Assembly (NCBI GenBank): GCA_012719535.1 | Contig: JAAYAC010000037.1 | Location: forward strand, 1-38,820 | DNA: 38,820 nt | Source of the DNA: Syntrophomonadaceae bacterium | GTDB lineage: Bacteria > Bacillota > Syntrophomonadia > Syntrophomonadales > Syntrophothermaceae | Reading direction: 5' to 3' | Part shown: positions 1 through 38,820 of the stretch, piece by piece | Numbering within the stretch: position 1 is the first letter of the stretch | Layout of the letters: every line of letters starts with the position of its first letter | The notes under the pieces: generated by a model | Databases searched by the model: none | The model's input: only the letters and a program-made list of their open reading frames with translations | Told to the model about the DNA's origin: nothing | Made by a program: the position numbers and the translations under genes

Positions 1-51
1 AAGGTGGCCAGGATGCAGGTACCCTCCAGAGTGCTACGTGCGTAAACGCAT

Positions 52-116
52 CACTACAACACCTGTAGTGGCACACGTTACTCCTACCCTTAGAAACGCC
101 GTTCTTACCGGCGTTT
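52..116. other. Two short hairpins left of dif; no gene seen in 1-242
   Basis: Two inverted repeats are visible: CACTACA (52-58) with TGTAGTG (64-70), and AAACGCCG (94-101) with CGGCGTTT (109-116). Neither is followed by a T-run, so I do not call them terminators. I recognise no protein in positions 1-242 in any frame. They could be remnants of an element that used the neighbouring dif site, but nothing shows that directly. Confidence 0.4.
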
Positions 117-242
117 GGAATTTCTAGCTGTCAAACTCGAGTTAAACCGCTCTTAGCTTTTGGGGCTCGTCAGTTTGTGGTCAGAGTAAGCGTTTCAAGC
201 GGCTGGTTGCTTGGTTCAAGACCGTTGATTCCTTATATTCCA

Positions 243-270
243 ACTTCCGATAATGAACATTATGTAAACT
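243..270. other. dif: Probable dif site (XerC/XerD chromosome dimer resolution site)
   Basis: The 28 bp divide into an 11-bp left arm ACTTCCGATAA (243-253), a 6-bp centre TGAACA (254-259) and an 11-bp right arm TTATGTAAACT (260-270). From memory, the Bacillus subtilis dif site begins ACTTCCTAGAA and ends TTATGTAAACT. The right (XerD-type) arm is identical and the left arm differs at only a few bases. dif is where XerC/XerD (CodV/RipX) resolve chromosome dimers at the terminus, so this end of the window is probably the replication terminus. The excess of minus-strand genes to the right is consistent. An integrated element that carries its own dif copy is the main alternative. Confidence 0.8.
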
Positions 271-780
271 TAGAGAAAGCAGCGGACTTGTTGAACTATC
301 TCCCCTATTTGTTGCGACTGCACCTCGAGCTCGCCAATACGCTGGCAGGTATTCATCTGGGCTACCGATTCCGAGACGGCGTTGATGCCGTTACGGGCGT
401 GCTGGTCCAGGGATCCCAGGATCTTTTGCAGCTCTATGGTTGCCCGGTTAATCTGAACCGCCGCAATGCGGGTTTGCTAGGCACTGCTTCCCACCTGCTC
501 GCCCGCGGAAGCCAGGTTATCCATTAACTGGGAAAACTCCTGGGCGGAAGAGTTGGTTTCTTCAATCCCGGCCAACAATTGCTCCGAAGCCGAGACGATC
601 CTCTCCGCCATAGCCTGCTGCTTGGCCAGGGTGCGGGCCCGGGCCTTTTCCTGGGCCATCTTGCGGGCCTGTTCCCTCTTTCTGGTAATGTCATCGTTGC
701 TTTCATTCTTAACAGTTCTGAACCTGGTTGGTGGTACCGGTGTCCAGATCGAGGGCCGATAAAATTCCAACCTACAACAC
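270..780 (-). pseudogene. Decayed methyl-accepting chemotaxis protein fragment ending at dif
   Basis: Read on the minus strand, about 700 to 480 encodes a linker (DITRKREQARKMAQEKARAR) and the start of an MCP coiled coil (ASEQLLAGIEETNSSAQEFS). A TAG stop follows at 477-479. The same frame then continues as convincing MCP sequence (IAAVQINRATIELQKIL, then QSQQIGEIVQQV) until a TAA at 270-272. The conserved tip expected after EIVQQV (an [16 protein letters not shown]-type stretch) is absent: homology stops at about 285, just beside dif. At the 5' side a different frame, near 720-780, reads like sensor-domain sequence (ILSALDLDTGTTNQV), so there is also a frameshift. The gene is inactive through an internal stop, a frameshift and loss of its 3' part. 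Confidence 0.75.
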
Positions 781-900
781 AAATGTTTACCACACGGGGT
801 TGAACCTGCTGGCGGATTATTCTATTATCAAAATTAATGTATCGATATATGAGTTGTGTGACATTTTTAAGCAGAATATGTTTAGGAAGGTTGGTATTAA

Positions 901-1857
901 ATGAAGGTACTGGTAGTAGGATTGGGAGCTCTGGGTACAGTCTTTTCGTGTTTACTGAAAGAGCAGGGGCATCAGGTCGCAGGCTTGGACCAGGAAACGG
1001 TAGTCAACTCAGTTAAGAACTTTGGTGTGAGAGTAACTGGAATCTGGGGAGAGCACGCAGTTTACCTGGATAACCTGTATACTGATGCTGAGCAAATAGT
1101 GGACCGGGATTTTGACCTTATTATTATGACTGTTAAGGCTTTTAACACCGCCCAGGTATCTGCCCAGGTATGCAGGTTAATGGGACCTCATACATATATG
1201 ATTCTGGCACAAAACGGGTACGGCAATTATCAGGCAGCAGCCGAAAACATACCTGAAGATAAGTTAATCCTTGGTAGAGTCATATTCGGGGCTGAAACAC
1301 TTGAAATGGGAACGTCTAAAGTCACCGTCATCGCTGATGACGTTATCCTGGGTTCCCCCAGGAAGCTCATTGACAACCAACTCTTATCCGAATTCGCCCG
1401 TTTCTTCACCGAGGCCGGCATTCCCACCCGTGTGTCCGACCAGGTTATGCAGTATATGTGGGGTAAGATAATATATAATTCTGCTCTTAATTCCCTTGGT
1501 GCCATACTGGAAGTAAACTACGGCCAATTAGCCGAAATGGAGTATTCACGCACACTGATGGACTGCATCATTCGTGAGATTTTCGCGGTAATGGCAGCGA
1601 TGCAAGAGCCAACCCTGTGGCCAAACGCCGATTCCTATCTGCAGGATTTTTATGGCAAAATGGTTCCCACCACTGCCGCCCACCATGCCTCCATGCTGCA
1701 GGATATCCAGCGTGGTAGAAGAACCGAAATCGAGGCCCTAAACGGCGCCATAGTTGAACTGGGCAAAAGATTTGGCGTACCTACTCCAGTCAATGAGGTG
1801 ATTACCCAGCTGGTGAAAGCTAAAGAGACATTAAACAGTTCATTTTCAATTCTGTAG
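901..1857 (+). CDS. panE: 2-dehydropantoate 2-reductase (ketopantoate reductase, PanE/ApbA family)
   Basis: A 318-residue protein of the size expected for the family. The N-terminal Rossmann motif GLGALG (residues 7-12) binds NADPH. The central KIIYNSALNSLGAI segment supplies the family's conserved Lys and Asn, and the C-terminal stretch RGRRTEIEALNGAIV is the family signature near the catalytic Glu. The enzyme reduces ketopantoate to pantoate in pantothenate/CoA synthesis, although many paralogues act on other 2-oxo acids. The ATG at 901 is preceded by AGGAAGG at a good distance. The gene stands alone, with no panB or panC nearby, so the pantothenate role is family-based rather than context-based. 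Confidence 0.85.
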   Translation: MKVLVVGLGALGTVFSCLLKEQGHQVAGLDQETVVNSVKNFGVRVTGIWGEHAVYLDNLYTDAEQIVDRDFDLIIMTVKAFNTAQVSAQVCRLMGPHTYMILAQNGYGNYQAAAENIPEDKLILGRVIFGAETLEMGTSKVTVIADDVILGSPRKLIDNQLLSEFARFFTEAGIPTRVSDQVMQYMWGKIIYNSALNSLGAILEVNYGQLAEMEYSRTLMDCIIREIFAVMAAMQEPTLWPNADSYLQDFYGKMVPTTAAHHASMLQDIQRGRRTEIEALNGAIVELGKRFGVPTPVNEVITQLVKAKETLNSSFSIL

Positions 1858-2150
1858 TCCGCCCTACATCATTACCTGCCGTTGAGGCGGGATGATAGGC
1901 TAAATAATTCCTTAAACCCATAGGGTTAGCGAACTCGTAAACATCCTGCGGCAGGATGTAGCCTGGAGAGACAGGGAAATTCTTATCCGGAATAGGAAGG
2001 GAACGCCGAGTCATTAGGGCATGACAACATCTTTACCCGGAAGGGGAGTTGATAGCTCCGCAAGATTCCAAACAAAGAGACAGAATCTACCGACTGTTGA
2101 GAAGTCTGACCTCAGAGCTTGAACGTCCCTCCCGGCTGTAATTTTTCTTC
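1858..2150 (+). ncRNA. Structured non-coding region, possible orphan IS605/TnpB-type right end (omega-RNA-like)
   Basis: No protein fits here, yet the DNA is rich in paired segments: ATCAT...ATGAT enclosing CTGCC...GGCGG (about 1868-1895), AACCC/GGGTT (about 1917-1926), and a perfect ACATCCTG/CAGGATGT hairpin (1941-1959). The stretch with CCTGGAGAGACAGGGAAAT (about 1961-1980), the CCGGAATAGGAAGGGAACGC that follows, and the later GCTTGAACGTCCCTCCCGGC resemble, from memory, the 3' non-coding end of IS605-family elements, where the TnpB guide RNA lies. No tnpB gene is present, so it would be a relic or a non-autonomous copy. It sits between two convergent genes. The call rests on remembered similarity only. 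Confidence 0.35.
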
Positions 2151-2255
2151 AATAACATATTCGCCAGGGGCTGATGCTCTACCCGCCAGGTATTCGGAAA
2201 TACAGTGACGCGAATTCATGCTTTGTGGGCTCTTACGGTGATATTCTAGCAGGCT

Positions 2256-3197
2256 TTATTTAGGCTTGCTGCTGGGGATGGAGGGCTCTGGCAGTGCGTC
2301 CTGGATTGGTGACTGTCCTGCATTAGTTCTCACCACAGAGCACTGGACCAGGTAAATGCTCACCAGCACCAATAGAGTACCCACGGCGAGGTTCAAGGTT
2401 ACTTTTTCCCCCAAGGTTACCGCCGCCAGAAGACTGGCCAGTAGCGGCTTAATAAAAAAGACCATGGACCCAAGGCTGGTGTCCACCATTGACAAACCAA
2501 GAAAATAGGTATAATAGGCTAAGCCGGTCACAAAGACCGTGAGATAAACCATCTGAGGCCAGACTGTAGTGTCAAAGTTGAATAAAGGGATGTGGCGGAA
2601 GAGCAGAAACGGTACAAGAGTAAGGCTGCCCAGAACAAAGCTCAGAGAGTTCATGGTCAGTGACCCGATACGCAGAGCAATTTTCTTGCCTGCCACAGTG
2701 TAGATTCCAAAGATTAAAGCGGACAGCACCAAACAAAGGACACCACTGAAAAAGGTTCCATGCATCCCATCATCTCCAGATAAAGTCAGACCAACGCCGA
2801 CAAAGCCTAGAGCCAAACCTAGAACTTTGGTGCGGGGAAGGGGTTCACCCAGTAGAAAGACGGCAGCCAGTGCTACAAACAGGGGGTTTGCACTGAAAAT
2901 GACTGCCGCCAGGTTGGCGCGGGTAAGATTAATGCCGTATTGGAGCAGTATCATGCTTATGCCCACCAGCAATAGGCCAAGAAACAGGCAGTAAATGTAG
3001 TCTTTCATATTCAACCTTGTTCCCCTCTGGCGCAAATCCATTACGGCCGGGGGAAACAGGATGAGTCCGCCGCCAAGAAAACGGATGAAGTTCAACTGGG
3101 CCGGATCAACGTGTTCGGCTACCGTCTTGCTAACGACCTCATATGTGCTGAAAAATACTATCGTTACTATCAAATAGAAGAAACCCTTCTTATGCAT
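2256..3197 (-). CDS. DMT-superfamily EamA-type transporter
   Basis: A 313-residue, highly hydrophobic protein with about ten predicted membrane helices in two EamA halves. The first half begins FFYLIVTIVFFSTYEVVSKT and contains FIRFLGGGLILFPP; the second begins near LCLVLSALIFGIYTVAGK and contains SFVLGSLTLVPFL. The LAAVIFSANPLFVALAAVFLL and STSLGSMVFFIKPLLASLLA-type stretches are the usual end-of-half signatures. It is probably an inner-membrane exporter of metabolites or amino acids; the substrate cannot be read from the sequence. The ATG start has AAGGTG upstream. The C-terminus is a short hydrophilic tail. It is a monocistronic gene convergent with panE. Confidence 0.85.
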   Translation of the reverse strand: MHKKGFFYLIVTIVFFSTYEVVSKTVAEHVDPAQLNFIRFLGGGLILFPPAVMDLRQRGTRLNMKDYIYCLFLGLLLVGISMILLQYGINLTRANLAAVIFSANPLFVALAAVFLLGEPLPRTKVLGLALGFVGVGLTLSGDDGMHGTFFSGVLCLVLSALIFGIYTVAGKKIALRIGSLTMNSLSFVLGSLTLVPFLLFRHIPLFNFDTTVWPQMVYLTVFVTGLAYYTYFLGLSMVDTSLGSMVFFIKPLLASLLAAVTLGEKVTLNLAVGTLLVLVSIYLVQCSVVRTNAGQSPIQDALPEPSIPSSKPK

Positions 3198-3616
3198 GCC
3201 AACACCTTACACTGTTTCGCATTTCCGCTAAGACTAAACATCATTGTAGGAAAATGCCCGCGGTTTCGTCAACACAACCGGAAGGACAAGGGAGCCGGTT
3301 TCGACCGCTTCACACCGGAGGGAAGCCATATCACAAAAGTATCAGGCTTTTTCTTACTAATGCAAGAATATTTCGGCATGCGTCGGGAAGGTATGAAAGA
3401 GCTTCCTGGTGATGTGGGGTAAAGCCTTTACCCTCCCCTGGGGCGTGTGGTCGAATGTACAAGATTGGACTTCCAAATAGACGTATAACTCGAGAGGCTC
3501 TCCTTACCAGTAGAAGGGGCCCCTTGCAACTTAAGGAAGTTGGGTTCTGCCTGAGCTTTTGTTCGAAGGAGACAAGAGAGCCGTCCCCGTGTTACGCTAG
3601 AAGGGAGGGATGCAGG
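3198..3616. other. Intergenic region between divergent genes; hairpins and one REP-like copy
   Basis: No gene is seen here. There is a perfect GGGTAAA/TTTACCC hairpin with a GCC loop (3417-3433), a GGGGCCCC palindrome and a CAACTT/AAGTTG pair near 3515-3545, and a copy of a dispersed repeat at 3571-3598. The downstream radical SAM frame stays open leftward to an ATG at 3455, but the extra residues are low quality and cover the repeat, so I treat this as leader. Confidence 0.5.
3571..3598 (+). repeat. REP-like dispersed repeat, copy 1
   Basis: The stretch contains AGCCGTCCCCGTGTTACGCT and closely matches 12176-12206, which has AACCGTCCCCGTGTCACGCT. Both copies lie in non-coding DNA beside genes. 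Repeats built around ACCGTCCCC...GTCAC are, as I recall, dispersed in many Peptococcaceae genomes. Confidence 0.55.
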
Positions 3617-4447
3617 TTGCCCGAAGAGATTATCCCTAGAGAAATATTGTGTAAATCTGCATTGAACAAGACGGGAATTCCTGGTTATGAATACTGCATG
3701 AATCCCTATGCAGGATGTACCCATCGGTGCGCTTATTGTTACGCTTCATTCATGTGCCGCTTTACCGGCCACCAGGAGAGCTGGGGCCAGTTTCTGGATG
3801 TAAAGGTGAATTTTCCCGCCATGCTGGAGAAGCAGTTAAGCGGCCGCTCACGCCGGGAAGGGCGGCTCATAGTGGGGACTGTTACCGATGCCTACCAGCC
3901 AGCCGAAGCCCACTATGGAATCACTCGTTCCTGTCTGGAGATACTATCCCATCATCCTGCGCTGGAAGTGCACATTTTAACCAAGTCTGCTCTGGTAGTC
4001 AGGGATCTAGCTATCCTGCGGCAGCTCCGTGCCTGTGAGGTCGGTTTTACCGTTACCACTCTCGAGCAAAAGACAGCGCAGCTTATCGAGCCTGGCGCTT
4101 CTCTTCCCAGGCAGCGCCTGGTGGCGGCCCGCCAGTTGATGCAGGCCGGTATTCCTGTTTGGGTATTTATAGCTCCGCTCCTTCCTGGATTATCGGATAC
4201 TGAAGAGTCCTTGGTCAACCTTTTGAGTACCCTTAATGATATGGGCATAAAGGAAATTTTGCTGGATTCCCTGAATCCCTATCCAGCCGTCGTGCAACGT
4301 CTAAGAAACATCTACCGTCAGTATTTCTCCTCTGCCCTGCCGTATCTGGAAGACTACTTACGCCACCCCGATGTTTACCAGGACATTGTAATTGACAGGC
4401 TCCAGCAGATCAATGAGCAGACCGGCTGCCAGGCCCATTTTATATGA
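3617..4447 (+). CDS. Spore photoproduct lyase-family radical SAM protein
   Basis: A 276-residue protein from the TTG at 3617, chosen because GGGAGGG lies about 7 bases upstream and because relatives begin near the IPREI...SALNKTGIPGYEYC segment. A longer frame back to 3455 runs through the repeat and is unlikely. The radical SAM cluster motif is CTHRCAYC (CxxxCxxC), following NPYAGC. Later motifs include GTVTDAYQPAE and the TKSALVVRDL strand. The family (Rv2578c/SplB-like) makes 5'-deoxyadenosyl radicals; true SplB repairs spore photoproduct, but this shorter branch is of unknown substrate. It carries no other recognisable domain. Its neighbours give no clear pathway. Confidence 0.85.
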   Translation: MPEEIIPREILCKSALNKTGIPGYEYCMNPYAGCTHRCAYCYASFMCRFTGHQESWGQFLDVKVNFPAMLEKQLSGRSRREGRLIVGTVTDAYQPAEAHYGITRSCLEILSHHPALEVHILTKSALVVRDLAILRQLRACEVGFTVTTLEQKTAQLIEPGASLPRQRLVAARQLMQAGIPVWVFIAPLLPGLSDTEESLVNLLSTLNDMGIKEILLDSLNPYPAVVQRLRNIYRQYFSSALPYLEDYLRHPDVYQDIVIDRLQQINEQTGCQAHFI

Positions 4448-4453
4448 CGTTCC

Positions 4454-4710
4454 TTACTCCAATCGGGACAGTACGGCCATAAGCATGGCAATCAGAGTGA
4501 GTACGGCACCTGCAAGTGCACTGGTGGATAATACTTCCCCACCCCACCAGTAGCCAGTGATACCGGCGAAAACCGGTTCCGTGGCCAGGACCAAGGCAAA
4601 GCGGGTGGGGGTGTGTATTTCTGCATACTGTTCTGCAGAAGAAAGGCCGTGGTGGTGGCAAAGACTACGGTCAGGACTATGGCGCCGCCAGCATTTAAGG
4701 TAATCTCCTG
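4454..4710 (-). pseudogene. C-terminal fragment of a second DMT/EamA transporter, frameshifted
   Basis: On the minus strand, one frame reads NAGGAIVLTVVFATTTAFLL then QNSMQKYTPP, and the next frame continues TRFALVLATEPVFAGITGYW. Together they make the last two to three helices of an EamA permease. The break falls in a run of five C (near 4608-4612), consistent with a one-base insertion. Upstream of about 4710 the homology disappears, so most of the protein is missing. It is a relic rather than a functional gene. A sequencing error could explain the frameshift but not the lost N-terminal half. Confidence 0.7.
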
Positions 4711-4815
4711 CGTTCAGGGTTCCACTAGCATCCCGATAGCCGCGAGTTAATACCCGGGTAATAACTTCTGCAATGATTTTTGTGGTTCGGATTAGCTTCA
4801 AGGAGCATACAACGA

Positions 4816-4824
4816 TGGTATACT
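4816..4824 (+). promoter_or_regulatory. Candidate extended -10 promoter for the MoxR/VWA operon
   Basis: TGG followed by TATACT (TGnTATAAT-like) lies about 55 bases before the ATG at 4879. A weak TTCAAG occupies the -35 position. It is the best promoter-like sequence in this gap. Confidence 0.35.
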
Positions 4825-4878
4825 TGTATTAGTTGGACAAGGCCTTGTTTAGGTGGGAAGGCCCATTGGGGTGCAATA

Positions 4879-5979
4879 ATGGCGGAAATATCGAGCCGTG
4901 AAGAGGAGTATTTGGAAGCTCTAAAACGGGAAGTTTACTATGACGTAGTCAAAGGGCTTCTCAAGGTCAGTGATATCGACCCTATTTTGACAGGGGCGGA
5001 AGATTACCTGCGTCTACGCAGGCAAAGTATCACCTGCCTCCAGCGGTGGAGGGACTTGTTGCTAAGTATCTACGGCTCTATCCGCGGTCAATTTAAGCGG
5101 GGGATGTTGATGATAAGCGGGAATGCAATCAGTGTGGAACAGATTATCAAAAACTTCGCCGACTTGGACTATGTGTGCGACGCAACCATCGCTGATTCCG
5201 TGTACTTGAGTCTGCTTCTGCAAAAACCGTTGTTAATTGAAGGAGAACCTGGAGTCGGAAAGACAGAAATTGCCAAGGTTCTCGCCAAGATGCTGGGTAC
5301 AGAATTGATTCGGTTGCAGTGTTATGAAGGCCTGGACGAAAGCAAAGCTCTTTACGAATGGAATTATCAAAAACAATTGCTGTACATTCAGGGAAAAGAG
5401 TGCGGCATTGAAGACGTTTTTTCCCAAGAGTTCTTGATGGTTCGCCCGTTGTTGAGGGCAATTCTCACCGAGGGCCCACCTCCGGTACTGTTAATCGACG
5501 AAATTGACAAAGCGGATGAAGAATTTGAGGCCTTTCTCCTGGAAACTCTTTCGGATTTTCAGGTTTCCATTCCCGAGTTTGGTACAGTGAAGGCCAAGAC
5601 TATACCCCACATCGTCATTACGAATAACGACGTACGCGAATTGACCAACGCACTCAAACGCAGGTGTATATATCTTTACATTGATTACCCGACGGTCGAG
5701 AAAGAGCAAGATATCCTCTTCAAAAAAGTTCCGGGGATTAAAGCCGCCGTGGCCCAACAGATTGCTCAACTGATGAATACCCTGCGTTCCAAGGTGGATT
5801 TATTGAAGAAACCAAGCATTGCGGAAGGAATCGATTTCGCCCGCGCAGTGACTCTGGAAGGTACTGGTAACGTGGATGCGGAAACCATTGATAAGTTTTT
5901 GCCGACGCTTTTGAAGAACAAGGAAGATATTGCCATGGTACGCAAGCGAGGCGGGGGTAAATGGCTCGGCGAGATTTAA
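4879..5979 (+). CDS. MoxR-family AAA+ ATPase (CoxD-like) with N-terminal extension
   Basis: A 366-residue protein from ATG 4879 (GGGG 7 bases upstream). Walker A is GEPGVGKT (residues 122-129), Walker B LLIDEID (204-210), sensor 1 ITNN (247-250) and the arginine finger ALKRRC (258-263). MoxR ATPases work with VWA-domain proteins to insert metals into, or mature, enzymes. The CoxD/CoxE pair serves CO dehydrogenase, but no such enzyme is in this window. Residues 1-77 form a helical extension not usual for the family. A second plausible start, ATG at about 5110 behind GGGGGATG, would give a standard-length protein of about 289 residues. The 3' end overlaps the VWA gene, implying an operon and coupled translation. 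Confidence 0.85.
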   Translation: MAEISSREEEYLEALKREVYYDVVKGLLKVSDIDPILTGAEDYLRLRRQSITCLQRWRDLLLSIYGSIRGQFKRGMLMISGNAISVEQIIKNFADLDYVCDATIADSVYLSLLLQKPLLIEGEPGVGKTEIAKVLAKMLGTELIRLQCYEGLDESKALYEWNYQKQLLYIQGKECGIEDVFSQEFLMVRPLLRAILTEGPPPVLLIDEIDKADEEFEAFLLETLSDFQVSIPEFGTVKAKTIPHIVITNNDVRELTNALKRRCIYLYIDYPTVEKEQDILFKKVPGIKAAVAQQIAQLMNTLRSKVDLLKKPSIAEGIDFARAVTLEGTGNVDAETIDKFLPTLLKNKEDIAMVRKRGGGKWLGEI

Positions 5980-6932
5980 TGGCGTTTACGGTTTACAGGC
6001 TCAAGAAGTGGCTCTTACGCCTGGGCAAACAAGGCCTGCCCGCAAAACCACGGCGTTATCAGACTGACAATGCCGGTAGTCAATTTGATGGAAACCAGGC
6101 TGGAGGAAATGAACCTTTTGCATCGGGATTAACCAAAGAATCCGTCCGAATGTTCAAGGCAAAGGAGTGGATGGGGCCGCCCCAGGCTGGATTGGACGGG
6201 GGCAAGCATAGTGATGCAATGCCGGAAGACATTGATCTACGAGCAACTGCTGAAGCAGGCAGGTTAATCAAGAAGCTGGCCGCTACCATTTCGCGCCGCA
6301 GGAAACACGGATGCAAACGCAAGACCGTCGATGTGAGAAAGACAATTCACCGGAACATGCTCCACGGAGGCACCCTCCTGAAAATGAGTTGGCGAATGAG
6401 AAAACCCGGAAAACCCCGGGTTATACTCATCCTGGATACCTCTTCCTCGATGGTGCGCCACGCCAGAATGATGCTCCAATTCCTCTACGCTTTGCAGCAT
6501 GAATTGCGCAGTGTCGAAGTTTTTATTTTTGGCAACCACTTGAATTATGTTACGCCCTATCTGCAGCCCGATTTCAAAGCCTTGTTGAAAGAAGTAAGTC
6601 GTTTGCCGCAGTGGAATTTTGGCGGCACTGAATTATGGCGTCCCCTGGCCCAGCTCCGAGACAATTACTCGCATTTGCTGACGGCACGTACAGTGGTTAT
6701 ACTGCTCACCGATTGCCAGTTTTATGAGAAGTTTTTTGCCCTGGCACCACTGAACAATCTCCGGCGCAAGGTAAAGCGCTTGTACCTTTTTAATCCAGAC
6801 CCGCGAACCAAGGACCTTGACAATAAGTACTATCAGGAAACCATAAGGCATTTCAAGACTGTTGTTGACCGGATGTTTTACACGGAAACAATCCATGAAG
6901 TTGCTGCCACCTTGCGCCAAATTATGCTTTGA
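5961..6932 (+). CDS. VWA-domain protein (CoxE-like), partner of the MoxR ATPase
   Basis: A 323-residue protein. The first 140 residues are basic and polar. The VWA domain starts at VILILDTSSSM (154-164), where D159, S161 and S163 form the metal-binding MIDAS motif DxSxS; GGTE (221-224, T223) supplies the later threonine, and LLTD (248-251) the final aspartate. CoxE-type VWA proteins team with MoxR ATPases as metal-insertion chaperones. ATG 5961 lies inside the end of the ATPase gene; an alternative ATG at 5979 overlaps its TAA stop as TAATG and would allow tight coupling. The client enzyme is unknown. Confidence 0.82.
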   Translation: MARRDLMAFTVYRLKKWLLRLGKQGLPAKPRRYQTDNAGSQFDGNQAGGNEPFASGLTKESVRMFKAKEWMGPPQAGLDGGKHSDAMPEDIDLRATAEAGRLIKKLAATISRRRKHGCKRKTVDVRKTIHRNMLHGGTLLKMSWRMRKPGKPRVILILDTSSSMVRHARMMLQFLYALQHELRSVEVFIFGNHLNYVTPYLQPDFKALLKEVSRLPQWNFGGTELWRPLAQLRDNYSHLLTARTVVILLTDCQFYEKFFALAPLNNLRRKVKRLYLFNPDPRTKDLDNKYYQETIRHFKTVVDRMFYTETIHEVAATLRQIML

Positions 6933-7176
6933 GAAAACATCGCAAAAGTTAAGGAAACCATACAACTGTTGACAGCAAAACCAATGCTGCCATAATGACC
7001 TGGGGATGGCCACAGCCAATTCGCTGGCAGGCATAAGGGCTGGCACCAGTGTCTGCTATCCTGGCCACATTGGTTTTCTCACGGTCCCCACCCTGCCTTG
7101 TCAAGGATTGCAGTAAATACTTTTGAGGCTAATTAATACAGGCGTCCCGACTATGAATTTGGGGATTCCCGCGGAC

Positions 7177-9999
7177 CTATGACGGCACTACTGAGTTGAG
7201 ACTAAAACGGACGTAGAATATGGTCCCAGCCGGACTGGTTTCAACGTCAATACTCGCATTGTGGCGGCGGGCTATCCCGTAACAGACTGCAAGCCCCAGG
7301 CCCGTTCCCTGCTCCTTGGTGGTAAAGAAAGGTGTACCCAGTTTCTCAAGTTCCTCACCATTCATCCCGTGACCTTCATCTTGAACAACTAAAACAATGT
7401 GGTCGTCTTCTCTAAACGTCCTTATATCCAGGGTTCCCCCCGGGGGCATAGCTTCCAGCCCGTTACGCGCAAGGTTAAGTATGAGTTGTCGTATTTCCTT
7501 CTCATCCAGGAGCAGCTGGGGTAGCTGCTCCAGTCCCACCCTTACCTTTTGGTCCTTAACCATGGCATTAGCTTGAATCAAAGGCAGGATAGCCATTATG
7601 ATTGTGTTGAGATTTCTCGCCTTCGGTTCAACAATCTTGTCCCGGGCCAGAGAGAGGAATTCAGTTATTATTGAGTTGGCACGATCTAATTCCTCAATCA
7701 TGAGGTCGAAGTATTCCTGCCCTTCAAGATTTTTCTCGCTACCCCTGAGCACCTGTAAGAAACCGCGCACCGTGGTCATGGGGTTACGGATTTCATGGCC
7801 GATACTGGCCGCGATTTGTCCCACCAGGTTCAACCGCTCGAGTTGGGCCATTTCCTTTTGCATCCGTTTTCGCTCTGTAATGTCTCTAATCACACCCAGC
7901 ACATGCAGCTTGCCTCCAATGTCCATTGCGTCTGCAGAAACAAGCCCGGTGCGTTCTTCCCCTGATTTAGTCCTGAAGGTAATTTCCCGGTTCCGGACCG
8001 TACCACTTTCCCGTACTCCCATGAAAACCCTATCACGCTCTTCCGGATTGACCCAAAACTCGAGGTCAGTAGCCGAGCGGCCTATGACTTCGTGGCGAAG
8101 ATAACCGGTGGTATTCAAAAAACTATCATTTACATCAACATATACCCCTTCCTCAAGGGTGCTGATGGTAATCAGGTCTGGGCTGGAACGAAAGGCCTTG
8201 GAGAACTTCTCCTCCGACAGGCGTAAGGCCGTCTCCGCTTGCTTCTGGTTCGTAATATCAAGCCCGAATTTCAGTACCATTTTAGTCCCGTCAACGTCAT
8301 AAAAGGGAAAGCCATGCCACCGGTATGTGTGCCCGTCCGGAAAGGTCCCATCCCAACACAAAGGGCTATCCTTCTCATGTACCTGCAGTGCATGGCATAC
8401 ATTACACGGCTCTATACGGCCGTACATGAGCTTGTAACACGGTTGACCGTTCGGTTTACCAAAGCGTTCCCAAAAGAACTTATTCGCAAACGGGATCGAA
8501 TAGTCCGGCTTCAGCAGGTACACCAGGGCCGGGAGCCCGTCCAGGACGGAAAATAGCCGGTTTCTTTCCACCTTCAATGCCTCTTCCGCATGCTGCCGCC
8601 GGGCGTTTTCCTCTTGCAGCCGTTCATTCGTAGCCTTCAGGTCATTGGTGCGTACTTCCACGAGTTTTTCAAGGTAATCATGATATTCCCCGATCTTCTG
8701 TTCCATAAGCTTGCGGCTGGTGATGTCAGTCATGACGTTAATCAATAATCGGGGTTTACCGTCTGCACCCCTAACCACAGCCGAGTTGCATTCTACCGGA
8801 AATCGCGATCCGTCCCTTCTAACGCAGGTATATTCAAGGTTTCGAAGGACGCCCTCTTTCAGGGTCTTTTCCAGGTTCAATCTGGCACGGTCCGCATCCT
8901 CGCGGATAATCAGCGCAAGAAGACCCTCACCAATTATCTCGGATACATCGCTATATCCGTACATGCTTGCGGTTCGTTGGTTGGCCAGTAAAATTCTTCC
9001 TTCCAGGTCAGTAACAGTGATGGCGTTGGGGGATGTTTCTACCAGCGAACGATACAGTTCCTCACTACTACGTAAGGCTTCTTCAGTATGCTTACGACAA
9101 GTGATGTCGGTATGTGTACCGGCCATGCGAAGCGGGTACCCCTGTTCGTCTCTTGCCACCACCTTGCCGCGGGCTAGAATCCATTTCCACTCCCCGGTTT
9201 GGGTTAAGAGCCGGAATTCGGCTGCATAGTAGGGGGTATTCCCTTCCAGGTGTCGCTTAAGTTCGTTCATCACCGCATCCCTATCGTCCGGGTGAAGTGC
9301 TCTTGCCCATGTGCTGAAATTCGGTTCAACTTCACCCGGAGAATAGCCCAGCATTTCAGCCCACCGGTGACTGTAATAAACCTCATTTTTCCTGATATCC
9401 CAATCCCAAAAGCCGTCATTACTCCCGTCTAAAACCAGCTGCAGGCGTTCCTCGCGCTCCCTGATTGTTTTTTCGGCCTCCAACCTGCGCATTTTCTCCA
9501 CTCCCATGGAAGTCAGAAGTCGGGTACATTTCAACAAAAACGACATGATGGATTCCATGCGTTCGCCGGGGATGACGGGGACGCGGCTCAGGGCTTCCAG
9601 GTAGGCTGATTGGTCAAACCCGTACTCTCGCGCCTGCTGGCGAAAAAACTCCTCGTTGGGAGGCTCATTCAGTACCTGCCCGGTGAATATCGTCCCCAGA
9701 TGTTCGTTGTCCACAATGATGGGAGAGGCGTAATCCATGAGCCCGTTCAAACACTGGTAGGCGATATAGGCTCCCTGTCTCAAATGATTCTTTATGAAAC
9801 TATCACTCACCCGACAGCGAAACTCGGTTTGTGGGCAGCAGCGATGGAACTTCTCGCATATGTCCCGCCAACCGGCTTTGACCAGTACAGTACCGTCTTG
9901 GTCCAGGATGGCCCAAACCATGCCGGTCAGTGCGTAGAAATCCTCCATCAATTGCTGTAACGCCGGAATATCAAGTAAATCTGCCAATTGGTATCCCAC
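7177..9999 (-). CDS. PocR-PAS sensor histidine kinase (orphan)
   Basis: A 940-residue protein starting with GTG at 9999 behind GGAGGGAG. The order is: PocR ligand-binding domain (about 8-165, with C48, C54, C55, C62 and YQCLNGLMDY), PAS (185-302), PAS (312-430), coiled coil (432-478), Cys-bearing PAS (480-585, C521/C532/C535), PAS (595-712), HisKA with H735 in GHEIRNP, and HATPase with N box NLARNGLEAM and G boxes DEGHGM and GTGLGLAVCYG. There is no membrane segment, so it is cytosolic. The H-box style (HEIRNPMTTVRGFLQ) is that of Bacillus sporulation kinases. No response regulator is nearby, so Spo0A or Spo0F is a plausible but unproven target. Confidence 0.9.
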   Translation of the reverse strand: MGYQLADLLDIPALQQLMEDFYALTGMVWAILDQDGTVLVKAGWRDICEKFHRCCPQTEFRCRVSDSFIKNHLRQGAYIAYQCLNGLMDYASPIIVDNEHLGTIFTGQVLNEPPNEEFFRQQAREYGFDQSAYLEALSRVPVIPGERMESIMSFLLKCTRLLTSMGVEKMRRLEAEKTIREREERLQLVLDGSNDGFWDWDIRKNEVYYSHRWAEMLGYSPGEVEPNFSTWARALHPDDRDAVMNELKRHLEGNTPYYAAEFRLLTQTGEWKWILARGKVVARDEQGYPLRMAGTHTDITCRKHTEEALRSSEELYRSLVETSPNAITVTDLEGRILLANQRTASMYGYSDVSEIIGEGLLALIIREDADRARLNLEKTLKEGVLRNLEYTCVRRDGSRFPVECNSAVVRGADGKPRLLINVMTDITSRKLMEQKIGEYHDYLEKLVEVRTNDLKATNERLQEENARRQHAEEALKVERNRLFSVLDGLPALVYLLKPDYSIPFANKFFWERFGKPNGQPCYKLMYGRIEPCNVCHALQVHEKDSPLCWDGTFPDGHTYRWHGFPFYDVDGTKMVLKFGLDITNQKQAETALRLSEEKFSKAFRSSPDLITISTLEEGVYVDVNDSFLNTTGYLRHEVIGRSATDLEFWVNPEERDRVFMGVRESGTVRNREITFRTKSGEERTGLVSADAMDIGGKLHVLGVIRDITERKRMQKEMAQLERLNLVGQIAASIGHEIRNPMTTVRGFLQVLRGSEKNLEGQEYFDLMIEELDRANSIITEFLSLARDKIVEPKARNLNTIIMAILPLIQANAMVKDQKVRVGLEQLPQLLLDEKEIRQLILNLARNGLEAMPPGGTLDIRTFREDDHIVLVVQDEGHGMNGEELEKLGTPFFTTKEQGTGLGLAVCYGIARRHNASIDVETSPAGTIFYVRFSLNSVVPS

Positions 10000-10339
10000 T
10001 GATTCACTCCCTCCAAGAATTAAAGAATTCCGGGTTTCACCCGTTAACTCTCAATGGTAAGCACAGTTCTATGATTTTCTACGGCGAACGACGTGTTACC
10101 TTTAGAGTTTTTGTCGTGTTTTGTCGGCCCGGCCAAATGAGGCTTGTCTGGCTGGACAAATCTTCTAACCTTATAGAATCGGCCCGGTATCTACTGATGT
10201 CGTATCCGTGACACCGTTTGTTATCATGGTTACCGTAGCGGGGATATTCAGCCAGGCGGGCTGGAGTTGGAGTCGAAGGGAATTTTGCGAGGCCATATTC
10301 CTCTCGTTGTATACACCTTCAGCTGGACGGCCGGGTGCC
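10000..10339. other. Intergenic region upstream of the PocR kinase; no gene seen
   Basis: 340 bases without a credible gene. The only structure noticed is a repeated TCGGCCCGG (near 10123 and 10179) around the segment GGCTTGTCTGGCTGGACAAA. The promoter of the PocR kinase must lie here, but I could not pick a convincing -35/-10 pair. Confidence 0.4.
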
Positions 10340-11992
10340 CTAGTGGTTAGATTGTTGAAGAAGTTGTACCCTCAGCCCGTCTTTGAGGTCGCTTAAGGGT
10401 ATTTTGAACTCAGGTATTCCTGCCGCATAGGGGGCAATTTCGTAGAGCCCGAAATAGATGACCAGGTTTCCGTCTGCGATATAGTAGCTTTGATCATCGG
10501 CGATGGTGGTAAATCCCATACCGGGCTGGTCAAAGTAGTCACTGGGAGCCGCGGCAATCTGTTCCCGGATGGCCTGGTTAAGGACTGCCTTGTAATCAAA
10601 ACCGTCCCGGAACAGGTCTTTTAAGGCAAGGTCTTTACCGGTATTCAGGTCTATATTGTAGGCTCTGCGGTTAGTAAAGCCATGAGCCCCGCCGGTATAC
10701 TCGTAATAATCAACATAAAGGCTCAGGTACCCTTCGCTATTACTACATTCCTGGTAGCGAGTTACCACCTCGTAAGGCCTGATGGGATAACCCTGCTCTT
10801 TACATGCCTTTACGTACTGCTCCAACTCCGCAGCTATTTTCTGTTTGAACGCCATAGCCTCGGTTTCCCAACGGGAATTAAGGGACGACTGGATATCTTT
10901 ATCCTCGAGTGCGTCAATAGCCGGTATTTCCATGTCCACACCCAAGGTTTCTGATTGCTCCTTCAGCTTTTTGGTGATAAGAGGAATCCTTTGTTCCGAA
11001 TCCGCAGCCGGGGTTACAGCCACCCTTAGCTTGAAGGTCTGAGCCGGGGCATTCTTTTCCCAGGGACGGGAATAAGCCAGGCAGAGCTCAGTACTGCCCA
11101 CTTGTAGCGCCTCAAATCTCCAGTAGCTTCTCCCCCCTTGACCAGGCAGCGGGGAACCGGCACTTTTATCAGCCCGGTAGTAGTGGTCCGTCTGGGTCAA
11201 TACCTTTTTGTCGTAAGGACTGGTGAAGTCCCACTGGTAGCCGGTGCTATTATTAGCAGGTAGAGATAATACGAAAGTCCGGCCGGGCGCTACCGGGTAT
11301 TCCTTGCCGTTATAATTTTCATCTACATCTACCTGGCTTTCCATTACACTCAGGGCATTAGCTATAATTTGGGCCAGCTCAGCCCTTTTCACTGCATCTG
11401 CGGGGCGGAAGTAACGGCCGTCGCCTTTCATGATGCCGGTATTGGTCACAAAGGCCACCGCATTCATGTCCTGTGGTGATAAATCGCCGGTATCCTGGTA
11501 AACGGGCATGACCATAATCATGGGTATGCTTATTCCTTTGACATCAAAACAATTCTTAATAGCCCGGGCCATTTCTATTCTAGTTATGGGTCTGTCAGGG
11601 TAAAAATAGACACTGCTAGCAAAGATTTCGTTGATGGCGCACAGCAATGTCGCATCCGCATACCAGGCCTGGTTGTTAAGATCCCGATAATAATCGCTGG
11701 GTAAAGGCTGCTTGATGAAGTGCATCTTACCATAGTCCAGCCGGAACGCCCGGGCCAAAACACAAGCCGCCTGGGCCCGGGTTGCCACTGCTTCCGGAGC
11801 GAAGATGGGAAACCCCTGGGCATTGCTTCCGGTACCCTGCATAAGACCCCGGTTGTATACCTCCAGAATAGCCTGCTGGTACCGGTGCCCTTTGATATCA
11901 ATAAAACCACCGGGGGCCGGCTTGGCCAGTCCTGCCGCCGGGTTGGCCACCAGAAAAGATGCGGTGAATAACACTGCCATAGTTTTTTTCAT
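10340..11992 (-). CDS. Secreted SLH-domain protein with chagasin-like and DUF4163/DUF3298 domains
   Basis: A 550-residue protein from ATG 11992 (GGGG upstream); the longer open frame is rejected because this ATG begins a clear signal peptide (MKKTMAVLFTASFLVANPAA). Three S-layer homology repeats follow (about 28-85, 98-152, 162-215), which would anchor it to the cell wall. Residues 225-327 look like a chagasin/I42 cysteine-protease inhibitor: NNSTGYQW (248-254) matches the NPTTGY loop, and GGRSYWRFEAL plus YSRPWE match its other loops. Residues about 345-545 resemble DUF4163 plus DUF3298 (RsiV/PdaC-like): YEYTGGAHGF and LNTGKDLALKDLF. The combination suggests a surface-anchored sensor or inhibitor. 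It lies 224 bases downstream of cotJC. Confidence 0.82.
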   Translation of the reverse strand: MKKTMAVLFTASFLVANPAAGLAKPAPGGFIDIKGHRYQQAILEVYNRGLMQGTGSNAQGFPIFAPEAVATRAQAACVLARAFRLDYGKMHFIKQPLPSDYYRDLNNQAWYADATLLCAINEIFASSVYFYPDRPITRIEMARAIKNCFDVKGISIPMIMVMPVYQDTGDLSPQDMNAVAFVTNTGIMKGDGRYFRPADAVKRAELAQIIANALSVMESQVDVDENYNGKEYPVAPGRTFVLSLPANNSTGYQWDFTSPYDKKVLTQTDHYYRADKSAGSPLPGQGGRSYWRFEALQVGSTELCLAYSRPWEKNAPAQTFKLRVAVTPAADSEQRIPLITKKLKEQSETLGVDMEIPAIDALEDKDIQSSLNSRWETEAMAFKQKIAAELEQYVKACKEQGYPIRPYEVVTRYQECSNSEGYLSLYVDYYEYTGGAHGFTNRRAYNIDLNTGKDLALKDLFRDGFDYKAVLNQAIREQIAAAPSDYFDQPGMGFTTIADDQSYYIADGNLVIYFGLYEIAPYAAGIPEFKIPLSDLKDGLRVQLLQQSNH

Positions 11993-12099
11993 CCGCGAAT
12001 CCCCTGCCTTTGCTTCATAATAGTTCCTGCTACAACTTATTACGCCACCCTGCTGCCAAGCTTTCAACCTGTCTGTTTTCCCCCGAGCGCACGCACAGT

Positions 12100-12125
12100 A
12101 AACCAGGGGCTTCCCCCTGGTTTTG
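12100..12125. terminator. Strong hairpin between cotJC and the SLH gene
   Basis: AAACCAGGGG (12100-12109) pairs perfectly with CCCCTGGTTT (12114-12123) around a CTTC loop. A T-rich tail follows on the plus strand; only three Ts follow on the minus strand. It could terminate or attenuate cotJ transcription. Confidence 0.55.
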
Positions 12126-12175
12126 TTAACTGCGTTATTCAGGGGACCATCTCCTGACACGCTCGTGGCATCTGT

Positions 12176-12206
12176 GCGTGACAGAAGAACCGTCCCCGTG
12201 TCACGC
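12176..12206 (+). repeat. REP-like dispersed repeat, copy 2
   Basis: GCGTGAC (12176-12182) pairs with GTCACGC (12200-12206), and the loop contains AACCGTCCCCGT. It matches copy 1 at 3571-3598. It lies just beyond the cotJC stop and could add an mRNA 3' hairpin. Confidence 0.6.
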
Positions 12207-12216
12207 TTACGACAAG

Positions 12217-12801
12217 TCAACGTTCCATAATAAAGTAGTGGTTTTTCCCGTAGTGGTCATACAGGTGTTCAAGGGTTTCGCCGAATCGTTGATAATGTAC
12301 TACTTCTCTTTCGCGAAGCCATCTCAGGGTTTCCGTTACTCCCGGATCATCGGAAAGCTGTATCAGGTATTCGTAGGTGGACCGGGCTTTCTGTTCCGCA
12401 GCCATATCCTCATGCAGGTCGGTAATCGGGTCCCCTTTCGACTGAATGTAGGAAGCTACCCAGGGAACCCCCGAACCATTCACGAAATAGAGGGCACGAT
12501 CGTGATCAGCAAAGTACCCGTCCAAACCGACTGCCTTTATTTGTTCGACAGTAGCATCCTTAATGAGGTTATAGACAAGGGAAGCCACGATTTCCATGTG
12601 GGCTAATTCTTCCGTTCCTATGTCGTTGAGAACGGCTTTTGATCTTCCTGTCGGCATGGTATACCTCTGCGTCAAATACCTCAATGAGGCGGCAAGCTCG
12701 CCATCGGGGCCGCCGTATTGCGTAATAATCACCTTGGCAAGCTTGGGGTTGGTGCTACACACTTTGATAGGGTACTCCAGCTTTTTTTCGTAAATCCACA
12801 T
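12217..12801 (-). CDS. cotJC: Spore coat protein CotJC (manganese catalase family)
   Basis: A 194-residue protein of the usual CotJC length. The di-metal ligands of manganese catalases can be placed: E35 (GPDGELAASLRY), E65 and H68 (GTEELAHME), E136 (EDMAAEQKAR) and H169 (EREVVHYQRFGE). CotJC is deposited in the spore coat with CotJA and CotJB and may detoxify peroxide. It is the last gene of a cotJA-cotJB-cotJC run with an 18-base gap from cotJB. In B. subtilis the operon is transcribed by mother-cell SigE. Confidence 0.95.
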   Translation of the reverse strand: MWIYEKKLEYPIKVCSTNPKLAKVIITQYGGPDGELAASLRYLTQRYTMPTGRSKAVLNDIGTEELAHMEIVASLVYNLIKDATVEQIKAVGLDGYFADHDRALYFVNGSGVPWVASYIQSKGDPITDLHEDMAAEQKARSTYEYLIQLSDDPGVTETLRWLREREVVHYQRFGETLEHLYDHYGKNHYFIMER

Positions 12802-12819
12802 TCCTGTTATCCCCTTTCG

Positions 12820-13080
12820 TTAGGCAAAATTAATTTCCCAGGGCCAGGGTTCTTCGACCCATCTCCACGGGTACTCACTAGGGACATAACCGAAGTTGGT
12901 AAGGGGACCGTACTTCTTTTCATACTGCTGTTTTAATTCTGCCAATCTCTTGACTGTCTGGTTGTAATCGTCCAGGGCTTTTCTGTCGTCGGGATGAGTG
13001 TCAAGGTACAAGTTGAATTCAACGGCGGTGAATTCTTCAGCCATTATCATCATAAGCAGCTGTTTACGCTCTCTGTCCAA
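12820..13080 (-). CDS. cotJB: Spore coat protein CotJB
   Basis: An 86-residue protein matching the CotJB pattern: an N-terminal EEFTAVEFNLYLDTHPDD helix, a middle ALDDYNQTVKRL and an aromatic C-terminus (EYPWRWVEEPWPWEINFA). Relatives have the same length and the same Trp-rich ending. It overlaps cotJA by 17 bases and precedes cotJC, so the three proteins are co-translated. It is a coat structural partner of CotJC. Confidence 0.93.
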   Translation of the reverse strand: MDRERKQLLMMIMAEEFTAVEFNLYLDTHPDDRKALDDYNQTVKRLAELKQQYEKKYGPLTNFGYVPSEYPWRWVEEPWPWEINFA

Positions 13081-13264
13081 AGAACCTCACTCCCTTCCTA
13101 CCCCCATCGGTCTCTTTCTTGCCACTGCGCTGGGGCTCGTACGGCATATATAGCTCTGGAAAAATGGTACCTTTTTGCAGCCCCTCCATCGGCGAGAGCT
13201 TCTTGGTGTATTGTTGGATCTTGATATAGGCTCTGGCCAGCTGCATCTCGTCAGTAGTTTTCAT
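13064..13264 (-). CDS. cotJA: Spore coat protein CotJA
   Basis: A 66-residue protein with the CotJA signature: LARAYIKIQQYTKKLSPMEG then LQKGTIFPELYMPYEP. The start ATG at 13264 has GGGGGA about 7 bases upstream. It is the first gene of the operon. The C-terminus is basic (GGRKGVRFFGQRA). CotJA is required for CotJC assembly into the spore coat in B. subtilis. Confidence 0.92.
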   Translation of the reverse strand: MKTTDEMQLARAYIKIQQYTKKLSPMEGLQKGTIFPELYMPYEPQRSGKKETDGGRKGVRFFGQRA

Positions 13265-13294
13265 ATAAGAATCCCCCTTTCAGGCATTTACTCT

Positions 13295-13302
13295 ATACTA
13301 TG
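13295..13302 (-). promoter_or_regulatory. Candidate SigE-type -10 element for cotJABC
   Basis: Minus-strand CATAGTAT lies about 30 bases before the cotJA start and resembles the SigE -10 consensus (CATACA-T). The -35 region (ACAAATAC) is a poor match, so this rests mainly on the -10 and on the known SigE control of cotJ. Confidence 0.3.
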
Positions 13303-13542
13303 TAGAGCAAACCGTATTTGTTAATGTTTACTAAACCTGCGCAAGAGCAAACACCAAGAGGCTCCTTCCTTGAGTTTCTCAAGTTAACGCAGTTAAATAT
13401 TGTCAATCATAATCCGCAACACAATCTCTATATTGTGGCAAATCGTGGTAAGCAAATGGTAGGGATTGGCTGGAGAAGAAAGGGGTTGTCCTAAAGAACT
13501 AAACCTGCTCAGTTATTCGGCTGTAATACCTGACCCGTTCCG

Positions 13543-13722
13543 CTATTCCTTTTCCGCCCTGACTCGGTACCATTCCAGCCATATACGCTGGGCGGAGGTA
13601 ATTTTAAGAACGGCGGCATTGTATTTTTCCGCCACATCGGCAATCTTCCGCAAAGTCTGTGGGTCGGTAATTCCTCCAGGAATATGTGGTACTATGGCGT
13701 ACGATTGCTTATTCCTCTGCAA
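13543..13722 (-). pseudogene. Fragment of a nitrite/sulfite reductase ferredoxin-like domain
   Basis: On the minus strand, a 59-codon frame from TTG 13722 (GGAAG upstream) reads QRNKQSYAIVPHIPGG, then TDPQTLRKIADVAEKYNAAV and LKITSAQRI. This is the ferredoxin-like half domain of sulfite/nitrite reductases and related small sulfite-reductase-like proteins (PGG...LRKIADVAEKY...K.TSAQRI). After AQRI the sequence degenerates and stops at 13543-13545; the usual LVGLKEED-type continuation is missing. It is probably a truncated relic. A very short functional protein cannot be excluded because the frame is open and has a start and a ribosome site. Confidence 0.65.
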
Positions 13723-13916
13723 ACTTCCTAAAAACTAAGGATGCAAAAAGATCGTCCCCTTGCTTCCTTGAATACTTCTTTCTATTTCGGGCACACTAAG
13801 AACGATAACCAGATAGCCGGTGGCGCCCGCAGGCGCTTGTACCGGTTCTCCTGTTCAAACCCAGGTGTGTCAGTTGATTTGTCCTGATTTTATATCTGTA
13901 AAAGGAGGGTTGCAGA

Positions 13917-14036
13917 ATGTCCGACAGAGATAACGCCCGCCAGCAGAAGTCGCAACAAAGGCGGGAGCAAAGCGACAGGCAAGACCGGCTGGAAAGCAGT
14001 AAAGATGACTCTGCATGTCAATCCCGGGACAGCTAA
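13917..14036 (+). CDS. Small hydrophilic 39-residue ORF of unknown function
   Basis: The ATG at 13917 is preceded by AAAAGGAGGG at ideal spacing, among the best ribosome sites in the window. The product is very charged: it starts MSDRDNARQQKSQQRREQSD and ends in DSACQSRDS, with a single Cys near the end. There is no membrane segment or signal peptide. It is followed by two hairpins, the first with a short T tail. Its setting beside coat and sporulation-kinase genes suggests a small spore protein, but I recognise no family. It was found from the ribosome site rather than by length. Confidence 0.6.
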   Translation: MSDRDNARQQKSQQRREQSDRQDRLESSKDDSACQSRDS

Positions 14037-14069
14037 TATCTTGCACCCGGGGTTCTGCCCGGTTAACCC

Positions 14070-14095
14070 AGACCACCTGCCAGGGGTGGTCTTTA
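14070..14095 (+). terminator. Rho-independent terminator after the 39-residue ORF
   Basis: AGACCACC (14070-14077) pairs with GGTGGTCT (14085-14092), followed by a short TT tail. It lies 34 bases after the stop. Confidence 0.6.
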
Positions 14096-14098
14096 CAT

Positions 14099-14128
14099 AA
14101 CACCCGGCATACCAGGTTGCCGGGTGTT
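14099..14128. terminator. Perfect 11-bp hairpin between convergent genes
   Basis: AACACCCGGCA (14099-14109) pairs perfectly with TGCCGGGTGTT (14118-14128). There is no T-run on either side. It probably ends transcripts of the kinase at 14168 from the minus strand. Confidence 0.5.
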
Positions 14129-14167
14129 ACTACGCAACGGGCTTTCGCTTACCAGCCCGCCAGCCAG

Positions 14168-15655
14168 CTATCTCGTGGAAGCAGTTGACGATTCGAGCAG
14201 CTGACCAGGCGGAACAGGTCGGGCAAAGCGAACATAGAAGGTAGTACCCGTTGCCCCGGTTTCAACGTCTATAACGGCGTTGTGCCGGGCAGCTATGCTG
14301 TAACAGACGGATAGCCCCACGCCCGTCCCTTTTTCCTTGGTGGTGACAAACGGCCTTCCCAGCTTGTCGATAATTTCTTGGGGTATCCCGCAGCCCTGGT
14401 CCTGTACGGCCAGAACCACTTCGCCGTCCTGGAGATAGGTTCTTATAACCAGTGTTCCCCCCGGTTCCATTGCTTCCAAACCATTTCCGCACAGGTTAAG
14501 TATAACCTGACGGATTTCTTGTTCGTCCAGGGGTATATCTGGGACTTTGCCCAGGTGTGCCTTCAGATTCTTATCTTGTGCGGTAGCAGCCGCTTGAAGC
14601 AAGGGAAGCAAGGTGGCAACTATGGAAGAAAGGTTTCCCGGTTCATGTTTAACTGGCTTATCCTTGGCCAGCAGGAGAAACTCTCGAATTATGGCATTGG
14701 CGCGGTTCAGTTCCTCAATCATGATATCAAAATAGCCTTTTTCTTGAAAGTACTCTTCCCTCTCTCGCAGCATCTGCAAGAAACCGCTGACGGTAGTCAT
14801 GGGGTTTCTTATTTCATGGCCGATACTGGCCGCGATTTCTCCCACCGTATTCAACCGGTTCAAACGCGCCAGTTCTCTCTCCACGCGTGTCTTCTCGGTC
14901 ATGTCCGTCAATATTCCCAGCATGCAAAGCTGACCATCAATATCAACCAGTTCGGCGCCAAACAGCGCCAGCCGGACCTCACCCGATTTGCTCCTGTATC
15001 GGAGCCATCGTTCCTGAAAGGCTTTGCTCTCAGCAATTTCCTGCAGTGCCTCTTCCAGTTCTGCTATGTCTACCCATATATCCAAATCTTTTAATTGATG
15101 CCCCACCATCTCTTCCCGGTGAAAGCCGATGGCGGCCAGAAAACGGTCGTTGACATCTATGCAGCGCCGTTCAGCCAGTGAACAGACAAACATCAGGCCG
15201 GGAGAAACACGAAAAATCTTGGCCAATGTCTCCTTCAACTTCGTTAAAGACTCTTCCGCCTGCTTCTGTGGCGACTGGTCATACACAAAGGCATAATAGT
15301 AGAGTACAGCCCCGCCGTCATCAACAACCTTATGTACCAGCAGCTCTACGGGTATGCTGGCCCCGTCCCTGGTCTGTAACTCTGCCTCAATACGCAATGG
15401 TTCCTGAGTAGCCCTGGTTAGAGCCAGCCAGCTTCTGTCAGGATGATGGAGCTGAAATCCAAGCCCAATGGAGGCAGACATGTTCCGTAGCTCTTCTTCC
15501 ATAAAGCCGGTAAGCCTCCTGAAGGCGGAATTACACATCATAAAGCTACCATCGGGGTAATAAGCAATAAACGGTTGAAAGGAATGCTCAAAGATCTCTG
15601 TCAAGAACTGAAAACGCTGCCGATGCTGCACCTCTTGTTTGAGACTTGCTAGCAT
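14168..15655 (-). CDS. PAS sensor histidine kinase (orphan), two PAS domains
   Basis: A 495-residue cytosolic kinase. PAS 1 spans about 18-135 (FEHSFQPFIAYYPDGSFMMC, FRRLTGF) and PAS 2 about 140-257 (LAKIFRVSPGLMFVCSLAER, IDVNDRFLAAIGF). HisKA has H280 in ASIGHEIRNPMTTVSGFLQM, and HATPase has NLCGNGLEAM, DQGCGI and GTGVGLSVCYS. ATG 15655 has GGTGAG upstream. The HisKA/HATPase part is a close paralogue of the kinases at 7177 and 16024. No regulator is adjacent. The sporulation-kinase-like H box makes a phosphorelay role possible. Confidence 0.9.
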   Translation of the reverse strand: MLASLKQEVQHRQRFQFLTEIFEHSFQPFIAYYPDGSFMMCNSAFRRLTGFMEEELRNMSASIGLGFQLHHPDRSWLALTRATQEPLRIEAELQTRDGASIPVELLVHKVVDDGGAVLYYYAFVYDQSPQKQAEESLTKLKETLAKIFRVSPGLMFVCSLAERRCIDVNDRFLAAIGFHREEMVGHQLKDLDIWVDIAELEEALQEIAESKAFQERWLRYRSKSGEVRLALFGAELVDIDGQLCMLGILTDMTEKTRVERELARLNRLNTVGEIAASIGHEIRNPMTTVSGFLQMLREREEYFQEKGYFDIMIEELNRANAIIREFLLLAKDKPVKHEPGNLSSIVATLLPLLQAAATAQDKNLKAHLGKVPDIPLDEQEIRQVILNLCGNGLEAMEPGGTLVIRTYLQDGEVVLAVQDQGCGIPQEIIDKLGRPFVTTKEKGTGVGLSVCYSIAARHNAVIDVETGATGTTFYVRFARPVPPGQLLESSTASTR

Positions 15656-16023
15656 TTTCTCACCGCCCGTTACGCCACTCTTACCTCTGGGGATCTGAAC
15701 ATCTGGAGTTGGTTTTTCCTTTTAATGGTTAATAATGCCATCATTATTCTAACATAATAGTTCGGTTTTTTGTTGCGACCATTGTCACTGATCGCAGTCG
15801 GCCATACGTCACTACATTTGGTGACTAACTTATAAGGCCCGATACCAACAAGCCCGATGGTTACTGCAGACGCGTGTATCCTGTTCCTATCAGTCTGCCA
15901 GAGTTACCAGCGTGGTATTCCCTTCTCCCCTTCCCATTGATAAACGTACCACAACCCACCAGAGAATGTTGCCACAATTTGTCAGAAGCCACAACTCTGG
16001 TCTGATGATAGGACCACCTCGTT
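15656..16023. other. Intergenic region between two kinases; no gene seen
   Basis: 368 bases with AT-rich stretches near 15720-15770 that probably hold the promoter of the kinase starting at 15655. A short minus-strand frame here has no recognisable content. A GAGAAGGG octamer on the minus strand (15920-15927) matches the B. subtilis SpoIIIE recognition sequence, pointing toward dif. Confidence 0.4.
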
Positions 16024-17970
16024 TCAGCCAGTTAATACAACGCGGCCCGGAGTTTGGCTGAAGCGGACAAAGAACGTAGTGCCGCACGGGCCGGTTTCCA
16101 CGTCGATTGTCGCTCCGTGACGGGCTGCGATACCATAGCAGACAGGTAGCCCCAGCCCGGTACCATTTTCCTTGGTGGTTACAAAAGGAGTACCAAGCTT
16201 CTCGAGCACACCCAGCGCTATGCCGCTACCTTCGTCATGAACCGCCAGGACAATGTCTTCATCCTCTATGAACGTCCTGATAAGCAGCGTTCCCCCCGCA
16301 GACATTGCCTCCAGGCCGTTATGGGCCAGGTTAAGTATCAGGTGGCGAATCTCTTTCTCATCCAGGAAGAGGTCGGGAACCTCGCCTGTTTCCAATTCCA
16401 CATGCTTGTCCTGGGCGGTTGCACCGGCCTGAATCAGCGGTAAGATACTGTTGACAATCGAGTTGAGGTTCCTGGCTTCGACGTCAATTACCTTGTTCCT
16501 GGCCAGGAAAAGAAACTCAGCAATGATGGCGTTGGCTCTATCCAGTTCTTCGATCATGATATCGAAGAATTCCTTCGTTTCGTTGTTTTCCTTGGCTTCC
16601 TTCAATAACTGCAGAAACCCGCGCACGGTGGTCATCGGGTTTCTTATTTCGTGCCCGATGCTGGCTGCCATTTCTCCCACCAGGTTCAAACGTTCTAGAC
16701 GTACCATTTCCTTTTCCATCCGTTTGCGCTTGGTGATATCGTTCAATATGCAGAGCATATAAGGCTCATCCCCGATGTCGATCATCTGTACCGACAACAG
16801 GCCGACACGCATGTCACCGGATTTCGTGCAAAAGCTGACTTCATGGTCGATCAGACCGTTGTTGTCGATAATGCTCTGCCGGATGCCGTGGGCATTCTCT
16901 GACCCCGCCCAGAAGTTAAGCTCCCCCATGGTCTTGCCCAGAGCCTCTTGACGCTCGTACCCGGTGACGCGGCAGAAACTGTGGTTGGCGTCAATCAACT
17001 TCCCGTCCTGGAGAGAAGCTATGAACATCATCACCGGACTGTGGTTGAAAGCCTTCGCAAACCGTTCCTCCGACAAGGAAAGTGCCTTCTGGGCTCGCCT
17101 GCAATCGGTGACATCCTTGGCAATGCTCAGCAGGTGCGGTATTCCGCCCACGTCGATGACTTCCGCGCCCATGAGCATGGTGCGGATCTCGCCTGACTTT
17201 AACCGAAGGTCTACCTCCCAGTTGCGTACCATCCCCTCTTTCCGCAAAAGCCGGACGAGGCGCTCGCGATCCCCGGGAGTCCCCCAAATGTTCAAATGAG
17301 TGGAAGAACGACCTATGACCTCTCGCCGGTCGTATCCCATCGTGCGCAGGAAGCTGTCGTTTACCTCCACGTATCGCCCGTCCTCTAGGGTGCTGACGGT
17401 GACCAGATGCGGGGAGGAGTAAAAAGATCGGGGAAACTTTTGTTCCGACCAGTACGGGACCATTGCCGCTTGCCCGCGCTCCGTAATGTCCACAGAAAAT
17501 GTCAACACCAGCTCGCCGCCCTTAACGTTAGGGAAAGGACAACTGTAAGACTGATATACACGCCCATCACCAGCTGTCCACTCCCACTGCAGGCTGGTGC
17601 CGTTGCCGCGTACCTGCAAGATGGGACATACCTCGCACGGCTCCAAGCGGCCCCGCAGCACCCGGTAACAGGGATCTGCCATCGGGGCGCCGAAGCGTTC
17701 CCGGAAAAAGAAGTTGGCGTACGGAATGGAGTAATCGGAGGCCTGCAGGTACACCAGGGCCGGAAGCCGGTCAAAAACCGCCCAAAAGCGTCTTCTCTCT
17801 GCCTTGAGCACCTCTTCGGTTTCCAAACGCCTGCTCATCTCTAAGGCTAATTGCTGCTTGGTCCGGTTAAGTTCCTCAGTGCGTAACTTGACAAGCTCCT
17901 CGAGGTGTTCGTAAGTTATAGGACCGGCCACAGCCGGCTCAGGTTCATCTAATGTCGGTTGTTTGTTCAT
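16024..17970 (-). CDS. PAS sensor histidine kinase (orphan) with Cys-bearing PAS
   Basis: A 648-residue cytosolic kinase. The order is: coiled coil (about 20-60), a Cys-bearing PAS (62-172) with C101, C112 and C115 in DPCYRV and EPCEVC, PAS (about 178-295), PAS (about 298-420), HisKA with H440 in ASIGHEIRNP, and HATPase (NLAHNGLEAM, DEGSGI, GTGLGLPVCYG). ATG 17970 has GGAGGTG upstream. The coiled coil plus Cys-PAS plus PAS plus kinase core parallels residues 432-940 of the PocR kinase, so the two arose by duplication. No response regulator is nearby. Confidence 0.9.
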   Translation of the reverse strand: MNKQPTLDEPEPAVAGPITYEHLEELVKLRTEELNRTKQQLALEMSRRLETEEVLKAERRRFWAVFDRLPALVYLQASDYSIPYANFFFRERFGAPMADPCYRVLRGRLEPCEVCPILQVRGNGTSLQWEWTAGDGRVYQSYSCPFPNVKGGELVLTFSVDITERGQAAMVPYWSEQKFPRSFYSSPHLVTVSTLEDGRYVEVNDSFLRTMGYDRREVIGRSSTHLNIWGTPGDRERLVRLLRKEGMVRNWEVDLRLKSGEIRTMLMGAEVIDVGGIPHLLSIAKDVTDCRRAQKALSLSEERFAKAFNHSPVMMFIASLQDGKLIDANHSFCRVTGYERQEALGKTMGELNFWAGSENAHGIRQSIIDNNGLIDHEVSFCTKSGDMRVGLLSVQMIDIGDEPYMLCILNDITKRKRMEKEMVRLERLNLVGEMAASIGHEIRNPMTTVRGFLQLLKEAKENNETKEFFDIMIEELDRANAIIAEFLFLARNKVIDVEARNLNSIVNSILPLIQAGATAQDKHVELETGEVPDLFLDEKEIRHLILNLAHNGLEAMSAGGTLLIRTFIEDEDIVLAVHDEGSGIALGVLEKLGTPFVTTKENGTGLGLPVCYGIAARHGATIDVETGPCGTTFFVRFSQTPGRVVLTG

Positions 17971-18242
17971 TACCCGGTTTTCACCTCCGCATGGTGACCT
18001 TACTGATCAACAAGATTACTTTACCATATTGCAGCCCAAGAAAATTGTCAATTCATGTCACCGGATGTTTTTGATGTCCAAACCGGCACAGCCCGGAATA
18101 ATACCTCGACCATTCTTTTTTCTCTCTTACTCTTGATGATATACTCTTGGTAATAGTGATAAGCGACTGCCACGTCAAATTCCCCGGGAGCTTGCTTCCC
18201 GCCAGATTAAGATTAATGAGTGTTTTCACGAGGAGGCTATTG

Positions 18243-19136
18243 ATGCAGGAGACTGATCGTATCGTAAGGGCGATGAACGAGGAAAAGAATGTCAGGCTAC
18301 TCCTGGCGCGCACCACACGCTTGGTCGAGGAGGCCCGCCGCCGCCATCATACCACGCCCACGGCAACCGCGGCTCTAGGCAGGGTTTTAACCGCAGCGGT
18401 GATGATAGGCGCAGACATCAAAGGCGCGGAGACTGTCACCCTCCGGGTCAACGGTGGGGGTCCCCTGGGAACCCTTTTGGCAGTAGCCTGCGGTGATGGT
18501 ACTGTCAGGGGATACGTAGCCGAACCTGCGGTTGACGTGCCGGAGAAATGGCCAGGCAAGCTGGATGTGGGCAGCGCAGTCGGCAGCAACGGTCACCTTG
18601 AAGTGATAAAGGACCTGGGACTGAAGAATCCGTTTGCCGGAACAGTTCCCCTGGTTTCAGGGGAAATTGCTGAAGACCTCGCCTACTATTTCACCCTTTC
18701 CGAACAGATTCCATCCCTGGTGGCCCTGGGGGTCTATGTAGAACGTGACCATTCCGTGGGAGTTGCAGGCGGGCTCATCATACAGGCCATGCCCGGAGCC
18801 AACGATGAGGTACTGAGGCTTATCGAAGACCGGGTACAGCACCTGGGGCCCATTACCGGGCTGCTCAGACAGGAACAACTCGAAACCGTAGTGGATGTAG
18901 TATTACAGGGAATCGCCCATGAGGTAATCGATAGTAAACCCCTGGCTTTTCGCTGCCGGTGCAACCGGGAACGGGTTACCTCAATCATAGCCGCCCTGAG
19001 CGATGAAGATATCCACCAAGCTTTAAAGACGCGCGGTAAGCTGGAGGTTACCTGCAACTTCTGCAACGAAGCCTACGACTTTACTGCGGAAGATGTGGCA
19101 AGAATAAGGGCTGGTACAGGAACGGTGGGCAGTTGA
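18243..19136 (+). CDS. hslO: Hsp33 redox-regulated chaperonin
   Basis: A 297-residue protein from ATG 18243 (GAGGAGG upstream); the frame opens further left but relatives start here with QETDRIVRAMNEEKNVR. The zinc redox switch is present as C238-x-C240 and C271-x2-C274. Oxidation of these Cys releases zinc and activates the holdase against unfolding proteins under oxidative stress. The core motifs LRVNGGGPLGTLLA and HLEVIKDLGLKNPF are typical. It is a stand-alone gene, divergent from the kinase at 16024. Confidence 0.95.
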   Translation: MQETDRIVRAMNEEKNVRLLLARTTRLVEEARRRHHTTPTATAALGRVLTAAVMIGADIKGAETVTLRVNGGGPLGTLLAVACGDGTVRGYVAEPAVDVPEKWPGKLDVGSAVGSNGHLEVIKDLGLKNPFAGTVPLVSGEIAEDLAYYFTLSEQIPSLVALGVYVERDHSVGVAGGLIIQAMPGANDEVLRLIEDRVQHLGPITGLLRQEQLETVVDVVLQGIAHEVIDSKPLAFRCRCNRERVTSIIAALSDEDIHQALKTRGKLEVTCNFCNEAYDFTAEDVARIRAGTGTVGS

Positions 19137-19206
19137 TGAGTCGCTTGCCGCGTTTTGACCACTGGCCGCAAATTACTTGCCGTACATGCAAACCCTGGAA
19201 TTTACG

Positions 19207-19212
19207 TATAAT
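19207..19212 (+). promoter_or_regulatory. Candidate -10 box for the 149-residue gene
   Basis: A consensus TATAAT lies about 55 bases before ATG 19267. No good -35 is visible at 16-18 bases upstream. Confidence 0.35.
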
Positions 19213-19266
19213 ATGCGTCCCTTGGGTAAGAATTTTATTACAAGTTTAAAAGTAAGGAGGGTAAAA

Positions 19267-19716
19267 ATGAATCCAGCTGTAGGACAGGTCTGGACAATTG
19301 GACAGGGAACGATTGACAAGATAAAGGAGGAAACCGGACTCAACGTCGGCAAAGAAGTGGTGATTACGGGAGTGAGCGACGGTCAGTTCGAAGTGAAAGA
19401 CGTTGCCTCGGGAACCGCTTTTACCGTCTCCCGCCGGCAGTTGGGTAAACAGATGGAAAGCCAACCGGCCCCGGGTACGACCCCTGGCGTTGAACCTGCT
19501 CGGGAGTTCTCTACCAACATCAACCCGGCTGCCTTCAAGCCGGTACCTGGAAATATTCAGGCTTCCCGGGTATCGGTCACCAGGGGCCAGGCAACATTTC
19601 CCGGGCGCGAACCGGTTGCAGTGTACGCGGTTGAATACGGGGGTCAGGAGGGTGAATGGCGCCAGGTTTTCCTGGATAAGCGCGAACTGTTCAAAACTCT
19701 TGATACGTTAATTTAA
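19267..19716 (+). CDS. Conserved-looking hypothetical protein, 149 residues
   Basis: The ATG at 19267 follows AAGGAGGG at ideal spacing. The N-terminal 60 residues look like a small beta domain (VGQVWTIGQGTIDKIKEET, then VVITGVSDGQFEVKD). A Pro/Gly-rich linker spans about 61-85. The C-terminal part (ASRVSVTRGQATFPGREPVA, EWRQVFLDKREL) looks like a second small beta domain. There is no signal peptide, membrane segment or Cys. I recognise no family. It is a single-gene unit with a terminator. Confidence 0.7.
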   Translation: MNPAVGQVWTIGQGTIDKIKEETGLNVGKEVVITGVSDGQFEVKDVASGTAFTVSRRQLGKQMESQPAPGTTPGVEPAREFSTNINPAAFKPVPGNIQASRVSVTRGQATFPGREPVAVYAVEYGGQEGEWRQVFLDKRELFKTLDTLI

Positions 19717-19750
19717 AAAAACATTCTTGAATAGAGGTAACCGTTTTCCT

Positions 19751-19782
19751 GGGGGAGCCTAAAGAAGGTTCCTCCTTGCTTT
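19751..19782 (+). terminator. Rho-independent terminator after the 149-residue gene
   Basis: GGGGGAGCC (19751-19759) pairs with GGTTCCTCC (19767-19775) with two G-T pairs, followed by TTGCTTT. Confidence 0.6.
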
Positions 19783-19864
19783 ATATACCACCCTCGCAGG
19801 AAATACCCTTACGTTGGAGAATACTTGTGATTAGTAAAGCTAGCGCGGTTGGGAGGGAACTGAA

Positions 19865-20587
19865 GTGCCTGCACGGGGTGATGCAACGCCGACCGGGAAA
19901 ATTGAACAGGACTACCTGTACGATAAAACCGTAGTATGTCCTGTCTGTAACAGTAAAATAACCGTAAAAGTAGTTAAGGCAAGCAGGCTGAGAATCATTC
20001 ATCGCGATACGGACTCAATGGCGGTTTACAAGGATATAAATCCTCTGTTGTATGACGTGTGGCTGTGCAACCATTGTGGCTATGCCAACCTGCAGACACT
20101 TTTTCACAAACCACTGTCCAAGAGTCAAATTCAACTGATCAAAACCAACATTACGGCAAGATGGAAGCCAAGAGATTACCCGCAATCCGTTTACAGCGAG
20201 GCCATCGCCCTGGAAAGGTTCAAGCTGGCCATTTACAACGCTACGGTGAGGCATGCGGCCAGCAGTGAAATTGCCATGCTGTGCCTGAAGACGGCCTGGA
20301 TTTACCGGATGATGAAAGACGAAACCAACGAGGTGAAGTACCTGACCTGGGCCTGCCAGGAATTTGAAAAGGCCTATGAAACGGAGGATACTCCCGCGTT
20401 TGGAATGGATGCTACCACCCAGATGTATCTTATGGGAGAGTTGTGTAGAAGAACAGGCAACTATGCCAGAGCGTTGCGCTGGCTGGGTGAGGTGATAACC
20501 TCCCCCAGCGCAAAACAGACTTTGAAGGACAAAGCTAGGGACCAGAAGGACTTGGTATTGGAGATGATGAAAAAGGAAACAACCTAA
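19865..20587 (+). CDS. DUF2225 zinc-ribbon protein
   Basis: A 240-residue protein starting with GTG 19865 behind GGGAGGG. Two CxxC pairs, CPVC (25-28) and CNHC (68-71), are expected to hold zinc. The remainder is helical and TPR-like (YSEAIALERFKLAIYNATV, then CLKTAWIYRMM and YARALRWLGEVI). The DUF2225 family is widespread in clostridia and of unknown function. It is followed by a long hairpin before the convergent PBP gene. Confidence 0.85.
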   Translation: MPARGDATPTGKIEQDYLYDKTVVCPVCNSKITVKVVKASRLRIIHRDTDSMAVYKDINPLLYDVWLCNHCGYANLQTLFHKPLSKSQIQLIKTNITARWKPRDYPQSVYSEAIALERFKLAIYNATVRHAASSEIAMLCLKTAWIYRMMKDETNEVKYLTWACQEFEKAYETEDTPAFGMDATTQMYLMGELCRRTGNYARALRWLGEVITSPSAKQTLKDKARDQKDLVLEMMKKETT

Positions 20588-20622
20588 CCTGCCAGGCCGG
20601 AGAAACAAACAGTTGGACCACA

Positions 20623-20661
20623 GGCCCGTGGCGGGCAGTGGGGACTCCCGCGCCACGGGCC
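20623..20661. terminator. Bidirectional hairpin between DUF2225 and PBP genes
   Basis: GGCCCGTGGCG (20623-20633) pairs with CGCCACGGGCC (20651-20661), an 11-bp GC-rich stem between convergent genes. No T-run follows. Confidence 0.5.
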
Positions 20662-20664
20662 AGA

Positions 20665-22785
20665 TTAATTCGGCAAGGCCTGCCATCCATCCGGCCTGAG
20701 GGGGCTCGGAGCAACTGGCTGGCCGGTGGGAACCTCCACGGGAAGAGGGTTGGCCGGAGAGCCGGTACCGGCCGGCGACTGGCCAGCACCAGGGCCGGGC
20801 GACTGCTCAGCCGGCCCTTCGGGAGGCGTCCCAGGCGTCATCCCCGGTTCCCCGGGGAGGGTTTCACCCGGGGCGGGTTGCGGATCCTGTCCCGGTGTGG
20901 TGGGTGTTGCCGGCGTCTGCGGTGATTCGGTTTCCCCGGGCACCTCTTGGGCGTCAGGCTGCCCGCCAGCTGTTATGGCATCCGCCCCGCCTCTCAACAA
21001 ACCTTTATCCAGCAGCGCATTCATATAGTCACGCCAGATAGGCGCACAGCGCGTCCCGCCGTACGTAGCCACTCCTCGAATCACATCGTTATTGCTGTTG
21101 CCGAGCCACACCGCCGTGGAAAGTTCCCCGGTGTAGCCGACAAACCACAGGTCCCGACTCTGGCTGGTCGTACCGGTTTTACCCGCCGCAGGGACCCAGA
21201 TACGGGCTGCGGTCCCGGTGCCGTAGCGGACGACATCCCGCAGAATCGACGTCATTTCGCGGGCAACGGAGCGACTAATTACCTGCCGAGTAGTTACCGT
21301 GTGCTCGTATAACACTGTGCCGTCCGAGTCCTCGACTTTTTCGATGGCATAAGGTTCCGCCCAGGTGCCCTCGTTGGCAAATACCGCGTAGGCGGCCGCC
21401 ATTTCCAGGGGAGAAATTCCCTTTTCCATCCCGCCGAGCGCAAGAGCCAGGTGGACATCCCCGGGTTTTACCGTGCTCACCCCGAACTGTTTGAGATAAC
21501 GAATAGCCTCCTTTACACCCAGGTCATTTAGAACCTCGACCGCCGGTACATTATATGAAAAGGCCAGGGCGTTCCTGACACTGGCTTCGGCCGGGCCGCT
21601 CTTTGCGTTGCGGGGTCGATAGCCGTTGAAGTCGCGGGGACGGTTGTTGAGCATAGTACTGTCGTTCACCAGGCCTTTGTCCATAGCCGCCGCGTAAATC
21701 AAGGGCTTTATTGCGGATCCCGGTTGCCTGGGCTTGACCGCCATGTTAATCTGGTTGCGCTGGAAATCGGCCCCACCTACCATGGCTTTTATCGCCCCGG
21801 TGCCCGGCTCAACCGATACCAGTGCACCATCGCGCGCGGTAATACCCAGGGGCCCAAGCCGCCGCACGTGCGATTCCAGGGTACGTTCCGCCGTATCCTG
21901 CATTCTCGAATCCACAGTAGTATAGACCTTGAGTCCCCCCCGGTAAACGGCGTCGTCTCCGTACTCTTCTTTAAGCTTTTCCAGGATGTACAATGTAAAA
22001 TAAGGATGCTGGAGGCGTTTCCTATCCTGCGGCAGGACGTGTAGGTTTTCCGATAGCGCATCAGTCGCCTCTTCCTGTGATATAAGCCCCTCCCTGACCA
22101 TTACGTTCAGTACCACCGCCTGGCGCATCTTCAAGGCCTCAGCATCATGGTCCGGAGAGTAGTATTCAGGGGCACTTATCATGGCCACCAGGCAGGAAAT
22201 CTCCCCGAGCGAAAGTTGGAAGACATCTTTGCCAAAATACTCCTGAGCAGCCGCTCCCATCCCGCATACTCCCCGGCCCATGTAGATTTCGTTGAGGTAC
22301 ATATTGAGTATGTCGTCTTTAGCATACTTCCTCTCCAACGCGGTGGCGATGATGATCTCCTTGGTCTTGCGCAGCATGCTTTTCTTGTTGGTCAGAAAAA
22401 GGGTGCGGGCTGTTTGTTGGGTAATGGTGCTGCCACCCTGTGCTTTCTCCCCCAGTTTCAGGTCGACCCACAGCGCCCGCAACATTCCCCGGGGATCTAT
22501 ACCGCTATGCTGGTAAAAGCGCCTGTCTTCAACGGCTACCACCGCCTGTCTCAACAGGTCAGGGAAAGCATCCTTATGGACGCGCTTATAGCCAAATTCG
22601 GTTAATACTTTTCCATCGCTGGTATAAATCGTGGTCTGGGCCGGGGCATGATAGTACCAGTCCGTCAGATTCAGGCTGTAGACTTCCGCCATTACCAGGG
22701 GTATTCCGGTCCCCACCAGAAAGAAAACGGCGAATACCACCGCCACTATTATAGCAGCTTTAAGCCATGCAAGTTTTCTCGCCAA
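20665..22785 (-). CDS. Class A penicillin-binding protein (PBP1A type)
   Basis: A 706-residue protein from TTG 22785 (GAGGTGG upstream). One N-terminal membrane anchor (about 9-33) precedes the GT51 transglycosylase domain, with catalytic E86 in VEDRRFYQH and GGSTITQQ (117-124). The transpeptidase domain has SAIK (357-360), SYN (410-412) and KTG (536-538). It polymerises and cross-links peptidoglycan outside the membrane. The last 100 residues are a Pro/Gly/Thr-rich, low-complexity tail (about 607-706), probably a flexible wall-spanning segment. A TATAAT box lies about 55 bases upstream. Confidence 0.95.
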   Translation of the reverse strand: MARKLAWLKAAIIVAVVFAVFFLVGTGIPLVMAEVYSLNLTDWYYHAPAQTTIYTSDGKVLTEFGYKRVHKDAFPDLLRQAVVAVEDRRFYQHSGIDPRGMLRALWVDLKLGEKAQGGSTITQQTARTLFLTNKKSMLRKTKEIIIATALERKYAKDDILNMYLNEIYMGRGVCGMGAAAQEYFGKDVFQLSLGEISCLVAMISAPEYYSPDHDAEALKMRQAVVLNVMVREGLISQEEATDALSENLHVLPQDRKRLQHPYFTLYILEKLKEEYGDDAVYRGGLKVYTTVDSRMQDTAERTLESHVRRLGPLGITARDGALVSVEPGTGAIKAMVGGADFQRNQINMAVKPRQPGSAIKPLIYAAAMDKGLVNDSTMLNNRPRDFNGYRPRNAKSGPAEASVRNALAFSYNVPAVEVLNDLGVKEAIRYLKQFGVSTVKPGDVHLALALGGMEKGISPLEMAAAYAVFANEGTWAEPYAIEKVEDSDGTVLYEHTVTTRQVISRSVAREMTSILRDVVRYGTGTAARIWVPAAGKTGTTSQSRDLWFVGYTGELSTAVWLGNSNNDVIRGVATYGGTRCAPIWRDYMNALLDKGLLRGGADAITAGGQPDAQEVPGETESPQTPATPTTPGQDPQPAPGETLPGEPGMTPGTPPEGPAEQSPGPGAGQSPAGTGSPANPLPVEVPTGQPVAPSPLRPDGWQALPN

Positions 22786-22840
22786 GTGAAACCACCTCGT
22801 CCAAGCATTTAGTCTTCACAACTGTTCCGACCTTCAGTTA

Positions 22841-22846
22841 ATTATA
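22841..22846 (-). promoter_or_regulatory. Candidate -10 box for the PBP gene
   Basis: Minus-strand TATAAT lies about 55 bases before the TTG start at 22785. A -35 is not clear at normal spacing. Confidence 0.35.
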
Positions 22847-22962
22847 TAACAATGAATTAGGTGTAAGGATCAGGTTTTGCAGTGGGGAGACAGATGGTAT
22901 TTTGTGCAAACTGGATCTAGTATCCGATGACGTGAAGCGGGCACGGTATGACTGGTGTATTT

Positions 22963-23466
22963 TTAGAGCTTGGGAATCTTAATATTGCTCACCATGAGGT
23001 AGGAAAGCATGGGTAGGCTAATGAGGTAAAAAGGAGCGGGCAGGTAGATGGAAAGCAGGCTGAAAAGACCTACCAATCCACCGGCCAGGGTGATGGGAAC
23101 TCCTACAAAATAGGTGCCGATGTTTAAGACGTTAAACCTGGCCAGGCGAAAAGCACCACATAGAATAAAGATAACCGTAACCCCGGCACTGACCAGCTGG
23201 GCACAGGAAGGATCAAGTACCTGTGTATAGACTAAAACAGCTGGCGCTACTCCAAAAGACACCAGGTCCGCGAGGGAGTCCAGCTGCTTGCCCAGTTCCG
23301 ACTCTACGTTGAGGTGCCGGGCCACCCGGCCATCCATACGATCCAAGCACGCGGCCACAAGAATAAAAATGGCCGCTGCGGTAAACTCGCCGTGGATTAT
23401 ACCGAGCAAGGCAAGTACCCCGAAGGAGAGGTTAACCAGCGTAAAAGCATTAGGAATATACCCCAT
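22963..23466 (-). CDS. pssA: CDP-diacylglycerol-serine O-phosphatidyltransferase
   Basis: A 167-residue membrane protein with the CDP-alcohol phosphatidyltransferase motif D42-x2-D45-G46-x2-A49-R50-x8-G59-x3-D63-x3-D67. It makes phosphatidylserine from CDP-diacylglycerol and serine. About five or six membrane helices are visible. The start overlaps the end of psd by 17 bases, and psd supplies the next step, which supports serine rather than glycerol phosphate as acceptor. It ends well before the PBP gene. Confidence 0.92.
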   Translation of the reverse strand: MGYIPNAFTLVNLSFGVLALLGIIHGEFTAAAIFILVAACLDRMDGRVARHLNVESELGKQLDSLADLVSFGVAPAVLVYTQVLDPSCAQLVSAGVTVIFILCGAFRLARFNVLNIGTYFVGVPITLAGGLVGLFSLLSIYLPAPFYLISLPMLSYLMVSNIKIPKL

Positions 23467-24097
23467 CGTTTATCCTCCCGATTACGGTCTCCCCGCCCTT
23501 AACCTTGTCGCCTAACTTAACACTCAACACCACATTCCGGGGTAGGTATATCTCCGTGCAGGAACCGAATTTAATCAGGCCGAAGACTTCCCCGGTCCGG
23601 TAGCTGCTTCCCACCTTGGCCCGGCATACTATGCGGCGGGCAATCAGGCCAGTAATCTGTACTACCAGCAACTTTCCCCAATCCGTTCGTATACCTACCA
23701 GGTTACGGGAGTTAACCTGGGAGGCACTCCGGTGAAAGGCCGGAACAAATCTGCCGCTAACCCGGGAAATATACTCCACGGTTCCGTTGAAAGGGATACG
23801 GTTAATATGCACATTGAACAGGCTCAAGAAGATACTTACCTTGATAGCCTCATCGTGAAGGTAATTGTCTTCGTAGGTCTCGGCAATGTCAAGAACGACC
23901 CCGTCGGCGGGAGAGACTATAGCTCCTTCTGTATTGGGGATACAACGGTACGGATTGCGGAAAAAGAAGGCACAGAATAGCGCCAGGCTGAAAGGAACGG
24001 TAGAAAGGTACGGCCTCCAAGGGTAAAACGCCACCGCTAAAAGAAGCAAAAGCAGAATATAGGGCAAACCCTCCCTGGCAATACTGAACTTTTTCAA
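23450..24097 (-). CDS. psd: Phosphatidylserine decarboxylase proenzyme (short form)
   Basis: A 215-residue protein from TTG 24097 behind GGGAGGG. Two N-terminal membrane helices (about 11-46) are followed by FFRNPYR and SPADGVV, both family motifs, and LFNVHINRIP. The self-cleavage site that generates the pyruvoyl group is the GS of KFGSC (G178-S179). It converts phosphatidylserine to phosphatidylethanolamine at the membrane. The short length matches the archaeal/clostridial type rather than the E. coli enzyme. It is co-transcribed and translationally coupled with pssA. Confidence 0.93.
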   Translation of the reverse strand: MKKFSIAREGLPYILLLLLLAVAFYPWRPYLSTVPFSLALFCAFFFRNPYRCIPNTEGAIVSPADGVVLDIAETYEDNYLHDEAIKVSIFLSLFNVHINRIPFNGTVEYISRVSGRFVPAFHRSASQVNSRNLVGIRTDWGKLLVVQITGLIARRIVCRAKVGSSYRTGEVFGLIKFGSCTEIYLPRNVVLSVKLGDKVKGGETVIGRINDGVYS

Positions 24098-24214
24098 AGT
24101 TCACCCTCCCCATGCCCGTTACTTTCAATATTGTATCATCAACTCAAAGGATGGAAAACAATTTCTTTGCCGCCTGTATTTCGGGGGCAGGCCGCTCTCC
24201 TATTCGCTACGATT

Positions 24215-24415
24215 CTATTCTAATGATACGTCCACCTGACGAGCCAACCTCGGTTCGCTTTTGCTATGTTCCGGCTCCCCCCTGCGGCTTCCTTCCCACC
24301 CCACCGTTACCAGTGGCACCCTTGCCCTCGGGTTGTCTTCACGCTGGTTAGGCGACATGGGGTTTCTTTCAACCCACCGGCTTCAGCAAACATGCCGGGC
24401 AAACACGCAAAAGAA
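24215..24415 (-). other. Possible group II intron domain I remnant
   Basis: No gene fits 24098-24474. On the minus strand the DNA reads as a chain of short RNA-like motifs: GGTGGGTTGAAAGAAACC, GAAGACAACCCGAGGGCAAG, GGGTGCCACTGG and GAAGGAAGCCG. From memory these resemble domain I of bacterial group II introns. No reverse transcriptase, no domain V and no clear GUGYG 5' end are seen, so it would be a decayed fragment. Plus-strand frames through this segment give protein-like strings but lack a ribosome site. Confidence 0.3.
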
Positions 24416-24452
24416 AGACCCCCTTGTCAGGAGGCCCTTCTTTTTTGGTTGG
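24416..24452 (-). terminator. Terminator after the soluble MCP gene
   Basis: On the minus strand AAAAAGAAGGGCCTC pairs, with some G-U, with GGGGTCTTTCTTTT, ending in a T-rich tail. It begins about 25 bases beyond the MCP stop. Confidence 0.5.
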
Positions 24453-24474
24453 TATAGGGTCTGGGTTGTGCCCG

Positions 24475-25299
24475 TTATATCTCCTTTGACAACCGGTCGA
24501 GTTCCTCGGCCAGGCTGGTCATTTCTTCTACACCGGCAGTCATCTCCTGGGTGGCGGCGGCCTGTTCCTCGCTGGCCCGTAAAGTCCCCTCCGAATTCCT
24601 GGTGGTCTCGATGATCTTCTGCTCTATTTGTTTTACCAAGGCGCGAATCTTATCGGCAGTCCCTTTAGATTCGTCCGAGAGCTTACGAATTTCCTCCGCC
24701 ACAACTCCGCATCCCCGGCCCGCGTCCCCGGCCCGGGCCGCTTCAATGGCAGCATTCAGGCCGAGCATTTTGGTCTGATCCGCTATATTCTTGATAAAGT
24801 TGAGGACTTCGTTGATCTCTCCAGACAACTGGCGGATCTCCGTTATGTTCCGGTGCAGGCTGGCTTCGTTTTCGTTGATGCTGTTAGCCGCGGCCGCGGT
24901 CTGCTCCGCCGCGCTGGCCACCTCCGACAGTCCCCGCGCAAGATTGTCGGCCATAGCTCTCAGTTTGAAAGCAGTAGCACGATTTATCGCCGTGCCGAAG
25001 GTGCCCGTAACCTGTCCCTGCTCGTCAAATACCGGATAGTTTAAAACCTTGATTGGTATCCCGTAGAAACTCTCATCCAGCTCAATAGTGACCGGTTTTC
25101 CCGTCTGCACCACCCGGTGAGCGCCCCCACCTTCCTTGAACCTTTCCCCTTTTCTGGCAAAGGGAACGGTAAAACTTGAAGACTGTTGCACCCACAGGAA
25201 CTTCTCCCGGTCGGTCGCATAAAGCACGGCTCCTTCCGGGAAGAGTTCCACCACCTGTGGAGCCACCGCTTCGAGTTGGCTGAAGAAGTCCGTAGTCAA
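24475..25299 (-). CDS. Soluble methyl-accepting chemotaxis protein with small sensor domain
   Basis: A 274-residue protein with no membrane segment, so a cytoplasmic chemoreceptor. Residues about 15-105 form a small sensor domain ([40 protein letters not shown]). Residues about 110-274 are the signalling coiled coil, with the CheA/CheW-contact tip at [16 protein letters not shown]. It is short compared with classical receptors. The sensor resembles both sensor copies in the protein at 36590. Ligand unknown; no che genes in the window. A TTGACA-type promoter was not identified. Confidence 0.9.
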
Positions 25300-25428
25300 A
25301 ATTCACTCTCCTCCTTCCCCGGCTGTTTGTATATTTGTATAGCTATAGTTCGAGTTCTTTTCGTCAAATTCCTCCTTGGTTACCATAAATACATCTTCAT
25401 TGCCAGATTAAAGACCATTTTACCAAAC

Positions 25429-25465
25429 CAAAAATCGCAACCCCTTTTTAGTCTCAGGGTTGCGA
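25429..25465 (-). terminator. Rho-independent terminator of tRNA-Ala
   Basis: On the minus strand TCGCAACCC pairs perfectly with GGGTTGCGA (25435-25443 with 25457-25465), followed by TTTTT. Confidence 0.8.
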
Positions 25466-25478
25466 CCAGTTATCTAAA

Positions 25479-25554
25479 TGGTGGAGCCGAAGGGACTCGA
25501 ACCCTCGACCTCCTCGTTGCGAACGAGGCGCTCTCCCGGTTGAGCTACGGCCCC
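25479..25554 (-). tRNA. tRNA-Ala (anticodon CGC)
   Basis: 76 nt including an encoded CCA. The acceptor stem GGGGCCG/CGGCTCC contains the G3-U70 pair that identifies alanine tRNAs. The anticodon arm CCTCG-TTCGCAA-CGAGG gives anticodon CGC (codon GCG). The T arm contains GGTTCGAGTCC. It has its own promoter and terminator, so it is a single-gene unit. Confidence 0.95.
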
Positions 25555-25575
25555 ATCAGTTCAGCTAGTCTTTAT

Positions 25576-25603
25576 TTTATACCCCGCCCGGTGCTTTTGT
25601 CCA
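25576..25603 (-). promoter_or_regulatory. Promoter of tRNA-Ala
   Basis: Minus-strand -35 TGGACA (25598-25603) and -10 TATAAA (25576-25581) with a 16-base spacer, about 21 bases before the tRNA 5' end. Confidence 0.6.
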
Positions 25604-25650
25604 GAGGTTAGCGTTAATCAGTATGAGTCACTGTAGAACAGCTTCCCTTT

Positions 25651-27006
25651 TCATACCAGTTGCTGTTCGGCGAGTATCTTGTAGATGACCGGAACCACTT
25701 GTTTCTTACGTGACATGACTCCTTTAAGGAAAGCACTTCCGCCCTGCAAGGGGTCGACAAAGGCTCTTTCCGCCACGTCTTTTTTCGCCCCGGCAGCCAG
25801 CAACTCGGTTCCTTCTTTGAATATATCGGTTACCATCAGCAGCATCAGCTGGTATCCCCGGCGGGTGCACATTTCCTCCATCGCCTCCACGATAGAGTTC
25901 CTGCGGGCTTGAAATGCGCGGAGGTCTATGGTTTCCACCTGTGCAATAGCGAAGCTTATATCCCCGTACTGGTATTCTTTCAGGTCCTCGGTTATGAGCT
26001 CGACCGGGCTCTGGTTTTCGTCATGGGTGGTGCGGCGGAAGATCTCCCGTCCCCATTCCTCGGGGTTCAACCCGGCTATTTGCGCGAGGTGGGCGGCGGT
26101 CCTCCGGTCCTTGGCGGTGGTGGTGGGTGATTTGAAGATCATGGTGTCGGAAAGGATGCCGGCCAGTAACAGGGCAGCCAGGGATTGGTCAAGGTCGAGG
26201 CCATGCTCTCCGTAAAGTCCCGCGACCAGGGTCGAGGTCGCTCCCACCGGTTCGTTCCTGAAAAAGATGGGCGAAACGGTTTGCAGGTCGCCGACCCGAT
26301 GATGGTCCACAATTTCAAGAATCTCCGCCTCTTCTACCCCGTCCACTGCTTGTTTTTTTTCGTTATGGTCTACCAGAATGAGCTTCTTTCTTTTCATCTG
26401 TAACAGGTGATAGCGAGAGATCATGCCCAATAACCGGTTCTCTTCATCGACAACCGGGTAGTTGCGGAAGCGGGTCATCAACATCTGTTTTTTGGCCTCA
26501 TCCACAGTTTCTAGCCGTTCAAATAGCACCAGGTCCCGCGTTTTCATTACACCCGCCACCTTGCGGGCCAAGATACCGGCCAGTATTTCCGGGGTCTTGC
26601 TGGTGTCAGGGTGAAGGCTTCCCAGCGCGTCCAGGTAAATCTGGGCCACGTCACCTACCGTCAACAACCCCAGCAAACGCGAGTTATCATCCACCACCGG
26701 CAAGGTCTTGGCCTGCCCCAGGCGCAACAAGTTCCCCACTTCCATCAATGTTGCATCTGGGCGCACAACAACCGGGGGCTCATCCTCCAGAAGGTCCTCC
26801 ACTTTGGTCCCTACATCGGTGACCAATACCGGTGGGCTGATTCCGCAATAGTCCAGCACAAAACGAGTCTCGGCATTAATCTCCCCCGCCACCGCCGGAA
26901 CGAAGCTGCCCGAAGCGGTACGGGATTTCAGGACGGCATAGGCCACCGCGGAAGCGACGGCATCAATGTCAGGGTTCTTGTGTCCAATCACGTAAATCGG
27001 CTTCAT
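25651..27006 (-). CDS. ppaC: CBS-domain manganese-dependent inorganic pyrophosphatase (DHH family)
   Basis: A 451-residue protein. The catalytic DHH part is split: GHKNPDIDA (8-16; H9, D13, D15), LVDHN (211-215) and VDHHRVGD (233-240, the DHH motif). A CBS pair is inserted at about 70-205, which in relatives binds adenine nucleotides and controls activity. The C-terminal DHHA2 domain covers about 325-451 and ends near MSRKKQVVPVI. It hydrolyses pyrophosphate. Only the CBS pair is present, without the DRTGG domain seen in longer clostridial forms. Confidence 0.9.
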   Translation of the reverse strand: MKPIYVIGHKNPDIDAVASAVAYAVLKSRTASGSFVPAVAGEINAETRFVLDYCGISPPVLVTDVGTKVEDLLEDEPPVVVRPDATLMEVGNLLRLGQAKTLPVVDDNSRLLGLLTVGDVAQIYLDALGSLHPDTSKTPEILAGILARKVAGVMKTRDLVLFERLETVDEAKKQMLMTRFRNYPVVDEENRLLGMISRYHLLQMKRKKLILVDHNEKKQAVDGVEEAEILEIVDHHRVGDLQTVSPIFFRNEPVGATSTLVAGLYGEHGLDLDQSLAALLLAGILSDTMIFKSPTTTAKDRRTAAHLAQIAGLNPEEWGREIFRRTTHDENQSPVELITEDLKEYQYGDISFAIAQVETIDLRAFQARRNSIVEAMEEMCTRRGYQLMLLMVTDIFKEGTELLAAGAKKDVAERAFVDPLQGGSAFLKGVMSRKKQVVPVIYKILAEQQLV

Positions 27007-27050
27007 GTCATGCTCCCCTTCTAAGTAATGCCTCTAATCATAACCAGCCC

Positions 27051-28796
27051 TCATAGCTCCACCTCATCCCAGCGTATCGCCTTGCAGCCACCGGGAAGGT
27101 ATCTGAACAGCAAGGGATAGTAGGAACGGGTCACCTTTTCCGGCCGCATTCCGCTTAAGAACAGCACGTCATCGGCAAACACTTCCAGGTGTAACTGCCT
27201 TTTCAATTTGCCCAGTGCTTTCTCCGGCAGGTCGGCCCAATAGAGCTGGCAGCTGTCCTCCCGGGCCAGGAACTTATCAAAGCGCTCCCGTTGCCGGGGA
27301 ATTTCCACCCGGCGAAGCCCGGCGGGAAGGGCGTGGGACTTGTAGTTTAACAAGTAGTCGAACTTGAGCAGTTCATTTACGGCTCCGGCAAATTCGGGCC
27401 ACTGCTGCGAGGCAAAGCGCATCAGCAGTGAGTAAAGATGCTCCTTGCGGTGCTGCACCCGGTGCAGCCGCTCTTCTTCCCAAAAGGAGGCCAGATCTTC
27501 GTAAAAGGCAAATGGTTCCCCCCGGTAAACCGTTTGCACCAGGTAACGAAGGGAATGCCTGAAATCCCCGGGGTTGTAGAACTTCTCCAGGAGGTCCTCG
27601 ATTCGCTTTAAGCGGCGCATCTCGTCGAAACCGAGATAGCGGTTTTCCAGCACCTCGTAGGGCGGTTCGTCGGTAAACCGGTAGCCGTGTTTGGCGGCCT
27701 CCTCCCTGACCCGGGAGCCTTTGAGCATTTTCAGAGATCCCAACTGTAAATAGTTCGGAGCCAGGTTGTATACCATGTTGAAGGACCTGCCAAAGGATGC
27801 GTAGTCTTCTTCCGGCAGGCCGGCGATAAGGTCAAGGTGCTGGTGCAGGTTATGTTGTTGCTGAATGGTCATCACCGCGTGCTGCAGGCGCTGCCAGTCC
27901 ATGGAACGGCTAACGGCACGCAGGGCCCGCTCGTTGGTGGACTGCACTCCAATCTCGAGCTTGAACAGCCCCCGGGGAACGGTTCTCAGGAACTCCAACG
28001 TCTCATCATCCAGCCGGTCGGCGACTATCTCCAGGTGAAAGGTTGTATTCCCCCGGTTTTCCACCAGCGTTTTCATTATCTCCCGGCTGCGGCGCGGGTC
28101 TGCATTGAAGGTCCGGTCGACAAATTTGACCTCGCGCACCCCCTGCTCCACAAAAAACCGGAGTTCCTTTTTGACCCTTTCCAGGGGAAACCACCTTACT
28201 CCCCGAACGGTCGAAGAAATGCAGTAGGAACAGTTGAAAGGGCAGCCCCGGGAAGACTCGTAATAGATAATTCGCCCGGCCAGCTCGTCCACTCCCGTTG
28301 CATAAGGGAAGGGTACCTGCCCGAGGTCGGCAATCAGTTCCCGGTCCTCATTGTGTATTACCCGCTCCCCACAGCGCCACGTGGTTCCTCTGACCGTTTG
28401 TCCCCCACCACTCGCCAGACCCCGCAACAACTCCAGGAAAGTGACTTCTCCCTCCCCGCGAACCACCACATCGATATACGGGTTCTGGCTGAGGAGAGCA
28501 CGGGAATCGAAAGTAACCTCCGGCCCGCCCAGCACGATAATCAGGTTAGGCCTGACTTTTTTGAGATTGCGGGCCAGCCTCAGAGTAGCTTCGATATTCC
28601 AGATGTAGCAGGAAAAACCCAGGATATCCGGCTCTTCCCGATAGATCTCGGCCATCACCTCGCCGGGGTCTTCATTGATGGTAAACTCGCGTATCCGGAT
28701 TTCCGGAAACTCCTGGCGACAGTAAGCCTGCAGGTAGCGTATGGCCAGCGAGGTATGTACGAATTTCGCATTCAGGCTTACCAGTAACACTTTCAT
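27051..28796 (-). CDS. B12-binding-type radical SAM protein, DUF4080
   Basis: A 581-residue protein from ATG 28796 (GGGGGT upstream); the longer frame adds a poor N-terminus. Residues 1-125 look like a B12-binding Rossmann domain (VLLVSLNAKFVHTSLAIRYL; IIVLGGPEVTF; VVRGEGEVTF), though no DxHxxG motif is seen, so cobalamin binding is doubtful. The radical SAM cluster is C185-x3-C189-x2-C192 in SRGCPFNCSYC. The C-terminal 200 residues match DUF4080. The reaction is unknown; family members act on C-H bonds of unidentified substrates. It lies 44 bases beyond ppaC and may share transcription. Confidence 0.88.
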   Translation of the reverse strand: MKVLLVSLNAKFVHTSLAIRYLQAYCRQEFPEIRIREFTINEDPGEVMAEIYREEPDILGFSCYIWNIEATLRLARNLKKVRPNLIIVLGGPEVTFDSRALLSQNPYIDVVVRGEGEVTFLELLRGLASGGGQTVRGTTWRCGERVIHNEDRELIADLGQVPFPYATGVDELAGRIIYYESSRGCPFNCSYCISSTVRGVRWFPLERVKKELRFFVEQGVREVKFVDRTFNADPRRSREIMKTLVENRGNTTFHLEIVADRLDDETLEFLRTVPRGLFKLEIGVQSTNERALRAVSRSMDWQRLQHAVMTIQQQHNLHQHLDLIAGLPEEDYASFGRSFNMVYNLAPNYLQLGSLKMLKGSRVREEAAKHGYRFTDEPPYEVLENRYLGFDEMRRLKRIEDLLEKFYNPGDFRHSLRYLVQTVYRGEPFAFYEDLASFWEEERLHRVQHRKEHLYSLLMRFASQQWPEFAGAVNELLKFDYLLNYKSHALPAGLRRVEIPRQRERFDKFLAREDSCQLYWADLPEKALGKLKRQLHLEVFADDVLFLSGMRPEKVTRSYYPLLFRYLPGGCKAIRWDEVEL

Positions 28797-29003
28797 GTGG
28801 TACCCCCGAAACACTAAAGACTTGTCCATACGGAAATCTTCCGCCGAACCACGGCGACAAGGGTAAAAGTGAAAAAAGGAGCCCAAACTTAAGAACGAAG
28901 AATGCCCTCTTCAACCGTCAGGTGAGTCCCAGCCAGCCTGCACGGGGAACACCTGTTTCATTTACATATTAGCAGAGCTCATGCTGAGCTTTAGCATTCT
29001 TAC

Positions 29004-29031
29004 TTGTAAACCCCGTGCCGCGGAGTATAAT
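29004..29031 (+). promoter_or_regulatory. Promoter of the ArsB/NhaD-type permease
   Basis: TTGTAA (29004-29009), 16-base spacer, TATAAT (29026-29031), about 54 bases before the TTG start. Confidence 0.55.
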
Positions 29032-29085
29032 GTTATGGTATGAATTTCAAACTAGCTTTATAATCCTTTTCAAGGAGGGGTAGCG

Positions 29086-30363
29086 TTGAGCCCGGAGACC
29101 CAACCGGCACTGGCGGTCATCATCTTTGCTGCCACTTATGCTGCTATCATATCGGAGAGGATCCACCGGACCACGGCAGCCCTCGCCGGTGCCGCGCTGT
29201 TGGTACTGAGCGGTCTGCTGAGCCAGGAGGAAGCTTTCCGTGCTGTGGATTGGAACACCATCGGTCTGCTGCTTGGCATGATGACTACGGTGGAAATCAT
29301 CAAGCAAACCGGAATCTTTGAATGGCTGGCTATTGCTGCAGCGCGGTTAACCCGGGGTAACCCGGCATTGATTATGGCCGCCCTGGCAGTGATTACAGCG
29401 GTTGTGTCGGCCTTTCTCGATAATGTGACCACCGTTCTGCTCATTGTTCCCGTTACCCTGTCCATCACCCGGGTGCTGGAGGTTAACCCGGTACCTTTTC
29501 TCATCAGCGAGATTTTTGCTTCCAACATTGGAGGAACGGCTACACTCATCGGCGATCCCCCGAACATCATGATCGGCGGGGCCATAGGCTTTTCTTTCAA
29601 CGACTTTATTAAATTCAACACACCAGCTATCCTTATCATTTTACCGATAACCGTGTGGCTGTTTCACCTCGTGTACCACAAGGACGTCAAGAGCAAGGCG
29701 CCCAGTAGGGACCGCTTGCAAGAGTTCGACCCCTCCGATTACCTGCAGGACCGGACGCTGCTGGTGAGGAGTAGTTTAATCTTGGCCTTGATGATCGGAG
29801 GGTTTGTTCTACAGCGTTACCTCCATCTCCAGGCAGCTACCATCGCCCTTGCCGGAGCTATCTTGCTGCTGTTAATCAGCAGGCAACCGATCGGCAAGGT
29901 GCTCCGAGAGGTTGAATGGCCGGTCATCTTATTTTTTGCCGGGCTTTTTATTCTGGTGCGGGGGCTGGAAGTATACGGTGTACTCCGGTGGATAGCGAAG
30001 GAAACCCTGGCCGTAACCGGTACCAACCTGTTTTTGACCACTATGTTGACTCTCTGGACTTCGGCCCTCTTATCCTCGTTTATTGACAACATCCCTTTTG
30101 TAGCTACCATGATTCCTCTGATCAAGACCCTGGGGACATTATCCGGTATGGACGTGGGACCCCTGTGGTGGGCGCTCTCTCTCGGTGCCTGCCTGGGAGG
30201 TAACGGGACAGTTATCGGTGCCTCGGCCAACGTGGTTGTCACCGGAATTGCCGCTAAGATGGGCCACCCCATCTCCTTCAGGAGGTATCTCAAGGTGGGC
30301 TATCCCGTCATGCTTGTGTCGATCCTCATCAGCACGGTTTACCTATGGTGGCGATTTTTTTGA
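29086..30363 (+). CDS. ArsB/NhaD-family (IT superfamily) permease
   Basis: A 425-residue protein starting at TTG 29086 behind AAGGAGGGG. About eleven membrane helices. The two internal halves carry the family's paired motifs: SAFLDNVTTVLLIVP and SSFIDNIPFVATMIP, and GGTATLIGDPPNIMIGG and GGNGTVIGASANVV. The family includes Na+/H+ antiporters, arsenite pumps and carboxylate carriers; the substrate cannot be read here. No ars genes are adjacent. It is a single gene convergent with murB. Confidence 0.88.
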   Translation: MSPETQPALAVIIFAATYAAIISERIHRTTAALAGAALLVLSGLLSQEEAFRAVDWNTIGLLLGMMTTVEIIKQTGIFEWLAIAAARLTRGNPALIMAALAVITAVVSAFLDNVTTVLLIVPVTLSITRVLEVNPVPFLISEIFASNIGGTATLIGDPPNIMIGGAIGFSFNDFIKFNTPAILIILPITVWLFHLVYHKDVKSKAPSRDRLQEFDPSDYLQDRTLLVRSSLILALMIGGFVLQRYLHLQAATIALAGAILLLLISRQPIGKVLREVEWPVILFFAGLFILVRGLEVYGVLRWIAKETLAVTGTNLFLTTMLTLWTSALLSSFIDNIPFVATMIPLIKTLGTLSGMDVGPLWWALSLGACLGGNGTVIGASANVVVTGIAAKMGHPISFRRYLKVGYPVMLVSILISTVYLWWRFF

Positions 30364-30383
30364 TATTTCCGCCGGTACGGGGC

Positions 30384-30401
30384 ACGGGCCATTATGCCCG
30401 T
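30384..30401. terminator. Small hairpin between convergent permease and murB genes
   Basis: ACGGGC (30384-30389) pairs with GCCCGT (30396-30401). It is short and without a T-run, so weak. Confidence 0.3.
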
Positions 30402-30408
30402 CGATTCC

Positions 30409-31308
30409 CTACTCTTCCCCCACTATCCTCATTTCCGGCTCCAGGTTTACGCCGAACTGTTCCCGGGCCCGGTCCTGCACCAGGGATATCAAAGCCAGCA
30501 CGTGACTCGCCGTGGCCCCCCCTGTATTGACGATGAACCCCGCATGCTTGCGAGAAATCTCGGCCCCTCCGATGCGATATCCTTTGAGCCCCAGCTTCTC
30601 CACCAATGGCCCCACATAGTACCCCTCCGGTCGCTTGAAGGCGCTGCCCGCACTCGGAAGTTCCAGAGGCTGTTTTTCACGCCTGCGCCGGGCCAACTCC
30701 CTCATGCGCGCCCTGATCTCCCCTTGGTCCCCTTTTTTCAGGGTTAGCCGGGCGGAAAGGATTATGCAGCCGTTTCTCTGAAAAACGCTGTTACGGTAAC
30801 CAAAGCCCAATTCCCTGCCGGAAAAGACCCGCACGTAGCCATCTTCGCTCATGGCCTCCACCTGTTCTACTACATCTCGCATCTCTCCTCCATAAGCCCC
30901 AGCGTTCATATAAATCGCTCCCCCAAGTGAGCCCGGGATGCCCTCGGCAAACTCCAGGCCTGATAGCCCCGCAGCCGCCGTCATGTCAGACAGTTCAGCC
31001 AGCAGAACGCCCGCCTGGGCCTCGACCTGCTCCCCTAAAATATTGACTTTACGGAACTCCTCCCCGAGTTTAAGCACCACTCCCCTGATGCCCTTATCTC
31101 TTACCAGCAGGTTACTCCCCCTTCCCATTATCAGGAAGGGTATGTTTCTCGCTTGGCACCAAGCTACGACAGCTCTTACCTGCTCGACACCAGTCGGAAA
31201 GACCATAACGTCAGCCGGACCACCGATCTGAAAGGTGGTATGCCTGGCCATCGGTTCGTTGAAACGGAGATTCTCCACCGGAACAATCCCCGCCAGCCCT
31301 TCGTACAT
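30409..31308 (-). CDS. murB: UDP-N-acetylenolpyruvoylglucosamine reductase
   Basis: A 299-residue protein with the FAD-binding motif GRGSNLLVRD, GIPGSLGGAIYMNAGAYGGE, the RNSVF loop, the catalytic serine region SAGSAFKRP, and the terminal EPEMRIVG glutamate. The length and the SAGSAFKRP form fit type II MurB enzymes. It reduces the enolpyruvyl group with NADPH to give UDP-MurNAc in peptidoglycan synthesis. ATG 31308 is preceded by AAGGAG. It is not in a mur cluster here and has its own promoter. Confidence 0.96.
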   Translation of the reverse strand: MYEGLAGIVPVENLRFNEPMARHTTFQIGGPADVMVFPTGVEQVRAVVAWCQARNIPFLIMGRGSNLLVRDKGIRGVVLKLGEEFRKVNILGEQVEAQAGVLLAELSDMTAAAGLSGLEFAEGIPGSLGGAIYMNAGAYGGEMRDVVEQVEAMSEDGYVRVFSGRELGFGYRNSVFQRNGCIILSARLTLKKGDQGEIRARMRELARRRREKQPLELPSAGSAFKRPEGYYVGPLVEKLGLKGYRIGGAEISRKHAGFIVNTGGATASHVLALISLVQDRAREQFGVNLEPEMRIVGEE

Positions 31309-31347
31309 TCAGCCAACTCCTTGTGCAAATACATAGTCGTTCAGTAC

Positions 31348-31353
31348 ATTATA
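31348..31353 (-). promoter_or_regulatory. Candidate -10 box for murB
   Basis: Minus-strand TATAAT lies about 40 bases before the murB ATG. The -35 is weak (TTGGGA at 15 bases). Confidence 0.4.
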
Positions 31354-31380
31354 TGATTCCCGGGTTTGTCCCAAAACCTC

Positions 31381-32640
31381 TCATGCCCTCAGCCTGATCG
31401 CGACGGACGGTGCTTCGGGCACCACTAGAACCCTAGCAGCAGGACCGTGGTGGAAGGACACCTGTTCCCAGGCCTCTTGCAAGCTGGCAACCGGTGTTAA
31501 AAAGGCTTTCCGGGTCATCCCCGGGTCCATCCGGCTTACCAGTACCACCCGCACCCGCTCCAGTAACCGGCAAATGGCGTAGGCCTTGTGGCCCCCCAGT
31601 TGAAAACCTGCGCTAAAGCGCTCTATGATATCCTGCGGTTGCGAGGCCTGGTCAAGCCACTCGGCAAACACCGGCTCGCCCAGCCCTTCACAGCATTCCG
31701 CCACCAGGATAATGGTACCCCCTGGGCGAACGGCGGCAGCAGTTGCGTCCAAGGCCTTCTGCGCCTGGTACAGGTTGATGTCCTTGGGGTATCCCCCGCA
31801 CCCGGCGATAACCAGGTCCGCCGGTTCATGGATAGCAATAATCTGGTTAGCTTCGCAGAACTTGACCGCCTCCAACCATGCCAGTTCCAGGTCACCTGCC
31901 ACTGCCTTGCTGATGTTCTTATCAGGCGTGGTGACCACATTAAGAATAAAGTCGACCCCCACCCGGCGGGCGGCCTCCATGGCCAGGTGATGTACCGGGT
32001 TGTCCTCATAGTTGCCCAGCGTGGCCCGTTCGTCGGTCATCAGGGCATGGTTGGCTTCAATCAGCTTTCGCCCGGCCACCCCGGGAAGTATCGATTTTCT
32101 ACCCCCCGAATAGCCGGCAATATAGTGAAGGCCCACCAGGCCGGTAGTAACCAGCACTTCCGCCTCCACGACCTCACGGTTTAGCAGCAATTCCCGTCCG
32201 TTGGCCAGCTGTCCCAGGGAAACCAGCTCTTCATCGCAGTTATGATTGACTATGCGGTACTTCTCCGCAACCTCGGCACCGTAGATTTCCCGGTTTTCCT
32301 CGGCGGTGTGCCCCCGGTGGATTCCGGTCGCCACCACCAGCGTGACGCCATCGACACCGACACCGGCTGCATGTATTTCCTCCAGCAGGGGGGGTAACAT
32401 GACATGATAGGGAGTTGGCCGGGTGATGTCGTTTACTACCACCACCACCTTCCGGGCCCCCTTCCCCCGGATAATATCCCTTAAACGCGGGGTGCCAAGA
32501 GGATTATGCAAGGCTTCGGTTACCATCTCCCGGCCTTCTTTCCCCGGGATAGCTGTATTTCCTCGGAGAATACCTGCAACCTGGGCGTCAGGGATGTCTA
32601 CCTCTTGGTAACCCTTGCCATAGGCCAGCTTTATCTGCAA
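31381..32640 (-). CDS. larA: Nickel-pincer lactate racemase family protein LarA
   Basis: A 419-residue protein from TTG 32640 behind GGAGGGGG. The LarA ligands can be placed: H108 (GIHRGH), H172 (GLHYIAGYSGG), K182 (GGRKSILPG) and H198 (EANHAL). These match the H108/H174/K184/H200 pattern of the Lactiplantibacillus enzyme, in which K184 binds the nickel-pincer cofactor. The N-terminal DITRPTP also fits. It probably interconverts L- and D-lactate or a related 2-hydroxy acid. Cofactor genes larB, larC and larE are not here. It faces glcD-glcF divergently, which oxidise D-lactate or glycolate, supporting a lactate-use role. Confidence 0.87.
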   Translation of the reverse strand: MQIKLAYGKGYQEVDIPDAQVAGILRGNTAIPGKEGREMVTEALHNPLGTPRLRDIIRGKGARKVVVVVNDITRPTPYHVMLPPLLEEIHAAGVGVDGVTLVVATGIHRGHTAEENREIYGAEVAEKYRIVNHNCDEELVSLGQLANGRELLLNREVVEAEVLVTTGLVGLHYIAGYSGGRKSILPGVAGRKLIEANHALMTDERATLGNYEDNPVHHLAMEAARRVGVDFILNVVTTPDKNISKAVAGDLELAWLEAVKFCEANQIIAIHEPADLVIAGCGGYPKDINLYQAQKALDATAAAVRPGGTIILVAECCEGLGEPVFAEWLDQASQPQDIIERFSAGFQLGGHKAYAICRLLERVRVVLVSRMDPGMTRKAFLTPVASLQEAWEQVSFHHGPAARVLVVPEAPSVAIRLRA

Positions 32641-32685
32641 CTCTATACCCCCTCCGGATTCTTCCGCATGAACTTACTTCATTAC

Positions 32686-32691
32686 ATTATA
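32686..32691 (-). promoter_or_regulatory. Candidate -10 box for larA
   Basis: Minus-strand TATAAT lies about 46 bases before the larA start. A TTGTTG lies 18 bases further upstream. Confidence 0.4.
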
Positions 32692-32760
32692 CAATAAAGA
32701 GACCCAGGCCAACAAAGAACCCCCGGCCGGTTAAATTTCCCCCTTCGCTTCCTGACATTG

Positions 32761-32769
32761 TGCTATAAT
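32761..32769 (+). promoter_or_regulatory. Extended -10 promoter of glcD-glcF
   Basis: TGC followed by TATAAT is a full extended -10, about 68 bases before ATG 32838. It is back-to-back with the larA promoter, about 80 bases apart, leaving room for a shared regulator. Confidence 0.5.
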
Positions 32770-32837
32770 ATCCGTTGTTAGGAAGCTCACCCCCTGTAGG
32801 AAACGGGCAGGTACCAGACGCGACAAGGAGTGGATCG

Positions 32838-34238
32838 ATGGACAAGCGTACGTTAAGACATGAGATGTTGAGAATACTGGACAAAGACCGGGTTCTTTCC
32901 GATGACCTGGACGTGATGTATTATTCCTATGACAGTTCTTTTCTTACCAAGATTGAGAAGCTCTATCCCGACGTGGTGGTGTTGCCTCGTTCTACCGAAG
33001 AGGTTCAGAAGATTATGCGGTTCGCCTACGAACATGGCATCCCCGTAACCCCGCGCGGGGCCGGCACCGGCGAAACCGGTGGCAGCGTGGCCCTTACCGG
33101 GGGTATAGTTCTGGACCTTTCCACCTGGGATGAAATTGTGGAGGTAGACGTGGCCAACATGCAGGTCATAGTCCGCCCCGGGGTCATACATGCAGACCTC
33201 AATGATTACCTGGCCAGGTATAATCTGTTTTTCCCCCCCGACCCGGGCAGCAGTAAGATGTGCACCATCGGCGGCATGGTGGCCAACAACGCCAGCGGCC
33301 TCCGGGCCGTCAAATACGGTTGTACGGAACAATATGTCCTGGGGCTGGAAGTCGTTTTGCCGGACGGGGAGGTTATCACCACCGGCGGAATGAAATCAAA
33401 AGCTATCAAGAATGTTTCCGGCCTTAACCTGACGAAATTGATGGTCGGCTCCGAGGGGGTGCTCGGGGTCATAACCAAAATACGGCTGCGCTGCTGGCCG
33501 AAGCCCAAGGCTCGCGGCATCGTCATGGCAGTATTCCCCGCCCTGGACGATGCCCCCGCCACCGTACTGGACGTTTACCAGGCGGGTATCCTCCCCTCGG
33601 GAATAGAAATACTGGATCAGTCGGCCATCCGGGCCGTCAACCAGTTTAAACCGGAGATCGCCCTGCCCGATGCGGAAGCCATCCTCCTGTTCGAGGTGGA
33701 CGGCAATCCGGCCAGCGTGGAATGGGAGGGAACCACTATCGCCGAGATCTGCCGGCGGCGCGCCACTCAAGTTGAGTGGGCCACGGATCCCCAACGGATG
33801 GCCAGCCTGTGGGAAGGGAGAAGTGTTACCGCCACTGCCGCGGCCCGGGTACGTCCCGATGGGAGCCGGGTATTCGCCGGTGAAGACATCAGTGTCCCGC
33901 TGTCCCGGGTCGCCGAGACCCTGCGGGCCATCCGGGGACTGGGGCAAAAATACGGCATTCCGGTGGTGAACTATGGCCACATCGGAGACGGCAACGTTCA
34001 CACGGCCCCGGTTATTGACCCGGAAAACCAGGCCGAGGTGGAAAAAGTAAAACAGCTGGTCCATGACATCCACTTGCTGGCCATAGAGCTCGAGGGGTCC
34101 ACGACCGGCGAACACGGTGTAGGAGCGGTCCGGCGCGGCTACGCGGAGCTGGAACACGGCCAGGCGGTGGGGATTATGCGCGCCATCAAAAATACCCTGG
34201 ACCCCAAAGGCATCATGAATCCCGGCAAGCTGTTCTAA
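32838..34238 (+). CDS. glcD: FAD-linked glycolate/D-lactate dehydrogenase subunit GlcD
   Basis: A 466-residue protein from ATG 32838 (AAGGAG upstream). FAD-binding type 4 domain: VVLPRSTEEVQKIMRFA, TPRGAGTGETGGSVAL, GGMVANNASGLRAVKYG, and GSEGVLGVIT. The C-terminal FAD-oxidase cap includes NYGHIGDGNVH and STTGEHGVG. It oxidises glycolate or D-lactate to the 2-oxo acid, passing electrons to the Fe-S subunit GlcF encoded next. It diverges from larA, so D-lactate is the likelier substrate. The longer frame upstream lacks a ribosome site. Confidence 0.93.
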   Translation: MDKRTLRHEMLRILDKDRVLSDDLDVMYYSYDSSFLTKIEKLYPDVVVLPRSTEEVQKIMRFAYEHGIPVTPRGAGTGETGGSVALTGGIVLDLSTWDEIVEVDVANMQVIVRPGVIHADLNDYLARYNLFFPPDPGSSKMCTIGGMVANNASGLRAVKYGCTEQYVLGLEVVLPDGEVITTGGMKSKAIKNVSGLNLTKLMVGSEGVLGVITKIRLRCWPKPKARGIVMAVFPALDDAPATVLDVYQAGILPSGIEILDQSAIRAVNQFKPEIALPDAEAILLFEVDGNPASVEWEGTTIAEICRRRATQVEWATDPQRMASLWEGRSVTATAAARVRPDGSRVFAGEDISVPLSRVAETLRAIRGLGQKYGIPVVNYGHIGDGNVHTAPVIDPENQAEVEKVKQLVHDIHLLAIELEGSTTGEHGVGAVRRGYAELEHGQAVGIMRAIKNTLDPKGIMNPGKLF

Positions 34239-34300
34239 GCGGCCCGGGCACCGGATTGTAGCTGTAACCTGACTTTCACGGGAATAGGAGAGGACTTGTT

Positions 34301-35584
34301 TTGAATTTCAAGGAGTTGCCACCGGTAAAGGATCAAATACGCAAGTGCGTGCGCTGCGGCAGGTGCCGTACGGTGTGCCCGGTGTTCGCCGAGATAAGAA
34401 ACGAAACAGCGGCTCCCCGGGGCCATGTTTTCATGGTGCAGATGCTCCGCGACGGAGTGGTTGCTCCGAATGCGAAAATATATGAAAAACTGGGAAACTG
34501 CCTGTTGTGTGAAACCTGTTCCACCTTTTGCCCTTCCGGCATAGACGTACACGAGTTGAACGCAGCTGCCCGGGCCTACATCACCAAGAATCAGGGCTCC
34601 GTGGCCAAGCACCTTATCTTCGACGGCCTGTGGACCCACCCGCACCTCTTGCGCCACGCTACCTTGATGATGTGGGGAGCCCAGGCCAGCGGCTTGCAGA
34701 AGCTGGCCCGTGGACTCGGCCTGACCCGGCTTCTGCCCGGAGATCTTCCCCGGGCGGAGAAAATACTCTCCCGCATACCACTTCGTTCCGCCCGCAGCCG
34801 GCTGGCGGAAACCAACCGGGCCAAAGGAGAACGTAAGTTGCGTGTCGGGTACTTTCTCGGTTGTGGAACGGATCTTTTTAACCCCGACGTGGCGGTAGCA
34901 ACCGTAGAGGTTCTGACCCGCAACGGCTGCGAGGTAGTTATCCCCCGCGACCTTAAATGCTGTGGTCTTCCTCACATCGCCAATGGTAAGCTGGACACGG
35001 CCCGCAGCCTGGTACTGCACAACCTGGATGTTTTCACCCGCCTGCAGCTGGATTATATCGTGACCGATTGCGCCTCGTGTTCCTCGGCGCTTTCGGCAAA
35101 GAATCTGCAGTTTGTACTCGGGGAGAAGGAATTCGCAGGGCGGGCAGCGGAGTTTGCCCGTAAGGTCATCGACCTGACGGCTTTTCTGGTAGACGTTTTG
35201 GAGGTTAATACCTGGGAACTGCGGGCTACCGGTCCCGTCCGGGTTACCTACCACGATCCGTGCCACCTGGCCAAGGCCCAAAACATCCGTAAGCAGCCCC
35301 GGGAGCTGCTCGGTCTCATCCCGGGTGTAGAGTTGACCGAGATGAGCGAGGCTGACCGGTGTTGCGGGGGCTCCGGAACCTTCAGCCTCACCCATTATGA
35401 CCTGTCTATGCAAATCCTGGACAGGAAAATAGACTCCATCAAGGCCACCGGCTGCGATACGGTAGCCACCTGCTGCCCCAGCTGCACCATCCAACTGCGG
35501 CACGGTCTGAAACGGCACGGTTATCGCGCCCGGGTTTTGCACCCGGTGCAGATCCTGGCTCGGGCCTACCGCGGGGCAAAGTGA
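34301..35584 (+). CDS. glcF: Fe-S subunit of glycolate/D-lactate dehydrogenase GlcF
   Basis: A 427-residue protein from TTG 34301 behind GGAGAGG. Two 4Fe-4S clusters at the N-terminus: C16/C19/C22/C26 and C67/C70/C73/C77. Two cysteine-rich CCG domains follow: GCGTDLFNPD with LKCCGLP, and HDPCHLAKA with DRCCGGSG and TCCPSC. It carries electrons from GlcD toward membrane carriers. It sits 62 bases after glcD in the same operon. Confidence 0.93.
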   Translation: MNFKELPPVKDQIRKCVRCGRCRTVCPVFAEIRNETAAPRGHVFMVQMLRDGVVAPNAKIYEKLGNCLLCETCSTFCPSGIDVHELNAAARAYITKNQGSVAKHLIFDGLWTHPHLLRHATLMMWGAQASGLQKLARGLGLTRLLPGDLPRAEKILSRIPLRSARSRLAETNRAKGERKLRVGYFLGCGTDLFNPDVAVATVEVLTRNGCEVVIPRDLKCCGLPHIANGKLDTARSLVLHNLDVFTRLQLDYIVTDCASCSSALSAKNLQFVLGEKEFAGRAAEFARKVIDLTAFLVDVLEVNTWELRATGPVRVTYHDPCHLAKAQNIRKQPRELLGLIPGVELTEMSEADRCCGGSGTFSLTHYDLSMQILDRKIDSIKATGCDTVATCCPSCTIQLRHGLKRHGYRARVLHPVQILARAYRGAK

Positions 35585-35604
35585 AACTAATTCAACTCGG
35601 CAGA

Positions 35605-35635
35605 ACGCGGGGCGCCCTCATTTGGCCCGCCGCGT
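35605..35635. terminator. Hairpin between convergent glcF and prepilin peptidase genes
   Basis: ACGCGG (35605-35610) pairs with CCGCGT (35630-35635), with further partial GC pairing inside. No T-run, so moderate evidence only. Confidence 0.35.
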
Positions 35636-35656
35636 CAGGTTCGGCGTCGCTTATTG

Positions 35657-36415
35657 CTAAATCAACAGGCCCACGTACCAATCAACAATCCGCCCGCCCC
35701 ATAACAAGGCGATGATGCCTCCCAGGGCCAGAAAAGGCCCGAAGGGTATCGTATCCTGGCGCCTCTTGAGCCGGGTTACCAGTAGGACTATACCGGTTAA
35801 TCCCCCGAGCAGAAAGGCAAGAAAAAGCGCCACCGTCACACCGACAGGCCCGAGGTAAAGCCCCATCAGAGCGCTCAGTTTGATGTCGCCGCCGCCCATA
35901 CCGCCTCGGGATATTGCGGCCAGAGCCAGCATAAACAAACCTGCCCCGCCGAAGGCGGCAACCCCGGACCACAATGTTGCCCACGACTGCACGGCCACCA
36001 GTGGTAAGCCGAACACGGTACCGGTTATAACGAGCCGGTTGGGAATTACCTGGTGGCGGAGATCAGTACCCGTAGCCACCACCAGGATGGACACAAATAC
36101 CCAGTACGCCAGGGTTACCTCGTTGAAGCCGGAACCGGACCAGGTCAGGAAAAACAGGACCGCGGTCAGCAACTCCACCAGGGGGTACAGCAACGGAAGA
36201 GGAGCACCACACCAGCGGCACCTGCCTCGCAGGTATATGTAGCTCAGCACTGGCACCAGGTCCACAAAGCCCAGCCGGTGACCACACTCCTCGCAGTGTG
36301 AGGGTGGGACGGCTACGCATCTTCCCGCGGGAATGCGCTCTATGCACGTATTAAGAAAACTGCCGGTGCATGCCCCGATGAACAACACCAGCAGGATCTG
36401 AAAGACCATGTACAT
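35657..36415 (-). CDS. Prepilin peptidase (type 4, PilD/ComC family)
   Basis: A 252-residue membrane protein with about seven or eight helices. Zinc-type cysteines C41/C44 and C66/C69 mark the N-terminal methylase-associated domain. The two catalytic aspartates are D118 (TGTDLRHQVIPN) and D177 (GGGDIKL). It cleaves and usually methylates type IV prepilin or pseudopilin leaders at the membrane. No pilin genes are here. The ribosome site is weak (GAGAAG). Confidence 0.92.
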   Translation of the reverse strand: MYMVFQILLVLFIGACTGSFLNTCIERIPAGRCVAVPPSHCEECGHRLGFVDLVPVLSYIYLRGRCRWCGAPLPLLYPLVELLTAVLFFLTWSGSGFNEVTLAYWVFVSILVVATGTDLRHQVIPNRLVITGTVFGLPLVAVQSWATLWSGVAAFGGAGLFMLALAAISRGGMGGGDIKLSALMGLYLGPVGVTVALFLAFLLGGLTGIVLLVTRLKRRQDTIPFGPFLALGGIIALLWGGRIVDWYVGLLI

Positions 36416-36589
36416 CTTCTCGCTTCACCCCTGCCTCACCTACGAAGGCAAATCATTCCTCGGTTTAACCTGTTGACTGTCCCCGGGGTTTCGCGCACCA
36501 CGAGGCTTAAACCATAGATTAGACCAGACTCGTGCCACGCGGAGGCTTAATGATACCGCTATTCTCTGGAAAATGCTGTCTGTCCCCCT

Positions 36590-38065
36590 TTATAGCGACC
36601 CGGCCACTTCAGCCAGCTTTGACGCCAGGTCCGCCATTTCCGTAACTGCGGCTGTCGCTTCCTGGGTAGCGGCTGCCTGTTCTTGACTCTGTCGCACACT
36701 TCCCTGGGACGCCTCGGCGGCTATGGTTACCTTAGTCTCGATATCGGCAGTCAATTTCCTGATCTGTTCTGCCGTTTCCTTGGACTGATCGGAAAGCTTC
36801 CGGATCTCCTCCGCCACCACCCCAAAACTGCGGCCGTGTTCCCCGGCCCGTGCGGCTTCGATAGCTGCATTCAAACCGAGCATTTTGGTCTGATCGGCCA
36901 CCTTCCTGATAAAATTCAGGATATCATTAATCTGGCCGGAAATGTCCTGTACTTCTCTGATGACCTCGGCCAGGTGACCTTCGTTGATGTTGATCTCATT
37001 GGCGGAAGCCGCAATCTCTTCCATCACGCTGGCTGCTTCCTGCGTGTTGCTAGTCAGCCGGGCCGCCATCTCCCGCAGGGTTTGGGCAAGCTTGCGCGGT
37101 ACCAGGATACCGAACGTGCCCACGACCTCACCGTTTTCATCGTACAAGGGAACACCGGTGATGCGGAAGGGGCCGTATTTTCGGCTGTTTATGTCCCGCA
37201 CGATCGGTGTCCTGCGTTTGAGAACCTCTGTCCCTGCGTCCCCCTCCCTGAGTACACTTCCCGGCCCAAGCTCGTGGATCTTAAATTTGTCGCTGGCGAG
37301 GCTGTGCGTTACTTTCTCCCGGTCGGTTATCATCACCTGGGCCCCTTCCAGCTGAGACTGTATCATGATGGGGGCAAAGATATCAAAGCCTGCCGCCACC
37401 GGGTGAACGTGCGGAACCATCACCCCGCAGGTGCCTATGACTTCTCCCGAGTCCCGGCCGGCAAATACCGGCATGATCCATATGTTAAGGGGCATACCAT
37501 AGACTTTGGCGTCAACCAGGCCGATCACGTCCTTCTTCGTTGCGATACACCTGGCTACATAGCCGCCCGCGACTATCCTCTCTCCCACCTTGATTCCTGG
37601 TATCTCTATCCCCTTACTTAGAACGAAATCGTAACGCTCAAGATCGGTGGTGAAATAGATTACCCCTCTCTCGTAGGTTTGAACCAAGAGAGGGGCCGAG
37701 GTCTTAAAGGCCTCCTTCTTACTGTGGAGGCGCTCAACCATCTGGTCGTGCGACTCGGTCAGGGTCATGATGACATTGGCCACCTGAGAATCGATCAACA
37801 AAGTCTGCTCCTGCTTCGTGGCCAGGATAGTCTCCTTAACCTTGCCGCTGCCTGTGGCTTCGATAACGATATTGAGAGCAGGGGTCTGTAATAGGGCCCC
37901 GATATCCGTATACACCGGGACTCCCAACTCCCGGGCCAGCTTGATGCCCGGGGCGTCAGCGTTGACATCACAGACACCAACTATCTGAAATTCGCTAATA
38001 CCGCTGAAGGCTCGCAGTACGGAACTCCCGCCCTTGCCGCCCCCGACAATTCCGATGCTGGTCAT
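36590..38065 (-). CDS. Rossmann-domain chemoreceptor with two tandem sensor domains
   Basis: A 491-residue protein starting at ATG 38065 behind GGGGGGAG. Residues 1-100 form an NAD-binding Rossmann fold: [10 protein letters not shown] (4-13), an acidic residue after strand 2 (VCDVNAD, D33) typical of NAD preference, and [10 protein letters not shown] (67-76). No oxidoreductase catalytic domain follows. Residues about 127-220 and 237-325 are two copies of one small sensor domain, each with an ITDRE/TTDLE-type start, a YG turn and a GEV-GT-G-VP end. Residues 330-491 are an MCP signalling domain with tip [15 protein letters not shown]. There is no membrane segment. It may report NAD(H) or a metabolite to the flagellar system. 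Confidence 0.88.
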
Positions 38066-38263
38066 TTTTACTCCCCCCTGAGTTTGATTGCCATAGTGTC
38101 GCCAGAAAGCTGCCTCTTATTTCGACATTATTTCTTTATTTCCTGCTCCTTCCCTTCTTACCAAAAAATTTTCTGTATTATTACTTAACTTCTACTTACT
38201 TCAGTTCCCCAAATATTTTGCGCCTGCGTCGCACACACTAACTGAAAAAAGGAGGAATCAAGC

Positions 38264-38614
38264 TTGCCCCGCACGATTACCGAGTGCAACGTGCAAAACT
38301 GCATTCACTGGATGCCCGGCGATAATTGCAGTGCCCGTTCTATCGAAGTGGTGCCATCCGGCAAGGATGCCAACTGTTCCACTTTTGAAGCCCGCTCCCT
38401 GGAGGCAGCCCGTAAGGAAATCGATAACATCAACCTGCTGGGAACCCTGGCCGAGCCTTTTGCCAAGGGAGGCAGCAACCCGGAGGTGTTGTGCAGTGTA
38501 AAGATCTGCAAGCATAACCGGAGGGGGTATTGTACCGCGGAAAACATACGCATTTCAGGCAACCAGGCGCGCAGCGACAGCGAGACGGAATGTAACATGT
38601 ATCAACTGGACTGA
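38264..38614 (+). CDS. Tandem DUF1540 protein
   Basis: A 116-residue protein from TTG 38264 behind AAAGGAGG. It holds two DUF1540 units: C8-x4-C13 then C22 near the N-terminus (CNVQNCIHW, DNCSA), and CSVKICKHN with GYCTAENIRISG near the C-terminus. The Cys spacing suggests metal binding. The linker (about 40-75) is helical. The family is common in spore formers and of unknown function. It is divergent from the Rossmann-MCP gene. Confidence 0.85.
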   Translation: MPRTITECNVQNCIHWMPGDNCSARSIEVVPSGKDANCSTFEARSLEAARKEIDNINLLGTLAEPFAKGGSNPEVLCSVKICKHNRRGYCTAENIRISGNQARSDSETECNMYQLD

Positions 38615-38625
38615 AACACCAGAAC

Positions 38626-38653
38626 GGCCCCGGACTCTTGCCCGGGGCCTCTT
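38626..38653 (+). terminator. Rho-independent terminator of the DUF1540 gene
   Basis: GGCCCCGG (38626-38633) pairs with CCGGGGCC (38642-38649), followed by TCTT. Confidence 0.7.
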
Positions 38654-38671
38654 CGCTCACACCCATGACGT

Positions 38672-38697
38672 AAAAAAACGGGAGCATTGCTCCCGTT
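38672..38697 (-). terminator. Rho-independent terminator of the EF-G gene
   Basis: On the minus strand AACGGGAGC pairs with GCTCCCGTT around an AAT loop, followed by seven Ts. Confidence 0.85.
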
Positions 38698-38704
38698 GCT
38701 GGCC

Positions 38705-38820
38705 TTATTTTTCTTCCTTTTCCCGCCTGGCCTTTTCGATGATCTTTTCGGCCTGCGCGGCGGGTACCTCCTCATAGTGGCTGAAACTCATGCGGAACTT
38801 GCCGCGGCCCTGGGTAATGG
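38705..38820 (-). CDS. fusA: Elongation factor G, C-terminal end (partial)
   Basis: The gene runs off the right end of the window. The visible 37 codons read TQGRGKFRMSFSHYEEVP and then AAQAEKIIEKARREKEEK before TAA. TQGRG-x-FxMxFxHYEEVP is the standard end of EF-G domain V. The charged tail with KAR-KEE is longer than in E. coli FusA and resembles secondary EF-G forms (FusA2-like) in clostridia. EF-G moves tRNA and mRNA through the ribosome using GTP. Paralogue status cannot be settled from this end alone. Confidence 0.8.
   Translation of the reverse strand, partial: ITQGRGKFRMSFSHYEEVPAAQAEKIIEKARREKEEK

Follow-up and report, generated by a model that had tools for sequence, protein, structure and literature searches.

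Three histidine kinases, K1, K2 and K3, encoded close together on one contig of a Syntrophomonadaceae genome, have the sequence features of sporulation kinases of the orphan, soluble, PAS-containing type represented by KinA and Dtox_1918 and most likely belong to that group. They probably feed Spo0F, then Spo0B and then Spo0A. The window, meaning the whole stretch of DNA that was analysed, is the entire contig C10 (38.8 kb) of a 2.49 Mb draft genome. Computation on this genome found intact domains, orphan status and matching specificity residues in the three kinases, together with a complete relay gene set.

In the proposed mechanism, an internal cue would be sensed by the N-terminal PAS or PocR domains of each kinase, which would then autophosphorylate on the H-box histidine (H735 in K1, H280 in K2, H440 in K3). 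The phosphoryl group would pass to Spo0F, the stand-alone receiver encoded on contig C166, and Spo0B (C17) would relay it on to Spo0A (C115). K1–K3 and a fourth orphan kinase (C29) would supply a small set of inputs to a single relay. Phosphotransfer by K1–K3, the sign of their effect (kinase or phosphatase) and their signals are what we infer from the sequences. The system would add a lineage outside the Bacilli whose genome shows a Bacillus-type phosphorelay, with several PAS kinases converging on a single Spo0F; K1–K3 leave the known picture of the phosphorelay unchanged.

Three orphan PAS kinases on one contig

K1, K2 and K3 are intact open reading frames, each with HisKA and HATPase_c domains above the Pfam cut-offs. 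Their H box, GHEIRNPMTTV, which the preliminary description called almost identical, is exactly identical, and all three have the N, G1, F and G2 boxes. Pfam places PAS domains N-terminally in every one of them, as in orphan relay kinases, and PocR in K1 only. The three look soluble, because a crude hydropathy scan found no 19-residue window of mean above 1.4. The earlier claim that they lack response regulators was borne out by the absence of any PF00072 receiver match on contig C10, with 24 such matches elsewhere in the genome; K1–K3 have no two-component partner gene nearby over the 38.8 kb contig. The best NCBIfam whole-protein model for each kinase is AtoS, although all matches to AtoS, ZraS and KinD fall far below the cut-offs: K1–K3 score 204–233 bits against 646 for the AtoS equivalog NF008468, and 168–173 bits against 775 for the KinD equivalog NF053867.

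Table 1. Coordinates of the kinases, their parts and the neighbouring genes in the window.
Feature	Position	Strand	Description	Basis
K1	7177..9999	(-)	940 aa, GTG start, PocR (aa 7-166), several PAS, HisKA (H735), HATPase_c	ORF, Pfam
K1 core: last PAS + HisKA + HATPase	7195..8220	(-)	specificity residues TTGFQV	
K1 Cys-PAS	8245..8574	(-)	CYKLMYGRIEPCNVC	
K2	14168..15655	(-)	495 aa, two PAS, HisKA (H280), HATPase_c; specificity TTGFQM	ORF, Pfam
K3	16024..17970	(-)	648 aa, Cys-PAS + further PAS, HisKA (H440), HATPase_c; specificity TTGFQL	ORF, Pfam
K3 Cys-PAS	17473..17802	(-)	CYRVLRGRLEPCEVC	
cotJA	13064..13264	(-)	66 aa	PF11007 E 3.3e-15
cotJB	12820..13080	(-)	86 aa	PF12652 E 1e-30
cotJC	12217..12801	(-)	194 aa, manganese-catalase family	PF05067 E 4.7e-57
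SLH - chagasin-type inhibitor - PdaC - DUF3298 surface protein	10340..12220	(-)	lies downstream of cotJC; ATG start probably near 11992	

Homology among K1–K3 is far beyond chance (E 1e-122 to 2e-138), and by this measure they are paralogs in a broad sense. The preliminary description was right about their reading frames, H box and orphan status and about the cotJ genes between them, and wrong in calling their ATPase cores almost identical and in confining their differences to the sensor parts. Over about 340 residues (last PAS, HisKA and ATPase), K1 and K3 are 58% identical and K2 is 52–53% identical to either. All three have in common the PAS adjoining HisKA, and a second, cysteine-containing PAS (Cys-PAS) is shared by K1 and K3; upstream of the core these two kinases are 49% identical over 279 residues, Cys-PAS included. 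When 106 cores were ranked by their match to K1, K3 came 5th and K2 52nd, and the top four lay outside the window, in other genera. Judged by such identities, the cores of K1–K3 are no closer to one another than to kinases from other genera.

For the trees, a set of 125 cores was stripped of sequences under 300 aa, of exact duplicates and of surplus copies of the window kinases. Adding K1–K3 and the C29 kinase gave 108 rows, and a 69-row set was left once 30 near-duplicates and 9 rows that were long or outgroup had been taken out. The first tree placed K1 near K3 and K2 apart, beside a kinase from G002, a genome of the same family, with weak support. In an AU test, a single clade of K1, K2 and K3 was not rejected (p 0.57). 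The topology is soft, because the free 69-row search overlooked better trees that group K1 with K3, or all three together. A recent local triplication is not supported by the identity ranks, which speak against it for K2, and is compatible with the AU result.

Relay components and specificity residues

Spo0A is encoded on contig C115 and scores 387.9 bits against the TIGR02875 cut-off of 200. The Spo0F candidate on C166 is a REC-only protein of 119 residues, whose gene is preceded by the C-terminal part of CTP synthase and followed directly by fba and transaldolase; the Spo0B candidate on C17 is an SPOB_a protein flanked by rpmA and obg, with rplU nearby. The same gene-neighbourhood markers were used for Spo0F and Spo0B by Davidson et al. 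2018 (PMC6136694). The genome contains Spo0A and both of these candidates in their conserved neighbourhoods.

Specificity residues of kinases and receivers were read at presumed offsets derived from B. subtilis sequences. At these offsets K1–K3 are of the relay type, K2 and K3 matching a printed relay kinase at six of six positions and K1 at five. The H-boxes could be read in 13 of the 14 HisKA hits in the genome: four match relay kinases at 5–6 of 6 and nine at 4 or fewer, two of these nine reaching 4. The four are K1, K2, K3 and the C29 kinase (L054:7302-8345, G000:C29), an orphan of relay type with 347 aa, one PAS and the residues TAGFQL, as printed for KinA. On the receiver side, the Spo0F candidate has six of seven Spo0F residues and the other 23 of the 24 receivers have two or fewer; Spo0A carries five of the seven residues of D. 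acetoxidans Spo0A. A 109-residue open frame without HisKA (L005, G000:C37:24868-25164) encodes an ATPase domain of the histidine-kinase type and may reflect a broken kinase or an error of assembly.

A working phosphorelay is reported for Desulfotomaculum acetoxidans (PMC6136694), where orphan PAS kinases carry TTGFQM, TTGFQL or TTGFQF and where Dtox_1918 (TTGFQL) phosphorylates Spo0F and not Spo0A. The kinases listed in Table 1 of that paper (Dtox_1918, 0091, 2569, 3426, 3834 and 3081) are orphan and PAS-containing like K1–K3, and that genome has Spo0F, Spo0B and Spo0A, as here. Compared by printed specificity residues, TTGFQL equals K3 and TTGFQM equals K2, whereas K1 ends in V (TTGFQV) and three kinases are packed here within 11 kb. 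Bacillus subtilis KinA is likewise a soluble multi-PAS orphan kinase that feeds Spo0F; its printed residues, TAGFQL, differ from those of K1–K3 at the second position, and the sensors here, unlike those of KinA, include PocR (K1) and Cys-PAS (K1 and K3). Since the kinase residues match those of D. acetoxidans relay kinases, and the Spo0F candidate alone among the receivers has matching residues, the likely route runs from kinase to Spo0F to Spo0B to Spo0A. The preliminary description had the kinases feeding into Spo0A activation; the genome, with its Spo0A, Spo0F and Spo0B, agrees with that destination, and the residues point to Spo0F rather than to a direct route.

The HEIRNP class of H-box is common to AtoS and ZraS. 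AtoS being the top NCBIfam model for K1–K3, and an NtrC-type regulator (L035, C18) being present in the genome, the kinases could serve a non-sporulation receiver, such as an NtrC-type regulator as with AtoS and ZraS; this is a remote prospect, as L035 adjoins its own kinase (L008) and has two of seven Spo0F-type residues, and every AtoS or ZraS match lies far below its cut-off. It is highly unlikely that K1–K3 phosphorylate Spo0A directly, as in Clostridium acetobutylicum, with Spo0F and Spo0B serving other inputs. Spo0A is available in the genome and direct phosphorylation is reported in several Clostridia (PMC11210211), but the best agreement with any of the three printed C. acetobutylicum direct kinases is 2 of 6 residues for K1 and K2 and 3 of 6 for K3, the relay gene set is complete, and Dtox_1918, whose six residues are identical to those of K3, is reported not to phosphorylate Spo0A (PMC6136694). 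That one or more of the three act mainly as a phosphatase or relay antagonist instead of an activator is unlikely, though it has precedents in clostridial orphan kinases that lower sporulation and in the bifunctional KinC and KinD (PMC11210211); K1–K3 carry no sequence feature that separates the two roles, and their ATPase boxes are all intact.

Distribution of the kinases and of Spo0F

Searching GTDB genomes for the patterns [IM]AASIGHE and IRNPMTTV returned at least 565 relatives, so the H-box signature is common, not rare. Among the matches listed are Syntrophomonas, Pelotomaculum, Desulfotomaculaceae, Desulfosporosinus, Heliobacterium, Brevibacillus, Neobacillus and others; the best 80 of the at least 565 were analysed as named loci. 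Residues at H+7/+11/+12/+14 in 125 cores, a set that includes duplicates and window copies and was chosen partly by H-box, read T/G/F/Q in 81, T/G/Y/Q in 27, T/G/L/Q in 7 and otherwise in 3, with 7 unreadable.

Within the window's order, an exact HEIRNPxT site occurs in 47 of 61 genomes and a Spo0F-like gene in 52 of 61 (protein search, at least 100 bits; next best 82.5). Such a kinase is present in 44 of the 52 genomes with a Spo0F-like gene versus 3 of the 9 without (one-sided Fisher p 0.003, a value that ignores kinship and draft-genome gaps). The three exceptions of the latter kind are G017, G040 and G057. A Spo0F-like gene without an HEIRNPxT site was found in the same-family genome G001, which has Spo0A, and in seven other genomes; as G001 is one contig with Spo0A and a Spo0F-like gene and no HEIRNPxT kinase, another kinase type must feed the relay if G001 sporulates. 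A doubt about Spo0F as partner had arisen from the strict DNA pattern VDDQxGIR, found in 6 of 61 genomes, and was overturned by the protein search; 26 of 30 fetched Spo0F-like genes carry V where the pattern demands I. Kinases of this type are paired within 15 kb nine times, in 7 of 60 other genomes of the order, and three in one stretch occur in the window alone among the 61. The arrangement is ordinary for this bacterial group.

Sensor domains and the cotJ neighbourhood

The Cys-PAS of K1 and K3 carries the motif CYxxxxGRxEPCxVC, whose three cysteines (C-x10-C-x2-C) are invariant across 14 aligned copies and possibly form a putative metal or redox site. An AlphaFold2 model of the K3 copy has a PAS fold (mean pLDDT 91.5), and its comparison with solved structures gave PAS-like matches, 126 PDB entries at E ≤0.001. 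The domain also occurs in kinases of other genera (L056, L057, L058, L084, L087, L088, L094, L111, L112 and L118). Two pairs of K3-like kinases, L096/L056 and L092/L057, have the K3 layout of Cys-PAS followed by PAS and core and are roughly 50% identical to K3 along almost its full length; unlike the window, they are single genes with no cotJ within the fetched stretch. PocR and the same kinase core are joined in 21 ORFs of the fetched loci, K1 included and some being copies of one another. The PocR-PAS-HisKA kinases of Syntrophomonas and relatives (L101, L105 and L061) combine PocR with K1's core type, and K1 differs from them in additionally having a Cys-PAS.

PocR is a predicted sensor of simple hydrocarbon derivatives, according to a 2005 title cited in PMC1592074. 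Literature searches within one paper collection returned no paper linking the PocR domain, a histidine kinase and sporulation, none on Syntrophomonas sporulation with Spo0A and a histidine kinase, and nothing specific on the Cys-PAS among the papers listed. The kinases most likely take different internal signals, as had been proposed, though only in part, since K1 and K3 share the Cys-PAS. PocR and the Cys-PAS are concrete leads to the signals that make such anaerobes sporulate.

Between K1 and K2 lies the cotJ spore-coat operon that had been noted earlier, with cotJA, cotJB and a manganese-catalase-type cotJC adjacent and in one direction. Across the 61 genomes of the order, cotJB has 13 sites in 12 genomes, and an HEIRNPxT kinase shares the contig at two of the 13, in the window and in G002, both of the window's family. 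In G002 the kinase and cotJB are on one strand, 7.4 kb apart, and two further genomes of the family, G001 and G003, have neither cotJB nor such a kinase, as would be expected if kinases and cotJ made up a conserved sporulation island. Such an island is nevertheless quite improbable: at cotJB sites outside the family, none of 11 has such a kinase on the same contig, some of these contigs perhaps being short, cotJ stands in the flanks of one of 80 named kinase loci, which is the same G002 locus, and in the trees the G002 kinase has no clear ortholog relation to any single window kinase. Very unlikely, too, is the broader reading that the family's kinases and cotJ would be a co-inherited sporulation locus in which K1 and K3 sense through their three-cysteine PAS, linked to a metal or to redox state, and K1 has PocR as a further, ligand-binding sensor, so that a syntroph-like anaerobe would be prompted to sporulate, via Spo0F, when it meets an oxidant or loses a small organic substrate. 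Because linkage is seen at the window and G002 alone, cotJ is at best a family-level neighbour, and it adds little to the sporulation theme that it had been thought to strengthen. The cotJ genes are most likely neighbours outside the mechanism by which K1–K3 would feed Spo0F, and the surface protein downstream of cotJC is a neighbour outside the relay.

A promoter and terminator scan gave 17 promoter-like and 17 terminator-like sites versus 10.2 and 11.7 expected, and these sites carry no weight in the readings above. Between cotJ and K2, on the opposite strand to both, a 39-codon Arg/Gln/Ser-rich ORF (13918-14037, +) is preceded by an AGGAGG-like site and followed by inverted repeats. A radical SAM protein (3455-4447, +) gives a weak, below-cut-off match to spore photoproduct lyase (E 2.3e-05). 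In Syntrophomonas sp. UBA4922 a relative of the surface protein (L097:5099-6445; 53% over 231 aa) is encoded some 2.7 kb away from a same-group kinase, and in Syntrophomonas palmitatica a gene (L085:11460-12440) 60% identical to the ketopantoate reductase-like gene at 901-1857 (+) directly adjoins a same-group kinase.

Follow-up and report, generated by a model that had tools for sequence, protein, structure and literature searches.

The chemoreceptor gene and its layout

The window, by which we mean the whole 38,820-nucleotide stretch of DNA analysed here, carries on its reverse strand a gene (36590-38065) whose 491-residue product is confirmed as a cytoplasmic (soluble) chemoreceptor by all testable features. 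The protein begins with a Rossmann module, continues with an unnamed domain in two copies and ends in a short MCP signalling hairpin (Table 1). The hairpin matches the Pfam MCPsignal model at residues 338-486 (E-value 4.9e-25, 88.8 bits against a cut-off of 34.6). It hosts the conserved tip sequence that contacts CheA and CheW at about residues 386-420, with the tip itself near 400-410, and a motif scan finds methylation-like, consensus-like motifs at 345-354 and 464-473, symmetric about the tip. The highest 19-residue Kyte-Doolittle mean in a hydropathy scan is only 1.3, therefore the receptor is taken to have no transmembrane segment.

The preliminary description of this locus had proposed a chemoreceptor with a Rossmann domain, and this part stands. 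It had also joined that domain directly to the MCP domain, which is not the case, as about 210 residues with the two domain copies intervene; direct joining is seen in shorter relatives of 285 residues. Two further claims, that the middle domain is duplicated and that the catalytic half of a dehydrogenase is missing, are borne out. The two copies align to each other with an hhalign probability of 99.5% (E-value 2.6e-22, 98 columns, 26% identity), and a Pfam scan of the receptor finds no match to a dehydrogenase catalytic C-domain even at an E-value of 10.

Two trivial explanations of the layout were rejected. An artefact of assembly or reading frame is contradicted by the recurrence of the fusion, which 13 class genomes and a second lineage share, and a truncated dehydrogenase gene by the fusion being clean and conserved.

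The neighbours of the receptor gene vary between genomes and are not conserved, so the genomic context cannot name the ligand. A search near the gene brought up neither a sigma-54 promoter nor a convincing sigma-70 promoter above chance level. By eye only, we recognise within 31381-35584 a LarA-like lactate racemase gene (-), adjoining a glycolate/lactate oxidase pair that consists of an FAD subunit and a Fe-S subunit, both (+). A prepilin peptidase gene (-), again identified by eye only, lies between these genes and the receptor.

Table 1. Positions in the window of the receptor gene, its parts and a paralogue
Feature	Position	Strand	Basis
Chemoreceptor gene, 491 aa	36590..38065	(-)	ORF and translation, Pfam
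Rossmann core, strands 1-5 (residues 1-92)	37790..38065	(-)	Pfam, AlphaFold2, Foldseek, PDB profile matches
GGGKGG, glycine-rich dinucleotide-binding loop (residues 8-13)	38027..38044	(-)	G8, G10, G12, G13 conserved
D33, end of strand 2	37967..37969	(-)	99% conserved
EATG, end of strand 4 (residues 69-72)	37850..37861	(-)	T71 100%, G72 94%
Long helix replacing the catalytic half, leading into the rest of the receptor (residues 93-118)	37712..37789	(-)	AlphaFold2 helix 93-116; S93/A96 conserved
Unnamed ligand-type domain, copy 1 (residues 120-222)	37400..37708	(-)	hhalign against copy 2
Unnamed ligand-type domain, copy 2 (residues 227-332)	37070..37387	(-)	hhalign against copy 1
MCP signalling hairpin (residues 333-491)	36593..37069	(-)	Pfam MCPsignal, motif scan
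Paralogous cytoplasmic receptor, 274 aa: one unnamed domain and MCP hairpin, without Rossmann module	24475..25299	(-)	Pfam MCPsignal 5.1e-27

The Rossmann module

The GFO_IDH_MocA model (PF01408) matches residues 4-82 with an E-value of 1.9e-6 and 29 bits when the whole protein is scanned, and with 2.6e-7 and up to 32 bits when the isolated Rossmann domain is used, against a cut-off of 24. On the same stretch of the whole protein the CoA_binding model (PF02629) is slightly over its cut-off (23.7 versus 22.3 bits). When 19 relatives are scanned singly, GFO_IDH_MocA is matched by all 19, CoA_binding by eight. A chance resemblance to the Rossmann motif was considered and rejected, as 19 of the 19 relatives pass the family's E-value limit and the fold search agrees.

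The preliminary description had claimed a nucleotide-binding N-domain of the dehydrogenase type, with fold prediction and a fold search of this region set beforehand as the test. AlphaFold2, run with two input sequences, returns a confident Rossmann core for residues 1-118 (pLDDT 87, pTM 0.79). Strands are predicted at 2-7, 26-32, 66-69 and 89-91 with helices between them, followed by a long helix at 93-116. The best Foldseek matches of this model listed from the PDB are all NAD(P)-dependent oxidoreductases, e.g. Gfo/Idh/MocA enzymes, acylating acetaldehyde dehydrogenase, pyrroline-carboxylate reductase and GAPDH, and the cleaner superpositions are at about 2 Å over 92-98 columns. A profile of the 19 relatives compared with PDB sequences yields few matches, among them acetaldehyde dehydrogenases (E-value 7e-5) and Rex, a repressor that senses NADH (0.0017). 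The claim has come through this test, with Pfam, AlphaFold2 and Foldseek all in its support. Viral contigs scanned with the module profile gave no matches.

Conservation was counted over about 79 module sequences of all output types. The share of sequences that keep the residue is 99-100% for G8, G10, G13, D33 and T71, 94-97% for G12, A44 and G72, 92% for V76 and 86% for K84. The receptor's own module has both the GxGxxG loop and the acidic residue that ends strand 2. We take the conserved positions to be the cofactor-binding positions of the Rossmann fold; that of D33 presumably binds the adenosine ribose, as in NAD-specific folds. GxGxGG, D33 and T71-G72 survive across MCP, sigma-54 and HD-GYP proteins, therefore selection on the motif appears to be independent of the output. 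In three 301-residue Fis-type relatives (L119-L121) the glycine loop is degenerate (G12 to E) and G72 is mostly lost.

The middle domain and a paralogous receptor

The unnamed domain is about 100 residues long and recurs, single or double, in further cytoplasmic receptors that these genomes encode. No Pfam family matches it over cut-off, and of its PDB profile matches even the best, to the Cache sensor of TlpA, is weak (E-value 0.28). A receptor of this kind is encoded elsewhere in the window: the 274-residue paralogue is 47% identical to residues 228-486 of the 491-residue protein.

Distribution and history of the receptor

An architecture search for Rossmann and MCP domains, suggested in the preliminary description, reveals a conserved family. 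Receptors with the full layout, about 492 residues long, occur in 13 genomes of the class (61-63 searched), including Syntrophothermus lipocalidus, and the 285-residue Rossmann-MCP form is about as frequent (61 genomes searched first). Altogether, the module sits on receptors in 29 of 63 class genomes. S. lipocalidus has two full-length copies; its strain TGB-C1 oxidises fatty acids in syntrophy and is weakly motile (PMC3035303). The second lineage, represented by the metagenome-assembled genome Ch109, has four copies of the fusion. In the genome of one relative (G007:C27:183583-184598) a full-layout receptor gene contains frameshifts and a TAA codon and is apparently a pseudogene. The earlier statement that no characterised receptor of this layout is known agrees with the open-access literature, in which we found no receptor of the Rossmann-MCP type described and hence no published family to refute it.

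Where did the fusion come from? The modules of the 285-residue receptors are 43-51% identical to that of the window receptor. Its MCP half is 50-59% identical to most double-domain receptors that are Rossmann-less, versus 32-46% to the 285-residue receptors. In a tree of the module, sequences group by output architecture (8 groups, 7 changes), although many of its forks are weak because it is built on 118 columns only. The group of the window receptor forms a single cluster that neighbours the 285-residue receptors. The simplest history would be that the module was fused onto a pre-existing double-domain receptor.

The module on other outputs

The preliminary description missed that the Rossmann module is not peculiar to the 491-residue receptor; it is, judging by its sequence matches, a widespread input module. 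In an even sample of the phylum it was detected in 110 of 398 genomes at an E-value of 1e-8 or better. Its carriers include activators of about 570 residues with PAS, sigma-54 AAA+ and Fis domains, two-PAS activators of about 690 residues, short PAS-Fis proteins of 301 residues that do not have the AAA+ domain (L119-L121) and very short MCPs of 225 residues. A single protein in S. lipocalidus (L105:3899-6172) combines the module with PAS-GAF-PAS-HD-GYP, a cyclic-di-GMP-type output. Module-headed sigma-54 activators were located at L090-L104 and L106-L109 (e.g. L095:4150-5877 and L101:4033-6093).

The sigma-54 versions of the module adjoin redox-coupled catabolic genes. The 570-residue activators lie beside genes of the propionate pathway, namely those for fumarase, malic enzyme, succinate dehydrogenase, succinyl-CoA synthetase and methylmalonyl-CoA mutase. 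Some of the 690-residue activators adjoin branched-chain-keto-acid genes (ptb-bcd-buk), which encode phosphate butyryltransferase, a leucine-dehydrogenase-type enzyme and butyrate kinase, a neighbourhood that they share with BkdR. From this context and the length of the relatives we infer that Bacillus subtilis BkdR also carries the module. The BkdR of B. thuringiensis has been described only as two PAS/PAC domains and an AAA+ domain (PMC4428206). Among 431 clostridial sigma-54 activators, a published census reported PAS, GAF, PTS, PrpR_N, ACT, CBS, Fer4, hydrogenase, V4R and receiver domains, and no NAD domain (PMC6615313). In the sigma-54 regulators the module mostly scores below the Pfam cut-offs, which would explain its absence from such censuses.

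What the module may bind

On balance, and with moderate confidence, we favour the reading that the ligand of the Rossmann module is most likely NAD(H) or a close adenine dinucleotide, by which the module would report the redox state of the cell. An Asp that ends strand 2, together with a GxGxGG loop, is a dinucleotide signature, and an acidic residue at the former position is typical of NAD specificity. The preliminary description had suggested that the receptor reads NAD(H) or a dehydrogenase substrate inside the cell, and the retention of the motif across 74 sequences favours this.

Could the module instead be a scaffold? It might be a ligand-free device for dimerisation or docking, left over from a dehydrogenase, with the duplicated domain or a partner protein doing the sensing. 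Dimer packing is the signalling route of many chemoreceptor domains, and the same genomes have receptors with the duplicated domain and without the Rossmann module, so the duplicated domain suffices for a receptor and may be the real sensor in the 491-residue protein. However, the 285-residue receptors have no domain besides the module and the MCP hairpin, which makes the module their only candidate input. Nor would a mere scaffold be expected to keep the glycine loop, D33 and T71-G72 across lineages that share 30-60% identity. We therefore consider a scaffold unlikely.

Another possibility concerns the ligand, which could be a CoA thioester or some other metabolite containing an adenine nucleotide, in which case the module would report the supply of acyl-CoA. 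The score of PF02629 slightly above its cut-off points this way, as do the genes for methylmalonyl-CoA mutase, succinyl-CoA synthetase and phosphate butyryltransferase beside module-bearing regulators and those for acyl-CoA dehydrogenases beside some of the receptors. That said, the best and most uniform match is to the NAD-binding family, the loop and the Asp are those of a dinucleotide site and PF02629 itself also includes Rex, and we rate a CoA ligand as rather improbable. Least probable of all is a module that senses NADP(H), or a sugar- or aldehyde-type substrate beside a permanently bound cofactor in the manner of substrate-reporting enzymes; its nearest solved relatives, acylating acetaldehyde dehydrogenase and the Gfo/Idh/MocA enzymes, are indeed substrate dehydrogenases, but the module retains no substrate domain and the Asp at position 33 disfavours NADP.

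Comparison with known systems

The window receptor resembles cytoplasmic MCPs in its MCPsignal hairpin, conserved tip, methylation-like sites and lack of a transmembrane segment. It differs in its sensory part, a dinucleotide-type Rossmann domain and a duplicated unnamed domain, apparently in place of PAS, GAF, Cache or four-helix sensors. With the Gfo/Idh/MocA dehydrogenases and acylating acetaldehyde dehydrogenase (MhpF/DmpF) it shares an N-terminal cofactor domain, in sequence and predicted fold, but instead of their catalytic C-terminal half it has one helix leading into the signalling domains. The 285-residue receptors have the same module and an MCP hairpin, but no middle domains and a more distant MCP half. 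The N-terminal module is shared by sigma-54 enhancer-binding proteins of Firmicutes, BkdR-like ones among them, whose output is PAS, AAA+ and Fis-type DNA binding.

Rex likewise uses a Rossmann domain as a sensor, and the profile similarity is weak but direct (E-value 0.0017, as above). Rex has a winged-helix DNA-binding domain where the window receptor has an MCP output; the Pfam scan of the latter finds no N-terminal winged helix, and the module begins at residue 1. Energy-taxis receptors of the Aer type would share with it the proposed steering by internal redox state. Aer holds its FAD in a PAS domain, however, and in the window receptor no PAS domain passes the cut-off, the PAS_4 match having an E-value of 0.16 and 12.6 bits against 23.1. 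As one defining feature of each was looked for and not found, the receptor is not a dehydrogenase, Rex or Aer, and it may, by analogy, work like either of the last two.

A proposed redox input to taxis and transcription

We propose that two sensory inputs are stacked on one signalling hairpin in a soluble receptor. The module would derive from a dehydrogenase of which the cofactor half was kept and the catalytic half lost. NAD(H), or with lower probability some other cofactor that contains adenine, would bind to it, and the bound state may alter how the modules of a receptor dimer pack at helix 93-118. From this helix the signal would pass through the duplicated domain, where whatever that domain binds would modulate it, to the MCP hairpin, which would act through CheW to control CheA and with it flagellar rotation. 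On the sigma-54 activators of fermentative and syntrophic catabolism, the same module would play the same role.

We infer from these sequences that the module could be an intracellular NAD(H) or redox sensor common to taxis and transcription. A half-enzyme reused in the receptors and gene regulators of many related bacteria suggests that the internal redox state may guide both the steering of cells and the switching of their genes. More tentatively, the module may be an unrecognised redox module shared across Firmicutes, on chemoreceptors, on sigma-54 activators including those of the BkdR-like and propionate-pathway kinds and on a cyclic-di-GMP-type phosphodiesterase, such that one NAD(H) signal would set both swimming and catabolic expression, especially in syntrophic fatty-acid oxidisers at the edge of redox balance.

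Energy taxis is known to work via FAD-PAS receptors and membrane redox sensing; to our knowledge, no chemoreceptor that reads NAD(H) directly has been described. Many carriers of the module are syntrophic oxidisers of fatty acids or propionate. For these oxidisers, whether metabolism can run depends on the NADH/NAD+ ratio that the hydrogen partner sets. If our proposal is true, the module would also account for what a large set of sigma-54 activators respond to.

The partners that the hairpin would need are present. The genome of the window encodes seven CheW domains, two of them within large CheA-type frames, as well as flagellin genes. Across the class, CheW is found in 28 of the 29 genomes with module-bearing receptors versus 23 of the 34 without such receptors (Fisher p 0.004, with no correction for kinship). 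Another contig of the window's genome (C18; L152:400-1944, reverse strand) encodes a 514-residue protein of three tandem CheW domains, whose gene adjoins an MCP gene and a 932-residue frame with HATPase and CheW domains. About a dozen further class genomes have similar frames of 506-557 residues with repeated CheW matches.
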